This document shows, piece by piece, positions 1-64,000 of a stretch of DNA of 64,000 nt. The notes under the pieces were generated by a model. That model was not told where the DNA came from. It made no database searches and saw only the letters and a program-made list of their open reading frames with translations. This stretch comes from a virus: positions 21,152 to 85,151 of the IMG/VR virus record IMGVR_UViG_3300038417_000475; one strand, written 5' to 3'. The number at the start of each line of letters is the position of its first letter. Positions within the stretch are counted from its first letter, which is position 1. Made by a program: the position numbers and the translations under genes.

Positions 1-9
1 ATCTATGTA

Positions 10-228
10 GTGGCCGACAGGGAGCAAACCTGCACTCACTGTCAGGGAACGATTGAACCTGCGTGCTCAGAGGAAACTCTGCCAGAAGATGCACGCCTGT
101 GTAGGGCAGGGTACGTCTGGACAAGGCCAGAAGATCAGAAGGTGATGGATCAGTGTCCTGACTGCCAGTTCTTCCCTGAGAACTGTGCGGAGAGCAAACA
201 GACACCCTGCCAGTATTGGGCAACGTAA
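10..228 (+). CDS. Small Cys-rich protein, possibly 5'-truncated
   Basis: A 72-residue protein with four CxxC-like or Cys pairs (CTHC near the start, CPDC in the middle, two more Cys near the end), so probably a zinc-binding mini-protein. The start used is GTG, but the frame stays open to the first base of the window, so the true start may lie outside. It overlaps the longest frame of the next gene but not the preferred Ku start. No family recognised. Confidence 0.5.
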   Translation: MADREQTCTHCQGTIEPACSEETLPEDARLCRAGYVWTRPEDQKVMDQCPDCQFFPENCAESKQTPCQYWAT

Positions 229-284
229 GCAACCTCATGTCGAGTGACAGAGGAATAGATAGAGAAGGAGCAGGAGTTGAGAGA

Positions 285-1190
285 ATGAAAGCATGGCGAA
301 ACACGGCAATCGTTATGGGAGTTATGACCATCCCTGTGAAGCTGTACTCTGCTACAAGCGATCACGATATGGAGCGGCATAATCTCCACGCCAAAGACGG
401 CGGAAGGGCAAAGCAGGGAAGCAAATTCTGTAGCAAGTGCAAGGCCGATTTAGATGATACGAACACGGTGAAGGGCTACGAGGTCGGCAAGGATAGAGAT
501 ATCATCCTGACTCCGCAGGAGCTTGCCACCATCAGCCTCAAGTCGGCCAAGGCAGTTGAGATCGTGGAGTTTACCGCCAGTGACAAGGTTGACCCACGGA
601 TGCCTGAGAATCACTACTTCGTTGCACCAGAGGACATGGGGAAGAAGGGCTTCTCCATCCTGCTGGAGACGATGCAGGACACGGGGCTGTTTGCCATCGG
701 CAGGGTAGTCTTCAGTGAGACCAAGGAGACCCTTGTCCTGATGCGACCCTTCGGCCACGTCCTGATGCTGCACACGCTGGCATGGGCTGATGAGCTGAGG
801 GATGCCTCAGAGCTTACCGATACCACCGTGGCAATCTCCGACAAAGAGCGTGAGCTTGGCAAGATGCTGGTGGAAGTTATGGTCGGCGATGGTGACATTA
901 GCAAGTTCCACGACCAGTATCAGGAACAGCTCAGGGCTTTGATCGAGACGAAGGGGTTGGGCGGTGTCATCGAAGTCCAGCCAGAACGTACTGAGGAACA
1001 GGTGGCGGCTGTGGATGCAGCGGAGCAGCTCCTGGCGAGCATTGTGGCGGTACAGAAGAGTCAGAAGAGCAAGGGCACAGTTCTCCGGGCTGGCGAAGGG
1101 GAAGTCCCCACGGAGTTGGAGCCTGAGTTGTCGCCCAAGCCGAAGAAAACGGCCAAGGCGAAACGCTCTGCCAAAACAGTAGCAGCTTAG
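285..1190 (+). CDS. ku: Ku protein, bacterial NHEJ type
   Basis: Bacterial-type Ku, which binds double-strand DNA ends as a homodimer and recruits the ligase for non-homologous end joining. From ATG 285 the N-terminus (WRNTAIVMGVMTIPVKLYSA) matches the family opening of a short basic start followed by G-x-x-x-I-P-V-K-L-Y. A CSKC pair lies in the linker after it. About 301 residues is typical length. The C-terminus is rich in Lys and Pro (PKPKKTAKAKR), like the DNA-binding tails of many bacterial Ku proteins. An in-frame start at 216 would add 23 residues unlike the family, so 285 is preferred. A LigD-type ligase follows 330 bp downstream, completing the two-component system. Ku is known from a few phages but is uncommon. 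Confidence 0.93.
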   Translation: MKAWRNTAIVMGVMTIPVKLYSATSDHDMERHNLHAKDGGRAKQGSKFCSKCKADLDDTNTVKGYEVGKDRDIILTPQELATISLKSAKAVEIVEFTASDKVDPRMPENHYFVAPEDMGKKGFSILLETMQDTGLFAIGRVVFSETKETLVLMRPFGHVLMLHTLAWADELRDASELTDTTVAISDKERELGKMLVEVMVGDGDISKFHDQYQEQLRALIETKGLGGVIEVQPERTEEQVAAVDAAEQLLASIVAVQKSQKSKGTVLRAGEGEVPTELEPELSPKPKKTAKAKRSAKTVAA

Positions 1191-1350
1191 TGAGACTAGA
1201 CTGCGTTCGGATTGAGCCTAGCCCTTTGCGCTAGGATTGAGCCTGACCCTCTAGCCTCTCACGTCAGGGCGAGTCCGTAGACACCGTGTCATTGACACAG
1301 ATGCCAGCGGAACGCCCTGCGGTGAGCGACTAGCTCGAAAGGGGGTCTAT
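1191..1350 (+). other. Noncoding gap between ku and the ligase unit
   Basis: A 160-bp spacer without a convincing gene. It contains the 10-bp phrase GGATTGAGCC twice (near 1209 and 1232) and a small perfect hairpin GTGTC-ATT-GACAC at about 1287-1299. A purine-rich RBS (AAAGGGGG) precedes the ATG at 1351. It is probably a structured leader; no known riboswitch class was recognised. Confidence 0.35.
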
Positions 1351-1524
1351 ATGGAAATACCTGTCGTAGTGCAGGCTTCCAGTCTCGCCTATCCTCTGGA
1401 AGAGGAAGACTTCTTTGCGGAAGAGCGACTCCGCAAGGAGATGGGAAATCAGGAAGCCCGCCATCTGGATGATGGCGATGAGTGGCCTTGCCAGCATCTT
1501 TCTACCAATGGGGGTGGGCTATGA
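1351..1524 (+). CDS. Small acidic protein upstream of the ligase
   Basis: A 57-residue frame from ATG 1351, preceded by a clear AAAGGGGG ribosome site, ending in TGA at 1522-1524. It is acidic (LEEEDFFAEER) with a single Cys. Its stop overlaps the ATG of the ligase at 1521 as ATGA, so it is probably translationally coupled to the ligase. No family recognised. Confidence 0.6.
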   Translation: MEIPVVVQASSLAYPLEEEDFFAEERLRKEMGNQEARHLDDGDEWPCQHLSTNGGGL

Positions 1525-2423
1525 ATCTACCGATGAAGTGCCAGAAGCAGAAGAAACCCTTCAGCTCCAGCCGACATCTCTTTGAGCCAAAGGTGGACGG
1601 TTGGCGGTTGAGGATGGTCACCAAGACAGAGTATGGTCAGGTCGAGCTGGATGGAGAGGTGGCTGTCCTGGATGCCCAGGGCGTGCCCCGCCTTCACCTT
1701 GTCCAGCAAAGAGGACAGGACGATCCCCTGTTTCTCAAGACAGCCATGCGGGATTACCCCGCCCTGTTCTTTGGGTTCGATATCCTTCAGTGTGGGGGCA
1801 GGGGTGATCTACACCTGACTCCCCTCAAGACTCGAAAACGGATACTGACGGATATTTGGCCTGCTCTGAGGAAGAACGGCGTTCATCTCTACAGCAAGAA
1901 CGGGCATGATATAACAGGCCGCTTCCCTGAGCTGGGCGATCCCCGGAATTGCAAGCTCCTGTCCTGGGTTGAGGGAGATGGGGAAGCACTTTTCGAGAAA
2001 CTCTGTCTTGCTGGTTGGGAAGGCGTGGTGGGCAAAGAGCTGGAGTCGCCATACCTCTACGACAGCAGGACGAAGCTCTGGATCGCCTCCAAGAGGCCGA
2101 AGATCGAGGGGGATTTCGTCATCTGCGGTGCTACCCTGGGCAAGGGAAACCGTGAGGGCTTGGTCGGCTCCCTGATACTCGGAGAGCCAACGTCTAGGGG
2201 ACTGATCTACATGGGAGAGGCCGGCACAGGACTCGGCTTCGCCGATCTGCGAAGGTTGACCGAGAAGCTGTCCCGCAAGGATGCCTGTCCCTTTACTGAC
2301 AGGCCGAAGATCGACGGATTCTGGTTCTGGTCTGCGCCCACAGTCAAGGTGGAGATCGCCTATGTCGAGCGCACCAAGGATAACAAGCTGCGGGAGCCGG
2401 TGATAAAGCGCCCGCCGATGTGA
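1521..2423 (+). CDS. ATP-dependent DNA ligase, LigD ligase-domain type
   Basis: ATP-dependent DNA ligase that would seal ends held by Ku. Nucleotidyltransferase motifs are visible in order: motif I KVDGWR (adenylated Lys), motif III ELDGEV, IIIa FGFDIL, motif IV EGVVGKE, and motif V with Lys in WIASKRPK. An OB-fold-like C-terminal part follows (VGSLILGE onwards). About 300 residues fits a stand-alone LigD ligase domain with no primase or phosphoesterase domain. ATG 1521 is chosen because it overlaps the stop of the preceding small gene; an in-frame ATG at 1482 would extend through that gene. Confidence 0.92.
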   Translation: MNLPMKCQKQKKPFSSSRHLFEPKVDGWRLRMVTKTEYGQVELDGEVAVLDAQGVPRLHLVQQRGQDDPLFLKTAMRDYPALFFGFDILQCGGRGDLHLTPLKTRKRILTDIWPALRKNGVHLYSKNGHDITGRFPELGDPRNCKLLSWVEGDGEALFEKLCLAGWEGVVGKELESPYLYDSRTKLWIASKRPKIEGDFVICGATLGKGNREGLVGSLILGEPTSRGLIYMGEAGTGLGFADLRRLTEKLSRKDACPFTDRPKIDGFWFWSAPTVKVEIAYVERTKDNKLREPVIKRPPM

Positions 2424-2462
2424 AACGCTCTGAAAGTGGAGATGAAACGAAGGGGGTGAAGT

Positions 2463-2723
2463 ATGACACTGGTACAACTGCTGGACAAAGCCAACGAAGG
2501 GTATGATGACCATTTCCTGTCCGAGTTCTACAACAGGAAGACCGGCAAATTCAAGCCGAGGGCCAAGGGGGATGGGCTGGCCCGCTTCATCGTTCTGGAG
2601 ATCATGCAGACCTTTGACGAGAAGGCTAAGGATGCGGACCAGCTACAGGAAGCACTCAAGCTGATGGAGAACGCCAGGGATGATGTCCAGAGGGTAATTC
2701 AGGCCCTGGAACAATATACGTGA
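2463..2723 (+). CDS. Hypothetical protein, 86 aa
   Basis: A soluble, mostly helical 86-residue protein after an AGGGGGTG ribosome site. The middle (FKPRAKGDGLARFIVLEI) is followed by a charged helix and then a C-terminal helix. It is co-oriented with the Ku-ligase unit, 39 bp after the ligase. No family recognised. Confidence 0.65.
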   Translation: MTLVQLLDKANEGYDDHFLSEFYNRKTGKFKPRAKGDGLARFIVLEIMQTFDEKAKDADQLQEALKLMENARDDVQRVIQALEQYT

Positions 2724-2735
2724 AGGGGTGACGTG

Positions 2736-2882
2736 ATGATTTATCATTATGAGCACCGCTATCCAAAAGAGATGAAGATGGTGCCTGGTTCAAAGAACAG
2801 AGTACAAGTGAATATCAAAGGGGAGAAGCGTGAGCAGTGCCTGCATTGCGGTAGCTTAAGATCATGTGAACATGATCTATGA
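2736..2882 (+). CDS. 48-aa zinc-ribbon-like mini-protein
   Basis: A short frame from ATG 2736 to TGA 2882. The N-terminus is basic and aromatic (MIYHYEHRYPKEMK); the C-terminus carries CLHC and C-x-x-H, a plausible zinc knuckle. An AGGGGTGACGTG ribosome site lies just upstream. It is one of many Cys-rich mini-proteins in this window. Confidence 0.55.
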   Translation: MIYHYEHRYPKEMKMVPGSKNRVQVNIKGEKREQCLHCGSLRSCEHDL

Positions 2883-2893
2883 GGGGTGAGTAC

Positions 2894-2989
2894 ATGATGG
2901 AATTATTTTGTGACGGATGTGGAGAGAAAATTGAGCAGGGGCAGGCGGTTGCCCGACATCTGGCCATATTCCGGCGCGCTTCAGTGTAG
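2894..2989 (+). CDS. 31-aa Cys-pair fragment
   Basis: A very short frame after a GAGGGGTGAG ribosome site. It starts MMELFCDGCGEKIEQG, the first half of a treble-clef or zinc ribbon, but the second Cys pair is missing before the stop. It may be a decayed or truncated zinc-ribbon gene. Confidence 0.35.
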   Translation: MMELFCDGCGEKIEQGQAVARHLAIFRRASV

Positions 2990-3003
2990 TCCCCCCCTCG
3001 TCA

Positions 3004-3054
3004 AATTATGTCAACTTTGTCTCAGCGATCAGTAATATAGGGAGATTTTCCTCT
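3004..3054 (+). promoter_or_regulatory. Copy 1 of a duplicated 50-bp upstream element
   Basis: Near-identical to 5264-5313: AATTATGTCAAC, CTCAGCGATYAGTAATATAG and TTTTCCTCT occur in the same order and spacing. TAATAT could serve as a -10. The element lies upstream of the sliding-clamp gene, with a third partial copy (AGCAGTAATATCGCAG) at about 3068. It is most likely a phage promoter or operator. Confidence 0.55.
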
Positions 3055-3123
3055 CCAGTATATGACTAGCAGTAATATCGCAGAGGTGAGCAGGGCTGGT
3101 ATAAAGCCTTCACCCCTTCGGAA

Positions 3124-3203
3124 AGCCCCATCCAGAGAAAATCCTCGTCTCAGCTGGCCTCCACTCGACCATCTGAAATAACCGAGGTCTCGTGGATGGG
3201 GCT
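3124..3203 (+). other. Structured leader of the clamp gene
   Basis: An 11-bp perfect inverted repeat, AGCCCCATCCA (3124-3134) and TGGATGGGGCT (3193-3203), encloses a second stem, CCTCG (3143-3147) with CGAGG (3183-3187). The element sits in the untranslated stretch upstream of the sliding-clamp RBS (AAAGGAGC). It could be a regulatory leader RNA or a small RNA; no known class recognised. Confidence 0.45.
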
Positions 3204-3266
3204 AACTGGGTTGTAAGGGTCTTCAGATAACAGAATCAAAATTTTGGAAAGGAGCGTGAAAGACAG

Positions 3267-4514
3267 ATGAAGGCAACCCTGAAAACTGCTGACCTGTTGG
3301 GCGTGCTCAACAGAGTCAAGCCCTGCTTAGGGAAACGGGAACCCTATGCAGCGTACCACCTGGCCACCGCTGACGGTGTAGTGCTGGTCATCGGCAACGG
3401 CGGCGATTCTGCCCTGATGGGTAAGATCAAGGCAACCATAACCAGCAAGGGTGAGACCACCCTGCCTCCGGGAGCAGTGGAGTTCCTGAAGGCACAAGCC
3501 TCTGCCACTGTGACCGTCTCCACCGTACACAAGACGGAAGAGAAGAAGGTCATGGGCCAGGGGCATTGGGAGAATGGTCACTACGTGCAGGGAGAAGAGG
3601 CGCTTCAGACAGTCCACACCTGGAAAGTGAATCTGGAAGCCGGCAACTCCCGCATCTCCTACCCTGCGGCAGATCCCAAGGATATCCCGGAGCTGCCCAT
3701 GCCCCTCAAGACGCTGCCCAAGCTGGAGCAGCCTCTAGTGCTGAAGGACTTCGGCGCTGCGCTCTCTGAGGTGTCCTATGCCGTAGCAGCCAAGAATGAC
3801 TCACGGCCTATCCTGACCTGCGTTGCTATGGCGCCTGATGCCAAGGGTGTGGCTCTGATAGCCAGCGATGGATTCCGTCTGGCCAAGACATCCATCAAGG
3901 GCAGTGTTCCCTCTACCTTTGCCGTCGACGGCGACCTGTTAGCTATCTTGCAGAAGTTCGGGAAGACCAAGTTCTCCTGCAAGAAGGTCCAGATAGCTAA
4001 AGAGAGGGTACAGTGGGTGCTCGTCTTCGAGAGCGACGGCCTGACGGTAATGACCTGCAATGCCGGCGACTTCCCTAAGTGGGAGAAGTTCATCCCCGAG
4101 CATACCCGCAGGGCGCTCCGGGTGGACAACCTTGAGTTCAAGGATGCCATCAGGACAGCGATATCGGCTGTCGGCTCGCAGGGCACTATCCGCCTGATCG
4201 GAAAGGGCAAGACACTGAGAGTGATCGGCCTCTCCGACCAGACACAGGCAGAGGTCAAGATCCCGTCCAAGGGACGGATACAGCAGGCTTATCAGGCCAA
4301 CCATCTGCTGGCTGTTCTCAGCAGAGTGGGAGAGAGGGTGGATATCCTCCATGACACGGAAGCCAAGGATGGGAAGCCGACTCCTGCCATTGTGCGGAGC
4401 AACGGCAGCACCCACCTGATGTGTGCCCGTGAGGTTGCGGAATGGACCAAGGCTGACGTCAAGGCAGAGGTTCAGGCTCCAGAGGTCGAGGATCTGGAAG
4501 AAGTTCCAGCCTAA
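3267..4514 (+). CDS. dnaN: DNA polymerase III beta sliding clamp
   Basis: Beta clamp, the ring-shaped processivity factor of replicative polymerase and a landing pad for ligase and repair enzymes. It shows the three-domain clamp pattern, including the NDSRPILTCVAM stretch (about residue 175) equivalent to the conserved T/S-R-P-I-L segment, and strands typical of domains 2 and 3 (IASDGFRLA). At 415 residues it is longer than the usual 365-380; the excess is an insertion near residues 95-120 and an acidic C-terminal tail. Good RBS AAAGGAGC before the ATG. A phage-encoded clamp close to Ku and ligase suggests a self-supplied DNA maintenance module. Confidence 0.88.
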   Translation: MKATLKTADLLGVLNRVKPCLGKREPYAAYHLATADGVVLVIGNGGDSALMGKIKATITSKGETTLPPGAVEFLKAQASATVTVSTVHKTEEKKVMGQGHWENGHYVQGEEALQTVHTWKVNLEAGNSRISYPAADPKDIPELPMPLKTLPKLEQPLVLKDFGAALSEVSYAVAAKNDSRPILTCVAMAPDAKGVALIASDGFRLAKTSIKGSVPSTFAVDGDLLAILQKFGKTKFSCKKVQIAKERVQWVLVFESDGLTVMTCNAGDFPKWEKFIPEHTRRALRVDNLEFKDAIRTAISAVGSQGTIRLIGKGKTLRVIGLSDQTQAEVKIPSKGRIQQAYQANHLLAVLSRVGERVDILHDTEAKDGKPTPAIVRSNGSTHLMCAREVAEWTKADVKAEVQAPEVEDLEEVPA

Positions 4515-4552
4515 AGGTAGTTTAGTCAATAGGCTAAGGAAGGAGCATCATC

Positions 4553-4936
4553 ATGATAAAGTGGGACCCTGTTCTAGTGATAGACAGATGCAATGAGGCT
4601 GAGGCGATACTGGCCGAAGCCCTCCCCATCATCCAGAGAGCAGCCGCGAAACTTGAGGAAGTGGGGCAGATCCAGGGCATGCCTCAGTACATCACGCAGC
4701 CGGTGGCCAATGCCAGGGCTTCGGTCGAGAACTGCGGGCGCAGGACCAAGCAGGACATCGAGATGGTTCGGAGTCATGTGCCCAAGAAGGAACTGGAGCG
4801 ATGGCGCTTCAAGGGCAAGGCGACGAGTCTCGGCCTTAAGGTCGTGCCCGGCACCAAACCGTACCAATACCACCCTCCCCGGGATACCACACCAGGATTC
4901 GACGGAACACGGCAAACGTCCCTGGTCGGGCGATGA
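4553..4936 (+). CDS. Hypothetical protein, 127 aa
   Basis: A mainly helical N-terminal 90 residues followed by a Pro/Gly-rich basic tail (KPYQYHPPRDTTPGF). It follows an AAGGAGC ribosome site, and its stop overlaps the next ATG as ATGA. No family recognised. Confidence 0.65.
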   Translation: MIKWDPVLVIDRCNEAEAILAEALPIIQRAAAKLEEVGQIQGMPQYITQPVANARASVENCGRRTKQDIEMVRSHVPKKELERWRFKGKATSLGLKVVPGTKPYQYHPPRDTTPGFDGTRQTSLVGR

Positions 4937-5253
4937 CCGCCCCGGTAGCGGAGATCAAGAACCTCAAAGCGTTTCCGAAGTTGCTCCATATGACCCATGG
5001 AGAGGACGGCGAGCGTGAGTGGTGGGACTGGCATAAGGACAGCAAAAAGGTAGTCATACAGCGCCGCATCAAGACCCCGAAGACCACTTGGACAGTGTAC
5101 TTTCTCAATGGGGGAGAGATCGGCTGTCTATATGAAGACGATACGATGAAGAGGTCTGTCGGCGGTGAAGTTGAGACGTGTGTCTCTGCGTTGGCAGAGC
5201 TTGGCTTCAAGGTCGTTTTCCCTCAATCCCTGTTTGACAACGACAGGGACTGA
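4933..5253 (+). CDS. Hypothetical protein, 106 aa
   Basis: A soluble alpha/beta-looking protein with WWDWHKDSKKVVIQRR and a strand-rich centre. It starts at ATG 4933 overlapping the previous stop. The duplicated regulatory element at 5264 starts just after its stop, so it ends the clamp transcription unit. Confidence 0.65.
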   Translation: MTAPVAEIKNLKAFPKLLHMTHGEDGEREWWDWHKDSKKVVIQRRIKTPKTTWTVYFLNGGEIGCLYEDDTMKRSVGGEVETCVSALAELGFKVVFPQSLFDNDRD

Positions 5254-5263
5254 AACACGGTTG

Positions 5264-5313
5264 AATTATGTCAACCTAGGCTCAGCGATTAGTAATATAG
5301 AGGGTTTTCCTCT
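5264..5313 (+). promoter_or_regulatory. Copy 2 of the duplicated 50-bp upstream element
   Basis: Matches 3004-3054 over AATTATGTCAAC, CTCAGCGATTAGTAATATAG and TTTTCCTCT. It ends right at the ribosome site of the P-loop ATPase gene, so here the element abuts the coding region with no leader. Confidence 0.55.
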
Positions 5314-5328
5314 GTGGAAAGGAGCTTA

Positions 5329-6168
5329 GTGAGTCCAGAGTTTGTAAAGAAACTCGCTCAGTGGCGCAACCGGCACAAAGAGAGATGGGCCAAGGCTCTG
5401 CTTTCTTCTCCGATTCAGACCACCATGAGAAGGATAGTCCGCCCCGAAGGCGTACTCCTCATCATGGGCAGCCGGAGATCGGGGAAGACCGGCCTGGCCA
5501 TGGAGATCATGGACGATTTCCACGACCGCAAGAATATCCCTGGTGCGGTGTGCTATCCGCAGGAGCATAAGAAGCTGAAGAAGCTCCTGCCCCGGTGGGT
5601 CAAGGTGGTAACAAGGCTCAAAGACCTGCCTCCCAACTCGATCTGCGTTGTGGACGAGGCCTCACAGGTAGCCCATGCCAGACGGACTTCCAGCGGAGCT
5701 GCGGTTGATCTGGATGCGCTGGTGGCGATCTCCGAGCAGAAGCACCAGTTGATCATCTTCATCACCCACCATTCCAGGAAGTTCGACATCAACGATGTCC
5801 ACGGTTCCGACATGATCATCTGGAAGATGCCAACGCTGGCCGATACCATGTGGGAGAGGGAAGAGCTACAGATGTATGTGCTGCGGGCCTGGGAATTTTT
5901 CGAGGCTCTGCCGCATGCCAGAGAGTCAGGGAAGTTCAGCCTGCAACAGCTTAAGGCCTGCTACGTCATGAACCTCAAGCGGATGGAGTTCTACACCTTC
6001 AAGAACGGACTCCCGAAGTGGTGGACGAATGAGCTGAGCACGGTCTTCAAGCTGTTCGAGGATCTGGACCCGAACGGAAAGGGGGCGGTCAAGGCCAAGG
6101 AAGTTGAAGCGAAGGTAGTCAAGCGGAAGAAGAAATCAAGGAAGAAGGAGGCCAAGAAGAAGCGATGA
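5329..6168 (+). CDS. P-loop ATPase, Zot or FtsK/HerA-like
   Basis: A NTPase with Walker A GSRRSGKTG (about residues 47-55) and Walker B ICVVDEAS (about 105-112), then a sensor-like IFITHHSRK. The 279-residue single-domain layout resembles Zot-type or A32-like viral ATPases that drive DNA packaging or virion extrusion; a regulatory ATPase is an alternative. The C-terminus is extremely basic (KRKKKSRKKEAKKKR). GTG 5329 is chosen because AAGGAG lies just before it; an upstream GTG at 5314 would place the RBS inside the gene. It overlaps the next gene by 4 bp. Confidence 0.6.
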   Translation: MSPEFVKKLAQWRNRHKERWAKALLSSPIQTTMRRIVRPEGVLLIMGSRRSGKTGLAMEIMDDFHDRKNIPGAVCYPQEHKKLKKLLPRWVKVVTRLKDLPPNSICVVDEASQVAHARRTSSGAAVDLDALVAISEQKHQLIIFITHHSRKFDINDVHGSDMIIWKMPTLADTMWEREELQMYVLRAWEFFEALPHARESGKFSLQQLKACYVMNLKRMEFYTFKNGLPKWWTNELSTVFKLFEDLDPNGKGAVKAKEVEAKVVKRKKKSRKKEAKKKR

Positions 6169-7145
6169 CCAAAGAAGAAGTAATGCAAAGCATCGGGAGA
6201 GTCGCCGACCTGAAGCCCCGGGTAGTGGACTCGGCCACTCCGAGGGTTGTCATGATCGGAACGGAGCAGCTTGCCATCAAGCCGTCCTCCGGCTCGAAGT
6301 CAATCCCGCTCTCAAATGCGGGCTCTGATAGCCTGATGCACCTCGTGGGGATGTCCAACAAGATGCGCAAGGATCTCAGTGGTGGGACATTCCTCAAGGC
6401 AGCCAGTGAGCTGCTCGCCGCCCAGGGCCAGTTTGTTGTCCTGACAAAGGATGACATAGGCCATGATTTTGTGGGCGGGAAACACTACCACGCAGTTGAC
6501 CCGGAGAGGGCGCTGCGCACTATGGAAAGCCTGGAGATCACGAATTACCACCGTTGCTATCCGCTGGCAGAGAAACGGGCAGTGGTGATCGAAGCTGTCG
6601 GGCCGAGGATAGAGAGCGTGGTGGTCGGAGACAGGGTTCAGGCTGGCGTTCAAGTCTCTTTCAGCCCCTTTGGGGTTATTGCGCCGGCTGTCTCGTCCTT
6701 CAGCCTGCGGCTGGTCTGCACCAACGGTGCCGCAATCCAGGAAATTGAAGACACGTTCAAGGATACCGGCGGCAGCCGCGATGCGAACGGGTTTTGGGAC
6801 TGGTTCAGGAAGAACGTCAAGACGGCCTATAATGAGATCGGCCCTATGACGGAAAGATTCAAGGGGATGCGAGATCACCGGATTACTCCGAAGGACAGGG
6901 CCGGTGCCATCGAGGGGATCATCCGGCAGGGACACCTTGAGGAACTGTCTGAGGCTATCCACGCCCGGGCTCTGCAGGAGCCGCCCCACAATGCCTGGGA
7001 TCTGTTGAATCTGGTCACCTGGGCTGGCACCCATGCTTCAGGGGGTGACTATCAGCTGGTCCGCAGGGCGAACAAGGCAGCGACAACGTTCTCCACAAAC
7101 GTCAGTGTTCACAGGGTCTGCCCTCTGTGCAACTCACAGAACTAG
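6165..7145 (+). CDS. DUF932-like phage/plasmid protein
   Basis: A 326-residue protein. The region around residues 145-190 (VSFSPFGVIAPAVSSFSLRL then VCTNGA) resembles the DUF932 core, where a conserved strand set is followed by R-L-x-C-x-N-G. DUF932 proteins are common on phages and plasmids; their function is unsettled. The C-terminus has a CPLC pair. It is coupled by ATGA to the P-loop ATPase, suggesting a joint role. Confidence 0.5.
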   Translation: MTKEEVMQSIGRVADLKPRVVDSATPRVVMIGTEQLAIKPSSGSKSIPLSNAGSDSLMHLVGMSNKMRKDLSGGTFLKAASELLAAQGQFVVLTKDDIGHDFVGGKHYHAVDPERALRTMESLEITNYHRCYPLAEKRAVVIEAVGPRIESVVVGDRVQAGVQVSFSPFGVIAPAVSSFSLRLVCTNGAAIQEIEDTFKDTGGSRDANGFWDWFRKNVKTAYNEIGPMTERFKGMRDHRITPKDRAGAIEGIIRQGHLEELSEAIHARALQEPPHNAWDLLNLVTWAGTHASGGDYQLVRRANKAATTFSTNVSVHRVCPLCNSQN

Positions 7146-7383
7146 CTCATACAGTCTGGGCCATTCAGAGAATGACTCAGACGTATGGCCTGGTCGCCAG
7201 GGCCGAGTGCGGTAGACCGATATTCGCGCGTGGGCATGACCGTCCGGCCCTGACGCCTGGTCGCTGGCTGTGTGTGCGAGGTGTAAGAAGATGAGTCTCC
7301 TTACGGAACAGCTTGACTCCTTCAGGGCTTAAAGCTCTGACAAAGCATAGGCCTTGGTCACAGCCAGCCGAAAGAGAGGACGA
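7146..7383 (+). other. Highly structured 238-bp noncoding region
   Basis: No gene seen. Several inverted repeats are present: CAGGGCCG (7198-7205) with CGGCCCTG (7245-7252), CCTGG-TCG-CCAGG around 7190, and the long-range 10-bp pair GCTGGCTGTG (7263-7272) with CACAGCCAGC (7359-7368). The last pair closes a roughly 105-nt element right before the RBS of the next gene. It looks like a leader RNA or a noncoding RNA; no class recognised. Confidence 0.5.
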
Positions 7384-7605
7384 ATGATCATCAGAATAGG
7401 TAAGTTCTTCCTGACTTGTCATCTCTGGTGGAGTGCCTGGTGTCTAGGAGGGGCAATCTATTCACTCGTGGTGAGAGACCACGTATGGGTAGGCATCTTT
7501 GGGGGGATGGGGCTCTACTTTGCCATTGTGAATTTGTTAAAGGTAGGCTCAAAACGAGGAGGAAAGAAGGATGAGGAGAAAGAAAGAGATCAAAGAGGCC
7601 CTTAA
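7384..7605 (+). CDS. Small two-helix membrane protein
   Basis: 73 residues with two hydrophobic segments (about 8-29 and 36-54), then a Lys/Arg/Glu-rich cytoplasmic tail. ATG 7384 follows GAGAGGACGA. Two TM helices and a charged tail fit a holin-like or small accessory membrane protein, but there is no endolysin next to it. Confidence 0.65.
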   Translation: MIIRIGKFFLTCHLWWSAWCLGGAIYSLVVRDHVWVGIFGGMGLYFAIVNLLKVGSKRGGKKDEEKERDQRGP

Positions 7606-8029
7606 GCAGATAGCTGCGCTGGATGATGAGTGCCCGGAGAAAGCAAGGCATCAAGAGGGCCGGCTGTGCTTTGAACCCGGTCATGCTCAGAATAACAAAT
7701 GGAGAGCTGTACTGCTATGGGTGCTTGGTAATCATCCGGCACCGTGGGGCGGTGGCGATGATCCAAACCCGCTGGCCACTCCGGGTGAGACTTACACCAG
7801 GTGGGATATCTCCCGCTTGGGAGCCGGCCTGGCACACGTCAGGTATGAGACCAACGACGATAACGATGACGGTGTCCCGGATCCAGGCCTGACCGTTTGG
7901 GAGCAGAATCTTACTCTGAAGACAGCCCTGGAGCTCTGTGGCCACAAGTCCCACACTGGCGCCTATGGGCAGCCGGTGGATGTCTATATCGATGGAGAGA
8001 AGCTCCTTACCTTCTCGTCAGGTGAGTAG
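7571..8029 (+). CDS. Hypothetical protein, 152 aa
   Basis: The second half (RWDISRLGAGLAHVRY and the later GQPVDVYIDGEKLLTF) looks like a genuine folded domain. The first half is less convincing: a different frame from 7623 has a CYGC pair, so a frame change inside the gene is possible. It overlaps the upstream membrane protein by 35 bp. Confidence 0.5.
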   Translation: MRRKKEIKEALKQIAALDDECPEKARHQEGRLCFEPGHAQNNKWRAVLLWVLGNHPAPWGGGDDPNPLATPGETYTRWDISRLGAGLAHVRYETNDDNDDGVPDPGLTVWEQNLTLKTALELCGHKSHTGAYGQPVDVYIDGEKLLTFSSGE

Positions 8030-8030
8030 G

Positions 8031-8291
8031 ATGCGCCGCAAGCTCTACTTCACCCAGGTATTGGATGTGCAGACCGCTTGGGGACCAGCCCGCCATCTTG
8101 TGGTCGGGCGTTATGACGGCAAGCCCGGTATCTCCTGGGATGTTCTACAGGCTTTGAAGAATGAAATGCTTGGGCCTGATGCCTGCGCCGTGGAGTTTTT
8201 TCCTCCAGCGCATAAGGTCGTCGATGAAGTGAATAGACGGCACTTGTGGGAAGTGCCCAAGGATTTGGAGCTTCCCATGAGTCCGAGATAA
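8031..8291 (+). CDS. DUF7694-like protein
   Basis: 86 residues from ATG 8031. The body (DGKPGISWDVLQALKNEMLG, then VEFFPP and NRRHLWEVP) resembles a small domain common in phages and known as DUF7694, with its invariant Ile-Ser-Trp and Arg-His-Leu-Trp. Function unknown. Confidence 0.6.
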   Translation: MRRKLYFTQVLDVQTAWGPARHLVVGRYDGKPGISWDVLQALKNEMLGPDACAVEFFPPAHKVVDEVNRRHLWEVPKDLELPMSPR

Positions 8292-8301
8292 GGAGGAGCA
8301 T

Positions 8302-8958
8302 TTGCCGAAGGATTTGACGGAGAGAGCAACAGAAGCTACAGAGGCGGCCAAGGAGCAATTCTGGGCGTTGATCGCTCGAGGTTTCCGGAAGCCAAGACGG
8401 GAGACGTTGATCCTCTCTCAGCTATCAGGTTCGATGACGGTCTCGGATGCCGTCCGCGAATGGGTGCTGAACAACGTACCCGGGGCCAGCATCCAGCCGG
8501 CGCATCCGGAGTCCGAACCCATCCGCTGCCCGCAGTGCAGGGCTGACAAACAAGGTATGAAGAAAGAACCGCAGGTCATGACGTTCATCTACAAGGATTA
8601 CCCGCAGAACAGCTTTGTGGCTCTGCTGGTCAGCCAGGGGCCCAAGAATTTTACTCTCAGGCTCAAGAGCATGTCTGAAGGTGGAGGCTGGCGGGAGGGT
8701 ACCTGGCAAACCGAGAAAGTGAAATACATCCTCATCACCGGCGATCGCCAGGATCTCGTCGACATGGTGAAAAAGGCCAGGGCCGACCATGAGGCAGCCC
8801 ATGAGAAACGCAGCAGGGACAGGCAAGAGGCGATACACGATTTTGAGTGCCAGTGGGACAAGGACCATCCCTACCCGCCATCCCTGGATATCCCGGGCCT
8901 TATCGCTCCCTATCTCCTAGTCCCTGGAAAGGCGGTGAATCATGATGGAAAAGCCTAA
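8302..8958 (+). CDS. Hypothetical protein with a CPQC knuckle
   Basis: A 218-residue soluble protein starting with TTG at 8302 behind AAGGAGGA. It has a helical N-terminus, CPQC near residue 75, a strand-rich middle and a long basic helix (KKARADHEAAHEKRSRDRQ) near 155-175. It overlaps the next gene by 17 bp. No family recognised. Confidence 0.6.
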   Translation: MPKDLTERATEATEAAKEQFWALIARGFRKPRRETLILSQLSGSMTVSDAVREWVLNNVPGASIQPAHPESEPIRCPQCRADKQGMKKEPQVMTFIYKDYPQNSFVALLVSQGPKNFTLRLKSMSEGGGWREGTWQTEKVKYILITGDRQDLVDMVKKARADHEAAHEKRSRDRQEAIHDFECQWDKDHPYPPSLDIPGLIAPYLLVPGKAVNHDGKA

Positions 8959-9307
8959 GGAAGAGAGATTCATCATCCACATGGTTATCATGAAAGAGCC
9001 CACGGTGCAGGTGCACAGCCACGGCATGGAGAAGGTCGGCCAGCCCAATTTCGTTATCATCGTCCCCTCTGTCATGGGCCGGTCGGCGGCTGAGATGCTG
9101 GGCGAACTCTGCCTTCAGGTGCTCGATAAGGGTGAGAGGTTTGAAATTAATCAGGTCTGCGACCATCCCTACTGGGGCTATTGGACCTTCGATGAAGCCG
9201 ACCCGGAGCTGGTGAAGGCGGAAGGCGGGCACAAGCTCTGGAAGATTGTTCCTCTCCCCATCCCTGAGTGTGCTTGCCCCGAATGTCTACGGAAGAGGAG
9301 GAACTGA
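8942..9307 (+). CDS. Hypothetical protein with C-terminal CACPEC
   Basis: A 121-residue alpha/beta protein ending in CACPECLRKRRN, a basic zinc-binding tail. ATG 8945 is an equal start candidate. The stop overlaps the next ATG (TGATG). It is probably cytoplasmic; no family recognised. Confidence 0.6.
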   Translation: MMEKPKEERFIIHMVIMKEPTVQVHSHGMEKVGQPNFVIIVPSVMGRSAAEMLGELCLQVLDKGERFEINQVCDHPYWGYWTFDEADPELVKAEGGHKLWKIVPLPIPECACPECLRKRRN

Positions 9308-9615
9308 TGGCCACAGAGATTCGCAGTAATGGCAGTCATTGGGCTGGAGAGGCCCCAGATACCATTGAGCAACTATTAGAGTGCCTCAGCAACCATGCCC
9401 TTGATAGGGTATTTGAGCAATGCGGCAATTTCTACGAGGTAGAGGGCGGCGGAAGTGTCCGATTCTTTGGCAACTTCCGGGATGTCTCCCATGTCTTCAA
9501 CATAACATCGGATGATCCAGAGGTTACGAGGAAACTCATCAAGGCTATTGACCTCAACAGACAACGACCGGACTATAAGAGCCAACCAAAACCGAAGGCT
9601 GGCAAGGTACCATGA
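9307..9615 (+). CDS. Hypothetical protein, 102 aa
   Basis: ATG 9307 overlaps the upstream stop. A central FFGNFRDVSHVFNI strand-helix and a basic Pro/Lys tail. Soluble; no family recognised. It is coupled by ATGA to the next gene. Confidence 0.6.
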   Translation: MATEIRSNGSHWAGEAPDTIEQLLECLSNHALDRVFEQCGNFYEVEGGGSVRFFGNFRDVSHVFNITSDDPEVTRKLIKAIDLNRQRPDYKSQPKPKAGKVP

Positions 9616-9914
9616 AGACTGCTCTCGACATTCCGGTTATTCTCGTGATGCTCCTGCTGCATTTGATAACCAATGGGATGGAGATTCTAGAGACAAGGCT
9701 GAATAACCTCAGCTCGCGCCTGGCGCTCTGGCGGCTGAAAGCCAATGACGCACTCGCAGACCTTGCCCTGGACCAGCACAAAGAGGATGTGGAGTACTGC
9801 AAATTTCTCCTGGAACACCGGAGAGAGAAGAAATTTCAGTGGGTGAATCTCTTAATACTTCTGGCAGGCCAACAGGCTGCCGGAGAGAAGGAGGCTACAG
9901 ATGGCTTTGAGTGA
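9612..9914 (+). CDS. Small membrane-anchored coiled-coil protein
   Basis: The N-terminus is a hydrophobic segment (IPVILVMLLLHLI), then about 70 residues of charged heptad-like helix (LETRLNNLSSRLALWRLKAN), and a second weak hydrophobic stretch near the end. The layout recalls spanin or bitopic lysis accessory proteins, but that is only a guess. Confidence 0.55.
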   Translation: MKTALDIPVILVMLLLHLITNGMEILETRLNNLSSRLALWRLKANDALADLALDQHKEDVEYCKFLLEHRREKKFQWVNLLILLAGQQAAGEKEATDGFE

Positions 9915-10095
9915 AGAAACCAAAGCAGGACTGACGAAGCTATTCACTGGCTTCGGTGAGAACATGGGAAAGGGGCTCTGGACCTCTCTCACGTATCTCC
10001 CCAAGACCAAGACAGTGTACCTTCAGACTGCCCCGGGCGGGAAGACGGACTCCGTCGAGGTTATCGAGAGTGAGCCTCAATCGGGTGGCCACTGA
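9901..10095 (+). CDS. Hypothetical protein, 64 aa
   Basis: A short soluble protein whose ATG overlaps the previous gene by 14 bp, with GAGAAGGAGG as RBS. The stop overlaps the next ATG as TGATG. No recognisable motif. Confidence 0.55.
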   Translation: MALSEETKAGLTKLFTGFGENMGKGLWTSLTYLPKTKTVYLQTAPGGKTDSVEVIESEPQSGGH

Positions 10096-10262
10096 TGCCA
10101 AACAAGGGAAGTTGGCATAAAGGCAAATGTCAGAAATGTAGGGTGTCTTATAACTGGACAGGCGGGCCCAGGTTGAAAGACGCCAGGTGCCCCAAGTGCG
10201 GTGGCAGCCTGTCATGGGTGTCATGGGATGAAGGTGGCCGTTGGGAAGTGCTCCATGCTTAG
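10095..10262 (+). CDS. 55-aa zinc-ribbon protein
   Basis: Two Cys pairs, CQKC (residues 12-15) and CPKCGG (32-37), spaced as in a zinc ribbon, with several Trp residues. ATG 10095 overlaps the preceding stop (TGATG). A typical phage zinc-ribbon mini-protein; role unknown. Confidence 0.65.
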   Translation: MPNKGSWHKGKCQKCRVSYNWTGGPRLKDARCPKCGGSLSWVSWDEGGRWEVLHA

Positions 10263-10275
10263 AAAGTGAGGAACA

Positions 10276-11349
10276 ATGCACAGATGGACGGATGAAGAGC
10301 GGGATATCGTCCGCCAGCGTTATGACGGAACAAGGGCATCGGCAGAGGCAATCGCCCGGGAACTGGGCGGCCTGACATTCCTCCAGGTCAGAGGGCAGGT
10401 CCAAAAACTGAAACTCGGCCATCCTTCTGAGAAGTGGAGCCCTGAGGATCTGGCGTTCCTACGTAAGAACTATGGGCTAGTTCCCGACGAGGTGATAGAG
10501 AAGAAGCTCAAGAGGACGCATAATTCCATCATCCTGACAGTCAAGCGGCGTTTGCAGATCAACCGCAAGTCGAACTTCTACACCGCCAGGGAGCTCGCCA
10601 AAATCCTCGGCATATCCTGCTCGAAGACCATTACGGAAACCTGGATGCCGCGCAAGTGGATCCGGGGAATAAAATCCCCTGTCCGCTGCGGCCCCAATAT
10701 CATGTGGAGTTTCAAGGAAGAGGAGATCACCCGCTGCCTCAGAGCGCGGCCCTACCTGGTAGAGATCTCAGATATCCAGGAAGAGCATCTCTTCCGCTCG
10801 GTTGTCCAGGAGGAATGGGATAGAGACCCCTGGTATGGTCTTGAAGAGGCGGGGTATCTCCTGGATGTCGGCGACAATGCTGTAGTCAAGTATATCAGGC
10901 GGGGAGATCTGCCGGCAACGAAGAAGACCGGCGGCCCGTGGCAGGGCGTGTGGATTGTCCGGAGAAGCGCAATAGAGGAGTTTCTGAAGAACGACCGGAG
11001 ATTCAAGGTCCATATGCAGAAGCTGGAAATGAGCCGGAAGGTCTTGAGGTTCGAAAGGGGAGAGGCCTGGATGCTCGGCAAACTCTGGCTCATCCTCTGT
11101 CCCGGCTGCCGGCGCCATGTCGAGGTCCTGGCCCCGAAGCAACTGGATTACAAAGAGATCGTGCCGAAATTTGTCGAGGCTTTCGTCAAAGGTGGCTGCC
11201 ACCATGACGAGAGGGCATCATTGATAGACTGGAAATCTGGAGAGCCCAATGGAAAGGCCAAACTTCTCACAAAGCTGATAGATGAGCACCCTACATGGTC
11301 CGCTTCTCAGATAGTCAAAGAGGCAGAGAGAATTGGAGGTCAAATATGA
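10276..11349 (+). CDS. Multi-HTH DNA-binding protein
   Basis: 357 residues. Residues about 1-45 and 52-95 are tandem SANT/GcrA-like helical modules (WTDEERDIVRQRY and WSPEDLAFLRKNY). Residues about 97-150 and 192-245 resemble MerR/excisionase-type helices (ARELAKILGI; LEEAGYLLDV to GVWIVRRSAIEEFL). A CPGC-R-R-H pair follows. The tail HPTWSASQIVKEAERI recurs in the small protein at 57195. It probably recognises a specific extended DNA site. It is coupled to the next gene by ATGA. Confidence 0.65.
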   Translation: MHRWTDEERDIVRQRYDGTRASAEAIARELGGLTFLQVRGQVQKLKLGHPSEKWSPEDLAFLRKNYGLVPDEVIEKKLKRTHNSIILTVKRRLQINRKSNFYTARELAKILGISCSKTITETWMPRKWIRGIKSPVRCGPNIMWSFKEEEITRCLRARPYLVEISDIQEEHLFRSVVQEEWDRDPWYGLEEAGYLLDVGDNAVVKYIRRGDLPATKKTGGPWQGVWIVRRSAIEEFLKNDRRFKVHMQKLEMSRKVLRFERGEAWMLGKLWLILCPGCRRHVEVLAPKQLDYKEIVPKFVEAFVKGGCHHDERASLIDWKSGEPNGKAKLLTKLIDEHPTWSASQIVKEAERIGGQI

Positions 11350-12023
11350 GCTATCGTGTATTTTTCTCTATGTCGTCAGGCCTTAAAGAGCCTATTACCG
11401 TACCAAAGGGAACACTGAAAGAAATCCTTGATCGGGTTACACTGACTGAGGAGACATTGGGGTTTGAGGCTGAGCAATACCGAGACAACCCTAAGCACTG
11501 GAAAGGTACTACACCAAAAGAGGGTATATCCGACAAAGTGTTCTGTGAGGTTGCCGAGGAACATAATCGTTTCGTCAGATGGCTCCATCAGAGGCTCGCG
11601 GAATGTTCCAAAACTCCGCCTGCTGATGGCGAGGTTATTACTCCTGAGGATGCGGCTTCATTCTGGCATGGCCTTACCATCATTGAGGTCCCAGCCTATA
11701 GGTGGACGGGTGATTATTACCGCGCCAGGATGGATGCCATTTATCAAGCAATGAGAGGGCATGAAAGCGAGGGCATTATCTTCGAGAGTAAGCGGCTGAC
11801 TCCAAGGCAAGCAGCCGACGTGATCAATCTTTTCAGCCCATTTCTCGACCTGACTGATTTACGTCTGGATGTACCGAAGGGTTGCGATCAACTAGCCTCA
11901 TCATCCGATGGTGGCTATGTGTGGTGTGAGAAATGTGGAGCTGTCACTCCTGAATATGCTGAGGCTTGCCGGAAGAAAGGTTGCCCTGCGAAGGAGGAAG
12001 AGGATGCCAACGGCAATTTGTAA
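11346..12023 (+). CDS. Hypothetical protein with C-terminal zinc ribbon
   Basis: A 225-residue protein from ATG 11346, overlapping the upstream stop. It is helical throughout, then ends in CEKC...C..KGCPAKEEE, a zinc-ribbon-like module. The next gene starts inside its last codons. No family recognised. Confidence 0.6.
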   Translation: MSYRVFFSMSSGLKEPITVPKGTLKEILDRVTLTEETLGFEAEQYRDNPKHWKGTTPKEGISDKVFCEVAEEHNRFVRWLHQRLAECSKTPPADGEVITPEDAASFWHGLTIIEVPAYRWTGDYYRARMDAIYQAMRGHESEGIIFESKRLTPRQAADVINLFSPFLDLTDLRLDVPKGCDQLASSSDGGYVWCEKCGAVTPEYAEACRKKGCPAKEEEDANGNL

Positions 12024-12321
12024 GAAGTGTCAGAAGACAACGAACTGGAGAAACCGGCGCGGGGTGAGACTCTCCGATATCCGGTGTGAGTGCGGTGGGG
12101 AGCTAACCAGGCGCGGCACGTCTGGTGTAAGAGCCCGAATTGCATACATCCTGAACAGAAGAGGGACTGCCGGCAGTGCCCTGAACATCAAGACCGCTAT
12201 GAGGCATACTGATGTCAAGAACGTCAAGAACGTATACAAATGCCGACAAGAACGTACACCGGCAAAGCCTGGGCTTCGAGATACCGGAAACTCCCAAGAA
12301 GGCAGATCTCAAACCGGCTGA
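12004..12321 (+). CDS. Zinc-ribbon protein with an apparent frame change
   Basis: From ATG 12004 the protein begins with CKKC and CECGG, a convincing zinc ribbon, but after about residue 32 becomes Arg-rich and unconvincing and runs 110 bp into the next gene. In the -1 frame the same stretch reads WCKSPNC then DCRQCPEH and stops at TGA 12210-12212, overlapping the next ATG in the coupling pattern used throughout this region. The real product is probably a four-pair zinc protein joined by a -1 shift near 12085, or the gene is damaged. Confidence 0.45.
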   Translation: MPTAICKKCQKTTNWRNRRGVRLSDIRCECGGELTRRGTSGVRARIAYILNRRGTAGSALNIKTAMRHTDVKNVKNVYKCRQERTPAKPGLRDTGNSQEGRSQTG

Positions 12322-12598
12322 AGACCTGGCGGGTGTTTTCTGCGATCCGATAATAGTCATGCCCAACGGATGGGGCAACGATCTGCCCCCCGAGATCAAG
12401 AAGCAGGTGACCATGCAGCGGTTGCTCCGCCTGGCGCGAAGTGCAGAGCATCCTGAGGAGCTGGAACTGGCCACCGATGCCGAAATAGCCTGCTACATGT
12501 TTACAGTGACTATGGACCATCCGGTGCATAACGAATGGGTACAGATCTATATGTTCGTCATGACCCGCTTCATGGGGAGAAGTTCCCGGAAGACATGA
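12212..12598 (+). CDS. Hypothetical protein, 128 aa
   Basis: The N-terminus is basic and disordered; the rest is helical (LLRLARSAEHPEELELATDA). It starts at ATG 12212, overlapping a TGA in the alternative frame upstream; its stop overlaps the next ATG. No family recognised. Confidence 0.6.
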   Translation: MSRTSRTYTNADKNVHRQSLGFEIPETPKKADLKPAEDLAGVFCDPIIVMPNGWGNDLPPEIKKQVTMQRLLRLARSAEHPEELELATDAEIACYMFTVTMDHPVHNEWVQIYMFVMTRFMGRSSRKT

Positions 12599-12774
12599 AG
12601 GTGACCGAGCTCTCGCAGTATGAGGAAAGCATGCTGCGCGACCTCCAGCGGTGGATAGTCCAGCAGCAGTTAAAGCATCGCGCTGAGGCGCGGCGGGCTG
12701 AGAAGGTGAAGAAAGTGAGAGAGGTGCCGAAGGTGAAAGAGGCGCAAACAGCTATAGCATTTGATTTCAAGTAG
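12595..12774 (+). CDS. Basic coiled-coil mini-protein
   Basis: 59 residues from ATG 12595, overlapping the previous stop. An amphipathic helix (LQRWIVQQQLKHRAEARRAE) is followed by a Lys/Val-rich tail. It may bind nucleic acid; no family recognised. Confidence 0.55.
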   Translation: MKVTELSQYEESMLRDLQRWIVQQQLKHRAEARRAEKVKKVREVPKVKEAQTAIAFDFK

Positions 12775-12786
12775 GAGGAGGAACTG

Positions 12787-13098
12787 ATGCCGAAGAGTGA
12801 TCTATATGAGGGTAGCCAGCAGACTATTGTCTTGAAGAATGGGCGACCATTGCCCATAGAGCCAAGCCGCAAGCTCGCAAGCAAATCAACAGAGTTCAGT
12901 TGGTCTTATGGTGGAAGTGGCCCGGCGCAGCTCGCCCTGGCCCTGCTCTACGATGTCACCGGCGATGAAAAACTGTCCCTGGATCTCTTCCAGGACTTCA
13001 AGTGGACCGTCGTGGCCGGGTGGGGTGAGACCTGGGTCATCACCGCTGACGGAATCCGGAAGTGGATCGCAGCTAAGAAGGCCGGACAGAGTGAATAA
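12787..13098 (+). CDS. DUF6166-family protein
   Basis: 103 residues matching the DUF6166 pattern: S-x-x-F-x-W-x-Y-G-G-S-G-P-A-Q-L-A-L-A (about 40-57), then GDEKLSLDLFQDFKW and a final Trp-rich strand. The family is widespread in phages and plasmids, function unknown. RBS AGGAGGA is strong. Confidence 0.75.
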   Translation: MPKSDLYEGSQQTIVLKNGRPLPIEPSRKLASKSTEFSWSYGGSGPAQLALALLYDVTGDEKLSLDLFQDFKWTVVAGWGETWVITADGIRKWIAAKKAGQSE

Positions 13099-13216
13099 CC
13101 AATGTAAAGCTATGGTTAAAAGGGGCTATGGGGGAGTCTGGGGGAAGTGCAAGCGTGCCGCTGTGCCAGGTCAAAGGTTCTGTCAGCAACACATGAAGAA
13201 GCACAAAGGGGGTTGA
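13091..13216 (+). CDS. 41-aa Cys/His mini-protein
   Basis: GTG start at 13091, overlapping the preceding stop. Pattern C-x(13)-GKCKR-x(9)-C-x-x-H, a compact zinc-binding layout, like the longer protein at 55312. The next ATG follows its TGA directly. Confidence 0.5.
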   Translation: MNNQCKAMVKRGYGGVWGKCKRAAVPGQRFCQQHMKKHKGG

Positions 13217-13420
13217 ATGGACGAGAACGAGAAAAAATTACAAGAGCTGCAGGAGTACCGGGATGCCATGATAAAAGAAGGCTATTTCAAAACTGCTGAG
13301 GCATTGATCATGTTTAAGCTGGAGTGCCGCAAGGTGGAAACTCTCATGGAGATCTCGAAGAGCCTGACCAGCATAGAGAACTGCCTATGGCGAGAGTATA
13401 GCGAGAAAAAGGTTCACTGA
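13217..13420 (+). CDS. Helical hypothetical protein, 67 aa
   Basis: Two charged helices (KLQELQEYRDAMIKEG and LECRKVETLMEISK) suggest a small coiled-coil protein. ATG right after the preceding stop with AAAGGGGG as RBS. No family recognised. Confidence 0.6.
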   Translation: MDENEKKLQELQEYRDAMIKEGYFKTAEALIMFKLECRKVETLMEISKSLTSIENCLWREYSEKKVH

Positions 13421-13429
13421 AAGGAGCTT

Positions 13430-13582
13430 ATGTCTGAAATCGAACAGGTTCCCGAAAATGTGAGTGCGGTTATCCATTACGCTACCCGATCTGGCGCATC
13501 GGATATCTGCGGCCAGGTCAGAGGTACGTCTGCACTCAGTGTGCAGCGAAGAAATACAGAGTCACTGAGGCGATTACTCTGA
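13430..13582 (+). CDS. Upstream frame of a possibly split zinc-ribbon gene
   Basis: ATG 13430 follows AAAGGAGC and opens with MSEIEQVPE. From about 13452 the coding signal appears to move to the -1 frame, which reads KCECGY...YVCTQC and joins in frame to the protein starting at ATG 13582. The frame listed here is low in family-like features after residue 9 and ends at 13582 (TGATG). Confidence 0.35.
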   Translation: MSEIEQVPENVSAVIHYATRSGASDICGQVRGTSALSVQRRNTESLRRLL

Positions 13583-13929
13583 TGGCAGCCAACTTGGGCC
13601 TCCAGAAGTGCTTCACTCACTTTGGCAGCCCTCAGTGGATTCCGCCGCAGTCTCCCGGAGAAGCGATTATCTGTAACCGTTGTCCGATGGCGGATGCCTG
13701 CCAGTCGATGACCGGAGACGGTGAAAAGTTGGCCGCCACCTTTAAGGACTGCCTGACTCGCATCGGCCCGATGGATACTCACGAGATAGAGATGGCCTAT
13801 GCCGCCTGGTGCAGGTACAACAGGCTGGAGCCTGGCGACTGGCTACACCTGGCCAAGTGGTTGGAATCCGGCCACCCGAAAGCGGATTACGCCCTGCAGA
13901 AGCTGGGCTTGAAGAAAGGGGGTGATTAA
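13582..13929 (+). CDS. Cys-rich protein, probably extending upstream
   Basis: A 115-residue frame from ATG 13582 with CNRCPMADAC, reminiscent of a 4-Cys cluster. Its open frame continues upstream to about 13440 without an ATG and adds a zinc ribbon (CEC...CTQC). A functional product therefore probably starts at ATG 13430 and changes frame near 13452, or the gene carries a one-base lesion. Helical C-terminus with Trp residues. Confidence 0.55.
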   Translation: MAANLGLQKCFTHFGSPQWIPPQSPGEAIICNRCPMADACQSMTGDGEKLAATFKDCLTRIGPMDTHEIEMAYAAWCRYNRLEPGDWLHLAKWLESGHPKADYALQKLGLKKGGD

Positions 13930-13931
13930 GA

Positions 13932-14411
13932 GTGAACAAGATACCCAAAGCTATAGAGACAGTGTTCCTGTTAAATGAGACCCATGATCTCATTGTCCGC
14001 GCGAGAGATCTGGGCCTCGGCATACCGTCGGAACAAGCGGATATTCTGCGTGCCGTCTCCCTTATAGAGAGCACCGAGAAGCATGCGACTCCCAGCAAGC
14101 TGGCCAGGATGATGACGAGGGCGCCGCATACCATGTCCGGGATGCTCAACCGCATGGAGGACAATGGCCTCGTCAAGAGGAAGAGGCGTGCTGACCCGAG
14201 AAAGAACATCATCTGGATCGAGCTGACCCCGAAAGGTCAGGAGGCCCTTAAAACGGCAGAGAATCAGCTGATTGCCGAAACGATCTTCAGCAGCATCGGA
14301 AGCGGCGAGCGGATGGAGCTGGTGCGGATACTGGAGAAGCTCCGGAATAAGGCGCTTCACAAGATCAAGGACCTCCAGCCTCTGCCATATGCCCTGAAAG
14401 GGAAGACATAG
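13932..14411 (+). CDS. MarR-like winged-helix regulator
   Basis: 159 residues from GTG 13932. The winged helix is clear: TPSKLARMMTRAPHTMSGML, then the MarR-type turn VKRKRRADPRKNIIWIELT and PKGQEAL. MarR proteins act as dimeric repressors, often ligand- or redox-responsive. A minus-strand promoter and a structured RNA lie just past its stop. Confidence 0.8.
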   Translation: MNKIPKAIETVFLLNETHDLIVRARDLGLGIPSEQADILRAVSLIESTEKHATPSKLARMMTRAPHTMSGMLNRMEDNGLVKRKRRADPRKNIIWIELTPKGQEALKTAENQLIAETIFSSIGSGERMELVRILEKLRNKALHKIKDLQPLPYALKGKT

Positions 14412-14416
14412 AGGTT

Positions 14417-14480
14417 GGAGCCCCGCCCAGCAGGTTACCGGGGGGAAGGCCTGTGGGCTTGTGGCCCAGGGCGGGGCTCC
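14417..14480 (-). ncRNA. Putative small structured RNA
   Basis: A perfect 12-bp closing stem (GGAGCCCCGCCC at 14417-14428 with GGGCGGGGCTCC at 14469-14480) encloses two smaller hairpins (CAGG/CCTG and GGGC/GCCC), giving a three-way junction. On the minus strand a TTGACA-19-TATTAT promoter points at it, and its predicted start falls on base 14480, the first base of the stem. No T-run follows on either strand. Confidence 0.5.
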
Positions 14481-14486
14481 TCCCCG

Positions 14487-14517
14487 ATAATATCAGCGGG
14501 ATGTCAGTGAATGTCAA
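14487..14517 (-). promoter_or_regulatory. Minus-strand promoter for the small RNA
   Basis: TTGACA (14512-14517) and TATTAT (14487-14492) with a 19-bp spacer. Predicted transcription start about 14480. Confidence 0.5.
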
Positions 14518-14551
14518 TAGGCTAAGCTGAATTGCAAAGGTGAAATATGAC

Positions 14552-14575
14552 ACCAGGCGTTGGCCTGGTTTTTTT
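14552..14575 (+). terminator. Rho-independent terminator
   Basis: A 7-bp perfect stem ACCAGGC-GTTG-GCCTGGT followed by a run of seven T. It ends the plus-strand unit containing the MarR-like gene. Confidence 0.85.
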
Positions 14576-14598
14576 GTATAATTTGGGAGAGGTGATTT

Positions 14599-14805
14599 AT
14601 GAAAATTGAAGAGAGAGCCGAGAGGTTAAAGAGATCTGCCGACCGCATGGAGAAGATGGCCAGGGAGGGATTTGACCAGTCGGGGAACGGCAAGCAGCCC
14701 AACATCCCCCGCAAGATCATCCGGAAGGAAGCTGCCATCCTGCTAAAGAGGACCATGGAGCTTTTCCTGGCCCTTTATGGTGAAGAGGTTGACTACAAGG
14801 ATTGA
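14599..14805 (+). CDS. Helical hypothetical protein, 68 aa
   Basis: A charged amphipathic N-terminal helix (IEERAERLKRSADRMEKMAR) and a second helix. RBS GAGAGGTGA. Its TGA is one base before the next ATG. No family recognised. Confidence 0.6.
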   Translation: MKIEERAERLKRSADRMEKMAREGFDQSGNGKQPNIPRKIIRKEAAILLKRTMELFLALYGEEVDYKD

Positions 14806-14806
14806 G

Positions 14807-15010
14807 ATGCCGTACAGAAAAGGCGGCTGGACACCTGAAGAGAAGGCCGAGGCGATTGGTAATGTACTAAAGGAAGCTGGCATTACCCTCCACCAGCCGA
14901 AGCAATGCCGATACTGCAATTTCTACAAGCGCAACACAAGATGGTGTAAGTCTCTTCATCGTACAGTCAGGCTAAGCGATGGCTGTCTAAATTGGGAGTT
15001 GAGAAAATGA
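14807..15010 (+). CDS. Cys-rich protein, 67 aa
   Basis: C-x-x-C (CRYC) followed by C-x-K-S-L-H and a Cys near the C-terminus, the pattern of small phage zinc-binding proteins. A Trp-containing N-terminal helix (GWTPEEKAEAIGNVL). It overlaps the next gene by 4 bp. Confidence 0.6.
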   Translation: MPYRKGGWTPEEKAEAIGNVLKEAGITLHQPKQCRYCNFYKRNTRWCKSLHRTVRLSDGCLNWELRK

Positions 15011-15402
15011 CTACGCGGGATGATTGGGAGTCTGCTGCCGGCAGAAAATGCGCCAAGTGCGGTCGGGAGGCTTACCGCCTGGTGAAAGGTATCTGTCTGC
15101 CCTGCTCCGGAGAGGAAGCCGATGAGGTCCAGCTCCTACGGGCAGTCGTTGAACTAGGTAAAGAGCTATCCGATGAGGATATGAAAATTGTATGGGAGTG
15201 GAACAAGGAACATCAGGTCTTCCTGGAAAGTCTTCAGGAGATCGCTCGAGCGCAGCACCTTACGTTTAATCCCAAGCTACATCTCAAAGAGTGGATAATC
15301 AGGCGGGTGGCTGCCGGCAATTTCTGTTTCACCCCGGGGCGGGCGTGCCCATGTCCACAACCGTCCGCTGTTCGCTGCCCTCTTCTTGTCCCGGGCAAGT
15401 GA
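15007..15402 (+). CDS. Zinc-ribbon and helical protein at a convergent boundary
   Basis: The N-terminus has CAKC...CLPC, a zinc ribbon, followed by a long helical middle. The last 25 residues (CFTPGRACPCPQP) look artificial and overlap by 74 bp the opposing gene ending at 15329. The functional protein may effectively end near 15330. It closes the left plus-strand block. Confidence 0.55.
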   Translation: MTTRDDWESAAGRKCAKCGREAYRLVKGICLPCSGEEADEVQLLRAVVELGKELSDEDMKIVWEWNKEHQVFLESLQEIARAQHLTFNPKLHLKEWIIRRVAAGNFCFTPGRACPCPQPSAVRCPLLVPGK

Positions 15403-15817
15403 TAATCAGGACTTGCTCTTCCCTGTCTATTTCCAGCTTGCAGACTTGCCCATCATATTTGGCCGTGGGTACCTGCTCCAGCTTCTCGCTCTCGACAAAA
15501 GGGAATCCTTCCTCTGTCGTCACGTCAATCAGATCAAGCCCAACATCGCCAGGGATATTGGACTCAAAGCGTCCCTGTACCACCATCTCTTTGATCGGGC
15601 CGCAGGGTTTGCAACCCTCACCGACAAAAAGCCGTATCGCCTTCTTCGCCATCGCTTCCTCCTGATAGACTGCCGGGACGCAGTTCGTCATTCTATCAAC
15701 TAATTCCCCCCGTGTCATACCCTTATGGACCCCGCAGCGGACTGATGCTGCCGCGATTGCTCTCTGTTGCCATGTTTGAGGATAACTCGAAGGGGTGGCC
15801 CTCACAATCATCGTCAT
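15329..15817 (-). CDS. Glutaredoxin-like domain fused to a Cys-motif module
   Basis: 162 residues. Residues about 1-53 end in CGVHKGMTRGELVDRMTNC, a near copy of the C-terminus of the protein at 16028. Residues about 56-145 read AIRLFVGEGCKPCGPIKEM, a thioredoxin/glutaredoxin-like fold with CxxC, followed by its strands. An internal ATG at the domain border would allow a separate Grx-like product. Last gene of the long minus-strand block. Confidence 0.6.
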   Translation of the reverse strand: MTMIVRATPSSYPQTWQQRAIAAASVRCGVHKGMTRGELVDRMTNCVPAVYQEEAMAKKAIRLFVGEGCKPCGPIKEMVVQGRFESNIPGDVGLDLIDVTTEEGFPFVESEKLEQVPTAKYDGQVCKLEIDREEQVLIITCPGQEEGSEQRTVVDMGTPAPG

Positions 15818-16011
15818 TTCGTTATCTCCAAAGCTATCGTCTTATGAGGTAGGCAGAAGGTCGCTGAGGTTATCTGTGCACCCCGAGGAATCTTCTGACA
15901 GCCAAGAGTGTCTACCGTGGCAGTAGTCCCATCCGAGTGTTCTATAACAATTTGCTTTACCGGGCTTAAACGAATCGGGCGGGGATTTCTCCTCGCCCGA
16001 TGTTCGCCCAT
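15814..16011 (-). CDS. Hypothetical protein, 65 aa
   Basis: A small basic, strand-rich protein (QIVIEHSDGTTATVDTLG), coupled by ATGA to the glutaredoxin-like gene. No family recognised. Confidence 0.55.
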   Translation of the reverse strand: MGEHRARRNPRPIRLSPVKQIVIEHSDGTTATVDTLGCQKIPRGAQITSATFCLPHKTIALEITK

Positions 16012-16027
16012 TTTATTCCAGCCTCAG

Positions 16028-16270
16028 CTAGAACTTGCCGGGTACGCAGTCGGTCATCGCGGTGACCAGAGCGCCTCTGGACATACCCTTATGGATGCCG
16101 CACGCCTTAGCCGCGTCCTTCACTTTCTTTTGCTGTGAAGTCATAGGATAAGGCGCCGGATAGGAAGCCAGCACAAACCCCTCATGGTGCACCGTGGTGA
16201 TGCTCTCCAGTCTATGGGACTTGGGCCGTCTTTTCAGGTATCCGAAGGACTTCAGGTTCTTTAGGATCAT
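16028..16270 (-). CDS. 80-aa protein with C-terminal Cys motif
   Basis: Ends in CGIHKGMSRGALVTAMTDC plus four residues. The same motif opens the protein at 15329-15817, so the two are partial paralogs. Basic N-terminus. The promoter at 16355-16384 lies just upstream. Confidence 0.6.
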   Translation of the reverse strand: MILKNLKSFGYLKRRPKSHRLESITTVHHEGFVLASYPAPYPMTSQQKKVKDAAKACGIHKGMSRGALVTAMTDCVPGKF

Positions 16271-16285
16271 TTCGGTACCTCCCTT

Positions 16286-16624
16286 CTATTCCCCTTTGCC
16301 CGGGGGTTCGGGGTTGGCCTCTTGTCCTCTAACGACTGCCGTTCGACCGCTTTCATTATCAGACAACGTTTGTCCGTTTGTCAATAGGGCCTGATTGATA
16401 TAGAACGCCGCATGTTCGCGGCATGATTTGTGGCGGCATAAGAGGAACATGGCATCATCAGTGGTCTTCTTGATAACCAGGTACCCCATGTAATGGCCTT
16501 TGGGACACGTGAGCCTGACGGGAGTGCCCAGGGGCGAAAGAGCTTCGAGAATCTCTTCATCAAGCTCTTGTAACGGTGGGTTGCTATTCGGGTTACTGCC
16601 GGCAATGGTTTTATGCTGCTGCAT
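16286..16624 (-). CDS. Hypothetical protein with a zinc-ribbon-like core
   Basis: A 112-residue protein with CPKGHYMGYLVI, then LLCRHKSC (residues about 40-68), a likely zinc-binding C..H..C..C set. The C-terminal third is polar and disordered, and its coding sequence contains a promoter for the next genes. It overlaps the upstream gene by 14 bp. Confidence 0.6.
   Translation of the reverse strand: MQQHKTIAGSNPNSNPPLQELDEEILEALSPLGTPVRLTCPKGHYMGYLVIKKTTDDAMFLLCRHKSCREHAAFYINQALLTNGQTLSDNESGRTAVVRGQEANPEPPGKGE
16355..16384 (-). promoter_or_regulatory. Minus-strand promoter inside a coding region
   Basis: TTGACA (16379-16384), 18-bp spacer, GATAAT (16355-16360). The start of its transcript precedes the genes at 16270 and below. 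Confidence 0.6.
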
Positions 16625-16871
16625 TTGCTTTCTGTTTCTCCTTCCAAGCCTGGGCGCACTCCTTCATTTTTGGAGCCGCAGCGCCAAACGGCTGCCCTTT
16701 CAGACCCTTCGTCTTCATGCACTCGCCGATGAAAATATTGTATCCGCTGCGGGTCCTCTTCTTCCTAATTCCACAGACGGTGATCCCCTCGGGGTCTTCG
16801 CACTCCGGGATCTCGTCAACCACTGCGATAGTCCCGACATCGCTGAGGACGCTACGTAGAGCTTCCTTCAA
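16611..16871 (-). CDS. Hypothetical protein, start uncertain
   Basis: 86 residues from TTG 16871. The open frame continues upstream in register and adds KKKCVPCLGAT, a convincing Cys pair, but no ATG, GTG or TTG is available there before a stop. The real start may be an unusual codon, or a frame change from the preceding gene may be involved. Further Cys residues and a Lys/Ala-rich tail. Confidence 0.5.
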   Translation of the reverse strand: MKEALRSVLSDVGTIAVVDEIPECEDPEGITVCGIRKKRTRSGYNIFIGECMKTKGLKGQPFGAAAPKMKECAQAWKEKQKANAAA

Positions 16872-16906
16872 CGTAGCCCCGAGGCAGGGAACGCATTTCT
16901 TCTTGG

Positions 16907-17242
16907 CTATGTCGCACCGCCTTCAGCCACAGCCACCGGCTGCGCGATATCGCAGGTACCGCACTCCTCTTTTTTCTGGATCTCACAATCGATCGATACC
17001 AGTTTCTCCCGGAGCTCCGGAGGCGCTTTCTCCTTCACCTCATCCATGGCACCTGCCAGATTCCCAATCGTATCGTCATCAGTCATCAGGGCAGTACTCA
17101 TTACCTGCACCAGCTCAGGTTTCCCGCCCTCCGTGAGCGCCCTCCTGTACTTGCCAACCCCTATGGCCACCCTGCAGGGACGGCAATCTTTCCCCTCACC
17201 CTTTACCCACTTCTTCATCGGCTCGAGCTCGCGACAACCCAT
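16907..17242 (-). CDS. Cys-rich hypothetical protein, 111 aa
   Basis: N-terminal CREL...CRPC and C-terminal CEIQKKEECGTC flank a helical centre, so metal binding is plausible. Starts at the last base of the previous stop (TAATG). No family recognised. Confidence 0.6.
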   Translation of the reverse strand: MGCRELEPMKKWVKGEGKDCRPCRVAIGVGKYRRALTEGGKPELVQVMSTALMTDDDTIGNLAGAMDEVKEKAPPELREKLVSIDCEIQKKEECGTCDIAQPVAVAEGGAT

Positions 17243-17532
17243 TACACAACTCCCTTCCGGACTTTACTCAATTCGGCAGACAACTCCCTCCAATGCTGGT
17301 CCTCTTCCCCTGCTATGTGCTCCCACAATTCGGCCGTTCTGACATATCCCTTTACCCGGGCGCTTTTAGCTCTCTCGCGATATACTCTAGCGGCCAGGGT
17401 TTCCTCTTTCATACTCGTGAGAATACATTCCTCCAGTTGCAGGTCGACTTTATGGCCCTGCCGGTCAACCATGAGCTTACCAGACGGGTGACTAGGAGTG
17501 ATCTCACCTTTCCTTATCCTATAGATCTGCAT
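17242..17532 (-). CDS. Helical hypothetical protein, 96 aa
   Basis: From ATG 17532 behind AAGGAGG. A short strand-rich head (QIYRIRKGEI), then two long helices (LTSMKEETLAARVYRERAK and WEHIAGEEDQHWRELS) with Glu/His spacing that recalls half of a ferritin-like bundle. That resemblance is only suggestive. Confidence 0.6.
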   Translation of the reverse strand: MQIYRIRKGEITPSHPSGKLMVDRQGHKVDLQLEECILTSMKEETLAARVYRERAKSARVKGYVRTAELWEHIAGEEDQHWRELSAELSKVRKGVV

Positions 17533-17533
17533 A

Positions 17534-18196
17534 CTAACCTCCTTCATAGGGAGTGAACTTGAACCACGGAATTATGATCTCGACGGGCTTACCGTTTATA
17601 GGAGGCTTCCCGCTAACTAACCACAGCTGAAAGTAGGCTAGCAATGGCTTCTGGGGAACGTAGATCAAAGGCTGCTTCGGAGCGTAAGTCCAGCTAGCAC
17701 ACTGCTTTCCCTTGCTGTCGTAGATGGCGAACATGACCTTCGTCTTTGTCCGGAACAGCTTGTGCACCGTCGGACCGGCTGGAATGCCTTTGAACAAATG
17801 GTCAACAAGGTTATAACCGTCCATCTCAGGAAACACAGTGAACTTCCCTGGTGGGCAGTTCGGATCCCTCCACCTTGTTATCTCTATGTCACACTCCTCA
17901 GTCTGCTTCTTCGTGGCAGGGGTATCATGCGGAAAAATGAATAGGCCAAAACACACTCCTGGGTCGAGAGCATTGATATCACTCTGAACATGCCACTCCG
18001 ATGTTCCACTTCCATAGAGTATTTGGGTTCTGGCCTCTGCACAAGGCCATTGATCACCTACATGGGTAATATTCAGGTGCAATGCCCCCTTGTCATCTAC
18101 AGTGACATTGCCAGGGCTCCACTTGTTTGGGCCAGGTGCGCCATCATAATCCCTTACATCCAGAGTAAGACCCATATAATTCACAGTGTTTCCCAT
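17534..18196 (-). CDS. GH16-like beta-jelly-roll glycoside hydrolase
   Basis: A 220-residue beta-rich protein with ECDIEITRW at about residue 100, matching the GH16 catalytic signature E-x-D-x-x-E, here E-C-D-I-E with nucleophile and acid/base Glu, in the form typical of bacterial GH16 relatives. Aromatic strands follow. No signal peptide is visible. GH16 enzymes cleave beta-glucans, agars and similar polymers; on a virion it could degrade capsule or biofilm. It lies directly downstream of the tRNA on the same promoter. Confidence 0.7.
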   Translation of the reverse strand: MGNTVNYMGLTLDVRDYDGAPGPNKWSPGNVTVDDKGALHLNITHVGDQWPCAEARTQILYGSGTSEWHVQSDINALDPGVCFGLFIFPHDTPATKKQTEECDIEITRWRDPNCPPGKFTVFPEMDGYNLVDHLFKGIPAGPTVHKLFRTKTKVMFAIYDSKGKQCASWTYAPKQPLIYVPQKPLLAYFQLWLVSGKPPINGKPVEIIIPWFKFTPYEGG

Positions 18197-18219
18197 CTCT
18201 TCCTCCGTCCGAATTATTA

Positions 18220-18297
18220 TGGTGGCGGGGGTTGGATTTGAACCAACGACCTCCGGGTTATGGGCCCGACGAGCTGACCTGGCTGCTCTACCCCGCT
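18220..18297 (-). tRNA. Initiator-type tRNA-Met(CAU)
   Basis: A complete cloverleaf with encoded CCA. Initiator hallmarks: a mismatched first pair (A1 against C72), A11:U24 in the D stem, and three consecutive G:C pairs in the anticodon stem around CAU. Loop base 33 reads C rather than the nearly universal U. T arm GTTGG-TTCAAAT-CCAAC. Length 78 with CCA. The promoter at 18304-18333 would transcribe it together with the GH16 gene. Confidence 0.9.
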
Positions 18298-18303
18298 GTG
18301 CTC

Positions 18304-18333
18304 AGATTAGTGTAACGCTCCTCACGTTGTCAA
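18304..18333 (-). promoter_or_regulatory. Promoter of the tRNA/GH16 unit
   Basis: TTGACA (18328-18333), 18-bp spacer beginning ACG, TAATCT (18304-18309). One of five minus-strand promoters sharing TTGACAACG or a close variant. Confidence 0.65.
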
Positions 18334-18458
18334 TGTGCATCTCGCCAAACGCTCTAAAACGGCCTTTGCTCGGTTGCCGTGACTGTTTCCACCCACCCCA
18401 CGCTCAGACTGTTGCGTTTTTTGGCAGTCTGGCGCATATGGAAATCCTCTTATGGGAA

Positions 18459-18773
18459 TCATTCCTCTTGTGAGCCTTCCGCCAATTTTGGAAACTCCCA
18501 CCGGGACACCGGCTCGGGCTGAAACGCTACCGCCAGCTCCCTGGCTATCTCTTGTGTGGTAGGAGTGATCGAGTAGACAGCCTGAGGGGAGTAGAATTGC
18601 GTTGTCATCTCAGCCGGATTTCCGAATCCGACAGGGCATTTCTTGGGGATATCGAGCCGCAGAAAGGATACACCACCGATCTGTTGCTCGGTCATCAGTC
18701 CTGCCATGCGCCGGTGGCCGAAAAGCTCCAGAATACACCACTCCTTGAATGTCCCATCAGATGATTCAGCCAT
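18459..18773 (-). CDS. Conserved phage/plasmid hypothetical
   Basis: 104 residues from ATG 18773 behind AAGGAGG. The pattern EWCILELFGHRRMAGLMTEQ, then LLR-L-D-I-P, T-Q-F-Y and Y-S-I-T-P resembles a small family seen repeatedly in phages and plasmids (often W-x-x-L-E-L-x-G-H-x-x-x-A-G). Function unknown. Confidence 0.65.
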   Translation of the reverse strand: MAESSDGTFKEWCILELFGHRRMAGLMTEQQIGGVSFLRLDIPKKCPVGFGNPAEMTTQFYSPQAVYSITPTTQEIARELAVAFQPEPVSRWEFPKLAEGSQEE

Positions 18774-18951
18774 GTTCCTCCTTGAAGTACTCCTCCAGGA
18801 TGGCATAAAGTTCCCTGGCCACCTTCTCCGCCTCCTCGGGATTCTTGCCCACCCATTTCATAATGACGGAGCTGGGATCCAGAATCCGGAATTTGCCCAG
18901 ATGGGGTTTGAGCTTTTCCAGTGCCTTCGAATAAAGTTCAGCGATACTCAC
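18766..18951 (-). CDS. Small helical protein, 61 aa
   Basis: Two amphipathic helices (IAELYSKALEKLKPHL and PEEAEKVARELYAILEEY). The stop overlaps the next start by 8 bp. It is wedged between a glycosyltransferase and a conserved hypothetical. No family recognised. Confidence 0.6.
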   Translation of the reverse strand: MSIAELYSKALEKLKPHLGKFRILDPSSVIMKWVGKNPEEAEKVARELYAILEEYFKEEHG

Positions 18952-19892
18952 CGCATCCTCACCTCCTCCATGATATCACGGTGTTTCCTGTAATTCGGAT
19001 CCCTGGCCAGCCATGCCGGCAGATAAAAGCCCATCCGCTCAAAAGTAAGGCCCCAGCAGTTCCAGGCGCTCCATATCTCGGTGGCCTTTTTCAAGCCCGC
19101 TGCGGCTATCTTATACCTCTCTCCCTGATGCTTCAGGTAGTAACGCACCTTGTTCAAGAGATCCTGTTTTCCGGAGAAAACAACCATCTCCTTCTCCGGC
19201 TCGAAGAATTCCCTTGCCTCGGTTTCCTGAATGTCCATCATCATGGCCCCGCAGGAGGTTATCTCGAAAAGATGGCGCCCATTGAAATTAAGGCTGATTT
19301 TGCTCCTGTTGAGAACATCATTCATCCGCCAGGGCTCGAGCTGGCCCGGAATATGTACGTTGATTCCGCTGTCCGCCAAAAAACGTATGTACTCCTTCCA
19401 CAGCGATTGATCTTCTCCGATAAAAGTTACGTCGAAATCACGCTCGATTGATCTGTCGTAATACGTGGAGGGGTCCACAGCATTGTAGGTCAGCAGCACG
19501 TTGGCGATATCGCGGGAAGAGCGGTAGGCTGTCAGGTCCGTTATCCCACAGTAGGTGGCATAGTCCGCTCCCATGAACAGGGAGAGATTGGTGACAACCA
19601 TCAGCACAGGGATATTATGACGTGTGCGGGCCAGGATATCACTCGGCGGGGTCAGCCCGTTGGGTGGTATAAAGATAATGAGGTCCGGATGGAAAAGCCG
19701 GCACTCTTCCACCAGGATCTGCTCCGCCCTATGCTGCTTGAATATCTCATCAGTAATAACAGACTTGTCATCCCCCAGCATGTTGCTGGCTCTCACCACG
19801 CCGACAAGCTCCTCGTTTTTTCCCCTGAGGAACAGAACGCGCAGTTTCCTGAAGGAGTCCTCTGTGATCTCCGGTCTGCGTATCGTGGACAA
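18948..19892 (-). CDS. CgeB-like glycosyltransferase
   Basis: A 314-residue GT-B-like protein of the CgeB / group 1-like family. Typical features are FDVTFIGE (about residue 150), a following SKISLNFNGRHLFEITSCGAMM-type acceptor segment with the conserved R-x-F-E-x-x-x-C-G, and an EKEMVVF strand before a C-terminal helix. It would transfer a sugar to a surface polymer, a virion protein or DNA; the substrate cannot be read from sequence. No signal peptide. Confidence 0.75.
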   Translation of the reverse strand: MSTIRRPEITEDSFRKLRVLFLRGKNEELVGVVRASNMLGDDKSVITDEIFKQHRAEQILVEECRLFHPDLIIFIPPNGLTPPSDILARTRHNIPVLMVVTNLSLFMGADYATYCGITDLTAYRSSRDIANVLLTYNAVDPSTYYDRSIERDFDVTFIGEDQSLWKEYIRFLADSGINVHIPGQLEPWRMNDVLNRSKISLNFNGRHLFEITSCGAMMMDIQETEAREFFEPEKEMVVFSGKQDLLNKVRYYLKHQGERYKIAAAGLKKATEIWSAWNCWGLTFERMGFYLPAWLARDPNYRKHRDIMEEVRMR

Positions 19893-19932
19893 GCACCCCC
19901 CTTGCCGATATTATACAGCAGGGGGGCAAGCT

Positions 19933-22575
19933 CTAGATGACGGCTGCAGCCAGGAGCTTGGCTGCATTACCCCCAAGAGCCGAGACCGGCTTCCGGCCAA
20001 GGATAAGACCGGCCGAGACATAATCCAGAGCAGGAGAGCCTGACGGAGTCAGTACAAAGTAAGCGTTTTTCTTGGCTCTCCAGCTTACAGGGTGAGTCGC
20101 TATTCCGAACGTGTCATTTCCTGATACAGTAACGGAGAGACCAGTAGGATTTCCGTCAGTGTACAAGGTAAGAGTCCAGGACTTTCCTACTCCCGGAGCC
20201 GTCTTGCACTTCAAGCAGATGGTGTTAGGATAGCAGTCATAAGGAGTTATGCAGACTTCATTCCCCGGTATGGAAGCATCTACCCAGCTTATGTTGCAGG
20301 CATTGACTTCTATCTCCGCTCTAGTGGGGATGGTATTAAATCCCGGCATCCCCCTGGTCAGGAGGTAGACCTCGTAGTCCATTCCGATGAAGCAGAAGCC
20401 AAAGTAAGGCCAACCTGGGGGGCTTCCTCCCGACGCAGTCGCTTCCCACCAGAACTGGTCACCAGGTACAAAGTCAATTACCGTGGTGTCGTCGTAGTAG
20501 ACGTCGTTATGGCCTTGGGCGACAGGGACACCGTGGAAGGTGACACTGGTACTGACTCCGTTCTTCATCAGGGTAAGGTCGGTAGTATCACTTCCTCCAC
20601 CAGTCCAACCTGTCATGGCAGCGAAGTACTTCATCTGGCCAGTATGGACCATCGTGGTCTTGGATTGTTCCAGTGTTCCACCGCTGCCTCCAAGCAGTCC
20701 ACTGTAGCTTGGAGGGAAAGCCTGAAGATATCCTTGGGACATGGGGAAGTAGCCATCTGTCAGAGGCGTGAAGTCAGCTGACCAAGAGAATTGCCCATTC
20801 TGTGCACAGGGGACGTACCAGGAGAGTATGTCTCCTTTTTGTATTTCGCAAAGGGTGGCCAGATCTTCATGGTATTTTTCGTTAGCGTAGAAGTCGAGGT
20901 GTAGAAGGTCTACAGTCTGGATAACATGGTTTACATCCAAATAGCTGCGTCGGAGGGTGTAGGTGACAGGCGTACTAATCATCACCGGGTCATCTGTTAG
21001 CTGAAGCCGGACATTCTGGAGCTGGCCAGAGATGGTGATGATGCCAGAAGGAGGAACTGAATCTTCAACCCAGATAGAGCCCTGGAACTGCCCTATGTTC
21101 TGGTTCCCGCCAATGCTTGCTCCAGTGAACCAGCCAAGCAGGGAGAATGTAGTGAGCCCAAGAGTATGGACGCTGACCTCCGCTCCATACCCGTAGTGGC
21201 CATTGCTGCCCAGAGCGTAAGCCCGGTAGTAATAGATGGTAGCTGGAGTCAGGCCACTCAGTCCCGTAGAAAAAGGTCCTGTCCCAAAGCTTCCTCCGCT
21301 AGAGCACCAGTTAGGATATCCGGAAAGACTTGGGGCTACATCTCCCGGGTCACCGTGAGGTGATGTATCCCAGACAAAGCACTCATTGGTGATGACAGTG
21401 TCATTGATAGCGGTTACATTCCCATTCAGGGTGGCTACTGTTTTGCCTACGGAAGTTGCTGGCTGAGTTGTCACCGTAGGCACTCCGCTGAGAATAGTGA
21501 ATCCGCCCAACAGCGTGCCGGTGCCATAGGAGTTGGTGACAGAGATATCCCGAGCGCCAACAGCAGCCCCATTCGCAATAGTGATATTCGCTGTGATCTG
21601 GTTGTCGTTATCTACGGTGAAGCTGTTGACGGTGATGCCAGCTCCGTAGCTCACTACCGTGGCTCCGGTGAAGTTGGAGCCGGCTATGACATCGCTGGCG
21701 ATGGTAGCTCCCTGGTGGCCTGAGTTGGGAGTAGCTGATGTGGGCAGCGGGGCAGCAGTGAGCACAGTGAAGCCATCAGTTAGAGTTCCTGTACCATCCG
21801 GCGAGGTGACAGAGACATCTCTCGCTCCCAGGACCGCTCCAGAAGCTATAGCGATATCTACCGTGATATGAGAATCATCCACCACATCGAGGCCGCTTAC
21901 TGTTATCCCGGCACCGAAGCTCACAGAAGTGGCTCCAGTGAAGTGAGCTCCACCAATAGCCACCCCAAGGATAGTAGCCCCCTGAATACCGGTGTTCGGA
22001 GTGACTGAGAGCACAGAAGGAGCCGGCGGAACGGGCAGGCTGTAATCTATCATGAGAGAAACCCCGCTCATCGCAGCATAGTTCATCCAGTTCGATCTCT
22101 CATTGTGGTCATCCACAAACATCTCAACATTGTCTATCGAAAAGGCGTTGACGAGCTCCTGGATGATGGCGGTTACATCGAAGGGGTTATCGCCGTTTAT
22201 CCAGGTATGGCTTACCACATTTACTAAGGCCAGGGTTACCAGTCCTGTATCAACCACTGTCCCCCCAGGGACAAGGCCTCTCCTGGCCATATAGTCAGCA
22301 AGGTCAGCTATTAGGCCAGGTGAAGCGACTAGCTGGGCCTTAATATAGTTGGTTGGGGTAGCGTTACTATATCCACAGGTGACAGTTAAGATTGCGCTGT
22401 TGATGGTCGACCCTAGTGGAATGGTAACACCGAGAGGGTGATGAGAGCCGAAACCAAATCTGTCTACTCCATAATATGCTATGCTTCCTACAGCAAGGCC
22501 ATAGCCGGAGTTTTGCCATGGACCACCATAGTCTACGTCGTAGAGTTGGTCAGCGGCTATAGTGATAACTGGCAT
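19933..22575 (-). CDS. Large beta-domain surface protein with IPT/TIG repeats
   Basis: 880 residues. An N-terminal beta-rich domain (about 1-185), two IPT/TIG repeats at about 190-275 and 278-362 (each V/P-S-x-T-P-N-x-G-x-Q-G-A-T to GTGTL..GFT-V/I-L), then an Fn3-like domain (about 365-460, LNGNVTAIN to TPATIYYYRAYALG) and two further beta domains. No signal peptide, fitting a virion-attached fibre or adhesin exposed after assembly. Ser, Thr and Gly are abundant. Strong RBS AAAGAGGA. No lytic enzyme motif seen. Confidence 0.7.
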   Translation of the reverse strand: MPVITIAADQLYDVDYGGPWQNSGYGLAVGSIAYYGVDRFGFGSHHPLGVTIPLGSTINSAILTVTCGYSNATPTNYIKAQLVASPGLIADLADYMARRGLVPGGTVVDTGLVTLALVNVVSHTWINGDNPFDVTAIIQELVNAFSIDNVEMFVDDHNERSNWMNYAAMSGVSLMIDYSLPVPPAPSVLSVTPNTGIQGATILGVAIGGAHFTGATSVSFGAGITVSGLDVVDDSHITVDIAIASGAVLGARDVSVTSPDGTGTLTDGFTVLTAAPLPTSATPNSGHQGATIASDVIAGSNFTGATVVSYGAGITVNSFTVDNDNQITANITIANGAAVGARDISVTNSYGTGTLLGGFTILSGVPTVTTQPATSVGKTVATLNGNVTAINDTVITNECFVWDTSPHGDPGDVAPSLSGYPNWCSSGGSFGTGPFSTGLSGLTPATIYYYRAYALGSNGHYGYGAEVSVHTLGLTTFSLLGWFTGASIGGNQNIGQFQGSIWVEDSVPPSGIITISGQLQNVRLQLTDDPVMISTPVTYTLRRSYLDVNHVIQTVDLLHLDFYANEKYHEDLATLCEIQKGDILSWYVPCAQNGQFSWSADFTPLTDGYFPMSQGYLQAFPPSYSGLLGGSGGTLEQSKTTMVHTGQMKYFAAMTGWTGGGSDTTDLTLMKNGVSTSVTFHGVPVAQGHNDVYYDDTTVIDFVPGDQFWWEATASGGSPPGWPYFGFCFIGMDYEVYLLTRGMPGFNTIPTRAEIEVNACNISWVDASIPGNEVCITPYDCYPNTICLKCKTAPGVGKSWTLTLYTDGNPTGLSVTVSGNDTFGIATHPVSWRAKKNAYFVLTPSGSPALDYVSAGLILGRKPVSALGGNAAKLLAAAVI

Positions 22576-22616
22576 GTTTCCTCTTTAAGACTGGATGACC
22601 CCGGGGTGGTCGACAT

Positions 22617-23543
22617 CTAGACCTTCAGATAGATCCGGATACCAACCTCTACGTCGTGGAGCTCCAGGCCGGCTACGCCAGTGATGATGGCATTAAGCCA
22701 CTGGAACTGGTAGGTATCTGCGGCAGTGATGTTGCCGGGATCGAAGCCAACTCTGACGTCGCCTGGTCCCGGGCTTGCTACGTCTGTCCAGAGCTGAGCA
22801 TCGGCCCAGTTGATGCAGGTAATGTAGCTCCCGCCGCCTTTGCGGACCTGAATGTACTGACCTCCGCTAAGCTCGTTGATATTGGCCCCATCGAGGTTGA
22901 GGCGCATCCCGAACTTGAACAGAGGAATACATTGGACCACTGTGAAGCCGGCTGGGAAGGCTCCAGCTGGTAAGACCACAGCGGGCAAGGCCAAAGACGC
23001 AGGAGTGGTGTCCGGCAGGGTGATCTTGGCAACGGGTGTAGCATTCCAGAACTCCAGGAAGCCCAGAGCATGATTGATTGTAGGTATGGCTCCAATCAGA
23101 GTCGCCAACTCTGCAAGACCGTACCCCGGGTCAGTGAGCAGCGATCCGATTGCTGAGATCAATGTGGCCAAGTCTGTGCTGGGATTCCCCAGCTTGGCCA
23201 CTATGCTTGTTAGATGATCGGAACTAGGGTCACCAATGGCCGCGAACATCTTCTTGAGGTAATTGCCTGGGCTGAAAGCAAGGTCAAAGGTGTCTCCGTT
23301 AGCCGGCGCAGATGTCCACCGATCTAAGGCCGCAAACGTCATAGCCTTAGTAGCTCCGGTGTAAGTATCTACTTGATGGGATTGCCCGGCTAGTGCTCCG
23401 CTGGTAAATATGAGCAAACTACCATCATAGAAGTCATTGACCGCTGAGGGTAAGTTGGTAACAAACCCTGATACAGATGGAGCAGCATCATTCACTGCTC
23501 CGGGAATTACAAGGAGAGGAGTTACGCTCGAACCGCCAGCCAT
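22617..23543 (-). CDS. Putative structural protein, 308 aa
   Basis: A hydrophobic, Gly/Ala/Thr-rich beta protein with a helical insert around residues 100-165 (repeated L-x-x-x-I-x-x-L-x-x-P). C-terminal strands (VEVGIRIYL). Directly coupled to the upstream gene (start shares base 23543 with its stop). Virion role inferred from position only. Confidence 0.55.
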   Translation of the reverse strand: MAGGSSVTPLLVIPGAVNDAAPSVSGFVTNLPSAVNDFYDGSLLIFTSGALAGQSHQVDTYTGATKAMTFAALDRWTSAPANGDTFDLAFSPGNYLKKMFAAIGDPSSDHLTSIVAKLGNPSTDLATLISAIGSLLTDPGYGLAELATLIGAIPTINHALGFLEFWNATPVAKITLPDTTPASLALPAVVLPAGAFPAGFTVVQCIPLFKFGMRLNLDGANINELSGGQYIQVRKGGGSYITCINWADAQLWTDVASPGPGDVRVGFDPGNITAADTYQFQWLNAIITGVAGLELHDVEVGIRIYLKV

Positions 23544-24343
23544 TACGTTTGCTCCACGATGAAGGAGACTATTTGATTGGCCGCGTTACTCGAGAGCCAG
23601 ATACTGTTCGTATTAGCCACACCTAAGCTCAAATCCTCACGGGCTACCAGGGTCCGGCTCTTGGTGGGATCCAGGACCGATACCTTGTCGAAGGCCACAT
23701 AACACATGCCGGTGTTGTTGGGATGACCTTGCAACAGCACTTTATACCCGGTCGGTATGACAAATGCGGGCACGGGATAAGCAGTACTCGGGACGACGCA
23801 GGTGACTGTGAACGCCACTCCCGAGCTGGGGTTCGGTGGAGGAACCAGGCCACCGATCGCAGTCAGGATAAGGATTAAAGTCGCTTGTACAGCCTGAAGA
23901 GTTGCCTGGCTTGCCCTCGTGGACAGGGGAACATCCAACGCGAGGGCTATATTCGCATTGGCGATGACATAAGGAGTCCCCCGTTCTACCTGGACGCCAC
24001 CTGGCAAAGTCGGGAAAGTAATCGTGTCACTGGTATTGGAACTGATGAGGACAGGATACCTCTGGCCCCCAATGTCCATCTGGAGGTGAGCGCCGGGCCA
24101 GATATTAGCCCCCCAGTACTTGGAGCTATCCCTGAGAGTTGTGGGGCTTCCCCCTGTGGCTATGCCGAAATCCAGAGGCACGAGGCCGGTTATAGGCATG
24201 CCTAAGGAGGCAAAGATCTTAAGCAGGTCTGCACGCCCTCCAGTAGGGCCTCTCTCCGCAACTAGCTGCTTGATGGCCTCGACCAGCTCATGTAACTCAG
24301 TCCACGGAGCTTCCGGAAGTTTGTCTCTAAGCCCCAATACCAT
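23543..24343 (-). CDS. Putative structural protein, 266 aa
   Basis: An N-terminal helix (LHELVEAIKQLVAERG) then a beta-rich body, a short coiled linker near 150, and a second beta domain. Layout of a virion adaptor or fibre base. The helix-plus-beta architecture is shared loosely with the protein at 22617. No family recognised. Confidence 0.55.
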   Translation of the reverse strand: MVLGLRDKLPEAPWTELHELVEAIKQLVAERGPTGGRADLLKIFASLGMPITGLVPLDFGIATGGSPTTLRDSSKYWGANIWPGAHLQMDIGGQRYPVLISSNTSDTITFPTLPGGVQVERGTPYVIANANIALALDVPLSTRASQATLQAVQATLILILTAIGGLVPPPNPSSGVAFTVTCVVPSTAYPVPAFVIPTGYKVLLQGHPNNTGMCYVAFDKVSVLDPTKSRTLVAREDLSLGVANTNSIWLSSNAANQIVSFIVEQT

Positions 24344-24354
24344 ATCTCACCACC

Positions 24355-25296
24355 TTACGAGATGGGTAATGCAGTGATGCCGAAGTAGTTCAGGCCCATC
24401 AGTCCGGCCTTTCCGCTGCCGCAGACATCACAGGCATGAGCATTATCAGCAAAGCCCACCAGATGGTTGTCATCAATCACCAGCTGGCCAGGGCTAGGAG
24501 TATTCACCACTTGGATTCCCACCCCGTTGACCGGATCGGTGGTAGATACCTTATTGCTCAGGATCTTCCGGTATGGCCGGCTGGAGCTGTTCTGCACATC
24601 CTGGATTCCGATGGCGCCGGTCGGGACCTGAATAATATTCCTTCTGGTCACGCAGCCGCCCCCGTTGTTGCGGACAGCCACGGTCACGAAGTCATCAAAG
24701 CGGCAGTCCTCAACTATGGTCCAAGGAGCATCACTGCCCACTCCGCCGGCATAGACGCCATAGGTTGCTACCCCATTGCCGCCGAAGCAGCAATCGTGGA
24801 CATGAGACCTCCAGGTATTCAAGCCCCAAGCATCCTCAGCCACGCCGATACAGAGCTTCGCCGCCAGCTGATGGAAGCCTAAGCCCGCAATCTCCACTGA
24901 ATCGGCCTTGATGTTGATAAGCTCCATATTGTCGGATAAGCCACCCTTGATAGTCGGCTGCCCCCAAGTCAAGCCTGAGGACATGTTGCCCAGTATCTTC
25001 AGTCCCTTCTGGGTCACTACAAGAGTTCCAGCCTCAATGGTAGTCGCGTACTGAATTCCCACCAGGATGATGTCGTAGGGACTGGCCACGGCCAGGGCTT
25101 TGGTGATGGTGGCGAAGGCCTTGGACCAGGGGTAGCCTGCCCAGGAATCACTGCCGCCGGTCGCTCCATTCACACACCATATAGTGCCTGGCATGTTCAC
25201 TGCACCGAGTATCCCTCCAGGAGCTACAAGGGAGCCACTCGGCCCCAGGTTCATTGGGCCGTAAATTCTCTCTCCTGCAATACGTTCGCCTATCAT
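24355..25296 (-). CDS. Right-handed beta-helix protein
   Basis: 313 residues from ATG 25296 (RBS AAGGAGG); an upstream in-frame ATG at 25368 lies inside the preceding gene. A periodic strand pattern (WTIVEDCRFDDFV, KILSNKVSTT, LVIDDNHLVGF) typical of pectin-lyase-like beta helices, and an early W-x-D-A-F-x-T-I-type segment (WSKAFATITKAL). Such proteins are tail spikes, adhesins or polysaccharide-binding proteins. A CDVCG pair near the C-terminus is unusual. Confidence 0.7.
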   Translation of the reverse strand: MIGERIAGERIYGPMNLGPSGSLVAPGGILGAVNMPGTIWCVNGATGGSDSWAGYPWSKAFATITKALAVASPYDIILVGIQYATTIEAGTLVVTQKGLKILGNMSSGLTWGQPTIKGGLSDNMELINIKADSVEIAGLGFHQLAAKLCIGVAEDAWGLNTWRSHVHDCCFGGNGVATYGVYAGGVGSDAPWTIVEDCRFDDFVTVAVRNNGGGCVTRRNIIQVPTGAIGIQDVQNSSSRPYRKILSNKVSTTDPVNGVGIQVVNTPSPGQLVIDDNHLVGFADNAHACDVCGSGKAGLMGLNYFGITALPIS

Positions 25297-25307
25297 CAGT
25301 AGCCTCC

Positions 25308-25655
25308 TTAGAAGTACTCGTAGTCCACAACGGTCAGGCAGCCAGCGTCTGCTGAGTCTGCATAGCATTTCAGAGTTCCCAGAAACTCCTTCTCCCTCAG
25401 CTCATCTGCCTTGATCACCACCATTAAGCCTTTTGGCACAGAATACTGGGCCCTTATAAGGGTTTGGGATGAACCTGCCGGTGTGCCTATCGAGGGGTCA
25501 ATGGTGACATCATCCCGGAAGTAGATGATGTGGTCTGCACTTCCGCCTGAATTGTCAATAGTGATATCAGTCATCCTCAGCTTCCGCTCATAGGGAACTG
25601 TTGCCAGGGTGACAATGTTTCCGACTGCGAATGCTGCTGTTCTCGCTGTAGCCAT
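25308..25655 (-). CDS. Putative structural protein, 115 aa
   Basis: A single beta-sandwich-like domain, Thr/Ser/Ile-rich, with Cys near the end. Small soluble proteins of this kind decorate virions; assignment is by context only. Confidence 0.5.
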   Translation of the reverse strand: MATARTAAFAVGNIVTLATVPYERKLRMTDITIDNSGGSADHIIYFRDDVTIDPSIGTPAGSSQTLIRAQYSVPKGLMVVIKADELREKEFLGTLKCYADSADAGCLTVVDYEYF

Positions 25656-25705
25656 CTCTCATACCTCCAATGTGAAATTGTAGATCACGTCGCGGTAATC
25701 CAAAA

Positions 25706-26485
25706 TCAGAACGATTGCATCTCGGTGTACCACTCGATGAGAGTGGCTTTGTCCTGCATCTGTTCCCACCTGGAGTCGTCGATCACCTTCGCCCCGACAG
25801 GGACGGACGGGATCACGGCTCCCATTGGCGTCTGGGTCGGTGCCAGCGCCGCCGCCTGGGCCTGCATCGACTTGGCCAGCACTTCTCTGAGCGGGCACTT
25901 GTTGATATAGAAGTCGATGGTCACCTTTTCGAAGTCTACGCCATCGACAAAGGGAGCCAGCACGAAGGCCGTCTGGCTGTATATCGCGTACAACTTCCAC
26001 AGCGGGCTTCTGTCCGGGCTGTCATCAGGCCTCTTGGCACCGAGGTACCTGTAGTACTGGTTGGTGATATCCGGGAAGATGGAGTTCGAGCCCACAGTGT
26101 ACACATACTGGCTCTTGGGCACATAGAGCTGGACGAAATAGTTGCCCTTATGGAGGCCAATGGCTATCTCGTACAGGATGCCAGTCTGGGCCGGATAAGC
26201 CTGCAGGGTGCCGGAGATGCCCGGCGGGGAAGCCATATTGGGGACATTCTGGTTTGACAGGTCGAGGAGCTGGTAGTCTGACCCCGGGAGCTTCAGAGCC
26301 ACCGGGAACTTCACCAGGACCGGATCTGCCGCAACCTCGAAGGTGCGACCAGAGGCCCAGGCGAAGCCGGCCTGGTTGGGGAACAACGATGAGAATTTGA
26401 ACCAGGAGCCTTTCTTGGCGAGGACATCCTCAGGGCGTACAGAAATGTCTGCTTTGCCGAATAACTTGGCAAGTTCTATGATCAT
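25706..26485 (-). CDS. Candidate major structural protein, 259 aa
   Basis: A beta-rich protein (LLDLSNQNVP, YEIAIGLHKGNYFVQLYVPK, YRYLGAKRP) with a polar Ala/Gln-rich helix near residues 205-220. It is followed by two tandem small genes and another protein of similar size (27181). Pairs of this kind can be capsid proteins, but there is no motif to prove it. RBS of the GGAGGA type. Confidence 0.5.
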   Translation of the reverse strand: MIIELAKLFGKADISVRPEDVLAKKGSWFKFSSLFPNQAGFAWASGRTFEVAADPVLVKFPVALKLPGSDYQLLDLSNQNVPNMASPPGISGTLQAYPAQTGILYEIAIGLHKGNYFVQLYVPKSQYVYTVGSNSIFPDITNQYYRYLGAKRPDDSPDRSPLWKLYAIYSQTAFVLAPFVDGVDFEKVTIDFYINKCPLREVLAKSMQAQAAALAPTQTPMGAVIPSVPVGAKVIDDSRWEQMQDKATLIEWYTEMQSF

Positions 26486-26582
26486 TTGCGTTCCTCCGTT
26501 TTCTTCTCTCTTCTCCCGAGAGTACGCTATGATGGGCGCTGCCCCGGCTTACCAGGGCAGCGCATTATTCTGTTGTGAAGGT

Positions 26583-26849
26583 TTACTCTGCGTCGACCAG
26601 CATGGCAATGTAGACCACATCACCAGTAGTCGCTGGCTCCCAGTCACTCCAGCTGCCAGAATAGACATTCTTCTCTACAGTTACCGTCAACACATTCCCG
26701 GATATGGACCATGAGGTTGCTAGCAGAGTGGAGGTGGTAAATTTGTTACAGATAGCTACTAGTGCAGACTTGATGTGCACAAACTCGCCAAACTCCTGGA
26801 CGACCTGTCCCCCAGCAGTTAGAGCAGTAGCTACTTTCATCATAAGCAT
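26583..26849 (-). CDS. Small beta protein, copy B of a tandem pair
   Basis: 88 residues sharing with the upstream neighbour the order F-T/V-Q-E-F-G-E-F-V, S-A-L-V, A-x-S-W-x-I-x-x-N-x-L-x-V-T-V and an A-T-T-x-D-V segment, ending in Asp-Ala/Gly-Glu. A single beta domain; a likely duplicated virion component. Confidence 0.6.
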   Translation of the reverse strand: MLMMKVATALTAGGQVVQEFGEFVHIKSALVAICNKFTTSTLLATSWSISGNVLTVTVEKNVYSGSWSDWEPATTGDVVYIAMLVDAE

Positions 26850-26858
26850 AGTAGCCTC

Positions 26859-27158
26859 CTACTCCCCATCCACAGTCATAGTGCAAATACAGCCTTGCAC
26901 GTCGGACGTAGTTGCATTTACCCATGCTCCGGGACTTCCGATATTCTCCTTGTCCACGGTCACAACCAGGGTATTGTTGTTGGTAATAGCCCAAGAGCAT
27001 GCCACTTCATAGGAACTCTTGAAGGGATTGGCGATAGTCACCAACGCCGAAACGATGTTCACAAACTCGCCAAACTCTTGAGTAAAAGCTCCGCTACCGA
27101 GTCCAGTTTGCCCAGACGAAGAACCTAGAGTCACTGTCTTTTGTAACAGCATACTCAA
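26859..27158 (-). CDS. Small beta protein, copy A of a tandem pair
   Basis: 99 residues, paralogous to the gene at 26583 (shared QEFGEFV, SALV, TVDGE-like end). The extra N-terminal Gly/Ser-rich segment makes it slightly longer. Tandem duplication within the presumed structural cluster. Confidence 0.6.
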   Translation of the reverse strand: MSMLLQKTVTLGSSSGQTGLGSGAFTQEFGEFVNIVSALVTIANPFKSSYEVACSWAITNNNTLVVTVDKENIGSPGAWVNATTSDVQGCICTMTVDGE

Positions 27159-27180
27159 TACCTCCTTGCCCTAACCCAGG

Positions 27181-28032
27181 CTAGAGCGACTTATTCTGCG
27201 ACTGCGCGACTATGAGAGAGATCATCTCGAAGTCCGTGTCGTTGGTGGCCGTTGCCGGGCCATCAGGCATCACATCCACCAGCTGGGTCTTCAGAGGCGG
27301 GATGATGATGGGCTTCTCGAAGCGGGTGAACGAGACCTCCCTGCCGACGCCCCAGGTCTTCTTGTAGTTCCGGGAACAAGGCTGAGGAGGAGAAGCCGTG
27401 CCGCCCAGGGTGAACTGAATACCCTCGATCTTGGGGACCTGGATCTTCTCGATGGCTCCGAGATGGATCATGCCGGCATACTGCCACATGGTTTGCGACG
27501 GGATATAGCCGTTGGTTGGCTTGGTGCCACCAGTAAGACCAGTGGTCAACCAGTCAAACACACCCGCCGAAGTGCCACCATAAAGACCTAGAGAAGCTGT
27601 CTTCAGTGGGTTCAACAGCACCCCGCCGACATCCTTCGGCCTCATCGGCCAGATATCGAGCTGGGTGCCCTGGGCCAGGATGCCGCCGAATGAAGACTGG
27701 GTCTGCCACTTCACCGCTTCGATGGTCGCCAGGATGTTCAGGATCTCCTCGGCGATCATGATGGCAATGTCCTCCTGCTCCTTATTGCGGAAGATCATGT
27801 CCAGCTTGGAACAGACGGCGTTGACTTCATCAGGCGATAACCCCATCAGGGTGAGGGCGACTGCCGTTTTTCCGGAGTCGATCAGGGCGGCTGTCCAGTT
27901 AAAGGACCCGCCGTTCAGGAATGCCAGGGAGCCCAGCGGACTGTTGACTGTAGACCAGTCGAAAGGCTTGGGGCCCGGTGGCGCCTGCTGGATGAGATTG
28001 TTATTCTTGCAAAACGTGTAGATAAGTGCCAT
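27181..28032 (-). CDS. Candidate structural protein, 283 aa
   Basis: A helix (PDEVNAVCSKLDMIFRN) and helix-rich middle, flanked by aromatic beta segments and a C-terminal sheet (RFEKPIIIPPLKTQLVDVMP). Cytoplasmic, no TM. The strong RBS and position between duplicated small genes and amphipathic proteins suggest a virion component; an enzyme is not excluded. Confidence 0.5.
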   Translation of the reverse strand: MALIYTFCKNNNLIQQAPPGPKPFDWSTVNSPLGSLAFLNGGSFNWTAALIDSGKTAVALTLMGLSPDEVNAVCSKLDMIFRNKEQEDIAIMIAEEILNILATIEAVKWQTQSSFGGILAQGTQLDIWPMRPKDVGGVLLNPLKTASLGLYGGTSAGVFDWLTTGLTGGTKPTNGYIPSQTMWQYAGMIHLGAIEKIQVPKIEGIQFTLGGTASPPQPCSRNYKKTWGVGREVSFTRFEKPIIIPPLKTQLVDVMPDGPATATNDTDFEMISLIVAQSQNKSL

Positions 28033-28085
28033 TGTTCTGAAGTTCCTCCTTCTTCCTAATTTTCTGCGGCTCTGCCGCTTGTTAC

Positions 28086-28532
28086 CTAGAGACTGCCTCT
28101 TGCCCCCTGCATGGCCACAGACTGAGTGAGATGAGCCTGGGTGAAGGCACTCAGGCCGGGCACCGCAGTACGGAGACCTTCAGGCGCGGCGGCTATTAAC
28201 TCAGCAGGACTCTCTTTCACCTTGAGCCCATCTCCTATAGCCTTAGCTTTCTGTCCCGTCAGCTGATTCAGCTTCAGGTTGGCCGTGGATTCCCCCTTCG
28301 CGAGCAGAGAAGAAACCTTCGGCACTCCGGGGATATTCTCCTCAACCTTGGAGACGATAGGGGCTACCCTGGGCAAACGCAGGCCTGAAATACTTGCCGT
28401 ACCTCCCAGGTTAGGTACCTTGCCGGCGATCTTGGACATGATGCCCGATATACTGGGCGCTCCATTGGGCAGGATCGATTCAATCTTCTGCGGGATTACG
28501 ACGGGCTTTAGTAAAGCTGCTTGAACACCCAT
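28086..28532 (-). CDS. Amphipathic Pro/Ile/Val-rich protein with shared tail
   Basis: 148 residues. A succession of short I-P-x-x-P/I segments (VEENIPGVPKVSSLL) then a C-terminal tail EGLRTAVPGLSAFTQAHL followed by MQGARGSL, almost identical to the tail of the otherwise different protein at 31847. The tail may be a targeting or assembly signal. No TM helix, but the repeated amphipathic strands could lie on a membrane or particle. Confidence 0.6.
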   Translation of the reverse strand: MGVQAALLKPVVIPQKIESILPNGAPSISGIMSKIAGKVPNLGGTASISGLRLPRVAPIVSKVEENIPGVPKVSSLLAKGESTANLKLNQLTGQKAKAIGDGLKVKESPAELIAAAPEGLRTAVPGLSAFTQAHLTQSVAMQGARGSL

Positions 28533-28559
28533 GTGGATATGTCCTCCTTCTCAAAATAC

Positions 28560-28910
28560 TTAGGGCATCCATTTTTGGATATCGCCCTGGACTTTGCCGA
28601 TCGTCTCCTCAGCTGCGGTACTTACAGCATGACGGACGCCATCAACGCCATTCTTGGCATTACCGATGGCACCCTGCACCGCGTCTCTGGCTGTTGACAA
28701 GTCGGCGCCGGCCTGGCTCACCGCATCTGAGGCGGCTGACTTCGCTGAGCCGAGGACGCTTTCGGCAGTGCCTACCACAACATCTTTGGCCCCGTCAGCA
28801 ACACTGTCGACAGCACCGAGAAAGCCTTCGGCAACATCCTTCGCGCCTTCAGCAAGTCCGTCAGCAACCTTGAGAAGATCCGGTAATGTAGGTCCCTTTG
28901 CCATATCCAC
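28560..28910 (-). CDS. Apolipoprotein/LEA-like 11-mer helix protein
   Basis: 116 residues of continuous amphipathic helix with an 11-residue repeat (A-K-D-V-x-x-G-x-x-x-x: GAKDVAEGFLGAVDSVADG and relatives). The pattern is that of apolipoproteins, phasins and perilipins, which coat lipid surfaces. With the lipid-synthesis genes upstream this suggests a lipid- or membrane-coating role. Coiled-coil alternatives exist. Confidence 0.65.
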   Translation of the reverse strand: MDMAKGPTLPDLLKVADGLAEGAKDVAEGFLGAVDSVADGAKDVVVGTAESVLGSAKSAASDAVSQAGADLSTARDAVQGAIGNAKNGVDGVRHAVSTAAEETIGKVQGDIQKWMP

Positions 28911-28948
28911 ACCTCCTTCGGTGATATTTGGGGGAAGCAGCTAAAGCA

Positions 28949-28995
28949 AAAGGGTTGGGGACCCAACAGCTTTAGCTGTTCCCCAACCCTTTTTT
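28949..28995 (-). terminator. Strong hairpin upstream of the 28910 gene
   Basis: A 13-bp perfect stem (AAAGGGTTGGGGA and its complement) with an inner AACAGCTAAAGCTGTT palindrome. On the minus strand it is followed by CCCTTTTGCTTT, on the plus strand by six T. It sits between the promoter at 29020-29049 and the gene it would serve, so it may work as an attenuator as well as end the subtilase transcript. Confidence 0.7.
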
Positions 28996-29019
28996 ATTCG
29001 GTTATTGAATTACGGTATT

Positions 29020-29049
29020 AGACTATTAGAACGCTTCCTACGTTGTCAA
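29020..29049 (-). promoter_or_regulatory. Minus-strand promoter, TTGACAACG class
   Basis: TTGACA (29044-29049), spacer 18 bp starting ACGTAGG, TAGTCT (29020-29025). Reads into the hairpin at 28949-28995. Confidence 0.6.
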
Positions 29050-29069
29050 TAGGGTATGCTCAATTTACG

Positions 29070-31388
29070 TTACATTTGATTGTCGATATACGTTTTCAGA
29101 AGCGAATAATTTATAAGTCCCCAACCGTAATCATTGCTCTTGGCTGAGGCATAATCGCCATATATCGACATCGCAGCCTTGATATGCTCCGTGGTCAGGA
29201 CCTTCCCCTTTTTACGGGCATACTGGATCGCCAGGGCTGTCACGTATGCGGCATGGGGTGTGGCCATTGACGTGCCGGAAATCGCGGCAAGCTGCGGAGG
29301 TCCGTCTCCAAGCTGCATGGCTGCGATATATCCGTTGGAAGTCGAAAGGATATCCACACCCGGAGCCACCACGTCGGGCTTGATGAATCCGGCTTTCGTG
29401 GGGCCTCGAGAGGAGAAGCTGGCTATGTTTCCGTGGATATCCACAGCTCCGACAGTCAACGCATCCGGTGAACAGCCGGGGCCTCCTACAGTCATCTGGC
29501 CAGGGCCGCTGTTGCCGGCAGCGATACAACAGATGATCCCAAGTTGCGTCATGGCGGTGATGGCCTGGCATTCCGGGTCATTCAGGTAATCATCGGGTTC
29601 GTCCCCTCCCAAAGACATCGAGATGATATCGGCTTTCCAGTGCAGAGCGTTCATCAGGCCGGCCAGTATCCAGCTTGCCATCCCTACGCCGATCCCGCCG
29701 CCCAGGACTTTGAACGGACGAACCTCTGCTCCCGGAGCTCCGCCCTTGAGCAACGCTCCTCGCGCAGGCCCGGCGAGAACCTTAAAAGGCCTCCCGCCGA
29801 TGCAGGTGTTACACCAGGTATTGTGGATAAAAGCCATACCTTGTTTACCAGCAAGGTAATAAGGGCTTTCTGGGTCAAGGGTGAAATCATAGAGGAACCC
29901 CTTGAAGTCTATCTCCTCAACAGATTTGGGCAATAGGTAAGGGGCTGTTCTGTGAACTTCAGTGTAGAGAGGCCTTTTCAGCTTCAGGTAGGGAATCAAC
30001 GCCTCGGTCATCCGGGTAAATCCTGCATCTACAGCAGATACTTGGTAACAAACCTTCTTCCCTTTACCAGAAGGTTTCTGTTTTGTAAACCGTCCTCCAA
30101 AACCTAGAACACCGAACAGGCTAACGATTTGCTGTGCCAGTTGCCTTGAAGTAGTGCTAACCCTGCATCTAGCACGATCAGGGTCGAAATGACCATCACC
30201 ATCTATGATCCCGGCCAGCACTGCCAGGAGTACATTCGTGGGTTGTTTTAAGAGCCTCTCCGGTATGGTATTCTCTTTCCGTCTTAGACCTAGCGCAATG
30301 AACTCTCTTTTCAATCCTGATACCTCAATGCTTCTACTCTTCTTGCGTTTTTTGGGAGTCCAAGCACAATAATGATAGCCGAGCTGCTTCAGATATGTCT
30401 CAATAGCAGGCCCTTCGTCATGGTGTAGAGAAAGGTTCACGGCACTGTGATGGAAACAGCCCTCAGCTATGAACAGCCCTGCCAAGTAGGCCAGATCTGT
30501 ATTCACAGTCTGTACGAAAGGCAGATTGATGATCTGCTCATTCGTAGCCAGACCGTAATTTCTATGGGACTGAATCAGGTCAGAAGCTCTCACATCCCTG
30601 TATCTTTTGCACCGTGGCTCATAGATTTTGAATGGATGCCACGGAGTTGTCACAAATTCAGATGTCCCGGCTTTCACTTTTATCAATTTGCCGTCGAAAG
30701 GAATCTTGTGTACAGCCAAGACCCTTACAGGTTTTCTGAAGCCGATCGTCCATGTGGGATCTACGGGTATTTTGGTAAATCCCAGTTCACTCTGGACCTC
30801 TGGAACCTTCAAATTCTCATAGAGGTCTTGGAATCGCACAAGGCCACAGAACGTAGTATAGACAAAGGCTTCTCCCTCAATGCAACCATGGCCGACCTCA
30901 TCGAACATAAAAGGCTGGCCGGGTACCGATGATTTACCATGTCCGAAGTATCCCTGGACCGCGAAATCCAAGGCTGTACCGGTATCGAGCACTGCAACTT
31001 TTACACCTTTGCCGGTGATACCGTCCGCGGCAGCTACGTCCGCTCCCACCATCTGCCCGCTCACCGATGTCGGGATCCTCTCGTGCGAGGAGTCGGAGGC
31101 GGCATAAGCCATGGCTTTCGCCGGCCCCGTGATGGGGTTGGAGAGGAAGAGGTTGATGAACTTGGAAAACTTCTGATCTACCGGCATGGTGATGCGGATG
31201 GCCCGTATCTGCTCCGGTTTCACGTTGAGCACATAAGGCACAGCTTCTATCGCCGCTACCTGGTTAGGCTGGATATCCACCTTCACAAAATTGAAATCGA
31301 GAGGAGCAGGGAATATACCCATCTTGGTCAGAGAAATGTTGACCTCGGCAAGATGAATAGGGTCTACCTGGACAAGGTATTTAGCCAT
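29070..31388 (-). CDS. Subtilisin-like serine protease with intein
   Basis: A 772-residue precursor of an S8 subtilase. Catalytic Asp135 in VAVLDTG, His167 in EVGHG, Asn626 in AAGNSGPG (oxyanion hole) and Ser707 in GTSMATPH. An N-terminal inhibitor-like domain (about 1-70, strand-rich, VNISL, VPYVLNV) may be a propeptide. A 355-residue intein splits the His motif between Gly168 and Thr524. Excision would give a 417-residue protease with an intact GHGT motif. No signal peptide, so it may act inside the cell or on virion proteins (a maturation protease). Promoter not seen. Confidence 0.9.
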   Translation of the reverse strand: MAKYLVQVDPIHLAEVNISLTKMGIFPAPLDFNFVKVDIQPNQVAAIEAVPYVLNVKPEQIRAIRITMPVDQKFSKFINLFLSNPITGPAKAMAYAASDSSHERIPTSVSGQMVGADVAAADGITGKGVKVAVLDTGTALDFAVQGYFGHGKSSVPGQPFMFDEVGHGCIEGEAFVYTTFCGLVRFQDLYENLKVPEVQSELGFTKIPVDPTWTIGFRKPVRVLAVHKIPFDGKLIKVKAGTSEFVTTPWHPFKIYEPRCKRYRDVRASDLIQSHRNYGLATNEQIINLPFVQTVNTDLAYLAGLFIAEGCFHHSAVNLSLHHDEGPAIETYLKQLGYHYCAWTPKKRKKSRSIEVSGLKREFIALGLRRKENTIPERLLKQPTNVLLAVLAGIIDGDGHFDPDRARCRVSTTSRQLAQQIVSLFGVLGFGGRFTKQKPSGKGKKVCYQVSAVDAGFTRMTEALIPYLKLKRPLYTEVHRTAPYLLPKSVEEIDFKGFLYDFTLDPESPYYLAGKQGMAFIHNTWCNTCIGGRPFKVLAGPARGALLKGGAPGAEVRPFKVLGGGIGVGMASWILAGLMNALHWKADIISMSLGGDEPDDYLNDPECQAITAMTQLGIICCIAAGNSGPGQMTVGGPGCSPDALTVGAVDIHGNIASFSSRGPTKAGFIKPDVVAPGVDILSTSNGYIAAMQLGDGPPQLAAISGTSMATPHAAYVTALAIQYARKKGKVLTTEHIKAAMSIYGDYASAKSNDYGWGLINYSLLKTYIDNQM
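29820..30884 (-). other. LAGLIDADG intein in the subtilase active site
   Basis: Residues 169-523 of the protease precursor. N-terminal Cys169 (CIEGEAFVYT), block-B-like TTPWH around 246-251, two LAGLIDADG motifs (LAGLFIAEG at 302-310 and LAGIIDGDG at 391-399), C-terminal GMAFIHN ending in His-Asn523, and +1 Thr. All hallmarks needed for splicing and homing are visible. It is inserted between the Gly and Thr of the catalytic HGT. Confidence 0.9.
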
Positions 31389-31395
31389 CTCTACC

Positions 31396-31791
31396 TCACT
31401 CTGTAGGGATATTCAAAGCGCCCTCAATACGTCCCAACCTGGTCGAGATATCCTGCAGGGGCTCTGCCAGTTCCTTTTGAGTCACGCAATTCTCAAGGTG
31501 AGCGGTTATCCGTGTATCTGTCACCGCTAGCGCCCCCTTGATTTCGGCCAGGTCCTTTATCATCCGGCCGCCTATGTCCACTAAACTTTTGTCCACTTCC
31601 GCCTTGTGATTTTCATGCGCTCTCCACAGTTTATCGAGAGAATCACCCTGGTCCTTCTGTACCTTCCCCTGGGCTTTCTGCGTATCCGTAATCTCCTGAT
31701 ACCGTCTCCCGAATGTCCATGCCGTGGTCAGGGCACCGGCAGCAACTCCTCCTACGCTGGAGATCGTATACCACAATGCGTTTAAGTCCAT
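31396..31791 (-). CDS. Membrane-anchored coiled-coil protein, 131 aa
   Basis: One N-terminal TM segment (ALWYTISSVGGVAAGALTTA) followed by about 100 residues of heptad-rich coiled coil, including a Cys near 106. A single-pass layout like phage spanin or holin-related proteins, or a scaffold tethered to a membrane. No lysis enzyme nearby. Confidence 0.6.
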   Translation of the reverse strand: MDLNALWYTISSVGGVAAGALTTAWTFGRRYQEITDTQKAQGKVQKDQGDSLDKLWRAHENHKAEVDKSLVDIGGRMIKDLAEIKGALAVTDTRITAHLENCVTQKELAEPLQDISTRLGRIEGALNIPTE

Positions 31792-31846
31792 ATCTCATCA
31801 ACTTCACACCCACCCCCAGGCCTCACCCACAGGTTGACGGCCTCCT

Positions 31847-32239
31847 TTATAAGCTACCTCTTGCCCCTTGCATATCTACCGACTGAGTCAGATGCGTTGT
31901 GGTGAAGGCGCTCAAGCCCGGCACCGCAGTACGCAGACCTTCAGGCACCGACTCTATCAGCTCGGGCGCGGCCTCTGTTACCTCAGGGGTTTGTATCTCA
32001 GGGGCTGCCGCAGCAACATTTGCTCGTATTTCGGAAATATCATTGATCATGCCGGGAGTCGGCAACCGCTTTTTCGGCATCTTCCGGATATCGGTTATCA
32101 TGCTGGTCTTTCCAACGGTAGGCAGATCAGGAAGCTGACCGGCCACACGGAGCAGTAATGGGGACACCCGAGGAAGAGCAGTGCCCTGCTCAACTTTTGA
32201 AATCCGAGAGGCAAATGTCTTTAACGGATTCATCTTCAT
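31847..32239 (-). CDS. Pro/Ile-rich protein with the shared C-terminal tail
   Basis: 130 residues; the tail PEGLRTAVPGLSAFTTTHL followed by MQGARGSL is nearly identical to that of the protein at 28086. The body differs (RVAGQLPDLPTVGKT). The shared 35-residue ending on two dissimilar bodies is the notable feature. Confidence 0.6.
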   Translation of the reverse strand: MKMNPLKTFASRISKVEQGTALPRVSPLLLRVAGQLPDLPTVGKTSMITDIRKMPKKRLPTPGMINDISEIRANVAAAAPEIQTPEVTEAAPELIESVPEGLRTAVPGLSAFTTTHLTQSVDMQGARGSL

Positions 32240-32244
32240 CCCCC

Positions 32245-33237
32245 CTAGAGTTTAGGTATCCTGTCCAATATGGGAGCCACCTTATTGATCTCAGTTTCAA
32301 GTTTTGACACTCTCGCCTTCAGGTCACTCACCGTACTCTCATCAGCTGTCAATTTGTCCTGGAGCGTAGCAATATTCTGGTTCGCGGCAGCCAGGGCCGC
32401 GTTCGCTTTATCCGTAGAAGCCTGGTTGGCATCATCGATTCTCTTGTTCAGTGCTGCCGTAGTCAGGGGGAATTCGTTCTCGAGGTCACCGATTCTGCCA
32501 TCTGAGTTATTTATCTTGTCTGCCATCTTGGCATCAAGATCACTGATGTTCTGGTTGGCTGCCGCCAGAGCTGCATTGGCCTTGTCGGTGGCATCTGACT
32601 TGGCTTGGGCTAGTGCACTATCTGTATAATCTGTCCACAAGGGTCTTTCAGCTACAGAGGTGCTCTCAATCTGTGCTTTTATATTGGCCCAGTCATCTCC
32701 AGTCCTGTTCTTGATGTTGTCTAGCCTTGTCATAACCCCGTTAAGGTCATCTCGCGCACTATCTATCTGACCCTGCAGGGCATCTCTGGCTGTACCCATA
32801 TTCTGGTTGGCGGCAGCTAGCGCCTGATTGGACTTCAATGTGGCCCAATCCGAGGCAATGGACACTACGCCCTGGTAGTCATCTCCGACTCTGTTTTTGA
32901 GGTCGTTCAGTCTTTGGACCGCAGCGGCTGCTTTAGCCTGTGCATCAGCTATTTGAGCCCGCGAATCAGATGCCCATTGCAGTAACTGGTTAATTTTCGT
33001 GTCTACTGCACCGTTTAGATTATCGAAAGTGGTGTTGAGGTCATTCAGCTTGTTCGCCGCAGTAAGGAGCGCATCAGCCACGTCATACAGGGCTGTATCG
33101 ATGTCGTTGGCCGGGCCACCCAGAGAGGATATAACATTGGGCCAATGCCCGAGCTGTGCATAAATACTGTCTGCGACAGCCTTTACTTTTAGTCCAGCCT
33201 CCCCTATTTGGTCTTTGACATTGAGAATGTCTTGCAT
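32245..33237 (-). CDS. Long coiled-coil protein, 330 aa
   Basis: Almost all heptad helix. Internal repeats: ALAAANQN recurs four times, at about 60-70-residue spacing, with neighbouring DKANAALAAANQNI. Final segment (VSDLKARVSKLETEINKV) is a classic trimeric coil. It is probably a fibre or scaffold in the amphipathic gene cluster, comparable to phage tail-fibre or tape-like coiled coils, but lacks a recognisable tip domain. Confidence 0.65.
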   Translation of the reverse strand: MQDILNVKDQIGEAGLKVKAVADSIYAQLGHWPNVISSLGGPANDIDTALYDVADALLTAANKLNDLNTTFDNLNGAVDTKINQLLQWASDSRAQIADAQAKAAAAVQRLNDLKNRVGDDYQGVVSIASDWATLKSNQALAAANQNMGTARDALQGQIDSARDDLNGVMTRLDNIKNRTGDDWANIKAQIESTSVAERPLWTDYTDSALAQAKSDATDKANAALAAANQNISDLDAKMADKINNSDGRIGDLENEFPLTTAALNKRIDDANQASTDKANAALAAANQNIATLQDKLTADESTVSDLKARVSKLETEINKVAPILDRIPKL

Positions 33238-33699
33238 CTACTTCCTTCTGATCGTCTGCAATACCGCTATGGAACTCAAAGGGCTTTTCTTGTCCCACCC
33301 CATAAAGGTCTTGAATTCCTCAGGGGTGAACGAATCGTTGATCTTCCCCAGGTAGGTATCGCCAACCCTCTGGCCAATAATGGGGCCGACCACAGGCACG
33401 AATTCAAGCAGGTCAGCCAGGTCCCGGCCTATGGAGGCTTTGAGCGCGGCGCTGTGCCCCGGGGTCATCGAAGGGGCTTTGAGCTGGGGCAGACGCAGTT
33501 CGGGCAGAGTTACACTCCCGAATGGCGTCCCCATCTCGGCCTCCGGAAGATACGGCGCTTTGTCCATAACAGCGTTGATCGCCTTGATAGGCGGAGAGCT
33601 GTCAAGTTTCCGGGAGACCTTCAGCGCCGCCCTCCCTAAGGTGCTCTCAAACGGGAGTTTGCTCGGTATCGGAGGGGGTGGTATCCGTATCGCACCCAT
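33238..33699 (-). CDS. Amphipathic Pro-rich protein, 153 aa
   Basis: Starts GAIRIPPPPIPSKLPFES, then P/L-rich (LPELRLPQLKAPS) and a helix with IGRDLADLLEFVPVVGPIIG that may insert into membrane. Belongs by composition to the P-x-I/V amphipathic set (28086, 31847, 33709). No family recognised. Confidence 0.55.
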   Translation of the reverse strand: MGAIRIPPPPIPSKLPFESTLGRAALKVSRKLDSSPPIKAINAVMDKAPYLPEAEMGTPFGSVTLPELRLPQLKAPSMTPGHSAALKASIGRDLADLLEFVPVVGPIIGQRVGDTYLGKINDSFTPEEFKTFMGWDKKSPLSSIAVLQTIRRK

Positions 33700-33708
33700 T
33701 CTCCCCCC

Positions 33709-33858
33709 TTATTTGGGTATTACGTCCGAGATCCGGGGCAGGAATTTGGGAAGCACAGACTCAACAGACTGGAAAATCTTGGGAACGCCGGGGATAGCAG
33801 GGAGCTTCGTCATCATTCGGACCAGACCCGTGGGCATAGCAACTTGAGCAGACATAAC
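33709..33858 (-). CDS. 49-aa amphipathic protein
   Basis: From ATG 33858 with RBS GGGAGGTG. Composition of the neighbours: LPAIPGVPKIFQSVESVL. An in-frame start at 33903 would overlap the promoter at 33916-33945 more closely, so the shorter form is preferred. Role unknown. Confidence 0.5.
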   Translation of the reverse strand, partial: VMSAQVAMPTGLVRMMTKLPAIPGVPKIFQSVESVLPKFLPRISDVIPK

Positions 33859-33915
33859 AACACCTCCCGCACATTTTCTCCAAAAAGAGATGCCGAAACC
33901 CAAAAAGGTAATTCA

Positions 33916-33945
33916 AAACTAACGGAATCGGAGAAACGTTGTCAA
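33916..33945 (-). promoter_or_regulatory. Minus-strand promoter, TTGACAACG class
   Basis: TTGACA (33940-33945), 18-bp spacer, TAGTTT (33916-33921). It would drive the genes from 33858 down. Confidence 0.6.
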
Positions 33946-33955
33946 GAGGTTGTGC

Positions 33956-34255
33956 TTATTTTTGGTCTTTGCTGACTTCCCGCAGGAGTTCGATAATCTC
34001 AGGAGGAAGGTTCTCCGACAATTTCTTGGCGTCCGCCAGCATTTGACTGACCGCCCTTATTTTCTCTATCGGCATCGAGCTGATCAGCCTCACCAGCTCC
34101 AGGCCGTTGTCTAAAGACTTGGGGTCTCCGGAGGTCAGGGCCTTGGCTTTGTCCAGAATCTCGCCGATCTGTTTGAGCTTCCTCTGGTCTATCGCTGCCA
34201 GGTCATGGACCAGCTGCTGCGCCTTGCCAACTCCATCAAAAATCTTCGGCATCAT
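33956..34255 (-). CDS. Helical amphipathic protein, 99 aa
   Basis: Predicted all-helical (AQQLVHDLAAIDQRKLKQIG, IPIEKIRAVSQMLADAKKL). A soluble or surface-active bundle. It sits between the SDR gene and the amphipathic cluster. No family recognised. Confidence 0.55.
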   Translation of the reverse strand: MMPKIFDGVGKAQQLVHDLAAIDQRKLKQIGEILDKAKALTSGDPKSLDNGLELVRLISSMPIEKIRAVSQMLADAKKLSENLPPEIIELLREVSKDQK

Positions 34256-34265
34256 GGCAAACCTC

Positions 34266-35207
34266 CTACTCTATGACGCTCTGCGCTACGGAGCCCGTAA
34301 TGAATTTATGGTCGATCTCCGGGCAGGCCATCAGGTCACTCGGGAAATCATTGCCTTCCAGGTAGGGCAGGAACGGCTCTGCCAGCCTGTGGAATACAGC
34401 TTCGATCGCCGACTTCTTAAAATCCTCAGGGTGGACCTGGATATCGACATACATGGCCTCTCCCATCCAGTTGCAGACCTCCTGGATGGTGGGAGGCTTG
34501 GGGTTTGTCAGCCAGTATTTGCCGGCGAGCTGCTGTTTGACGATGTAATCCGCCACCGCGTCGACAGGGACCAGGTTGATATGCCCGTCCGGATTGCCTT
34601 TGACCCTGAACTGCGGTGTCAGAACAGGCAAACGCAACGTACCTTCGATGGCCCGCCTCACAATCTCAGCCCTTTCATGGACTGCGCAGATTCCCCGGGC
34701 AAACTGGTAGAGGGCGCCCATCGAAGGCTTGATGATATTCATGCAGGGGATGATCACCCCCGGCTTGAAGACAGCCTTGAAGAGCCAGGTCTGGGCATCG
34801 ACCGCCTTCTCCGCCGCTTTCTTGGAGATCTCGTAGGAATTGCGCCCTATGGTGTACGCCGTCCCAACGTAGAAAAGTTGCGATACGTTATAGCGTTTGC
34901 AGAAGTCGATTACATGAATAGTGCCATCGTAATTCGTCTTCCAGACCCGGTCTTCGTGCTTCGTTCCCAGGTTGATATCCGCCGCCAGGTGGTAAAGAGC
35001 GTCAAATCTGCGGACGTTAGCCTCGTCCTCTCTGACTCCCAGCAGATTCTCCACAATATCGCCATGGATGATATCCATATCCGGAAAGAGCTTCTTCGTT
35101 TTATCCACGTCGCGGGCTATGAGAGTCACGAGATCACCGCGCTCGATGAGTCGCGGTACCACTTCCTGCCCGAGCTGCCCCGATGCGCCTGTCACCAGAA
35201 TCTTCAT
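34266..35207 (-). CDS. Extended-SDR NAD(P)-dependent reductase/epimerase
   Basis: Rossmann motif TGASGQLGQEV (G-x-x-G-x-x-G, residues about 6-16), HLAAD with the extended-SDR NAG-like position, and the catalytic Y-x-x-x-K in NSYEISKKAAEK. About 313 residues; an ATG at 35210 is the alternative start, RBS GGAGG. Substrate cannot be told. Within this cluster a reduction or epimerisation of a lipid headgroup, sugar or polyketide product is plausible. Confidence 0.85.
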   Translation of the reverse strand: MKILVTGASGQLGQEVVPRLIERGDLVTLIARDVDKTKKLFPDMDIIHGDIVENLLGVREDEANVRRFDALYHLAADINLGTKHEDRVWKTNYDGTIHVIDFCKRYNVSQLFYVGTAYTIGRNSYEISKKAAEKAVDAQTWLFKAVFKPGVIIPCMNIIKPSMGALYQFARGICAVHERAEIVRRAIEGTLRLPVLTPQFRVKGNPDGHINLVPVDAVADYIVKQQLAGKYWLTNPKPPTIQEVCNWMGEAMYVDIQVHPEDFKKSAIEAVFHRLAEPFLPYLEGNDFPSDLMACPEIDHKFITGSVAQSVIE

Positions 35208-35228
35208 CATTACCTCCACAGTTCCTTA

Positions 35229-35670
35229 TTAAACCGCCAAGGCAAATTGCCGCCGTTGCTTTTGGCAGGCACGGCAAAATCTATAACCATGCCAGGCATA
35301 CGTATTTTCTTCATCAAAAGGATGCCCATGCTTACAAGCTGTTTTCTTGGCATTCAAGGCAGTCGGGCTAAGACCACGAAGAAGATTTATCTTAAGCGGA
35401 ACAGGCTCCAAATGCCCTGGATTCACGCATAAGGTATTTATGCAGCCTCTAGCCTTCACATGATCTAGCGTATAACTTTCAGGTATGGGCCCCACCATGA
35501 GTTCATAGGAAAAACGGTGTGCCAACACATGCTTGCCATTAACTTTAAACATCCCATACCTAAGCCCACCCCTACCACTACTAGTACCTGCCTGCCAGAG
35601 CCAGCAGGCATCAGGATCAGTATGAGGCCCGACTTTCTCCCAAAACCGCTCTTCAACTGTTTTTTTTCAT
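35229..35670 (-). pseudogene. HNH homing endonuclease split by a one-base insertion
   Basis: Starts ATG 35670 overlapping the previous stop, but an 8-A run (35660-35667) throws it out of frame after three codons. With seven A it would read MKKTVEERFWEKV and join the downstream frame, which is an HNH nuclease closely similar to the intact protein at 44630 (shared LAHRFSYEL, VGPIPE, LDHVKARGC and NPGHLEPV). Either a pseudogene, a phase-variable gene, or a sequence error. Confidence 0.8.
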
Positions 35671-35933
35671 CGTCGGTTATCACAGCCCTTATGGCTATAG
35701 TGGGCATCCTTCCCCTTTTTGCCCACCCTCATCAGTGTGCCACCTCCTCGCCCACAGTGCACGCAGACAATCGGCCCTCCGGGAGCTGGAGGCGGTAAGC
35801 CCGGGACAGCATCCAGGATAGGGATGTCCGAGACCAACTTCCCGGGCACCTTTGGGTATTGATCCATCAATTCCCGCAAGTGAACCAGAGACTGGGTGGC
35901 ACTCCCCACCAGCACAACTCGTTTCTCGTCCAT
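35667..35933 (-). CDS. Zinc-ribbon protein, 88 aa
   Basis: ATG 35933 lies two bases after the polyketide-synthase stop. C-terminal CVHCGRG...HKGC suggests a zinc-binding tail; the N-terminus is a short Rossmann-like strand and helix (EKRVVLVGSATQSLVHLREL). No family recognised. Confidence 0.55.
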   Translation of the reverse strand: MDEKRVVLVGSATQSLVHLRELMDQYPKVPGKLVSDIPILDAVPGLPPPAPGGPIVCVHCGRGGGTLMRVGKKGKDAHYSHKGCDNRR

Positions 35934-35934
35934 A

Positions 35935-37083
35935 TCAAGCCCAGTAGAGCAAAATTCCATACGTTTTGAAGCCGGCGCCCATTGTGAGCACCAGGCCCCA
36001 GTCGCCCGGCTGGGCCTGCTCTTTCGCCAGGCGCCCGATTGAAGCAATGGTAGCAGAACTCTGGTTACCCTGCTGCCTCAGGATTTGCCTCGAGTAAGCC
36101 AGCTTCTCCTCCGGGATCTTCAGGCGATCGCGGATATTGTCCAGGACTTTGACCCCGCCCGGGTGAATAATAAGGTGTTTGATGTCGCGCAGCGTCATCC
36201 CCGGGACCTGTTCCAGGATTCTGTTTACCACCCTCTCGACCAGCACAGGTGCCACCTTCGGCACATCCTTGTCCAGCTTCACCTTCAGCCGGCCGTCCAC
36301 CCAGTCAAAGCCAAGATAGTCAATATAGCGGCGGTCGAACTCTTCGGCAAAAGCCCAGATCCAGGGGTGCTTCGGGTTGTCATCCTGCCCGATCAAACAG
36401 GCACAGGCCCCGTCGCTGAAAATGGCATTGGCCACCGTATTCTCCAGGTCTTTCTCCGGAGCCGGGTAGAACGTGGCGGTGCAGATCTCCGCCGTTATTA
36501 CCAGCGCGGGGTAGCCCGTCTGCATGAAATGGTCATGGGCCCTGCGGATAGCCGGAGCTCCGCCAACGCACCCGCCTCCGATCATATCGGTATGCTCAAT
36601 ATCAGAGGGCAGCTTCAGCAGCATCGAATAAAAGTAACTCAGAGAGGGGCAGAGCAGCCGGGGTTGCGTTGTGGTAGCAAAGGTGATTGAGCCGATGTCC
36701 TTACGGATCTCTAAACCTTCGATGCACTGTAAGGCGGCTTCCAGCCCCAGGTTTACAGCACCCGCCTCATATTCCTGGCACATCTGCTCAAAGGTCATAT
36801 TACGCAGCTTGCTGGGATGAATCCAGCACGGCCGCCGGTCGATCCCGGAATTCTTGAAGATATTCCAGACCCGTTGAGACGTGTAGCCCAGGGCATCATA
36901 TGCTTCCTTCTGGGTCACAAATGTCTTGGGGACTGCGGTACCCAGTGAGATGATCTTGGCCCTCTTCGGCTTCCGATAATAGGCCGCCGAGCGTTGGGGG
37001 GCTGCCTCTTCCTGCCGTTTAATAGTTTCAGGAGTCCGGGTATCCGGAAAGCCGTTCAGGTCTGGTCTGGTTGCAATCATCAT
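35935..37083 (-). CDS. Type III polyketide synthase (chalcone-synthase-like)
   Basis: 382 residues, the usual size of a thiolase-fold type III PKS or related KAS III. Catalytic triad visible: Cys172 in GGGCVGG, His307 in IIHPGG, Asn340 in GNQSS; the C-terminal G-A-G-F loop follows. His-Pro-Gly-Gly is the chalcone-synthase form. Such enzymes condense an acyl-CoA with malonyl-CoA to give alkyl pyrones, resorcinols or similar. The 42-residue N-terminal extension is basic and probably disordered. Surrounded by prenyl-lipid genes. Confidence 0.9.
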   Translation of the reverse strand: MMIATRPDLNGFPDTRTPETIKRQEEAAPQRSAAYYRKPKRAKIISLGTAVPKTFVTQKEAYDALGYTSQRVWNIFKNSGIDRRPCWIHPSKLRNMTFEQMCQEYEAGAVNLGLEAALQCIEGLEIRKDIGSITFATTTQPRLLCPSLSYFYSMLLKLPSDIEHTDMIGGGCVGGAPAIRRAHDHFMQTGYPALVITAEICTATFYPAPEKDLENTVANAIFSDGACACLIGQDDNPKHPWIWAFAEEFDRRYIDYLGFDWVDGRLKVKLDKDVPKVAPVLVERVVNRILEQVPGMTLRDIKHLIIHPGGVKVLDNIRDRLKIPEEKLAYSRQILRQQGNQSSATIASIGRLAKEQAQPGDWGLVLTMGAGFKTYGILLYWA

Positions 37084-37298
37084 ACCCCCGGAGCTTTCGG
37101 CATCGGCTGGTCAAATGCGTGGGCATAATCTTCCAAAGCCACATAGTAATCCACTACACCCTTCCTGAATTCTGGGGTTTCTATAAGAAGCTCCATCAGT
37201 TTTCTGAAACCATCACGGCCTAATCCCCTGATTTCTTCCGGGCTCAGTATATAATCTGGATCCTTCTGGTACTTTTCAAAAATCTCTTCCGGCTTCAT
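37080..37298 (-). CDS. Hypothetical protein, 72 aa
   Basis: Helical, acidic (PEEIFEKYQKDPDYILSPEE), with an aromatic C-terminus. Its stop overlaps the PKS start (ATGA), so it is co-translated with the PKS. Possible carrier-like or regulatory partner, but it lacks the phosphopantetheine Ser motif of an ACP. Confidence 0.55.
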   Translation of the reverse strand: MKPEEIFEKYQKDPDYILSPEEIRGLGRDGFRKLMELLIETPEFRKGVVDYYVALEDYAHAFDQPMPKAPGV

Positions 37299-37309
37299 TT
37301 AGGCCTCCT

Positions 37310-38272
37310 TCATTTCGCCACCGCCTGGCTGATGACCAGTGCCAGCATCCACAGGAACATCACCCCCATTGCCGCCATAATCGCCTTGTTGTTGAATTTC
37401 AGCTCAGCCTGCTTGACGTCCGGCTTTGTTTCGCAGACCGCCAGGATGCAGTAGATAAACGGCGGCATGAGGGCCAGAGTAGAGAGCGTCAGCGGCGCTA
37501 GGTACCCGCCGATGACAAGGGCTATCTGGATGATGTACGCAAAGCCCAGCAGTGTACACGTAAAGAGCACCGGGTTGACTCCCGTCTTCCAGGCCAGGGC
37601 GCCCATGTTGCGGAGTCCGGAACTCCAGTTGACATCCGCATCGAACGCCTGGTCGATGAATTCCGCGCCAAACCCAAACGTCCAACCGAAAACTAGCCCT
37701 GCCATAAAAGCCGGGCCGAAATTGTGGAACACAAATGTGCTGGAGGCCGCAGCTCCAAGACAACATGCCAATGGCCCAAAGCCCAAACCCAACACAGTCT
37801 CGCAGGCATAATGTAATTTACCGAGGGAATAAAACGGAGAACAGAGAGCTGATAGCCCCCATGGCAGCCAAATCCAAGCTGAGGCATAGTGAGCAATGAT
37901 CGCAGCCACTACCGCAGACGCAGCCAACCAGCAGAGGGCATTGACAAGAACTTCAGTTGGCTTCATCAAGCCAGTCACAATGACCTGGTTGCCGCTGGTG
38001 TAGGACTTCGGCTTCGAGGTATCATCGCCGATATGGTCAATCCCTGTAGTATAGTCAAAGAATGTATTGAGTGAGTGTTCCCCAGCCATCAATAGACCAG
38101 AGCAGACGATTGCTAACGCAATCAGCCAGCCCGCAGCGCCGGTGAGAATGCAACCGAGGGCCACGGCACATCCGGCTGCTGGCAATGCAAAGGGTCTACT
38201 TAATATGACTATGTGGATTCTTGCTCTTTGTAGTAACGAAAGTCCTGATTTTGGCAGTAACTTTTGGCTCAT
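37310..38272 (-). CDS. UbiA-family prenyltransferase
   Basis: 320 residues, about eight to nine TM helices. First Asp motif NTFFDYTTGID (N-x-x-x-D-x-x-x-x-D, residues about 68-78) and second motif near residue 205 (EFIDQAFDADVNWSS). UbiA enzymes transfer prenyl chains to aromatic or other acceptors in the membrane. ATG 38272 gives the usual ILSRPFALP entry, though the first 26 residues overlap the Vsr-like gene by 77 bp. With the type III PKS it suggests prenylation of a polyketide-derived ring. Confidence 0.88.
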   Translation of the reverse strand: MSQKLLPKSGLSLLQRARIHIVILSRPFALPAAGCAVALGCILTGAAGWLIALAIVCSGLLMAGEHSLNTFFDYTTGIDHIGDDTSKPKSYTSGNQVIVTGLMKPTEVLVNALCWLAASAVVAAIIAHYASAWIWLPWGLSALCSPFYSLGKLHYACETVLGLGFGPLACCLGAAASSTFVFHNFGPAFMAGLVFGWTFGFGAEFIDQAFDADVNWSSGLRNMGALAWKTGVNPVLFTCTLLGFAYIIQIALVIGGYLAPLTLSTLALMPPFIYCILAVCETKPDVKQAELKFNNKAIMAAMGVMFLWMLALVISQAVAK

Positions 38273-38993
38273 CCTTCAGTTCCTCCTCCCAAATAACGAG
38301 GCATTTGATTCCAAGAGCATTATAAGCCATGATTCTACCGAGCTCTGTTCGTCTCCACTTTGGATTGTTCCCTTCGTGCCAATAGCGTCCGAAGGCTTCA
38401 ATCACCATTTTGCGGCCATTTTTATTGAAGAAATCAGGGATCATCCCATCAATAATAACCTTGCCATCACCAGTGTATTCCCATTCGCCTGGATAGTCCC
38501 TCTCCAGCAGTACCTCCAGGTTCTTCTCCAGCTTCGTTGGCTTAATCAATGCCCTATTTGATTCAGCCCTTAATTGTCGATATGCCCTAGAACTTGTCCA
38601 GCACTTCGAGGAACAATATTCACCTGTCCCCTTAGTAGTCATAGCTGACCTTGGAACTCTGAAATCCCTCCCACAATTCAGGCAAATGCGGGCTACCCTC
38701 CTATTTCTATGATCTGAGCATTTCCGGGAGCAGAATTTCCGGGTACGCCGCAACCCCGGTTCCTTCACTGGGAGGGTTTTGCCACATTTAGCACAAGAGA
38801 TGATTCTGGGTTCTTTCTTAACCCAATTCTTGCTGAAATTCTTCACAATGGTCTGATAATCTTGAGGAAGAGAGCCAAACCAAACTAGGCGGCAGGGATT
38901 CGAACAAAAGTTGTGCTCACGTACTAGCCAGGAAGCTTTCTGAAATTGCTTGCCACACGTAGTGCAGGTTACCTCACGCATTACAGTTGTCAT
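38196..38993 (-). CDS. Zinc-ribbon Vsr/EDxHD-like homing nuclease
   Basis: 265 residues. Three Cys-x-x-Cys/Cys modules in tandem (CTTC...FCSNPC, CAKC...FCSRKC, CLNC...YCSSKC) followed by a Vsr-like PD-(D/E)xK-type nuclease domain (PDFFNKNGRKMVIEAFGRYW then H, about 205-245). Zinc fingers would bind DNA, the nuclease cut it; such free-standing enzymes home into phage genes. It lies within the lipid gene set and its C-terminus overlaps the UbiA start, which suggests insertion at that spot. Confidence 0.75.
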   Translation of the reverse strand: MTTVMREVTCTTCGKQFQKASWLVREHNFCSNPCRLVWFGSLPQDYQTIVKNFSKNWVKKEPRIISCAKCGKTLPVKEPGLRRTRKFCSRKCSDHRNRRVARICLNCGRDFRVPRSAMTTKGTGEYCSSKCWTSSRAYRQLRAESNRALIKPTKLEKNLEVLLERDYPGEWEYTGDGKVIIDGMIPDFFNKNGRKMVIEAFGRYWHEGNNPKWRRTELGRIMAYNALGIKCLVIWEEELKDEPKVTAKIRTFVTTKSKNPHSHIK

Positions 38994-39640
38994 ATTAGCT
39001 TACATAGTGCCATTACCAAAGCACTCGCAAGGGGTATGGAGAAATTATCATCGATATATCTTGTAGTTTTCGTGAATCTTTCTGCAAGCACAGCAGTAAT
39101 GGCCCCGACAGCGCCAATCCAGTAGGGTTGGATGAAGTATGCGAGCAAGAGACAGGTTACCACCATACCCACGCTGCCCCACAATCCTTTGACTTCTCTC
39201 CCATAGACACGGCTACGGATGAGCCCCGTTATCGCATCCCCTCCCCCCATGAACGTCAGAGGAACTATTGCCAACCAGGGTTCGTGGTATATCCCCCAGA
39301 GAACGCCGATGAGAACAGCTCCGGTGGCTGGGAAATGTATTTCGGCTAGAGCATCTAATCTCCCGGAGCCACCCACACCACGGAAAAGACCAGGGCGGAA
39401 AACCCTGGCATAAAGTAACAGGATTGTGAATCCGGCTGTCAGAATAAATGGCCACCAGAAATTATGGAACAGGAAAGGCATCAGAAGAAATCCAAGACAA
39501 CCCCCCAGGTGACCTATTTTCCTGCTGATATACTGCGGCACTTTATAGTCATAGAAGAGATTGGCCAGATACAAGGACGTGAGAACTCCGAGGAGTATCA
39601 GGGCAACGTATGGCAATTCGTGTACGTAGCTCATTCTCAT
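38990..39640 (-). CDS. Phytol/dolichol kinase-like CDP-transferase-fold protein
   Basis: 216 residues, about seven TM helices, of the CTP-dependent polyprenol kinase group (VTE5/SEC59/phytol kinase). Features are RKIGHLGG near residue 40 and MGGGDAITGLIRSRVYGR then KGLWGSVGM (about 130-160), matching the family G-D-A-x-A/T..K..E/W-G-S. It would phosphorylate a prenol for activation. ATG 39640 overlaps the previous stop (ATGA). Downstream of the SCP2-like gene and upstream of UbiA. Confidence 0.75.
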   Translation of the reverse strand: MRMSYVHELPYVALILLGVLTSLYLANLFYDYKVPQYISRKIGHLGGCLGFLLMPFLFHNFWWPFILTAGFTILLLYARVFRPGLFRGVGGSGRLDALAEIHFPATGAVLIGVLWGIYHEPWLAIVPLTFMGGGDAITGLIRSRVYGREVKGLWGSVGMVVTCLLLAYFIQPYWIGAVGAITAVLAERFTKTTRYIDDNFSIPLASALVMALCKLI

Positions 39641-40035
39641 CTCCCTAAATGCAGCATCTTTTTGATTTCCTTGAGCCAGTCTTCTATAGCCTGCATCAGC
39701 TCTTCGGTATCGTAGAGTTCCTCCGTACCGCTGACCATGATAAGCCGGTGCGCCTTTGCCGCCCTCGGGGTTATCACACCGTCAACAAGGTCGAAGAACG
39801 TATCTTCGTGCATCAGGATCTTGTTCCGCACTTCACACGGTTCTTCGAGAAGGTGCAGCTTTCCCTCGTAGTATTTGAGGTAGAAAAGGCCTCCTTCTTC
39901 CCCCAGTACTTTGAGTTCAGCGGCCCGCCCCTCCGCGGACTTCAGCTTTTCTTTGATCTCTGCCGGCAGCCGCTGCATCAGGGAAGCCTGCCGTTTTTCC
40001 GCTCGCGCGAGTAGATCTGCAACAAGGCCAGCCAT
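39637..40035 (-). CDS. SCP2-like lipid-carrier candidate
   Basis: 132 residues with a strand, helix and terminal-helix order resembling sterol-carrier-protein 2: a body strand LHLLEE, then VDGVITPRAAKAHRLIMVSG, the usual position for the G-x-x-x-P-x-x-A-x-x-x-G/R segment, and a final helix. The match is weak, so a different lipid or peptide carrier is possible. Strong RBS AAGGAGG. First gene after the Mrp-like ATPase. Confidence 0.4.
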   Translation of the reverse strand: MAGLVADLLARAEKRQASLMQRLPAEIKEKLKSAEGRAAELKVLGEEGGLFYLKYYEGKLHLLEEPCEVRNKILMHEDTFFDLVDGVITPRAAKAHRLIMVSGTEELYDTEELMQAIEDWLKEIKKMLHLGR

Positions 40036-40045
40036 ATACCCTCCT

Positions 40046-41041
40046 TTAAGTGAGTTTGGCTATAACTCTCCCGCCCATTTTAGTTATTCCCCTCTTGACC
40101 CTCTGCCCCCTTGATTCTCTCCGGAGTGTAACCGGCTTGGCTGTCAAAATATCCTGCGCCAGTTTTGTAAAATACGGTTTCAATGCGTTCATGTCCGGGG
40201 TCTGGGGAATGGACATCAGAAACGGGATCCCGCAATCCCTGGCCTCTTTTCCCATAGCTAGCTTGGGGGAAAGCAGCTGGTGGCTCACCCTCCCGCAGCT
40301 CGGGCACAAATAGCCGTCCATCATCGAGAGAAGACCGATTATGGGCACTTCCTCGAGCCTCAAAAAGTCGACGGTTCTCCTCATGCCGAGTGCCGAGATT
40401 TCTGACGGTTGGGAGACTATAATCACACCTAGCAGTCCACTTAGGTGCTCAAAAAACGAGAAAACTTCGGATGCAGTTGATGGCGGCATATCCGCCAGAA
40501 GAATCTCCGTGTCATCGGGCCACTGCACCTGTTCCGATAAGAGTTGACGGATGATTGAAGCCCTGTTGGAAACATACGTTTGTTTCAGGTACCAGGCCTG
40601 ATGGTTATACACATCGGCTTCCTGAACGATCTCGAAGGAAGAATGTACGTCGGGATTCTTCTCGAGAAACTCTTTGCATTTCTGTACGATGTCCTGATTG
40701 GCCTTCAGCCAGTTCTGCACCTTCTCCATCACTTCATCGGGGATCTCAACGGTGCCCGTCTCACCCTTCCACATGACGGAATTAGCTTCGCCAAAATGAG
40801 CACAAATCGAGAACAGATAATATCCGTTGATTTCCGGAGGAATGAGCTTGCGTTGTTCCGTTGATGTTTTGATGCGTGGGGGTTCCGAGAGCCCCAACGC
40901 CTTGTGAAGTGTACTGCCGCTCAGGTCGATATCCAGAAATCCGACCCTGTGCCCCATATCGCGTAATGCCAGCCCCAGAAGTGCCGTAACGGTGCTTTTC
41001 CCGACCCCGCCCTTCTGGCTCCAGACCGCGATTTTTTTCAC
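40046..41041 (-). CDS. Mrp/ParA-type P-loop ATPase
   Basis: About 331 residues from GTG 41041. Deviant Walker A KGGVGKST (residues about 11-18), Walker B ILLADMPP and a C-terminal CPSC pair (CPSCGRVSHQLL) as in Mrp/NBP35-type Fe-S or regulatory ATPases. An insertion of about 90 helical residues follows the first domain. The promoter at 41049-41078 predicts transcription to begin at the GTG, so the mRNA would be leaderless. It may partition DNA, carry Fe-S, or switch on the lipid operon. Confidence 0.8.
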   Translation of the reverse strand: MKKIAVWSQKGGVGKSTVTALLGLALRDMGHRVGFLDIDLSGSTLHKALGLSEPPRIKTSTEQRKLIPPEINGYYLFSICAHFGEANSVMWKGETGTVEIPDEVMEKVQNWLKANQDIVQKCKEFLEKNPDVHSSFEIVQEADVYNHQAWYLKQTYVSNRASIIRQLLSEQVQWPDDTEILLADMPPSTASEVFSFFEHLSGLLGVIIVSQPSEISALGMRRTVDFLRLEEVPIIGLLSMMDGYLCPSCGRVSHQLLSPKLAMGKEARDCGIPFLMSIPQTPDMNALKPYFTKLAQDILTAKPVTLRRESRGQRVKRGITKMGGRVIAKLT

Positions 41042-41048
41042 GTTCTTG

Positions 41049-41078
41049 ATTATATGCGCACGTTTCTTACGTTGTAAA
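41049..41078 (-). promoter_or_regulatory. Promoter of the Mrp/lipid operon, leaderless
   Basis: TTTACA (41073-41078), 18-bp spacer starting ACG, TATAAT (41049-41054). Transcription would start at or one base before the GTG of the ATPase (41041). Confidence 0.75.
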
Positions 41079-41108
41079 TGCCCCAAACGCGCACTGCCTC
41101 GCGCTCTA

Positions 41109-41137
41109 TTTACAACGCAATGCGCACGTTTTATAAT
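41109..41137 (+). promoter_or_regulatory. Divergent plus-strand promoter, leaderless
   Basis: TTTACA (41109-41114), 17-bp spacer, TATAAT (41132-41137). The start would be 41144-41145, directly at the ATG of the next gene. The ACGTGCGCA/TGCGCACGT core is shared in mirror image with the opposite promoter. Confidence 0.75.
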
Positions 41138-41144
41138 CCGATTT

Positions 41145-41390
41145 ATGACAATAGAAAACACTACTGAAACCCAGCCTGAAACCCCGGCAGCAGATGTCCC
41201 ATCGGAAGTCTATCGTTTGACTGTGGAAATGCCCGAAAAGTACCGTAAAATTCTGAAGACTGCGGCGCAGCAGGCATTTCTCCTGAAGAAGATAGATGAG
41301 CCCTCGGTACACAACGTAATGAACCTCTTCATTAACCTGGGGCTTCAGTATCTGGTGGACGAAGGCCGCAGAGCACAAGGCTACAGATGA
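41145..41390 (+). CDS. 81-aa helical protein, leaderless
   Basis: From ATG 41145. A disordered acidic N-terminus (TETQPETPAADVPSEVY) and two helices (KYRKILKTAAQQAFLLKK; HNVMNLFINLGLQYLVDEG). The second half resembles a ribbon-helix-helix- or accessory-type DNA-binding fold but is not decisive. Coupled by ATGA to a winged-helix gene. Confidence 0.6.
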   Translation: MTIENTTETQPETPAADVPSEVYRLTVEMPEKYRKILKTAAQQAFLLKKIDEPSVHNVMNLFINLGLQYLVDEGRRAQGYR

Positions 41391-41650
41391 CCCACGAGCG
41401 TCTGGAAACGCTGCGTTACATTGGGCAATGGCGGGTAGTCACCGCAGATGGCGTCGCCTCCGCCCTGGGCATATCATATAACACAGCAGTCAGACGGCTG
41501 GAACGTATGAGGGATATGGGGCTGGTCAGATCGGACACCAACTTCGTCATGCAAAAGGAATTCGGCCCGGTGCATTTGGACTGGAGCCTCACCAGAAACG
41601 GAAGAAAGAGGCTCGAATATTTTGAACAACATCTTCGGGAGGTGGCATAA
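41387..41650 (+). CDS. Winged-helix regulator, 87 aa
   Basis: HTH pattern VTADGVASALGISYNTAVRRLERM followed by a wing (LVRSDT...VHLDWSLTRNGRKRLEYF). A small transcription factor; regulates the unit or the divergent lipid operon by position. ATGA overlaps on both sides. Confidence 0.75.
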   Translation: MTHERLETLRYIGQWRVVTADGVASALGISYNTAVRRLERMRDMGLVRSDTNFVMQKEFGPVHLDWSLTRNGRKRLEYFEQHLREVA

Positions 41651-43059
41651 TGGCCAACAAAAAAACAAGGAAAACAGCACATCGCAAATCCCAACGGAAA
41701 CCAGCTGCAACTGCCGGCGTCGACCTCGCAAATCCAACGGAAATAGAGACCGGCGGCAGTGAACATCCCCCGCTGCCGGGGAGACGCCCAAGTCTGGAGA
41801 TGGATTCAGGCTTGGACGGTGGGAGCGAGCCGCCACCTACCGAGACCGAGAAGCCCATGCCCAACGAGACCACTGCCTTTGAGAACCTGTTGCGCGACAT
41901 GGGGGTTTCTGACGAGTTTATCAAGCCCATAACGGTGTACTGCTCCCAGGAAAATCTCAAGGACCTGCCCAGGCTGTACGAGAATCTCTGGGATATGGGC
42001 ATCTCGAATGTTCACCTGCGCCGGCGCATCATCAACTTCTGGGCCAGGTCAATCGGAATCAAGGTCCCCAAAGAGCTGACTCAACAGTTTATAGTGCATG
42101 ATCAAAGTGCGCCGGAGGCTACTGTACGCAACAGCTCCGGAGGCCTGAGATGGATAGTTGAGGATGACGGTGCAGGCAATCCCAAGCTGCGCCCCAGCAG
42201 GCAAAACGAGGCAGGGATGACCCTCGCGGAGGCCAAGGCTGCCATCAGGGAAATGCGTGATCAGGGCGGCCAGGGCGCTGAGCCTATCGTGGAATTCAAT
42301 GCTGAGACACAACAGTACACACCCAATCCCAAGTCAGCCTGGGTTAAAGCTAATCCGGCAGCAGCCTGGGCAACTGCCCATGACTTCACTCGCCACATGC
42401 AGGAAGGGAATCCAGCGGACCCTGTTGATATTATGGCAGAACAGCTTAGTAGAGTGGAAACTATCAAACAGTCCCTCGGTCTCAAACCGGACGCAAAAAC
42501 TGGCACAGATGATGTCTTTGATGCCATCGCCAAGGTGGACGAAATCGCCAGGAATCGCAACCAGGGGGGAGGGCAGCCGGCATGGATGGCAGACCCTGTA
42601 ACCTTCGTGAATACAATCAGGAACATGAATCCGCAGCCAACGGGGCCGGATCCAGTGATAATGGCACAGATGGCTGAAATGAAGGAAGATGTCAAGGCGG
42701 CCAGGGCTGAGAACCAGGCCTTGAAAGACCAGATACAGAATGACAGAATGGAGGCCCTCAGGCAGCAGAACCAGGCTATCCTGACACAGCTTCAAGAAGT
42801 GCGAACGGAACTCGCCAGGCCCCGGGACGGAGTGACTGCCCTGGGCGTCATAGATAAAATGGGCGGGAAAGGCATAGAGGAGCTGTCCGGGTTGAGAAAG
42901 GATATCAAGAATCTCGCTGAGACGGCCATTACCAGCGGGGGCCCGACTCAGGATGCTCCTACCAGGGCGGCCCGGGTCGCCGGCATGAAAGAAGCCCTGG
43001 CTACTGCCGACCGTCTGGGACAACTGACAGATGATCTCGAACTTGCGCTGAAGGGGTGA
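41650..43059 (+). CDS. Long Gln/Ala-rich coiled-coil protein, 469 aa
   Basis: N-terminal basic and Pro-rich (about 1-75), a folded region about 75-170 with an H-x-x-L motif (FENLLRDMGVSDEFIKP), then a long coiled coil (about 330-460, MKEDVKAARAENQALKDQIQ). Possibly a scaffold or filament. Coupled to the winged-helix gene by one-base overlap. No family recognised. Confidence 0.6.
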   Translation: MANKKTRKTAHRKSQRKPAATAGVDLANPTEIETGGSEHPPLPGRRPSLEMDSGLDGGSEPPPTETEKPMPNETTAFENLLRDMGVSDEFIKPITVYCSQENLKDLPRLYENLWDMGISNVHLRRRIINFWARSIGIKVPKELTQQFIVHDQSAPEATVRNSSGGLRWIVEDDGAGNPKLRPSRQNEAGMTLAEAKAAIREMRDQGGQGAEPIVEFNAETQQYTPNPKSAWVKANPAAAWATAHDFTRHMQEGNPADPVDIMAEQLSRVETIKQSLGLKPDAKTGTDDVFDAIAKVDEIARNRNQGGGQPAWMADPVTFVNTIRNMNPQPTGPDPVIMAQMAEMKEDVKAARAENQALKDQIQNDRMEALRQQNQAILTQLQEVRTELARPRDGVTALGVIDKMGGKGIEELSGLRKDIKNLAETAITSGGPTQDAPTRAARVAGMKEALATADRLGQLTDDLELALKG

Positions 43060-43063
43060 TTAA

Positions 43064-43621
43064 ATGGAATTTCCTAGTCCGCCAAGAATAACACCGCCTG
43101 CCGTACCGGAACTTGGTAAGATCCTCAACAAGCCTCTTGAGGTTCTCGGTGCTGCCGTCTCGAGGATGGAGACGGACCTGACTCAGATAGCCACAGATCT
43201 TGAATCGATCGGCCAGCCTCTTATTAACCGTCAAGTGCCGACACCTGCGGCTCCCGCGACTCCGGAGAAAGGCACCGCATGCCTCCAGTGCACAGAGGAC
43301 CATCTCTCCACCATCGTCGGGGCTTTGAATGAGGCCATGCGTTTCGCCCGCGAGAGCGGTACGAAGAACCCGGAGGTGCAGAAACGCCTGGCGATCGCCA
43401 CAGACGAGCTGAACATTTGTGAAAGGATAGACCTGGCGCCCGATAAGACCGCTGCCCTGGGCCCGGAGGAGAAAGAGCTGGCCACCTGGGTATTGCCTCT
43501 CCTGCGGGACCTCCGGCATCATATCAAGGGGATCAAAGAGGTCGATGATCTGGAACAGGTCGCAGCGGGGGCCATCCAGGTGAGGACGGAATACTCTCAG
43601 CGATACAGCGTATTCAAGTGA
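43064..43621 (+). CDS. Helical hypothetical protein, 185 aa
   Basis: All-helical, including a Cys pair (CLQC near 76) and a central helix EKELATWVLPLLRDLRHHI. Short gap from the coiled-coil gene; ends 29 bp before a shared terminator. No family recognised. Confidence 0.6.
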   Translation: MEFPSPPRITPPAVPELGKILNKPLEVLGAAVSRMETDLTQIATDLESIGQPLINRQVPTPAAPATPEKGTACLQCTEDHLSTIVGALNEAMRFARESGTKNPEVQKRLAIATDELNICERIDLAPDKTAALGPEEKELATWVLPLLRDLRHHIKGIKEVDDLEQVAAGAIQVRTEYSQRYSVFK

Positions 43622-43649
43622 CACCAATGCCCATGTGTGGCTAAGGTTT

Positions 43650-43684
43650 GAGAAGGCCTGGCGGGGCGGCTGCCGGGCCTTCTC
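43650..43684. terminator. Bidirectional terminator between convergent genes
   Basis: Perfect 9-bp stem GAGAAGGCC/GGCCTTCTC with an inner GGC/GCC pair, between stops of opposing genes at 43621 and 43688. Confidence 0.75.
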
Positions 43685-43687
43685 CAA

Positions 43688-44122
43688 TTATATTAACGTA
43701 TCGTAGAGCGCCCGACATGCTTTCCCCTCACGGCAGAGGTCGCAGTTGTTCTTTTCCTCGCATGCTTTGATCCAGCGTTCCGCCAGAATACGGGAAGAGT
43801 GCGCCTTTTTAGCCTTAGTCTGCCGAGCAGCTGTGCCTCGTGGACCCGGAGCAGGCTCCGCGATAGCCTTTTGACTTTCCTGACGGCTCTGCAACCACTT
43901 GAAGACGTCAGGTTTGACTGAAATGGTTGTAACCTCGTCAGTCTTTAGAAGTTTGGCCATCAGCTCTGCCCTGTTGTTTACGTTATATTTCTTCATGGTT
44001 CTGCAGAAGTAAGCCCTGACAGTATTGGGGGTTAGATTCATTGCTACAGCTATGCTGTTTGTGTCCGTTGTGCCGGACATGAAAAGCTCCAGCATTTGCT
44101 GCAACCGTCCGCTTACGCTCAT
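43688..44122 (-). CDS. LuxR-type HTH regulator with zinc-binding C-terminus
   Basis: 144 residues. N-terminal LuxR/GerE-like HTH (LQQMLELFMSGTTDTNSIAV then NLTPNTVRAYFCRTMKKY, spaced like the GerE fold). A disordered basic linker follows, then C-x-x-C cluster at the end (CEEKNNCDLCREGKACRAL). It shows no sensor domain. ATGA overlap with the nuclease-like gene upstream. Confidence 0.7.
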   Translation of the reverse strand: MSVSGRLQQMLELFMSGTTDTNSIAVAMNLTPNTVRAYFCRTMKKYNVNNRAELMAKLLKTDEVTTISVKPDVFKWLQSRQESQKAIAEPAPGPRGTAARQTKAKKAHSSRILAERWIKACEEKNNCDLCREGKACRALYDTLI

Positions 44123-44643
44123 TGCAGTACAGGCACGCTCCCTGGCCGGCCAACCACGAGCTTCTCTTTCTCATCGAGTCCCTTCTTGGCCCGCTGCTTC
44201 TGGATGATCTTCAAGTGCTCACAGGTCAGAGTCCCGTTTCTGACAAGGGCTTTCGGGAGCTGCGGGCAGACCTGGCAGTTCTGAGAGTAGAAGTCGGTGT
44301 TCCTATATACCGCATCCTTGAAAAGGCACTTTATCCCCAGCACTCCTTCGACCTCCTTAGACCACTGATCAAGAGTCATGCAGATGATCCAGGTACCACG
44401 TTTGGCCTTATAAATCACATAATGCTTGGAATCCGGAGCTGCCTCCTGCAGGAGGCCCAGGTTGTCGGCGATAACCGTCCCACCTATCGTGCAGTTCTTG
44501 GTCTGGCAGACCGCCCCGGGCCAGGCGTCGTCGACAATACCTTTCGATGAACCAACCGTCTGCCAGGTCCTCTTGGCGCCGGGGATAAGGCGGACTATCT
44601 CTCGCTCGCCCCTCTTCCCCTTTTCTCTGCTATAGAGACCCAT
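44119..44643 (-). CDS. Holliday-junction resolvase/PD-(D/E)xK-like nuclease
   Basis: From ATG 44643. The GKRGEREIVRLI helix gives the first Glu; VDDAWPGAVCQTKN supplies D-x(n)-Q-x-K; YVIYKAKRGTWIICM is a core strand. Layout resembles Hjc-type or phage recombination nucleases. A C-terminal zinc-like segment (CQVCPQLP...CEHLK). An in-frame start at 44724 would lie inside the HNH gene, so the shorter start is used. Confidence 0.55.
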   Translation of the reverse strand: MGLYSREKGKRGEREIVRLIPGAKRTWQTVGSSKGIVDDAWPGAVCQTKNCTIGGTVIADNLGLLQEAAPDSKHYVIYKAKRGTWIICMTLDQWSKEVEGVLGIKCLFKDAVYRNTDFYSQNCQVCPQLPKALVRNGTLTCEHLKIIQKQRAKKGLDEKEKLVVGRPGSVPVLQ

Positions 44644-45130
44644 CAGACCTTGCCTTCTGACGTCGTGCTCTGTCTCTAATTCTACCGCAGGCACGGCATT
44701 GCCTTCGACTGCCGTACACACCAACCCCTATGTATGTATTCTCTGCATCGAAAGGATGACCTCTCAGGCAAGCCGCCTTTTGGGAGTTCAAAGCACTCAT
44801 ACCAACGCCACGAAGAATGTTGACTTTGTTTGTGACAGGTTCCAGATGCCCTGGATTCACGCATAAGGTGTTTGTGCAACCCCTTGCCTTTACATGGTCT
44901 AGGGTAAGACCTTCGGGGATAGGTCCAACTAGAAGCTCATAAGAAAAGCGATGGGCCAAGACTGTCTTGTGGTGATTAGCCGGGCCAATTCCAAATCGCC
45001 CATATCTCAAACCATGAACCGTAATTGTAGCTCCCTGCCACAGCCAGCAGGCATCCGGGTCAGTATGAGGCCCGACCTTCTCCCAAAACCGCTGCTCAGG
45101 AGTTTTCATCACCCATCGAGGCATTCTCAC
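44630..45130 (-). CDS. HNH homing endonuclease
   Basis: 166 residues, with an HNH-type ending: LAHRFSYELLVGPIPEGL and LDHVKARGC, followed by NTLCVNPGHLEPV (His and Asn of the HNH) and a CRACG pair. Closely related to the broken copy at 35229-35670. Ends 14 bp inside the resolvase-like gene, in line with homing. Confidence 0.8.
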   Translation of the reverse strand: MRMPRWVMKTPEQRFWEKVGPHTDPDACWLWQGATITVHGLRYGRFGIGPANHHKTVLAHRFSYELLVGPIPEGLTLDHVKARGCTNTLCVNPGHLEPVTNKVNILRGVGMSALNSQKAACLRGHPFDAENTYIGVGVYGSRRQCRACGRIRDRARRQKARSDGSL

Positions 45131-45156
45131 CTACGCTCCTTGATTTTGGATCTGGC

Positions 45157-45447
45157 TCATTCTCTCTGATATCTCATCCAGGTCGGTAGATACGGCCTGG
45201 GCTCTACGCGGGAGAACTCCTTCCTGCCTCTCAATTTCAGCTCTTCTCCTTCAGGAACACCTGTCGGGCAAAACCAGTCGACCCTGCCCTCAACTGGTCG
45301 GGTGCCCTTGACCCACATCCGGTACCAGGCCTCCATCAGCTCCCAGAACTGGAAGTGCCCTTCCGCCATGAGCTGCTGATAGGTGAACAGCCCCTGATGG
45401 CTGAGTTTGCGGGCCAGGAAATTTTCCGCCTGGTCAAGCCTGCTCAA
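45157..45447 (-). CDS. Hypothetical protein, 96 aa
   Basis: Aromatic and Trp-rich (WELMEAWYRMWVKGTRP) with a small CxxG. Its ATG overlaps the preceding stop. No family recognised. Confidence 0.55.
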   Translation of the reverse strand: MSRLDQAENFLARKLSHQGLFTYQQLMAEGHFQFWELMEAWYRMWVKGTRPVEGRVDWFCPTGVPEGEELKLRGRKEFSRVEPRPYLPTWMRYQRE

Positions 45448-45818
45448 AATGGTGGCTCGTCCTCTCCGGCCTGGGCTTTAACGACCCCGACAACCACTCC
45501 GCCGTTCTTCTCCGCCAGCTCGATCAGCGCCCTGGTTCTCTCGTCGATCTTGGTCACCACCAGGAGGTCTTCGCCTTCCTGCGCAATCAAGACCGCCGAC
45601 TGGTCCAGGATCTGCCTGGCGGCAGTAAGCCGGCGGTGGCAGTTCTCCAGATAGTTGCAGACAATCTGCTGGTTCCGCTTCTTCTCCGGATCTTTCTCTG
45701 ACTCCGTGGAGAATTTGGCCTTCCCCACCCTGTTGCCGTAGCCGAACTCGGATGCCTTGACGGTGGCAGCCAGGGTCCTCATCTCCTCTTCGATCTGCTT
45801 CAGATATTGCTCGAACAT
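45444..45818 (-). CDS. Helical protein, 124 aa
   Basis: From ATG 45818 with RBS GGAGG. Coiled-coil start (MFEQYLKQIEEEMRTLAAT) and a central basic linker; final hydrophobic strand VVVGVV. No family recognised. Confidence 0.6.
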   Translation of the reverse strand: MFEQYLKQIEEEMRTLAATVKASEFGYGNRVGKAKFSTESEKDPEKKRNQQIVCNYLENCHRRLTAARQILDQSAVLIAQEGEDLLVVTKIDERTRALIELAEKNGGVVVGVVKAQAGEDEPPF

Positions 45819-45826
45819 CGGGCCTC

Positions 45827-46030
45827 CTATTCTGGCACTGTTATCAGAAACCACCGGGTAGACTGCTTGTGGCAGCAGTCGCAGTAAGGGTAGAGTATGG
45901 GCGTCTTCTCATCACTCACCGGCTCAACCTTTCGATTCACAAAATGACCTAAGATACCAAACAACCCGGGGTCACACTCCGGACACACCCTGAAGAGAAT
46001 CCGGGGAAATGACTTCTTCTTAGCTACCAT
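45827..46030 (-). CDS. Zinc-binding mini-protein, 67 aa
   Basis: CPEC near 16-19 and YCDCCHKQ near 49-56 give a four-Cys zinc pattern. Preceded by a structured leader (46072-46170). No family recognised. Confidence 0.6.
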   Translation of the reverse strand: MVAKKKSFPRILFRVCPECDPGLFGILGHFVNRKVEPVSDEKTPILYPYCDCCHKQSTRWFLITVPE

Positions 46031-46071
46031 CGCTATATACCGCTACTTATCGCTTACTTTCCGCTACATGC

Positions 46072-46170
46072 AAGTGGGGCAATAAGACTACTACCTCGGC
46101 GCAGCACGTCGCTGAGATGCGGACCCTTAGTGCTGTTCCTGGTCAGATCCATCATCCTATTGCCCCACTT
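46072..46170. other. Long-range stem element
   Basis: A 13-bp perfect inverted repeat AAGTGGGGCAATA (46072-46084) with TATTGCCCCACTT (46158-46170) encloses a further CAGCAC/GTGCTG pair. The right arm lies in the last codons of the 46343 gene; on the minus strand it forms a leader for the 46030 gene. Upstream 46030-46070 is a degenerate 10-bp tandem series with CGCTA in each unit. Confidence 0.45.
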
Positions 46171-46343
46171 TGGCATGCCCTGAGGTGCCTGTAGAAGTTA
46201 GCCGCCCCTGTTATCTTTCGGCTGTATGTCCTGCGTTCAGCAAATCCCCCTTTTCGAGTATAGAAACAGGGGAACTTTCTCCCGCAAGGGCAGATATAGT
46301 CTCCTGAAACGATATCCACCTTGAACTTGATGTCAGCTACCAT
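46152..46343 (-). CDS. Zinc-finger-like protein, 63 aa
   Basis: CPCG then FYRHLRAC, resembling a C2HC finger. No family recognised. Its C-terminal codons take part in the long stem described for 46072-46170. Confidence 0.6.
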   Translation of the reverse strand: MVADIKFKVDIVSGDYICPCGRKFPCFYTRKGGFAERRTYSRKITGAANFYRHLRACQSGAIG

Positions 46344-46359
46344 CCAATCACGCTCAAGG

Positions 46360-46803
46360 CTAAAACAACTCCTTCTGTACTACCTGTTCTTGCCACCAGT
46401 TGTAGAAATCCAAAGGGTCGTTATGAAACCGGCGCCGCATCTCATTGATATAGGCCACCCGTCTCTCGGGTGAAAAACTGGCAGCCTTATGCAACACCTC
46501 GCTGCTGATTATCCTCAATCCCTCCCGGTACAGTATCGGCCAGCCGGTGTTATCGTGCAGAATCCTGTCACGGTAGCAAGCCAGGCAAACGCCCCCCTTC
46601 GCCGCTTTATCACAGGAAGAGTAAAGCTCCAGGACACATGCTCGAGGATTAGCCAGCAGTATTTCACCCTCTGCCTGGCCCAGCTCTGCCCAGAGCTTCG
46701 CATCTTTCGCCAGCAACTTCTCCCGGAGATCTCCCGCCATCGGCTTGGAAAGGAGTTCAGCGGCCTTGAAAATCTTCTGGTGCAGCTCTATTACTTTGCT
46801 CAA
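46360..46803 (-). CDS. Helical protein with a C-x(n)-CLAC cluster, 147 aa
   Basis: Long helical N-terminus (LSKPMAGDLREKLLAKDAKL), SCDKAAKGGVCLAC cluster near residues 63-76 (possible zinc or Fe-S ligands), then basic C-terminus. Overlaps the helicase gene by 4 bp (ATGA-type). No family recognised. Confidence 0.6.
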   Translation of the reverse strand: MSKVIELHQKIFKAAELLSKPMAGDLREKLLAKDAKLWAELGQAEGEILLANPRACVLELYSSCDKAAKGGVCLACYRDRILHDNTGWPILYREGLRIISSEVLHKAASFSPERRVAYINEMRRRFHNDPLDFYNWWQEQVVQKELF

Positions 46804-48380
46804 TTATTCCTCCCGTTGGTCTTGGGAAACGGATAGAACTTCAGGTCCATCGGGGAGCAGATGTGCAGCACACTCCTGGCCCTGCTTGCTTCCACATAGG
46901 CCAGGAGGTGTTCCGGCTCCGGGTTATGGCCGAAGCCCGCCCACACCCTGATGGTCATGTCGGGCACAACAAACACCACTTCTTTCTCTCTGCCCTTGGA
47001 TCCATGGCCGGTAGTAACAATAACCTTCGGGCCCTGCTCGAAAGGCTCGGCGCCATAGTTCTTATAGACCTTGGCCAGATAGTTGATCTCACCGGGCTCA
47101 ATCTCCATCTTCAATACGTCATAGGGTTCAGCTCTGAATATATCCGGGTGGAAGCCCATCTCCATCATGGGAGCCTGCCCCCATTCGCCTTCCACGAGCT
47201 TGTTTACATGAGTCTTGGTTCCCCGCCTGATAAAGGGGTTTTTGGAGACCTTCATGAACTGAACTATGTGGCGCAACTCCGAGGTCGATACCTTTTCGCC
47301 TGCCCTCACCTTCAGCATGGCATAGTAGGCGCTGGCCTTGTTGGTACCCAGGGGGCCTCTCTCTCCTCTTTCTGCTGTGAAGGGTATCCCCCGCGTAAAC
47401 AGACTTAGGCCGATCTCCTTACAGAGATACCGGGTCCGGGCCAGGATAAAGGTCTCCTGCCGCCCGTCTACCCGGGCAAAAGAATCACTGCCCACTATCC
47501 CATCGGAATCAACCGCCTGCAGGAAGTCGGGTACCTGGAGATGGGCACGGCGCAGGATCTCAAGGGTATAGTCCTTTATCCGGAGCCCATGCCGATGGGT
47601 CAGCTTGAGATTTACCTGCTCGTCTGCCGGGAAATCATTGAAGAGCTCTGGCCGGCAGCCAGCAAAACTGTAGATTGCCTGGTTGGGGTCTCCCGCCACA
47701 TAGACCTGTTGTGCTCCTGACATCCAGAGTTTAGCCACCTCCCAGAGGAGCGGGCTACAGTCCTGTGCCTCGTCCAGGACCATAACCTTGATCGGCGGGA
47801 TAAGGTGCTTCTCCAGCACACCATACAAGAAATCGTCGAAGTCCCACAGGTGGTTCTCTGCTTTGTACCTGCTCCTTCGATCGATATAGGTCTCCAGTCC
47901 GCGCCTGGACCAGTCCGCCGGCAGCCCCTCAACATTGGTCTCCAGGAAATGATTATAAGCATCAGGGAAGGGCTGCATTGTGCTCTGCATGTAGCCGACG
48001 AAGAATTCATAGTACTCCGCCAGCGTCTTCAACATCTGTTCGTGATACCGGGACTCCATGGACTCCCGCGTATCCACGGAGAATTTGTAGCCATAAGGCT
48101 TCCCGAACTCCTGTAGCTTCCTGTCGGTGAAAACCTGGTTTCGATGAAGCCCCAGGAGACGAAAGGCTATCGAGTGCTCCGTGGAGAAGTAGGTGAAAGG
48201 CCCGGATATCTCCAGCTTCCCCCGGATCCTGCCGGCAGCTTCTCCCGCGGCCGCCTTAGTGAAAGTGGTAAACATAACGGCTTCCGGAGCCACCCCCTGA
48301 GCCACATGGTCTGCCACCCAGTTGATCAGCTGGGTCGTCTTGCCGGTACCCGGTGGGCCCCAAACCTTGATCTTTGCCAT
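46800..48380 (-). CDS. UvrD/Rep-like superfamily-1 DNA helicase
   Basis: 526 residues from ATG 48380 behind AGGGGGCGGG. Motif I GPPGTGKTT, Ia FTTFTKAAA, motif II VLDEAQDC, motif III GDPNQAIYSF, motif IV-like region, motif V TGHGSKGREKEVVF and a C-terminal motif VI (VEASRARS). All SF1A UvrD-like. Smaller than UvrD (about 700) because insertions 1B and 2B are reduced. Likely works in repair or replication with the clamp and ligase. Iterons lie directly upstream. Confidence 0.9.
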   Translation of the reverse strand: MAKIKVWGPPGTGKTTQLINWVADHVAQGVAPEAVMFTTFTKAAAGEAAGRIRGKLEISGPFTYFSTEHSIAFRLLGLHRNQVFTDRKLQEFGKPYGYKFSVDTRESMESRYHEQMLKTLAEYYEFFVGYMQSTMQPFPDAYNHFLETNVEGLPADWSRRGLETYIDRRSRYKAENHLWDFDDFLYGVLEKHLIPPIKVMVLDEAQDCSPLLWEVAKLWMSGAQQVYVAGDPNQAIYSFAGCRPELFNDFPADEQVNLKLTHRHGLRIKDYTLEILRRAHLQVPDFLQAVDSDGIVGSDSFARVDGRQETFILARTRYLCKEIGLSLFTRGIPFTAERGERGPLGTNKASAYYAMLKVRAGEKVSTSELRHIVQFMKVSKNPFIRRGTKTHVNKLVEGEWGQAPMMEMGFHPDIFRAEPYDVLKMEIEPGEINYLAKVYKNYGAEPFEQGPKVIVTTGHGSKGREKEVVFVVPDMTIRVWAGFGHNPEPEHLLAYVEASRARSVLHICSPMDLKFYPFPKTNGRNN

Positions 48381-48460
48381 CCCGCCCCCTTTTTTAAGTT
48401 GTGGCAATTTTACTATATACGCGCGAGAATATTTTTCGGTACAATATCCAAAATCTGGCG

Positions 48461-48680
48461 TACCACATTTACCACACCTGTGTTTGTTTACGCATGGTAG
48501 GTGCGAAAATATCTACCACACTTTGAGCGTGGATTTGTGGTAGCATGTGGTAGTGTGGTTGCTTACCTTTACACAAAGTACCACAGTTACTCATTGCATT
48601 TTTGGGCTGTGGTAAATGTGGTAGCAAAAATCCGCCTACGCGTATATAGGGAATTTTGGTGGATTGTGGTAGATGTGGTA
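48461..48680. repeat. TGTGGTA iteron cluster (candidate origin or operator)
   Basis: Nine perfect copies of the heptamer TGTGGTA, in both orientations, plus one variant. Tandem pairs with 9-bp period are at 48461/48470 (reverse), 48608/48617 and 48665/48674; others are at 48514 (reverse), 48536, 48546 and 48579 (reverse), with TGTGGTT at 48554. Flanking CGCGTATATAG motifs appear in opposite orientation (48412 and 48640). Located between a DnaB-N protein and a helicase gene. Confidence 0.7.
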
Positions 48681-48701
48681 AGAAATTTCCAGTCTGGTAC
48701 A

Positions 48702-49727
48702 TCAGTCCTCCAGCCATGAAATATCTTCATCTGTGGAGAATAGTGGGATTGGCAACCCCCACAACCTGAATGATTCCGTGCCTACCCTTATCGACTCGCT
48801 CCTCTCAGCCCCATGCTTCTTGAGCCCTTCCCAGAGCTCTCCCCTGGTCATAATCATCTTGTACTGGTCTGTGAGGTAGCGGTGGAGCTTGCTGGACTGG
48901 AACCAGCGATATCCCCGCTTTTCCACATAGCCCCGGACCAGGTCATCCGGAGACTCTGCCTCCTTAGCTGCGGCAAACCACTCCTTCACAGCAGTGAGTA
49001 TCTGATCTTCCTTCTTCGTATCGGGAGGTGTAGCGGTCTGCTTTGCATTTGCTATCAGGTTAGAGATGAAGAGGTCGAATCCTGGGGGCAGGTCCGGGAC
49101 AAAATGTAGGGACTCTCGTATCCTTCTCTTGAACTCCCTTTTGTTGTCCAGATGCTCGGTTTTGAATTGAATATCTGCCTCCCTCCCCATGCCGGACGCA
49201 TGGATAGTGTAGAGGGGTGGCTCGGTGAGACTGATGATAGGATTAGTGAAGGTCACCACCCGGGACGGGATCTCATGGCGGGCTTGGACACTGGAGACAA
49301 GCAGGCTGATCCTATCGAGCAGGGGAGCCAAGGTAGAGCCAGGGTCATAGATTTTGGGGAAGATGTCCGTCAGGGCGCTGATTACCTGCCGGCGCAGCGA
49401 GAGGTCAAGGATTGTCTCGGCATGTGTCCTGGCATGGACAGAACTCAAGGTATTGGCCATAATGTGGGAAAGGTAAGAGATCTGCACCCCGTCCGATACC
49501 TCTTTGGCCAGGGTGATCTGAGTTATCTCCTCTCCCCTGTACCTCAAGCGTAAACTCGCTTCGAAGAGTGAGCGGCACCTATCATCATGGAAGTCCTCCA
49601 TGCGAAGGATTTTGGAGACCTCATCAACGGTGTCAGGATCCATCATGAAAGCCCCGATGACCGACATCTCAGCCAGCTCGTCGTAGGGAACAGGATGGGG
49701 CCCGCTGCCATTGGACTTCCGAGCCAT
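48702..49727 (-). CDS. DnaB-N-terminal-like replication protein, no ATPase
   Basis: 341 residues. The N-terminal about 120 residues are DnaB-N-like (AEMSVIGAFMMDPDTVDEV then FHDDRCRSLFEASLRL and a TLAKEVSD-type helix), the helicase region that binds primase. No Walker A or RecA-like domain follows; instead there is a different C-terminal domain (WFQSSKLHRYLTDQYKMIM, WH-like). It resembles accessory/loader or primase-binding proteins and could recognise the iterons just downstream of it. Confidence 0.7.
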   Translation of the reverse strand: MARKSNGSGPHPVPYDELAEMSVIGAFMMDPDTVDEVSKILRMEDFHDDRCRSLFEASLRLRYRGEEITQITLAKEVSDGVQISYLSHIMANTLSSVHARTHAETILDLSLRRQVISALTDIFPKIYDPGSTLAPLLDRISLLVSSVQARHEIPSRVVTFTNPIISLTEPPLYTIHASGMGREADIQFKTEHLDNKREFKRRIRESLHFVPDLPPGFDLFISNLIANAKQTATPPDTKKEDQILTAVKEWFAAAKEAESPDDLVRGYVEKRGYRWFQSSKLHRYLTDQYKMIMTRGELWEGLKKHGAERSESIRVGTESFRLWGLPIPLFSTDEDISWLED

Positions 49728-49731
49728 TACA

Positions 49732-51225
49732 TTACTCTTCTAGGAATTTCAACGCCTCGGCCTCAACCGAGCTTTTGGCAATGTGGTCTCGCATTTTGGC
49801 GATATCGCCCTTGTTCCATTGACCTGCCTTGCCGGTTACCTCCTGGAAGAGTTTCTTGATATCTGAGTCGTTTTTACCTATATTTCGCAACGCTACCACA
49901 ATCTCTCGCTTTTCCTCAGGACTAGCTGGGGTGGTGTTTATCTGGCCAGCAGTGCCGGGTTGAAGCGCCCCATCTACCTGGGACGCCGGCGCAGTCTCTG
50001 GGGGCTTCTTCTTTTCCTCAGCCCGCCTCTTCCCCTCATCTTCAATGGCATGCTTGAGGAGTATGGTCTGGGAGAGGTCCATCTGTTTGTAGTCAGTGTG
50101 ACCGAAGAGCTGCATCATCTTGGGGAGAACGAAGGCCTCCCAACTCCCCTCGCCGAGCAGATCCTTGGCCAGCATAAAGAGGTCGATCTCCTTCAGGGGT
50201 TCACCTACTGCCCCAGCCTGTTGCCTCTTGGCAGCCTCCTCGAGTGCTGTGGCAGCCGGCCCAGGGGGATGTTGGTCTGTCGACGCAGCTCCGCCCGGTA
50301 GCCGTTTCTTCTCATCCCTTCTTGTCCTCTTGGGAGCGGTTGTTGGTGTTTTCTTCCCTTCGCTGCTTGTTGCCCCTGTTTTCGTATCCTGGAACTCTTC
50401 AACAGGCGGCTCGTCTTCATCACCGAAGCTGCCCCGAAGATCGCCGGGTACCTCTTCCTTAACAGCTTCTTCCGCTGTCTGAGCTACAGGTTGCTCAAGC
50501 AGGAATTGCCTGCTGGGGTTAGCGATTATGCGCAGCAAATCACCCAGCTTGAGTTCATTCTTCAGATGCATGATCCAGACGGTCTTTCTCTTCTGCCCGG
50601 GCGGGTTCACTTCCTGGGGCCCTATTGCTAATGTAAAAGGAATCATGGCGATCTGGCGAACGCCGGTTACCCGCTCGGCCATAATCCTCACCATAGCGAT
50701 TTGAGACTGGATGTTTATGCGTGAATGGTAGGATGTCGTCGCGACTTCATAAACGCCCAGGCCGGGCACCTCGGGCAGCATAAATTGGAGCCGCATGATA
50801 GGCCGGCACCTCTTTTTCAAGAACTGTTCGCATCTCTCCGGATTGCAGGTAAGCCCGTCTTTCCATACCCAATGGCCTTCAACGGTATTCCGGTCTGCCA
50901 TAGCGCCTGTGTCCACATCTACCTTCTGCTTGGCAATTATCCCGTCTCCGAAGCAGGTCAGCCCATAGGTCAGCCCGTAGCACCTGTAATACTGGCTCAG
51001 CCACTCAAGATCATTGTTGCTGGGGAACATAATGGGGTAGATCGCGGTGGGCTTTTCCCCATAGACCTTCCGGACTGCTTCTGGGCAGACGAGGTAATCG
51101 ACGGCTTTGGGAATGGTCGCGGTGGGATCATCTGGGAGACGGGGATTCTGGACTCTGATACCGAGGCGGATTCTATCGATGCGCTCAAGACGGACAAGGT
51201 TAGAGAAACCATCAATAGGTGACAT
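49732..51225 (-). CDS. RDF-like / phage hydrolase-metal-binding family protein
   Basis: 497 residues. The N-terminal 250 residues follow a conserved phage pattern: a DGFSNLVRLERIDRIRLGI start, PKAVDYLVCPE, WLSQYYRCYGL, then a Cys-rich segment (CNPERCEQFLKKRC) and LPGLGVYEV...INIQSQI. Members are annotated as recombination directionality factor-like. A long disordered Pro/Glu/Gln-rich linker and a C-terminal domain follow. An integrase is encoded in the window, so an RDF role is plausible; a DNA-annealing role is an alternative. Confidence 0.5.
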   Translation of the reverse strand: MSPIDGFSNLVRLERIDRIRLGIRVQNPRLPDDPTATIPKAVDYLVCPEAVRKVYGEKPTAIYPIMFPSNNDLEWLSQYYRCYGLTYGLTCFGDGIIAKQKVDVDTGAMADRNTVEGHWVWKDGLTCNPERCEQFLKKRCRPIMRLQFMLPEVPGLGVYEVATTSYHSRINIQSQIAMVRIMAERVTGVRQIAMIPFTLAIGPQEVNPPGQKRKTVWIMHLKNELKLGDLLRIIANPSRQFLLEQPVAQTAEEAVKEEVPGDLRGSFGDEDEPPVEEFQDTKTGATSSEGKKTPTTAPKRTRRDEKKRLPGGAASTDQHPPGPAATALEEAAKRQQAGAVGEPLKEIDLFMLAKDLLGEGSWEAFVLPKMMQLFGHTDYKQMDLSQTILLKHAIEDEGKRRAEEKKKPPETAPASQVDGALQPGTAGQINTTPASPEEKREIVVALRNIGKNDSDIKKLFQEVTGKAGQWNKGDIAKMRDHIAKSSVEAEALKFLEE

Positions 51226-51255
51226 AGGACCTTCCCCCCTTATTGAAGATTTGGA

Positions 51256-51504
51256 TTATGAAGTTGGAGCTTCAACAGGCTCCGCTTGCGCCGGCTCCCA
51301 GCCCTCACCCTCCGACAGTTTAAGGGCGGCGATGGTGAGCTCGAGGCTTTCGATGGCCTTCTCTTTGGTTGTGCCCGGTTTAATCATAATGGCGGCAAGC
51401 GGACCAACGACGAGATTTAGTTCACCATGGAAACCCTGGGCGATGAGCTGTCTGGGGAAATAGCCGGTTCCTGCGATTTTGTTGACGGTGATTTTGAACA
51501 GCAC
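51256..51504 (-). CDS. 82-aa protein, leaderless
   Basis: GTG 51504, one or two bases after the predicted transcription start of the promoter at 51513-51543. Strand-helix-strand head (KITVNKIAGTGYFPRQLIA) and Glu-rich tail. First gene of the right minus-strand unit. No family recognised. Confidence 0.55.
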   Translation of the reverse strand: MLFKITVNKIAGTGYFPRQLIAQGFHGELNLVVGPLAAIMIKPGTTKEKAIESLELTIAALKLSEGEGWEPAQAEPVEAPTS

Positions 51505-51512
51505 AAGTCGCT

Positions 51513-51543
51513 ATTATACCACCCCATCATTTGGTGCTGTCAA
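51513..51543 (-). promoter_or_regulatory. Promoter of the right minus-strand unit
   Basis: TTGACA (51538-51543), 19-bp spacer, TATAAT (51513-51518). Predicted start about 51506, next to the GTG at 51504. Confidence 0.75.
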
Positions 51544-51565
51544 TAGATATCGTATCAAAAGGCTA

Positions 51566-51595
51566 TTGACAAACTATGATAATTATGCCTACAAT
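51566..51595 (+). promoter_or_regulatory. Promoter of the pentamer-leader transcript
   Basis: TTGACA (51566-51571), 18-bp spacer, TACAAT (51590-51595). Predicted start about 51602, so the mRNA leader to the ATG at 51710 contains the first pentamer block. CAATAG/CTATTG inverted copies flank the -35. Confidence 0.7.
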
Positions 51596-51605
51596 AGCAA
51601 AGTTT

Positions 51606-51690
51606 TGGGTCGGGTGGGGTATGGCTAGGTGCGGTGTGGGCGGCTGGGCATGGTTTGGTTTGGCATGGTGAGGTAAGGTAAGGAATTTCA
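51606..51690 (+). repeat. Pentamer block in a 5' leader
   Basis: About fifteen consecutive degenerate pentamers of the form NGGYN, ending AGGTAAGGTAAGGAATTTC, in the leader of the gene at 51710. The 5-nt phase holds with two slips. Same design as the array at 52291-52870. Confidence 0.8.
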
Positions 51691-51709
51691 CAATAAAGGG
51701 GGGTTAAAC

Positions 51710-52285
51710 ATGGAATTGAAGTTGACACTCAAGGGTCTGGCGCCGGGGCTTTTAATGAATAGTCCAACGGCAATGGTTCCGACGCCCACTTCTGCAAAAG
51801 GGAAACCCAAGCTGTCAGGTCCGGAGGATCAAGCTAAGGAAAGACTGTACATCATGCCTGACAAAAAAACGCTCTATGTTCCTGCAGCGGCGGTCAGGGC
51901 AAGTATTCTGGCAGCGGGCAGGGGCTATACTGTGAAGGGGCCGTCAGGCCGGCGCGGATCTGCGGGGGTTACACTGGCCGCCTCGATTCTCCTTGGAGAG
52001 CCGAATTTCCCTCTCCTGAACGAGAAAGGCAAGCCTCTGACGATAAAGGATTACACGGTGGATGCCCGAAGAGTGGTGGTTCAACGGTCCGGAATTATTA
52101 GAGGAAGGCCGTTGATATTTCCCTGGATGCTAGAGTGCGTGTTTCCTTATTTCGCCAATCTTGAGCAGGAGACCATAGAGGCTATGGTCAAGGATGCTGG
52201 CTCTATCGCCGGGCTTTTGGATTTCCGCCCGCAAAAATCCGGTTGGTTCGGACGTTTTGAACTTGTCGAGATGAAGATTGAATGA
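51710..52285 (+). CDS. Conserved hypothetical protein, 191 aa
   Basis: A beta-rich protein (LKLTLKGLAPGLLMNSPTAM, ERLYIMPDKKTLYVPAAAVR, RRVVVQRSGIIRGRPLIF) of a type seen in other phage- and plasmid-like elements; the run of Y-V-P-A-x-A-x-R-x-S and R-R-V-V-V-Q is characteristic. Weak resemblance to RAMP-type RNA-binding folds. Flanked on both sides by the NGGYN pentamer repeats, so it could bind them. Confidence 0.6.
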   Translation: MELKLTLKGLAPGLLMNSPTAMVPTPTSAKGKPKLSGPEDQAKERLYIMPDKKTLYVPAAAVRASILAAGRGYTVKGPSGRRGSAGVTLAASILLGEPNFPLLNEKGKPLTIKDYTVDARRVVVQRSGIIRGRPLIFPWMLECVFPYFANLEQETIEAMVKDAGSIAGLLDFRPQKSGWFGRFELVEMKIE

Positions 52286-52290
52286 TATCC

Positions 52291-52870
52291 AGGCGAGGTT
52301 GGGTGCGGTAAGGTGAGGCGCGGTAAGGCAAGGTGAGGATTTCATTGATCTTCGGTGGGGTGAGGTCTGGTGAGGCTAGGTTAGGTGCGGCGAGCTGTGG
52401 CGTGGTAAGGTTTGGTGAGGAATTTCATTGACCCAGAGTTGCGGTGAGGCCTGGTAGGGTGTGGCCCGGTAGAGCTCGGTACGGTGTGGTGGGGTAAGGT
52501 GAGGAATTCATTCTGGTATAGGTGAAGGCTAGGTACGGTCGCGTTGGGTGTGGGGTTAGGTAAGGAATCTTGAGACTTCGGTGTGGTTCGGTGAGGCCAG
52601 GCATGGCGAAGTTTGGTTGGGTCAGGTAAGGTGAGGATTTCATTGACCTGTGGTCGGGTCTGGCCTGGTCAGGTGATGTCGGGCCTGGTGGGGTCAGGCA
52701 AGGTCTGGTGAGGATTTGCTGAATGATAGGCTCGGTCGGGTTTGGCAGGGCTAGATGAGGTGAGGTCGGGTCAGGTCCGGTACGGTGAGGTTTGGTAAGG
52801 GATTTCATCATGATTTCATTCTGGTGGCACGGTGGGGCCGGGCGAGGTTGGGTGCGGTAAGGTAAGGTCT
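52291..52870 (+). repeat. Array of NGGYN pentamers in about eight blocks
   Basis: A 580-bp noncoding array between the 51710 and 52888 genes. Degenerate pentamers with GG in fixed phase run for 8-14 units, then a linker of the type AGGAATTTCATTGA. Linkers begin at about 52336, 52418, 52502, 52563, 52634, 52711 and 52798, giving spacings of 61-87 bp. The first and last block share a 23-bp direct repeat (52292-52314 and 52841-52863). The + strand is strongly G-rich and T-rich. Confidence 0.85.
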
Positions 52871-52887
52871 AATTTAAGGGGGTGTTT

Positions 52888-53577
52888 ATGCAGCAGATGG
52901 TATCGGTGGCCAGGCTAGTCGAAGATTTCGACATTTATCCGCGAACGCAGGTCGATGATTACAATGTGGCTGCCATCGCGGAGGCGCTCAGGGCGGGGAA
53001 CCAGGTGCCCCCTCTGAAAGTCGGGCAGGTCGCCGGGCACAAGACAAGAACGTTTCTCATTGTGGATGGTGTCCACCGGAGCCGGGCATACCGCAGAGTT
53101 TTCGGAGATAATGTCAAGGTTCCAGTGGTCACCCAGGTCTATAAGGACAAGAATCAGATGATACTCGAAGCGGCTGAGGCCAACTCTCACCATGGCAGGA
53201 TCCTCACCATGCAGGACAAGACCAAGTGTGTCATCATGCTGGAGAAAGCCAAATACCCGATCGCCCAGATTTCGAAGGCCCTGGGCTTAACGGCAGAGAA
53301 AATCGCTTTATTAAAGGCGGAGAGAACAGCCACCCGGGGCGGGCAATCCGTGGCGTTGAAACTGTCCACAAGCCACTTGGCCGGCATGGACCTGACGAAG
53401 GAACAGATGAGATATCAGGAGGCAGCCGGAGGCCTCCACCAGAGCTTCTATGTCAACCAGGTCATTTCAATGTTGGAGGCGGATGCGGTCGATTGGGATA
53501 ATGAAAAGCTGGTGGCTCTTCTGGGCAAGCTCGCACAGCTGCTCAGCGAGAAAGAGAAGCTGTTATCACCAGCATGA
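52888..53577 (+). CDS. ParB-like nuclease-domain protein
   Basis: 229 residues from ATG 52888 (RBS AAGGGGG). ParB-N pattern: VEDFDIYPRTQVDDYNVAAI, then VDGVHRSRAYR (G-x-H-R motif) and a helix-turn-helix near residues 120-145 (QISKALGLTAEKIALLKAE). Could bind a centromere-like array or regulate; the pentamer array lies immediately upstream. No ParA next to it; the Mrp-like ATPase at 40-41 kb is the nearest candidate. Confidence 0.75.
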   Translation: MQQMVSVARLVEDFDIYPRTQVDDYNVAAIAEALRAGNQVPPLKVGQVAGHKTRTFLIVDGVHRSRAYRRVFGDNVKVPVVTQVYKDKNQMILEAAEANSHHGRILTMQDKTKCVIMLEKAKYPIAQISKALGLTAEKIALLKAERTATRGGQSVALKLSTSHLAGMDLTKEQMRYQEAAGGLHQSFYVNQVISMLEADAVDWDNEKLVALLGKLAQLLSEKEKLLSPA

Positions 53578-53587
53578 GGAGAAGAAT

Positions 53588-53788
53588 ATGACGAACTGGA
53601 TTCTCGGGCTGCTGGGTCTGCATACTTGTAGGCAGTGTGCCCGATATCACCTGCTCAATACTGTCTCCTGGCCGGCCCAGCAAGGTATTGTCTACGGCAC
53701 ACGGCCAGTGGATGTCACAGCCCTTACCTGCGACGGGAAGATCGTCGACCCCTCGACAGTGAAACGCTGCCGGAGCTTCAAGAAATGA
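53588..53788 (+). CDS. Cys-rich protein, 66 aa
   Basis: From ATG 53588 (RBS GAGGAG). Short N-terminal hydrophobic start, CRQC near 14-17 and later CDG and a final Cys, consistent with metal binding. Stop overlaps the next ATG. Confidence 0.55.
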   Translation: MTNWILGLLGLHTCRQCARYHLLNTVSWPAQQGIVYGTRPVDVTALTCDGKIVDPSTVKRCRSFKK

Positions 53789-53895
53789 CGGGGAACGACA
53801 AGATGAAACGCTTTCTGCTGGCCGCCATCGTGGTAGTAACGACATTGGCAGCCACCTTCGGGATTCTGGTTCTCTTCTGGCGGCTTGTGCCATGA
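53785..53895 (+). CDS. 36-aa single-pass membrane protein
   Basis: MTGNDKMKRFLLA then a single TM helix (IVVVTTLAATFGILVLFW). ATG 53785 overlaps the preceding stop. Followed by a second small TM protein, so the pair may form a membrane complex such as a holin or exclusion factor. Confidence 0.5.
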   Translation: MTGNDKMKRFLLAAIVVVTTLAATFGILVLFWRLVP

Positions 53896-54035
53896 TGAAG
53901 AAGCAGTTGAAGCTCTCCGACAACGCCAAGCACTGGGCCAAGGCCACCCTGCTGGCTCTTCTCGCCATGGCCCTCATCTTCGTTATCTTTAGCATCATCT
54001 ACTTCTTTGCTCCAGGCCAATCTTCCCCCGGATGA
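53892..54035 (+). CDS. 47-aa single-pass membrane protein
   Basis: Basic N-terminus (MMKKQLKLSDNAKHWAK) then a TM helix (ATLLALLAMALIFVIFSII). ATG 53892 overlaps the previous stop. Located immediately before the integrase gene. Confidence 0.5.
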   Translation: MMKKQLKLSDNAKHWAKATLLALLAMALIFVIFSIIYFFAPGQSSPG

Positions 54036-54050
54036 AAGGATAACATTATC

Positions 54051-54944
54051 ATGAATGACTATCTCCAGAAGCTCTACGACCACTATGAGAGCCGGCTGGC
54101 CTCCAAGGGCTACAATCGAACCCAATACCTGAAATGGGTGCAAGCCTTCCTGGAGTACTGCGAGGGCAGTGACTTCAAAACCGAAGCTAATTTCCAGGAT
54201 GAGGATGCGGTCCGCGCGAAGATTCAGGCCTATTTCATCAAGCTCAAGAGGGGCTACGGTGATGGCTCCCTGGGAACGATCTGGTCCATCCTGCGGGCCT
54301 TCTTCAACCGCAATCACCTCGAATGGCCTTTCGGCAAAGGGGAAGCCCCCTCACAGGCTGAAGACAAGAAACAGCACCCTGCCCTCGACCCTGGCCTGGT
54401 GAATGAGATCATCCTGGCAGTCAGACAAAAGGGCAGCCCGGAAGAGCAGGCTTTTCTGGCCTTGAGCTCTACCTATGGACTCCGCCGCGGAGAGCTTCTG
54501 GCCCTCACTCCTGAGGAATTCAAAATCAAGGACCGTACTATATATGTAGCGACCCTGAAACATGGGCGCGCCCGCAGCCATCTCATTCCTGAAGAGATAG
54601 TGCCCTATCTGGAGGGATATGACTTCAGCCGGAAGATCTCCCGGAGCAGCCTGGCTATCCTGTGGTACAAGATCGAAGACAAGGCGGGGCTGGTCCATTA
54701 TCCGAGGGTGGGCTTCCACAGCATCCGGCGCACGCTGAATACTTGTCTGGAGCAGCATTTCGGTGAGGTTCAAATAAAGACCTTCCTGCGGCATAAGGGC
54801 GGCAGTGACATGACCATGGCGTACACAGCCACCAAGTTCATTACCCGGGAAGGCTCTACCAACAAGCTGGCTGCCGTCTTGAGCGACCTGGACAAGCGGG
54901 TATTTGAAGTCCATCCGTTCCTGCCGGCATGGAGGGAGACATGA
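54051..54944 (+). CDS. int: Tyrosine recombinase (integrase)
   Basis: 297 residues. Core-binding N-terminal helical domain (about 1-95), catalytic domain with Arg in STYGLRRGEL, Lys in LKHGRAR, H-x-x-R in FHSIRRTL, His in FLRHKGG and Tyr in MAYTATKF. It would catalyse site-specific integration or resolution of circular DNA. No attachment site could be identified. Confidence 0.9.
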   Translation: MNDYLQKLYDHYESRLASKGYNRTQYLKWVQAFLEYCEGSDFKTEANFQDEDAVRAKIQAYFIKLKRGYGDGSLGTIWSILRAFFNRNHLEWPFGKGEAPSQAEDKKQHPALDPGLVNEIILAVRQKGSPEEQAFLALSSTYGLRRGELLALTPEEFKIKDRTIYVATLKHGRARSHLIPEEIVPYLEGYDFSRKISRSSLAILWYKIEDKAGLVHYPRVGFHSIRRTLNTCLEQHFGEVQIKTFLRHKGGSDMTMAYTATKFITREGSTNKLAAVLSDLDKRVFEVHPFLPAWRET

Positions 54945-55315
54945 ATAGACAACCTCGAGTACAAGCCATCGAGCTCACAGTTAGGAGCACTGACGCTGAT
55001 GGTGTAAGGATCTGGATATACCTCCCGGTTAGCTTCCAGCGGCACGAGAATATCCTCGCCCCTCAGCAGACTGGTCCCACTAGGAAGCTAGGTGGTTCGG
55101 GGAATGATATTGAAAGCACCTTCCTGTATAACTTTCCCGACCTGATTGCCCTCAAGGATTTCCTTGACCTTCTAAAGACACTCTTCGACCTTGTAGTAGT
55201 GGGATATGACGAGCGGCAACTTGAGGTCTACTTCAGGCGTTCTGTTCTTCACAAAGCCATAGAAGCCGGGTTGGGTGATGACCTCAGACTGGCAAAGCCG
55301 GAGAACGCCCAATGA
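54941..55315 (+). CDS. Hypothetical protein, 124 aa
   Basis: From ATG 54941 overlapping the integrase stop. Strand-rich start and helical C-terminus (LKDFLDLLKTLFDLVV). Co-translated with the integrase; no family recognised. Confidence 0.6.
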   Translation: MNRQPRVQAIELTVRSTDADGVRIWIYLPVSFQRHENILAPQQTGPTRKLGGSGNDIESTFLYNFPDLIALKDFLDLLKTLFDLVVVGYDERQLEVYFRRSVLHKAIEAGLGDDLRLAKPENAQ

Positions 55316-55503
55316 GCATCAACAAGCAAGTGTTATGCCAGCCCATGGGTCTGCGCGGCTGCCACGCCACCACGACCAGGCATGGCAAAAAGAGGTTCTG
55401 CGCCCAGAAAGCGGTAATTGAAGTAGACGGATACGGCTACTGCTGGTATCACAACCCGAAGGGCCCGCACCGTTTTGGTCAGGGTTATCGACCTGTCAGA
55501 TAG
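55312..55503 (+). CDS. Cys/His-rich mini-protein, 63 aa
   Basis: C-x(7)-C, then F-C-A-x-K, and YCWYHNPKGPHRFG, giving a C..C..C..C-x-x-H arrangement as in the 13091 mini-protein. Likely zinc-binding. No family recognised. Confidence 0.6.
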   Translation: MSINKQVLCQPMGLRGCHATTTRHGKKRFCAQKAVIEVDGYGYCWYHNPKGPHRFGQGYRPVR

Positions 55504-55510
55504 GAGGCTC

Positions 55511-55774
55511 ATGATCTTAATATCAGGGCACAATTTAACGTTTCTCAAGACGAAGAAATCCGACCTGGCTTCTGAAGATGACCTAACTGGATTCCTGCCT
55601 ATTGAGGCTCTGAACAAAGGCTGGTCTCTAGAATGGCGGCTGCCGCCAGACAAGCCAGATCCTGTTTATCTTCTTGACCATGATAGGCAATGCCTGTATG
55701 AGTGGCGTTATATCCCATCCCTGGGGGAAGTCAATGAGAAGTGCCGAGAGCTGATGGAGGTGACCCATGGATGA
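55511..55774 (+). CDS. Hypothetical protein, 87 aa
   Basis: Starts at ATG 55511 (RBS GGAGGC). Aromatic strand-rich segment (SLEWRLPPDKPDPVYLLDHD). The next ATG overlaps its end by 8 bp. No family recognised. Confidence 0.55.
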   Translation: MILISGHNLTFLKTKKSDLASEDDLTGFLPIEALNKGWSLEWRLPPDKPDPVYLLDHDRQCLYEWRYIPSLGEVNEKCRELMEVTHG

Positions 55775-55937
55775 GAGCCTGCGGCAAAAGCTGCCGGAGC
55801 TGCAAAAGAAGCTGGATGATGCGGAGACTGAGCTTCATGATGCACTGGTCAAGTTATATCCTGAGGGCGCTGTGTTGCAGGTCAGACTCTCTTCGCGAAA
55901 GGCATCAAGCCGCCTTTTACAGGCGGGGAGCCCATGA
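55767..55937 (+). CDS. 56-aa coiled-coil mini-protein
   Basis: Heptad start (LRQKLPELQKKLDDAETELH), then EGAVLQVRLSSRKASSRLL. From ATG 55767. No family recognised. Confidence 0.5.
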   Translation: MDESLRQKLPELQKKLDDAETELHDALVKLYPEGAVLQVRLSSRKASSRLLQAGSP

Positions 55938-55963
55938 TATTCGGGGGCAAGGATGGATCTATA

Positions 55964-56286
55964 TGAAGCTATTTGGGAGAAAGAAAACGCCCGTAGACTT
56001 ACTGGTCAATCAACTTAGCGAGGAAGAGAAAGCCTTTTTACTCTCGCACAAAGAGTTAGATAGAGGAGTGGACGACTCTCTATTCACTGATGAAGAAAAG
56101 AAGATGCTAGACCTGAACCTTTCCGAACAGGCTGGCAATATATTTGTCGACCTCAGCCCGGCACTCCTGGCAGCCCAGGCCTTGAGTCACCTCCTGCTCC
56201 GTAAACAGGAGCTTGCCGCATTTGGGACATCTCATACCACCTTGGGCCTCCGAATCTCTACGATTCCGAGGGCACGGAGATGGTGA
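55964..56286 (+). CDS. Helical protein, 107 aa
   Basis: The first 50 residues look genuine (KLFGRKKTPVDLLVNQLSEE). The rest runs over a convincing zinc-ribbon ORF on the opposite strand (56107-56235), so its C-terminal half is doubtful. Confidence 0.45.
56107..56235 (-). CDS. 42-aa zinc-ribbon ORF opposite to its neighbours
   Basis: Reads MRCPKCGKLLFTEQEV then CQECRAEVDKYI, two Cys pairs with ribbon-like spacing, and AAGGTGG just before the ATG. It is the only minus-strand candidate in the 51.6-64 kb block. It may be an inverted fragment or an antisense gene. Confidence 0.5.
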   Translation of the reverse strand: MRCPKCGKLLFTEQEVTQGLGCQECRAEVDKYIASLFGKVQV

Positions 56287-56293
56287 AGAAGGA

Positions 56294-56803
56294 ATGATTA
56301 ACCTGACTCGATGGCTCTGCCAGCTACACCATACCGTGATAGCTTTCGTGTGGGACACGGAGACCACAACGGAGAAGGAGGTGATAGCCAAGGGCGAGAA
56401 TGAATTCAAGAGCAATGCCATTCAACGGCGCTGTGGCATCTGCGAGGGTGTGATTCATGTCGAGACCATAACAACGAAGTACAGCACCGTCAACGAAGCC
56501 ATGCCCGAAATAATCAAGCTCCGGATATCGAACGTCAAGGCAATGATATCGCTTTGCACTGAAAAGAGTGCCGAACCTATCCGGGTGAGGATAACCAAGA
56601 CCGTGAGGCCGGACCTGCCTGATGTTTTCGCGGATAAGCATGTAGCCAACCCGGGTGAAGAGTATGAGGCGGAGTCCAATCGGAACGGTGCGGTGAGTAT
56701 CATCTTTCCGGATGGCTCCAGGCTGGGGGTCAAGCCCGGGGAGTTTGAATTCATCGAGGCACCCGACTGGCTGCGGAAACTCCACTCAGCAAGGTGGAAT
56801 TAA
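56294..56803 (+). CDS. Hypothetical protein, 169 aa
   Basis: ATG 56294 follows GAAGAAGGA. Starts INLTRWLCQLHHTVI, a phrase mimicked by the 59101 mini-protein (INITQWLC). A CGIC pair at about 45, strand-rich end. No family recognised. Confidence 0.55.
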   Translation: MINLTRWLCQLHHTVIAFVWDTETTTEKEVIAKGENEFKSNAIQRRCGICEGVIHVETITTKYSTVNEAMPEIIKLRISNVKAMISLCTEKSAEPIRVRITKTVRPDLPDVFADKHVANPGEEYEAESNRNGAVSIIFPDGSRLGVKPGEFEFIEAPDWLRKLHSARWN

Positions 56804-56818
56804 GTAAAGGAGGGTATT

Positions 56819-57079
56819 ATGCACTGCTGGTTCTGTGACTACAAGCCACCCAGAAAGGCCCCGAGGGGTGTTATCTTTAAGCATATGTGGGGCGAACACC
56901 ACGACGAGATGATCAAGAAAACAAGGAGTATGAGGCGACCGGAAGAGCCAGCCACCTTGCCCAAGGAACAACCTCGCCACAAGGGCTTTGAGTGGTTTTT
57001 GTTCAGGCGAACCGGGGAGCAGACTCCTGGCGGGCACATTTCTGACTTTACCCTTTTTGGCTTTTCTGTCCACTGGTAG
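56819..57079 (+). CDS. C2H2-like zinc protein, 86 aa
   Basis: CWFC at residues 3-6 followed by H-x(4)-H-H (HMWGEHH), the C2H2-finger spacing found in phage mini-proteins. Basic middle, aromatic C-terminus. No family recognised. Confidence 0.6.
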   Translation: MHCWFCDYKPPRKAPRGVIFKHMWGEHHDEMIKKTRSMRRPEEPATLPKEQPRHKGFEWFLFRRTGEQTPGGHISDFTLFGFSVHW

Positions 57080-57194
57080 GAGCATCAATGAATACACCGA
57101 AGGCCCCCAACAGAGGACATCCTGGATAACCAGAGCGGCCTATTTCTGGAAGTATTTCGTCGATCAGAAAGCCCCGCAAACATGAGGAGGTGGC

Positions 57195-57359
57195 ATGAAA
57201 AAGCAGAGAGAGATGATGCCTGTACTGGAGGACTTGCTTAACCTTCACCCTACATGGTCTGCGTCGCAGATAGCGGCGGAGGCCTCCCGGGTTATTGCGG
57301 AGCCAGCGTCGCGGAAGAAACCAGCACGACTGAGCCGCCTGAAGAGAAAGTATGGCTGA
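57195..57359 (+). CDS. 54-aa protein with the HPTWSASQI motif
   Basis: Contains LHPTWSASQIAAEASRV, the same sequence pattern as the tail of the multi-HTH protein at 10276 (HPTWSASQIVKEA). Basic C-terminus suggests nucleic-acid binding; probably a stand-alone copy of that small helical domain. Confidence 0.55.
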   Translation: MKKQREMMPVLEDLLNLHPTWSASQIAAEASRVIAEPASRKKPARLSRLKRKYG

Positions 57360-57705
57360 CTGCAAACTCCTGGGCTGTATGTTGGACGGAGGGACCTGCT
57401 CTGGTGATTCGAAAACTTGCCGGCAGCAGAATAAGTTAGCGTTGAAACAAACCCCCGCCAGCTCTTACCGGAAGAGAACGACGAGGCGCAAAGTAGCGAC
57501 TAGAGAGGAACTGACTGATATCGCCCGTGATATCCACGGCCAGGTCTTCCAGAGGGGTTCAGATGTCATGGTAGCCTTTGGGTACTCACCGAGATCGGCC
57601 ATGATGGATACGAACCTCGAGCTCTGGGGACTTGTGGAGTACACCGAGGGGGAGGGCTATCGCATAAATGGGTTTCCGTCTGGAAAGGATTGGGGAGAAA
57701 AATGA
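57352..57705 (+). CDS. Hypothetical protein, 117 aa
   Basis: A Cys-rich start (CKLLGCMLDGGTC...C) and a winged-helix-like body (VATREELTDIARDIHGQV). Overlaps the next gene by 4 bp (ATGA). No family recognised. Confidence 0.55.
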   Translation: MADCKLLGCMLDGGTCSGDSKTCRQQNKLALKQTPASSYRKRTTRRKVATREELTDIARDIHGQVFQRGSDVMVAFGYSPRSAMMDTNLELWGLVEYTEGEGYRINGFPSGKDWGEK

Positions 57706-58091
57706 GGGCTTTATCCTTCTCGAGACCCTGGGACATGGTGATTCTGCACCCTCCGTTCAAGAATGTCGAGAATCGGAAATGGCCGACGAAGTACAGGGGC
57801 CGTATCCATGTCCACCGGGCGAAGTCTTGGGACCAGCGCGGATTTGAATGGCTGTGGAAATACCGCCAGGCTCTCCATATTGACGAGTCTGTGTTCCCGG
57901 AGATGCTTTTACTGAAAGTCCCTGTTTGCCAGGGTGAGCTTGTTGGTGAAGTTGACATAGTGGACTGCATATCCGAGAGCAGCAGCCCCTGGTTCTTCGG
58001 TCCTTATGGCCTGGTTCTCTCCGATCCGTTTGCCTATGAAAAGGTGATCCCCTACAGGGGGGCCTTGGGGTTGTTTGAGGTCCATCTATGA
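57702..58091 (+). CDS. ASCH-domain protein
   Basis: From ATG 57702. RALSFSRPWDMVILH and then VENRKWPTKYRGRIHVHRAK match the ASCH fold, a predicted RNA- or nucleotide-base-binding domain common in phages. Ends with a strand-rich segment GLFEVHL. Confidence 0.8.
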   Translation: MRALSFSRPWDMVILHPPFKNVENRKWPTKYRGRIHVHRAKSWDQRGFEWLWKYRQALHIDESVFPEMLLLKVPVCQGELVGEVDIVDCISESSSPWFFGPYGLVLSDPFAYEKVIPYRGALGLFEVHL

Positions 58092-58417
58092 AGTGCGACT
58101 GGTGTGAAACAGAGCACCCTCCTGAATTTCGTGGTCAGAGCAGGGATGAAGCCCAGTTCCTCGAGAGGATAAAGGAATTTGGGCTAGTGCACGTTTATAT
58201 ATCAAAGACCACGGGGCGCTGTCATTGCGGGGAAGAACTTGAGATCTACATTCTGCCTATCGCAGGCCCGGCTCACCCCCGGACGCCAGTGGTTGGCCAT
58301 AAGGGCCAGGGGTGTATTGGTCCCTGGACTCATAATGTTGGTCTTATGAAGGGGCATGGTCTGGAAGCTAAACCCTTGCCTTGTGAAGATGCTTATTGTA
58401 ATCAGGTGTGGAGCTGA
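58088..58417 (+). CDS. Cys-rich protein, 109 aa
   Basis: CDWC at residues 3-6, CHCG at about 43-46, and a C-terminal C..C. Probably zinc-binding. Coupled to the ASCH gene by ATGA. Confidence 0.55.
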   Translation: MKCDWCETEHPPEFRGQSRDEAQFLERIKEFGLVHVYISKTTGRCHCGEELEIYILPIAGPAHPRTPVVGHKGQGCIGPWTHNVGLMKGHGLEAKPLPCEDAYCNQVWS

Positions 58418-58426
58418 GGAGGTAAT

Positions 58427-58873
58427 GTGATCACGCTGAAACCTGTCGATCGAGATAACTGGAGTGAGTGCATACGCTTAAAGGTGAATGACTACCAACG
58501 CCCGTTTCTGTCATCGAACCTCTATTCGCTGGCCCAAGCCAAGGTAGAGCCCTGGTGGAGGCCTATGTGTATCTATATTGAGGAGGGGAAAGCAGGGCCA
58601 CTGATGGTGGGATTTCTCATGTGGGGATTTGATGAGGCTGATTACAAATTGTGGTGGAACAGGTGGATGATAGACGTGAGGTTTCAGGGGAAAGGGTATG
58701 GCAGGTTGGCTGGAGAGGCATTGATAAACCTGCTGGGAAGAACTGCCGATATCTACGGCGCATGCCACCTTGGTAACCCGATCGCCAAGAAGATGCTGAC
58801 TGGTCTTGGTTTCGTCCCCACTGGCCGGATGATTGACGAGAATGAAGAAGAGCTTGTGTTGAAAAGACTTTAG
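58427..58873 (+). CDS. GNAT acetyltransferase
   Basis: 148 residues. Acetyl-CoA-binding motif A in MIDVRFQGKGYGRLAGEAL (R-x-x-G-x-G-R/K), followed by a GNAT-type core strand/helix and N-P-I-A-K-K-M-L-x-x-L-G-F, the usual motif B. Likely acetylates an amine or a small protein; substrate unknown. GTG start. Confidence 0.85.
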   Translation: MITLKPVDRDNWSECIRLKVNDYQRPFLSSNLYSLAQAKVEPWWRPMCIYIEEGKAGPLMVGFLMWGFDEADYKLWWNRWMIDVRFQGKGYGRLAGEALINLLGRTADIYGACHLGNPIAKKMLTGLGFVPTGRMIDENEEELVLKRL

Positions 58874-58876
58874 ACT

Positions 58877-59116
58877 ATGGCTTATACCACAGTTTTCCCC
58901 ATCGACCCAGATATCCAGGAAGCAGCCGAGATCTTCGATCGCTGCTGTCTTGAAAATGGGCCCAAGAATTACCTTAAAGAGTGCCCTCTGGCCAAGCAGT
59001 GTCAGAAGTGGTGGGATAAATTGCAAGAAGAGAGGGTCACTAATTTCAAGAAGGAGGATCTGGACGATATCGCCCGGCGCTTCCAGGAAGCAAGAGAAGA
59101 ATGGCTATCAACATAA
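58877..59116 (+). CDS. Helical protein with a Cys cluster, 79 aa
   Basis: Cys-Cys pair, then CPLAKQCQKWW (metal-ligand-like), then a helical C-terminus. The next mini-ORF overlaps its end. No family recognised. Confidence 0.55.
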   Translation: MAYTTVFPIDPDIQEAAEIFDRCCLENGPKNYLKECPLAKQCQKWWDKLQEERVTNFKKEDLDDIARRFQEAREEWLST

Positions 59117-59178
59117 CGCAGTGGCTCTGCCCGCAGCGAACAAGCAAATCTGACTGCCATGAGAATGTTACAGAATAG
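59101..59178 (+). CDS. 25-aa mini-ORF related to the 56294 start
   Basis: Reads INITQWLCPQRTSKSDCHEN, similar to the N-terminus of the protein at 56294. May be a truncated paralog. Too short to be sure it is expressed. Confidence 0.3.
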   Translation: MAINITQWLCPQRTSKSDCHENVTE

Positions 59179-59192
59179 GAATTGAGGTGACT

Positions 59193-59387
59193 ATGTGGCG
59201 TGTTCGTCTTTGGTTTTTCCATTTCTGCTTCAAGGATATCGTCAGGTGCAGGGAGTGCTCCCGATGCCGTGATACCCCTGAGAACAAGGTCTTTCCTATT
59301 GCTCAACATACGATATGCGAACATTATGGGTGCATCGTCGACAGTGATGCGTTGAAATGGTGTATCGGTTTCAAAGGGAAGGCTTGA
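59193..59387 (+). CDS. Cys-rich protein, 64 aa
   Basis: ATG 59193 (RBS GAGGTG). FHFCFKDIVRCRECSRC plus later Cys-His pairs suggests metal binding. Stop overlaps the next ATG (TGATG). Confidence 0.55.
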   Translation: MWRVRLWFFHFCFKDIVRCRECSRCRDTPENKVFPIAQHTICEHYGCIVDSDALKWCIGFKGKA

Positions 59388-60205
59388 TGAATTGGCCCCC
59401 GACTGCCCTGGATATCAAGGGAGCTTTGGCAAGGCATCATACCAAGGATGTGTTCGTCGATGAGTGCAAGAATGGCCCCACTTGGTCAAGCACTGGCCTG
59501 GCGCTGCTCGATGCTTGGGCCTTGCTCCGCACATGGTCACCTTTGACCGCCATCGGGTATGAAGTTAAGGTAAGCCGGGCGGATTTTGAGAAAGACCAAA
59601 AATGGCCTCAGTATTTGCCTTTATGCCATGCGTTCTATTTCGTCAGCCCACCAAGCATTATCAAATCAGTAGACCTGCCGAAGGGAATCGGATTGAAATA
59701 TATCACCAAATCGGGCACGATCCACACCAAGTTGAGAGCGGAAAGGCATGAGCCAGATGCAGAAAAATTCACGCTCTTACTTTGCTATGTAGTCATGTGC
59801 CGCACTCAGATAGTCAAAGATACCATGAAGGCTCCTACACCAGATAGGCTGACCCTAATCAGAACGTGGGTTGAAGACGCTGACCGTCGCAAGGAACTAG
59901 CTCCAGTTGTCTCTAAGCACCTACAAGAGCGGTTTGCGGAGATGCAGAAAGAAGTTTTGGAAGCCAGGAATATGAAGAGCCAGGCACAGCGATTTGCTGA
60001 AGAACTGGCGATGCTGGGTATCACCTGGAATCCGAATGACAATACGTGGTCACATAATAGCGAGGTATCGCAGCAGATCAGACAGTTGAGAGCGGACACT
60101 ATGGACATTTGGGACTTGCAGGGTATAGCAAGCCTTGGGAGGCACATGGCTGAATTTGCAACCAGGATGATCGAACTGAGGGAGAAACTCAAATCTGAGG
60201 TATAG
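59387..60205 (+). CDS. MmcB-like PD-(D/E)xK protein
   Basis: 272 residues. The N-terminal third matches the MmcB/DUF2161-type fold: DIKGALARHHTKDVFVDECK, then YEVKVSRADFEKDQKWPQYL and FYFVSPPS. The family is linked to DNA repair. The C-terminal half is helical and specific to this element. Confidence 0.75.
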   Translation: MNWPPTALDIKGALARHHTKDVFVDECKNGPTWSSTGLALLDAWALLRTWSPLTAIGYEVKVSRADFEKDQKWPQYLPLCHAFYFVSPPSIIKSVDLPKGIGLKYITKSGTIHTKLRAERHEPDAEKFTLLLCYVVMCRTQIVKDTMKAPTPDRLTLIRTWVEDADRRKELAPVVSKHLQERFAEMQKEVLEARNMKSQAQRFAEELAMLGITWNPNDNTWSHNSEVSQQIRQLRADTMDIWDLQGIASLGRHMAEFATRMIELREKLKSEV

Positions 60206-60215
60206 AGGGAGAATT

Positions 60216-60422
60216 ATGCCAATTATTCAATGCGCATGCGGGAAAAAGGATTGTGATACAGCTATCAAAATCGGCGATACTTCAGACAAATCGCATCCCT
60301 CGATCTGGCTGAGAGACAAAACTGGGCAAGAAACCCTGATGTATCTGGATGCAAATGCTGTAACCCAGTGCATCAGAGAATTCACTCGTATGCTGAAGGA
60401 GATGACGATTCCGGATGAGTAA
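60216..60422 (+). CDS. Hypothetical protein, 68 aa
   Basis: CACGKKDC near the start, then a strand-rich body and terminal helix. Overlaps the next gene by 8 bp. No family recognised. Confidence 0.55.
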   Translation: MPIIQCACGKKDCDTAIKIGDTSDKSHPSIWLRDKTGQETLMYLDANAVTQCIREFTRMLKEMTIPDE

Positions 60423-60675
60423 AGTCAGCTGTAGCAAATGCGGCCGGGAGCTGGGGCAGGATAGCTGGAATCCGCAGCTCTTTCTCCTCTTCTGTGAGGA
60501 TCCGTCCTGTATCCTCTTCAAAAGACCGCAGGCAAAGAGGTATAAGGACCGCAGCGGAAACCCTAGCGACCCGCCAAAGGCAAGCCAGTGGCTTCTCAGT
60601 TCAGGCGTGAGTCTGGTGGAACGGAACAATAAGTATGTCTGGATCCCTACCCGTTTTCTAAGGCGTACAGAATGA
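60415..60675 (+). CDS. Zinc-ribbon protein, 86 aa
   Basis: CSKCGRE at 6-12 and CEDPSC near 30 give a zinc-ribbon pattern, followed by a basic helix. No family recognised. Confidence 0.6.
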   Translation: MSKVSCSKCGRELGQDSWNPQLFLLFCEDPSCILFKRPQAKRYKDRSGNPSDPPKASQWLLSSGVSLVERNNKYVWIPTRFLRRTE

Positions 60676-61328
60676 CTGTGGCCATCATTGAAGGCGTTCT
60701 CTGCCCGGTCTGTCAGAAGGAAACCTTCCAGCTTTTCGATCGGGAAGCACGCCTGTCTCCAGAGACGACTGTGAGGCTGAAGTGTTGCCGGCGCTGCGCC
60801 AACCGGATCGATTTCGAGAACGAAGAGGAGATCAGGCAAAAGGTGCTCGAAGGTATGACCAAAGCCGAGAGGCGGCTGGCCCGGAAGGAAGATTCCTACA
60901 GGTGGGCGGAGTCTCTTTATGGGAAAAGTGTTGTGGTTTATTATGATGCCAGCGACGGACGGGGTGGCTGGGAGAAGACCGGATGCCAGGTGAAAGGTCG
61001 CGCTTTCCGTGTGTCCAACGTCTGCGGTGGCTGGGGATGCGTGTCGGTGCTTCTGGATGAGAATGAATGGTCGCGGCTCAGCGTTTACCGCCAGGACATA
61101 TGGGGGATACACGGAAAGAAAGTAGTGGATGTGGCGATCATCGACGGGGTGCGATGGGCGCTGGATCTTCACCCATATATGGATGTGAAGCGGGATACCC
61201 GGTGGGAAATCCCTCAGAATGTCCATTTCTACGTGTCCTGGGGAGAGCGTGGCCGCTTCCAGGTTGAAGCGCAGGAAGGGCCGGCGATGCTGCCACCAAA
61301 GGGGTGGCTGGTCCCTGAATTGAGGTAA
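60672..61328 (+). CDS. Hypothetical protein with zinc ribbon, 218 aa
   Basis: CPVCQKETF and CCRRC form an N-terminal zinc ribbon, followed by a basic helix (KVLEGMTKAERRLARKE) and two beta-rich domains. Stop just before the DUF5131-like gene. No family recognised. Confidence 0.6.
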   Translation: MTVAIIEGVLCPVCQKETFQLFDREARLSPETTVRLKCCRRCANRIDFENEEEIRQKVLEGMTKAERRLARKEDSYRWAESLYGKSVVVYYDASDGRGGWEKTGCQVKGRAFRVSNVCGGWGCVSVLLDENEWSRLSVYRQDIWGIHGKKVVDVAIIDGVRWALDLHPYMDVKRDTRWEIPQNVHFYVSWGERGRFQVEAQEGPAMLPPKGWLVPELR

Positions 61329-61330
61329 AG

Positions 61331-62077
61331 ATGAATGACACCAATATCGAATATGCAGAGAAGACGCTCAATCCCCTAACGGGTTGTCTCCGGCGCTGTC
61401 CATACTGCTACGGCTGGAAGCTGGCGAATGGCCGGCTGAAAAAGCTGTACCTGGCGAACAAAAGGGTCATCGCCGGGGATCCGGGCGACCCGTATGCCAT
61501 CCGCTGGTGGCCCGAAAGACTGGAGGAGATCAAGCATCTCAAGAAACCCACCAGGATCTTTCTCTGCAATATGTCGGACCTGTTCGGGCACGGTGTGCCT
61601 CCGGCGCACATTTTGACTATCCTGGATGTTGTAAGGGCTGCAAAACAACATACTTTCATCCTCTTGACTAAATGTGGCTATAACCTGGTGGAGTATTCCC
61701 CATTTCCGCCGAACTCCTGGGTCGGTATGACAGCCACCAACCGGAAGGAGTATTCCAATGCCATTCACTACTTGAATTTTGTCCAAGCCGGGGTTAAATT
61801 CATCAGCTTCGAGCCCCTCTTGGAGGAAGTCGGAGTTCTTTCAGGTGACTTCCTGTCTCACAACATCCGGTGGGCAGTCATAGGCGCCCAGACCAACCCC
61901 ACAGTCCGTCCGAGCAACAAAGCCATGCAGGAGATCCTGGTGGCAGCCAAGAGAGCGGGGGCCGCTGTCTTCTGTAAGGACAACCTAGCCCGGAAAGCCA
62001 GCGAAAGGGCAGCATTACCCATGTTATGCAGAGAGAGGCGGTGCAGTTTGATTCTAAGGCAGGAGTATCCGCTGTGA
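61331..62077 (+). CDS. DUF5131 (phage Gp37/Gp68) radical-SAM-like protein
   Basis: 248 residues. N-terminal NPLTGCLRRCPYCYG supplies the C-x3-C-x2-C Fe-S cluster, and IRWWPERLEE and LCNMSDLFG continue the pattern characteristic of phage Gp37/Gp68. The family resembles radical SAM enzymes; its reaction is not established. A second such enzyme is encoded at the window end. Confidence 0.85.
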   Translation: MNDTNIEYAEKTLNPLTGCLRRCPYCYGWKLANGRLKKLYLANKRVIAGDPGDPYAIRWWPERLEEIKHLKKPTRIFLCNMSDLFGHGVPPAHILTILDVVRAAKQHTFILLTKCGYNLVEYSPFPPNSWVGMTATNRKEYSNAIHYLNFVQAGVKFISFEPLLEEVGVLSGDFLSHNIRWAVIGAQTNPTVRPSNKAMQEILVAAKRAGAAVFCKDNLARKASERAALPMLCRERRCSLILRQEYPL

Positions 62078-62117
62078 TTGACCTTCGTGCTAAAATGAGG
62101 CAGCTTCTCAGAGAAGT

Positions 62118-62738
62118 ATGCCAGACCAGACGAAGTGCCCCAATTCACCCACTGGTGCGCATCACTTCATCTGTGACCCTAACCCGGGAGCCACCTCAAA
62201 AGGGGTCTGCAAATACTGTGATGCCCGAGACGAATTCCTTAATTCCTGGACTGTGCAGGCTGTGGCACTCCATGGAGAGGAGGAAGACATGGCATTGACT
62301 GCCGACCAGAAAGCGGAGAGACACCAGTTTTATGAAGAAAACAGAGAGCTGATTCTTGAGTGTTATCAGGAGGCCGGGGGCAGCATATCGCAGGCGGCGA
62401 AGCTCTGCACTCTGAGACTTGGCCAGCCCATGCCGCCTACCAGCCTGAATGACTTGATAAAGAAGAGATGGAAAATCCCCAAGCCCAGAAAGAAGAAAAG
62501 AGGCCGCAGAGTGGAGGTTGAGTCTACTACTGTTGAGGAACATGAGGAACACAGGGAGCAAGGGCTGGACCTGATATTCCCGTATCCAGAGAGAGAGGTG
62601 GCTCCGGTTCTCAGGGGCAAGGTTACAAGCATGCAGGCGATAGGTAAGAAGATCACAGCGACGCTCGAAGTGCCGGCGGGGGATATGGAGCAGCTCCACA
62701 TGGGCGGCATCATCTTCTTCTACGAGAAACAACCATAG
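62118..62738 (+). CDS. Zinc-ribbon plus HTH-like protein, 206 aa
   Basis: CPNSPTGAHHFIC and CKYC form a zinc knuckle, then a helical region with SQAAKLCTLRLGQPMPPTSL, reminiscent of an HTH, and a very basic segment (KIPKPRKKKRGRR). C-terminal strand-rich domain. Role probably DNA binding. Confidence 0.55.
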   Translation: MPDQTKCPNSPTGAHHFICDPNPGATSKGVCKYCDARDEFLNSWTVQAVALHGEEEDMALTADQKAERHQFYEENRELILECYQEAGGSISQAAKLCTLRLGQPMPPTSLNDLIKKRWKIPKPRKKKRGRRVEVESTTVEEHEEHREQGLDLIFPYPEREVAPVLRGKVTSMQAIGKKITATLEVPAGDMEQLHMGGIIFFYEKQP

Positions 62739-63430
62739 ATACTAAACAGTGTAGCAAATGTGGGAAGAGAAAAACGACCTCTGATTTCCACAGGAAATCT
62801 AAGGCAAGTGATGGATTTCAAAGTCGGTGTAAAGCCTGTATACATTTAGATTCTGCTGCTTATTATGCTAGGAATAAAAATCGACAAAAGGTAGCATCAC
62901 ACGAATGGTATGTTGAGCACACTGAATATTGGAAAGCTCAGGTGGCCGCTTGGCAAAAGGCTCATCGGGGTCTGGTTAACTCATCTTCTAATCGACGGAG
63001 GAAACTCTGGCGCAAAGAGCATCCCGATGAGGTAAAAAGACAAGACCATGACCGTTATCAAAGAAATTCTGAAAAGCAAAGGCGTTGGAGCCGGATATGG
63101 TATAGAACTCACCCGGAAATGGTCAAGAGACAGCGCGAGAAATGGTATGCCAATCACCAAGATGAGTGCAGAGACAGGAATGCCCGAAGACGTGCCGAGA
63201 AGAAGGCTGTTACTGTTGAGGTGTTTACCAGAGCAGAGATTTTTGAACGTGACAAAGGGAGATGTCACCTTTGCGGGAGGAAGGTAAAGCCTAACAACTG
63301 GCATCTCGACCACCTTCTCCCACTATCAAAGGATGGTAAACACAGCAAAGACAATGTAGCGGTTAGTTGTTCCCAATGCAATCTAAAGAAGCATAATATG
63401 GGTCAATCTCAATTAAGGTTAATCGGATGA
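62735..63430 (+). CDS. HNH endonuclease, start uncertain
   Basis: About 230 residues. N-terminal zinc ribbon CSKCGKRK...CKAC, then a repetitive basic region (two or three Y-x-x-H/N-x-E or W-x-K/R-x-H-P units), then a C-terminal HNH core CHLC...WHLDHLLPLSKDGKH and CSQCNLKKHN. No ATG is available near 62735: the frame opens with ATA overlapping the previous stop, in the position of a typical ATGA junction. An ATG at 62942 would lose the ribbon. Confidence 0.75.
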   Translation: MDTKQCSKCGKRKTTSDFHRKSKASDGFQSRCKACIHLDSAAYYARNKNRQKVASHEWYVEHTEYWKAQVAAWQKAHRGLVNSSSNRRRKLWRKEHPDEVKRQDHDRYQRNSEKQRRWSRIWYRTHPEMVKRQREKWYANHQDECRDRNARRRAEKKAVTVEVFTRAEIFERDKGRCHLCGRKVKPNNWHLDHLLPLSKDGKHSKDNVAVSCSQCNLKKHNMGQSQLRLIG

Positions 63431-64000
63431 ATGAGGGTCACATTCGGGTATTCCCAAGAAGGACCCGCCTCACACCTATAGATGAATGGGCATTTATTGG
63501 TGAGCCTCCCTTGTTTCGTCCTCCATTTGATCAAGCTGTTGACATCTCCGTGAGTGCAGTATTTACTTGGGATATTGAAGTGGCGAAATGGTTGAAGGAT
63601 GCGTGGGGCCAGTACTACCCCAAGGTCCGTATCGGGGGCCCCGCGATATCGGGGCCTGATGGTGACTTCACCCCTGGCCTTTATGTCAAGCGGGGTATCA
63701 ACTTCACCAGCCGGGGCTGCAATAACCGCTGCCCCTGGTGCCTTGTCCCGAAGATGGAGGGGAAGATCAGGCTCCTCAAAATTCAGCCGGGCAATGTCAT
63801 CCAGGATAACAATTTCCTTCAGACCGGGAGGGACCACATGGCCCGGGTGTTTGAGATGCTCAGGCATGAGCGGTACCCTGCCAGGTTTGCCGGCGGGCTG
63901 GATCCCGAGTTGGTCGATGATTGGGTCGCCGAGGAGCTGCGGTCGCTGCGGATAGACGAGGTATTTCTCTCCGCGGATTCCTACGCCGGGCTTCAAGGGC
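63427..64000 (+). CDS. Radical SAM protein, cut by window end
   Basis: From ATG 63427, overlapping the HNH stop, open to the last base, at least 191 residues. CNNRCPWCLV gives the C-x3-C-x2-C Fe-S motif, preceded by a Rossmann-like segment (VRIGGPAISG) similar to B12-binding-type radical SAM proteins, and followed by SAM-domain strands (RYPARFAGGLDPELV). Substrate unknown. Confidence 0.8.
   Translation, partial: MNEGHIRVFPRRTRLTPIDEWAFIGEPPLFRPPFDQAVDISVSAVFTWDIEVAKWLKDAWGQYYPKVRIGGPAISGPDGDFTPGLYVKRGINFTSRGCNNRCPWCLVPKMEGKIRLLKIQPGNVIQDNNFLQTGRDHMARVFEMLRHERYPARFAGGLDPELVDDWVAEELRSLRIDEVFLSADSYAGLQG

Follow-up and report, generated by a model that had tools for sequence, protein, structure and literature searches.

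The cassette at 51566-53577 of the window (the whole stretch of 64,000 nucleotides that was analysed, taken from the virus record IMGVR_UViG_3300038417_000475) is very probably, at roughly 93%, a phage-borne VIPR system. VIPR (Viral Interference Programmable Repeat), the subject of a 2026 preprint, is an ancestor-like relative of CRISPR that has come to light only recently; in the preprint it is known from Escherichia phage SUSP1 and from Pseudomonas systems, of type II (PMC13142463). The components as described there are Vipr, a small RAMP protein that is mainly phage-encoded; the vrRNAs, in which 9-16 units of a conserved GGY alternating with a hypervariable NN are followed by a 3' tail; and vap, the accessory gene of VIPR loci (PMC13142463). 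According to the same account, pairing of the NN letters to double-stranded DNA leaves out one target base per unit, as was shown for SUSP1, and natural guides are aimed at competing mobile elements (PMC13142463). In the window, the block lengths, the hypervariable NN and the 3' tails agree with the vrRNA description given in the preprint (PMC13142463). The setting is that of a phage or prophage, the window being part of a virus record of 85,151 bases with an integrase nearby, and a candidate vap gene, ParB-like in kind, accompanies vipr. The components of the cassette are as follows.

51566..51595, + strand: candidate sigma-70-type promoter (TTGACA, 18 nt, TACAAT), its 3' end about 10 bases ahead of the first block
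51606..51700, + strand: predicted vrRNA 1, about 15 units with a one-base slip mid-block, tail GGAATTTCA; lies in the vipr leader
51710..52285, + strand: vipr gene, 191 aa, RAMP-fold, predicted guide-RNA binder, phrog_4652 (from profile match, AlphaFold model and fold matches)
52292..52353, + strand: predicted vrRNA 2, 9 units, tail GGATTTCATTGATCTTC (block parsing, as for vrRNAs 3, 4 and 6-8)
52354..52442, + strand: predicted vrRNA 3, 13 units, tail GGAATTTCATTGA
52443..52520, + strand: predicted vrRNA 4, 12 units, tail GGAATTCATT
52521..52579, + strand: predicted vrRNA 5, irregular with several off-phase units, tail GGAATCTTGAGACTTC (sequence reading)
52580..52651, + strand: predicted vrRNA 6, 11 units, tail GGATTTCATTGA
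52652..52728, + strand: predicted vrRNA 7, 12 units, tail GGATTTGCTGAATGA
52729..52825, + strand: predicted vrRNA 8, 14 units, tail GGGATTTCATCATGATTTCATT
52826..52870, + strand: possible vrRNA 9, 9 units without a GGATTT tail, entering the ribosome-binding site of the next gene (sequence reading)
52888..53577, + strand: candidate accessory gene (vap), ParB/Noc/KorB-fold, 229 aa (from AlphaFold model, PDB matches and adjacency to vipr)

Each unit of the array consists of GGY, most often GGT, and then two bases that vary (GGY-NN). GG phased with a period of 5 is found at 51606-52870 on the + strand only; the minus strand has a single comparable stretch, at 48776, which lies outside the array. 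Between 52290 and 52870 there are 75 GG pairs at 5-nt spacing, against 21.6 (sd 4.2, maximum 34) in 2000 dinucleotide-preserving shuffles, and the leader block (51606-51690) has 16 against a mean of 5.3 and a maximum of 12. A preliminary description of this DNA had noticed GG recurring strictly at every fifth nucleotide; this is borne out and exceeds what any shuffle produced. That description had also spoken of about nine blocks, most of them ending in a linker. Nine were counted, all on the same strand, with one 5' of the 51710 gene (51606-51681) and eight 3' of it (52292-52870). Seven are regular, with 9-14 units each, and two are irregular, namely the leader block, which has the slip, and that at 52521-52563, where the off-phase units occur. 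Variants of the tail GGA(A)TTTCATTGA close seven of the nine; the block at 52521 has its own tail (GGAATCTTGAGACTTC) instead, and the last block has none of this type. The blocks had been taken as noncoding, in keeping with their recognition here as guide-RNA-type units, but their purpose had been overlooked: following PMC13142463, the NN letters are the guide and GGY is the scaffold.

On RNA folding, five of the seven blocks folded were of normal stability and no consistent structure was found across blocks; an Rfam search gave no match. The 23-nt stretch 52292-52314 in vrRNA 2 is identical to 52841-52863 in vrRNA 9, which suggests copying or recombination among guides. The candidate promoter agrees with the consensus at 11 of 12 positions and is the sole match within 51200-54100, a match that is not significant by itself because shuffles yield 1.6 on average. 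A proposal that each long vrRNA holds exactly one broken unit was dropped, as relatives within the clade mostly have none.

The product of the 51710 gene is a Vipr with the RAMP fold. It belongs to PHROG 4652, where its function is given as unknown, and it matched no Pfam family; nor was there a match for it, or for the 52882 ORF, in a library of defence genes. When a family profile was built from 47 relatives, it matched 36pp_D, the solved chain of the SUSP1 Vipr, with E = 8.4e-29, whereas the 51710 sequence alone gives a borderline E = 0.096. The AlphaFold model has a pLDDT of 91.7, and all 50 of the structure matches listed for it are CRISPR proteins or complexes (Csm3, type III-B, type VII and Cas7-11 chains). 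The TM-scores against these chains are 0.38-0.55 by query length, moderate values of the kind that would be expected between remote relatives. It had been suggested that a filament-forming nucleic-acid-binding protein reads GG every 5 nt, and that the 51710 or the 52888 protein might be this reader. The RAMP fold and the Vipr profile match favour the first suggestion as likely and support the 51710 protein in the role; the 52888 protein appears to be a ParB-like accessory instead.

Finding related loci required a search at the level of a motif. Searches for close relatives with the single 51710 protein in viral and genome contigs returned none, a plasmid search was equally empty, and the neighbouring Gp3-like protein used as a query also returned none; an initial alignment of four sequences was too divergent for scanning. 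Homologues were found once viral contigs were scanned for DNA that could encode the motif D[FY]RPxxxGx[FY]GRF, a procedure that is blind to arrays. This gave 119 loci, all 119 of which encode Vipr relatives. Phased arrays lie near the homologue on the same strand in 86 of the 119 and on the opposite strand in none, a total of 493 kb of distant flank contained a single array, and the only periods that stand out at these loci are 5 and its double. The remaining 33 had no array at the threshold used; a relaxed form of the array was found at 13 of 35 loci lacking a parsed array, as against one on the opposite strand. The phase had been said to be under selection, a view upheld here. A lack of phased GG at homologous loci had been named as grounds for refutation; with arrays at 86 of 119 such loci, it is not lacking. 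Among homologues recognised at the protein level, the three examined (DSL-LC04, LESphi2 and mycobacteriophage Saal) have GGY/NN arrays just 5' of the gene, and the position of the blocks, before or after vipr, differs among homologous loci.

Two features of individual loci concern how arrays may vary. At L107:5590-5781 (- strand) three consecutive vrRNAs are near-identical with diverging NN letters, a pattern suggestive of array growth through tandem duplication, with the NN letters changing afterwards. Arrays of relaxed consensus lie 3' of vipr at L062, L010 and L091, where GGY units are interleaved with GCT, GTT or GGA-type units; possibly these represent a variant code.

The presence of a ParB-fold gene immediately 3' of the array raises the alternative that this is a centromere or operator, the ParB-like protein binding the 5-bp repeats (half a helical turn) as DNA and the 51710 gene being unrelated to them. 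We regard this as very unlikely, since the arrays track Vipr homologues (86 of 119) whereas the ParB-like gene is found at only 25 of 122 loci; since they are always on the vipr strand, as RNA would be, when a DNA site could face either way; and since the 51710 protein has a fold that binds guide RNA. Attenuation in the manner of TRAP (trp RNA-binding attenuation protein), in which a ring protein on GG repeats in the leader controls translation of the 51710 gene itself, would account for the one block in the vipr leader. Yet eight more blocks lie 3' of the gene, block position varies among homologous loci, and the 51710 protein has the RAMP fold and a profile match to Vipr rather than to TRAP. 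A TRAP-like reader, which had been mentioned at the outset, is on this evidence less probable still, although autoregulation, through vrRNA 1 or through Vipr on its own mRNA, is possible as a side role. Two-tier G-quadruplexes, also raised earlier, are scarcely credible and not needed as an explanation: by textbook knowledge GG tracts with 3-nt loops may form weak quadruplexes in naked RNA, but these require neither a strict 5-nt phase, nor a pyrimidine after GG, nor an adjacent RAMP gene, and both phase and gene link are kept across 86 loci.

Within the VIPR reading, the gene at 52888 (ATG; the listed ORF starts with GTG at 52882) deserves separate consideration. The AlphaFold model of its product has a pLDDT of 95.2 and its PDB matches are Noc, ParB and KorB, with E about 1e-6. 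YPR, DGxHR and NxxHG positions are conserved in the protein, and these we take to be reminiscent of the nucleotide-binding motifs of ParB, Noc and KorB. No ParA partner was identified for it. ParB-like relatives adjoin vipr on the same strand in 25 of 122 loci, and on the Vipr tree the ParB label requires 2 changes against 21.9 when shuffled; the ParB-like partner is co-inherited with one Vipr clade, apart from that of SUSP1. The Vipr of the window groups within the ParB-linked clade, where its branch is long and the support modest (82-87); the clade of SUSP1 and LESphi2 (type II), which is well supported, does not include it. DNA-binding accessory proteins are listed for three VIPR types in the preprint, the main text of which does not mention ParB (PMC13142463). 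In this clade the partner might act as a DNA clamp gated by nucleotide, which would load where the RNA-guided Vipr filament marks the DNA and spread from there. This we consider improbable rather than far-fetched; if true, one guide would silence an extended region of a competitor's genome.

A working scheme can be outlined. Judging by the layout of the locus, the promoter at 51566 would give a single transcript comprising vrRNA 1, the vipr mRNA, vrRNAs 2-9 and the ParB-like gene, which would be cut to guide RNAs of about 60-95 nt. Copies of Vipr would line each guide, every 5-nt unit being occupied by one copy that grips GGY and presents NN, as the fold and the account in PMC13142463 would have it. 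The row of NN letters would then read double-stranded DNA as NN-x-NN-x-NN, if the rule reported for SUSP1 (PMC13142463) applies, and the bound complex would repress genes belonging to rival phages or to other mobile elements. For the ParB-like protein, the probable role is to bind DNA beside the Vipr complex and to strengthen or spread its effect.

Of the nine guides, five (3, 4, 6, 7 and 8) were searched in public collections. The cores of guides 3, 4, 6 and 8 found no target in viral contigs, where matches extended past the core were no better than chance; that of guide 7 found none there among the matches listed, and that of guide 8 none in genome contigs. Nor was a target found in the virus's own genome. 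These null results are weak evidence, because one SUSP1 guide, searched as a positive control against 395 genomes of a single order, was likewise without a target. When skip lengths of 0-3 were compared with shuffled guides over the VIPR loci collected, there was no significant difference and no clear excess for a skip of 1. A guide of LESphi2 (L003:2234-2283) matches L108:9335-9363 when 1-nt skips are allowed for, all 16 letters in the first eight NN units agreeing; the site is within an ORF of another VIPR-bearing contig and the skipped bases are at codon position 3. The match would fit the skip rule as given in PMC13142463, but is not significant alone because 173 guides were tested.

The genes nearby include a tyrosine integrase and one resembling a recombination directionality factor, a pair that would fit a temperate phage. 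Elsewhere in the window, a Ku protein adjoins an ATP-dependent DNA ligase at 216-2423 (+), possibly a phage end-joining pair; Ku occurs in mycobacteriophages too. A chalcone/stilbene synthase-like protein (type III polyketide synthase; 35935-37083, -; Pfam E about 1e-17) is unexpected for a phage. At 29070-31388 (-) a single open frame joins a subtilase-family protease to a LAGLIDADG homing endonuclease domain, which is probably an intein. There are also a weak beta-clamp match at 3267-4514 and a DUF5131 protein at 61331-62077 (+; Pfam E = 5e-37).

How the cassette stands to known systems can be summarized from the more distant to the closest. TRAP likewise reads evenly spaced RNA triplets, but it has an unrelated fold and no guide function, and its triplets are GAG/UAG as against GGY here. 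The DNA-binding CTPases ParB, Noc and KorB have the same fold as the 52888 protein, which differs in being 229 aa long and in sitting within a VIPR cassette. The backbone proteins of class 1 CRISPR (Csm3/Cas7, type III, type VII) have the RAMP fold in common with the 51710 protein; they multimerize on the guide RNA and make periodic contacts with it. Their period, however, is 6 nt, compared with 5 nt and split guide letters in the window, and within the cassette no CRISPR repeats or cas genes were seen, only GGY/NN blocks. The VIPR systems of SUSP1 and Pseudomonas resemble the window in having a single RAMP protein, about 20 kD in size, in a phage genome, tailed GGY/NN blocks both 5' and 3' of its gene, and an accessory gene. 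The differences are that SUSP1 has a 146-aa gene directly 3' of vipr where the window has eight packed vrRNAs and then the ParB-like gene, and that the guides of SUSP1 have long structured tails, in contrast to the short tails here and to blocks of which most have no unusual folding. The cassette is a fresh case of a type of system described only months before, and adds to VIPR a compact locus of nine guides. It lends independent, sequence-only support to the very recent claim that viruses carry split-code RNA-guided systems related to CRISPR backbone proteins. Of all its aspects, the ParB-linked clade most deserves further attention. The link of one Vipr clade to ParB-like proteins provides a concrete hypothesis for how these accessory proteins act.
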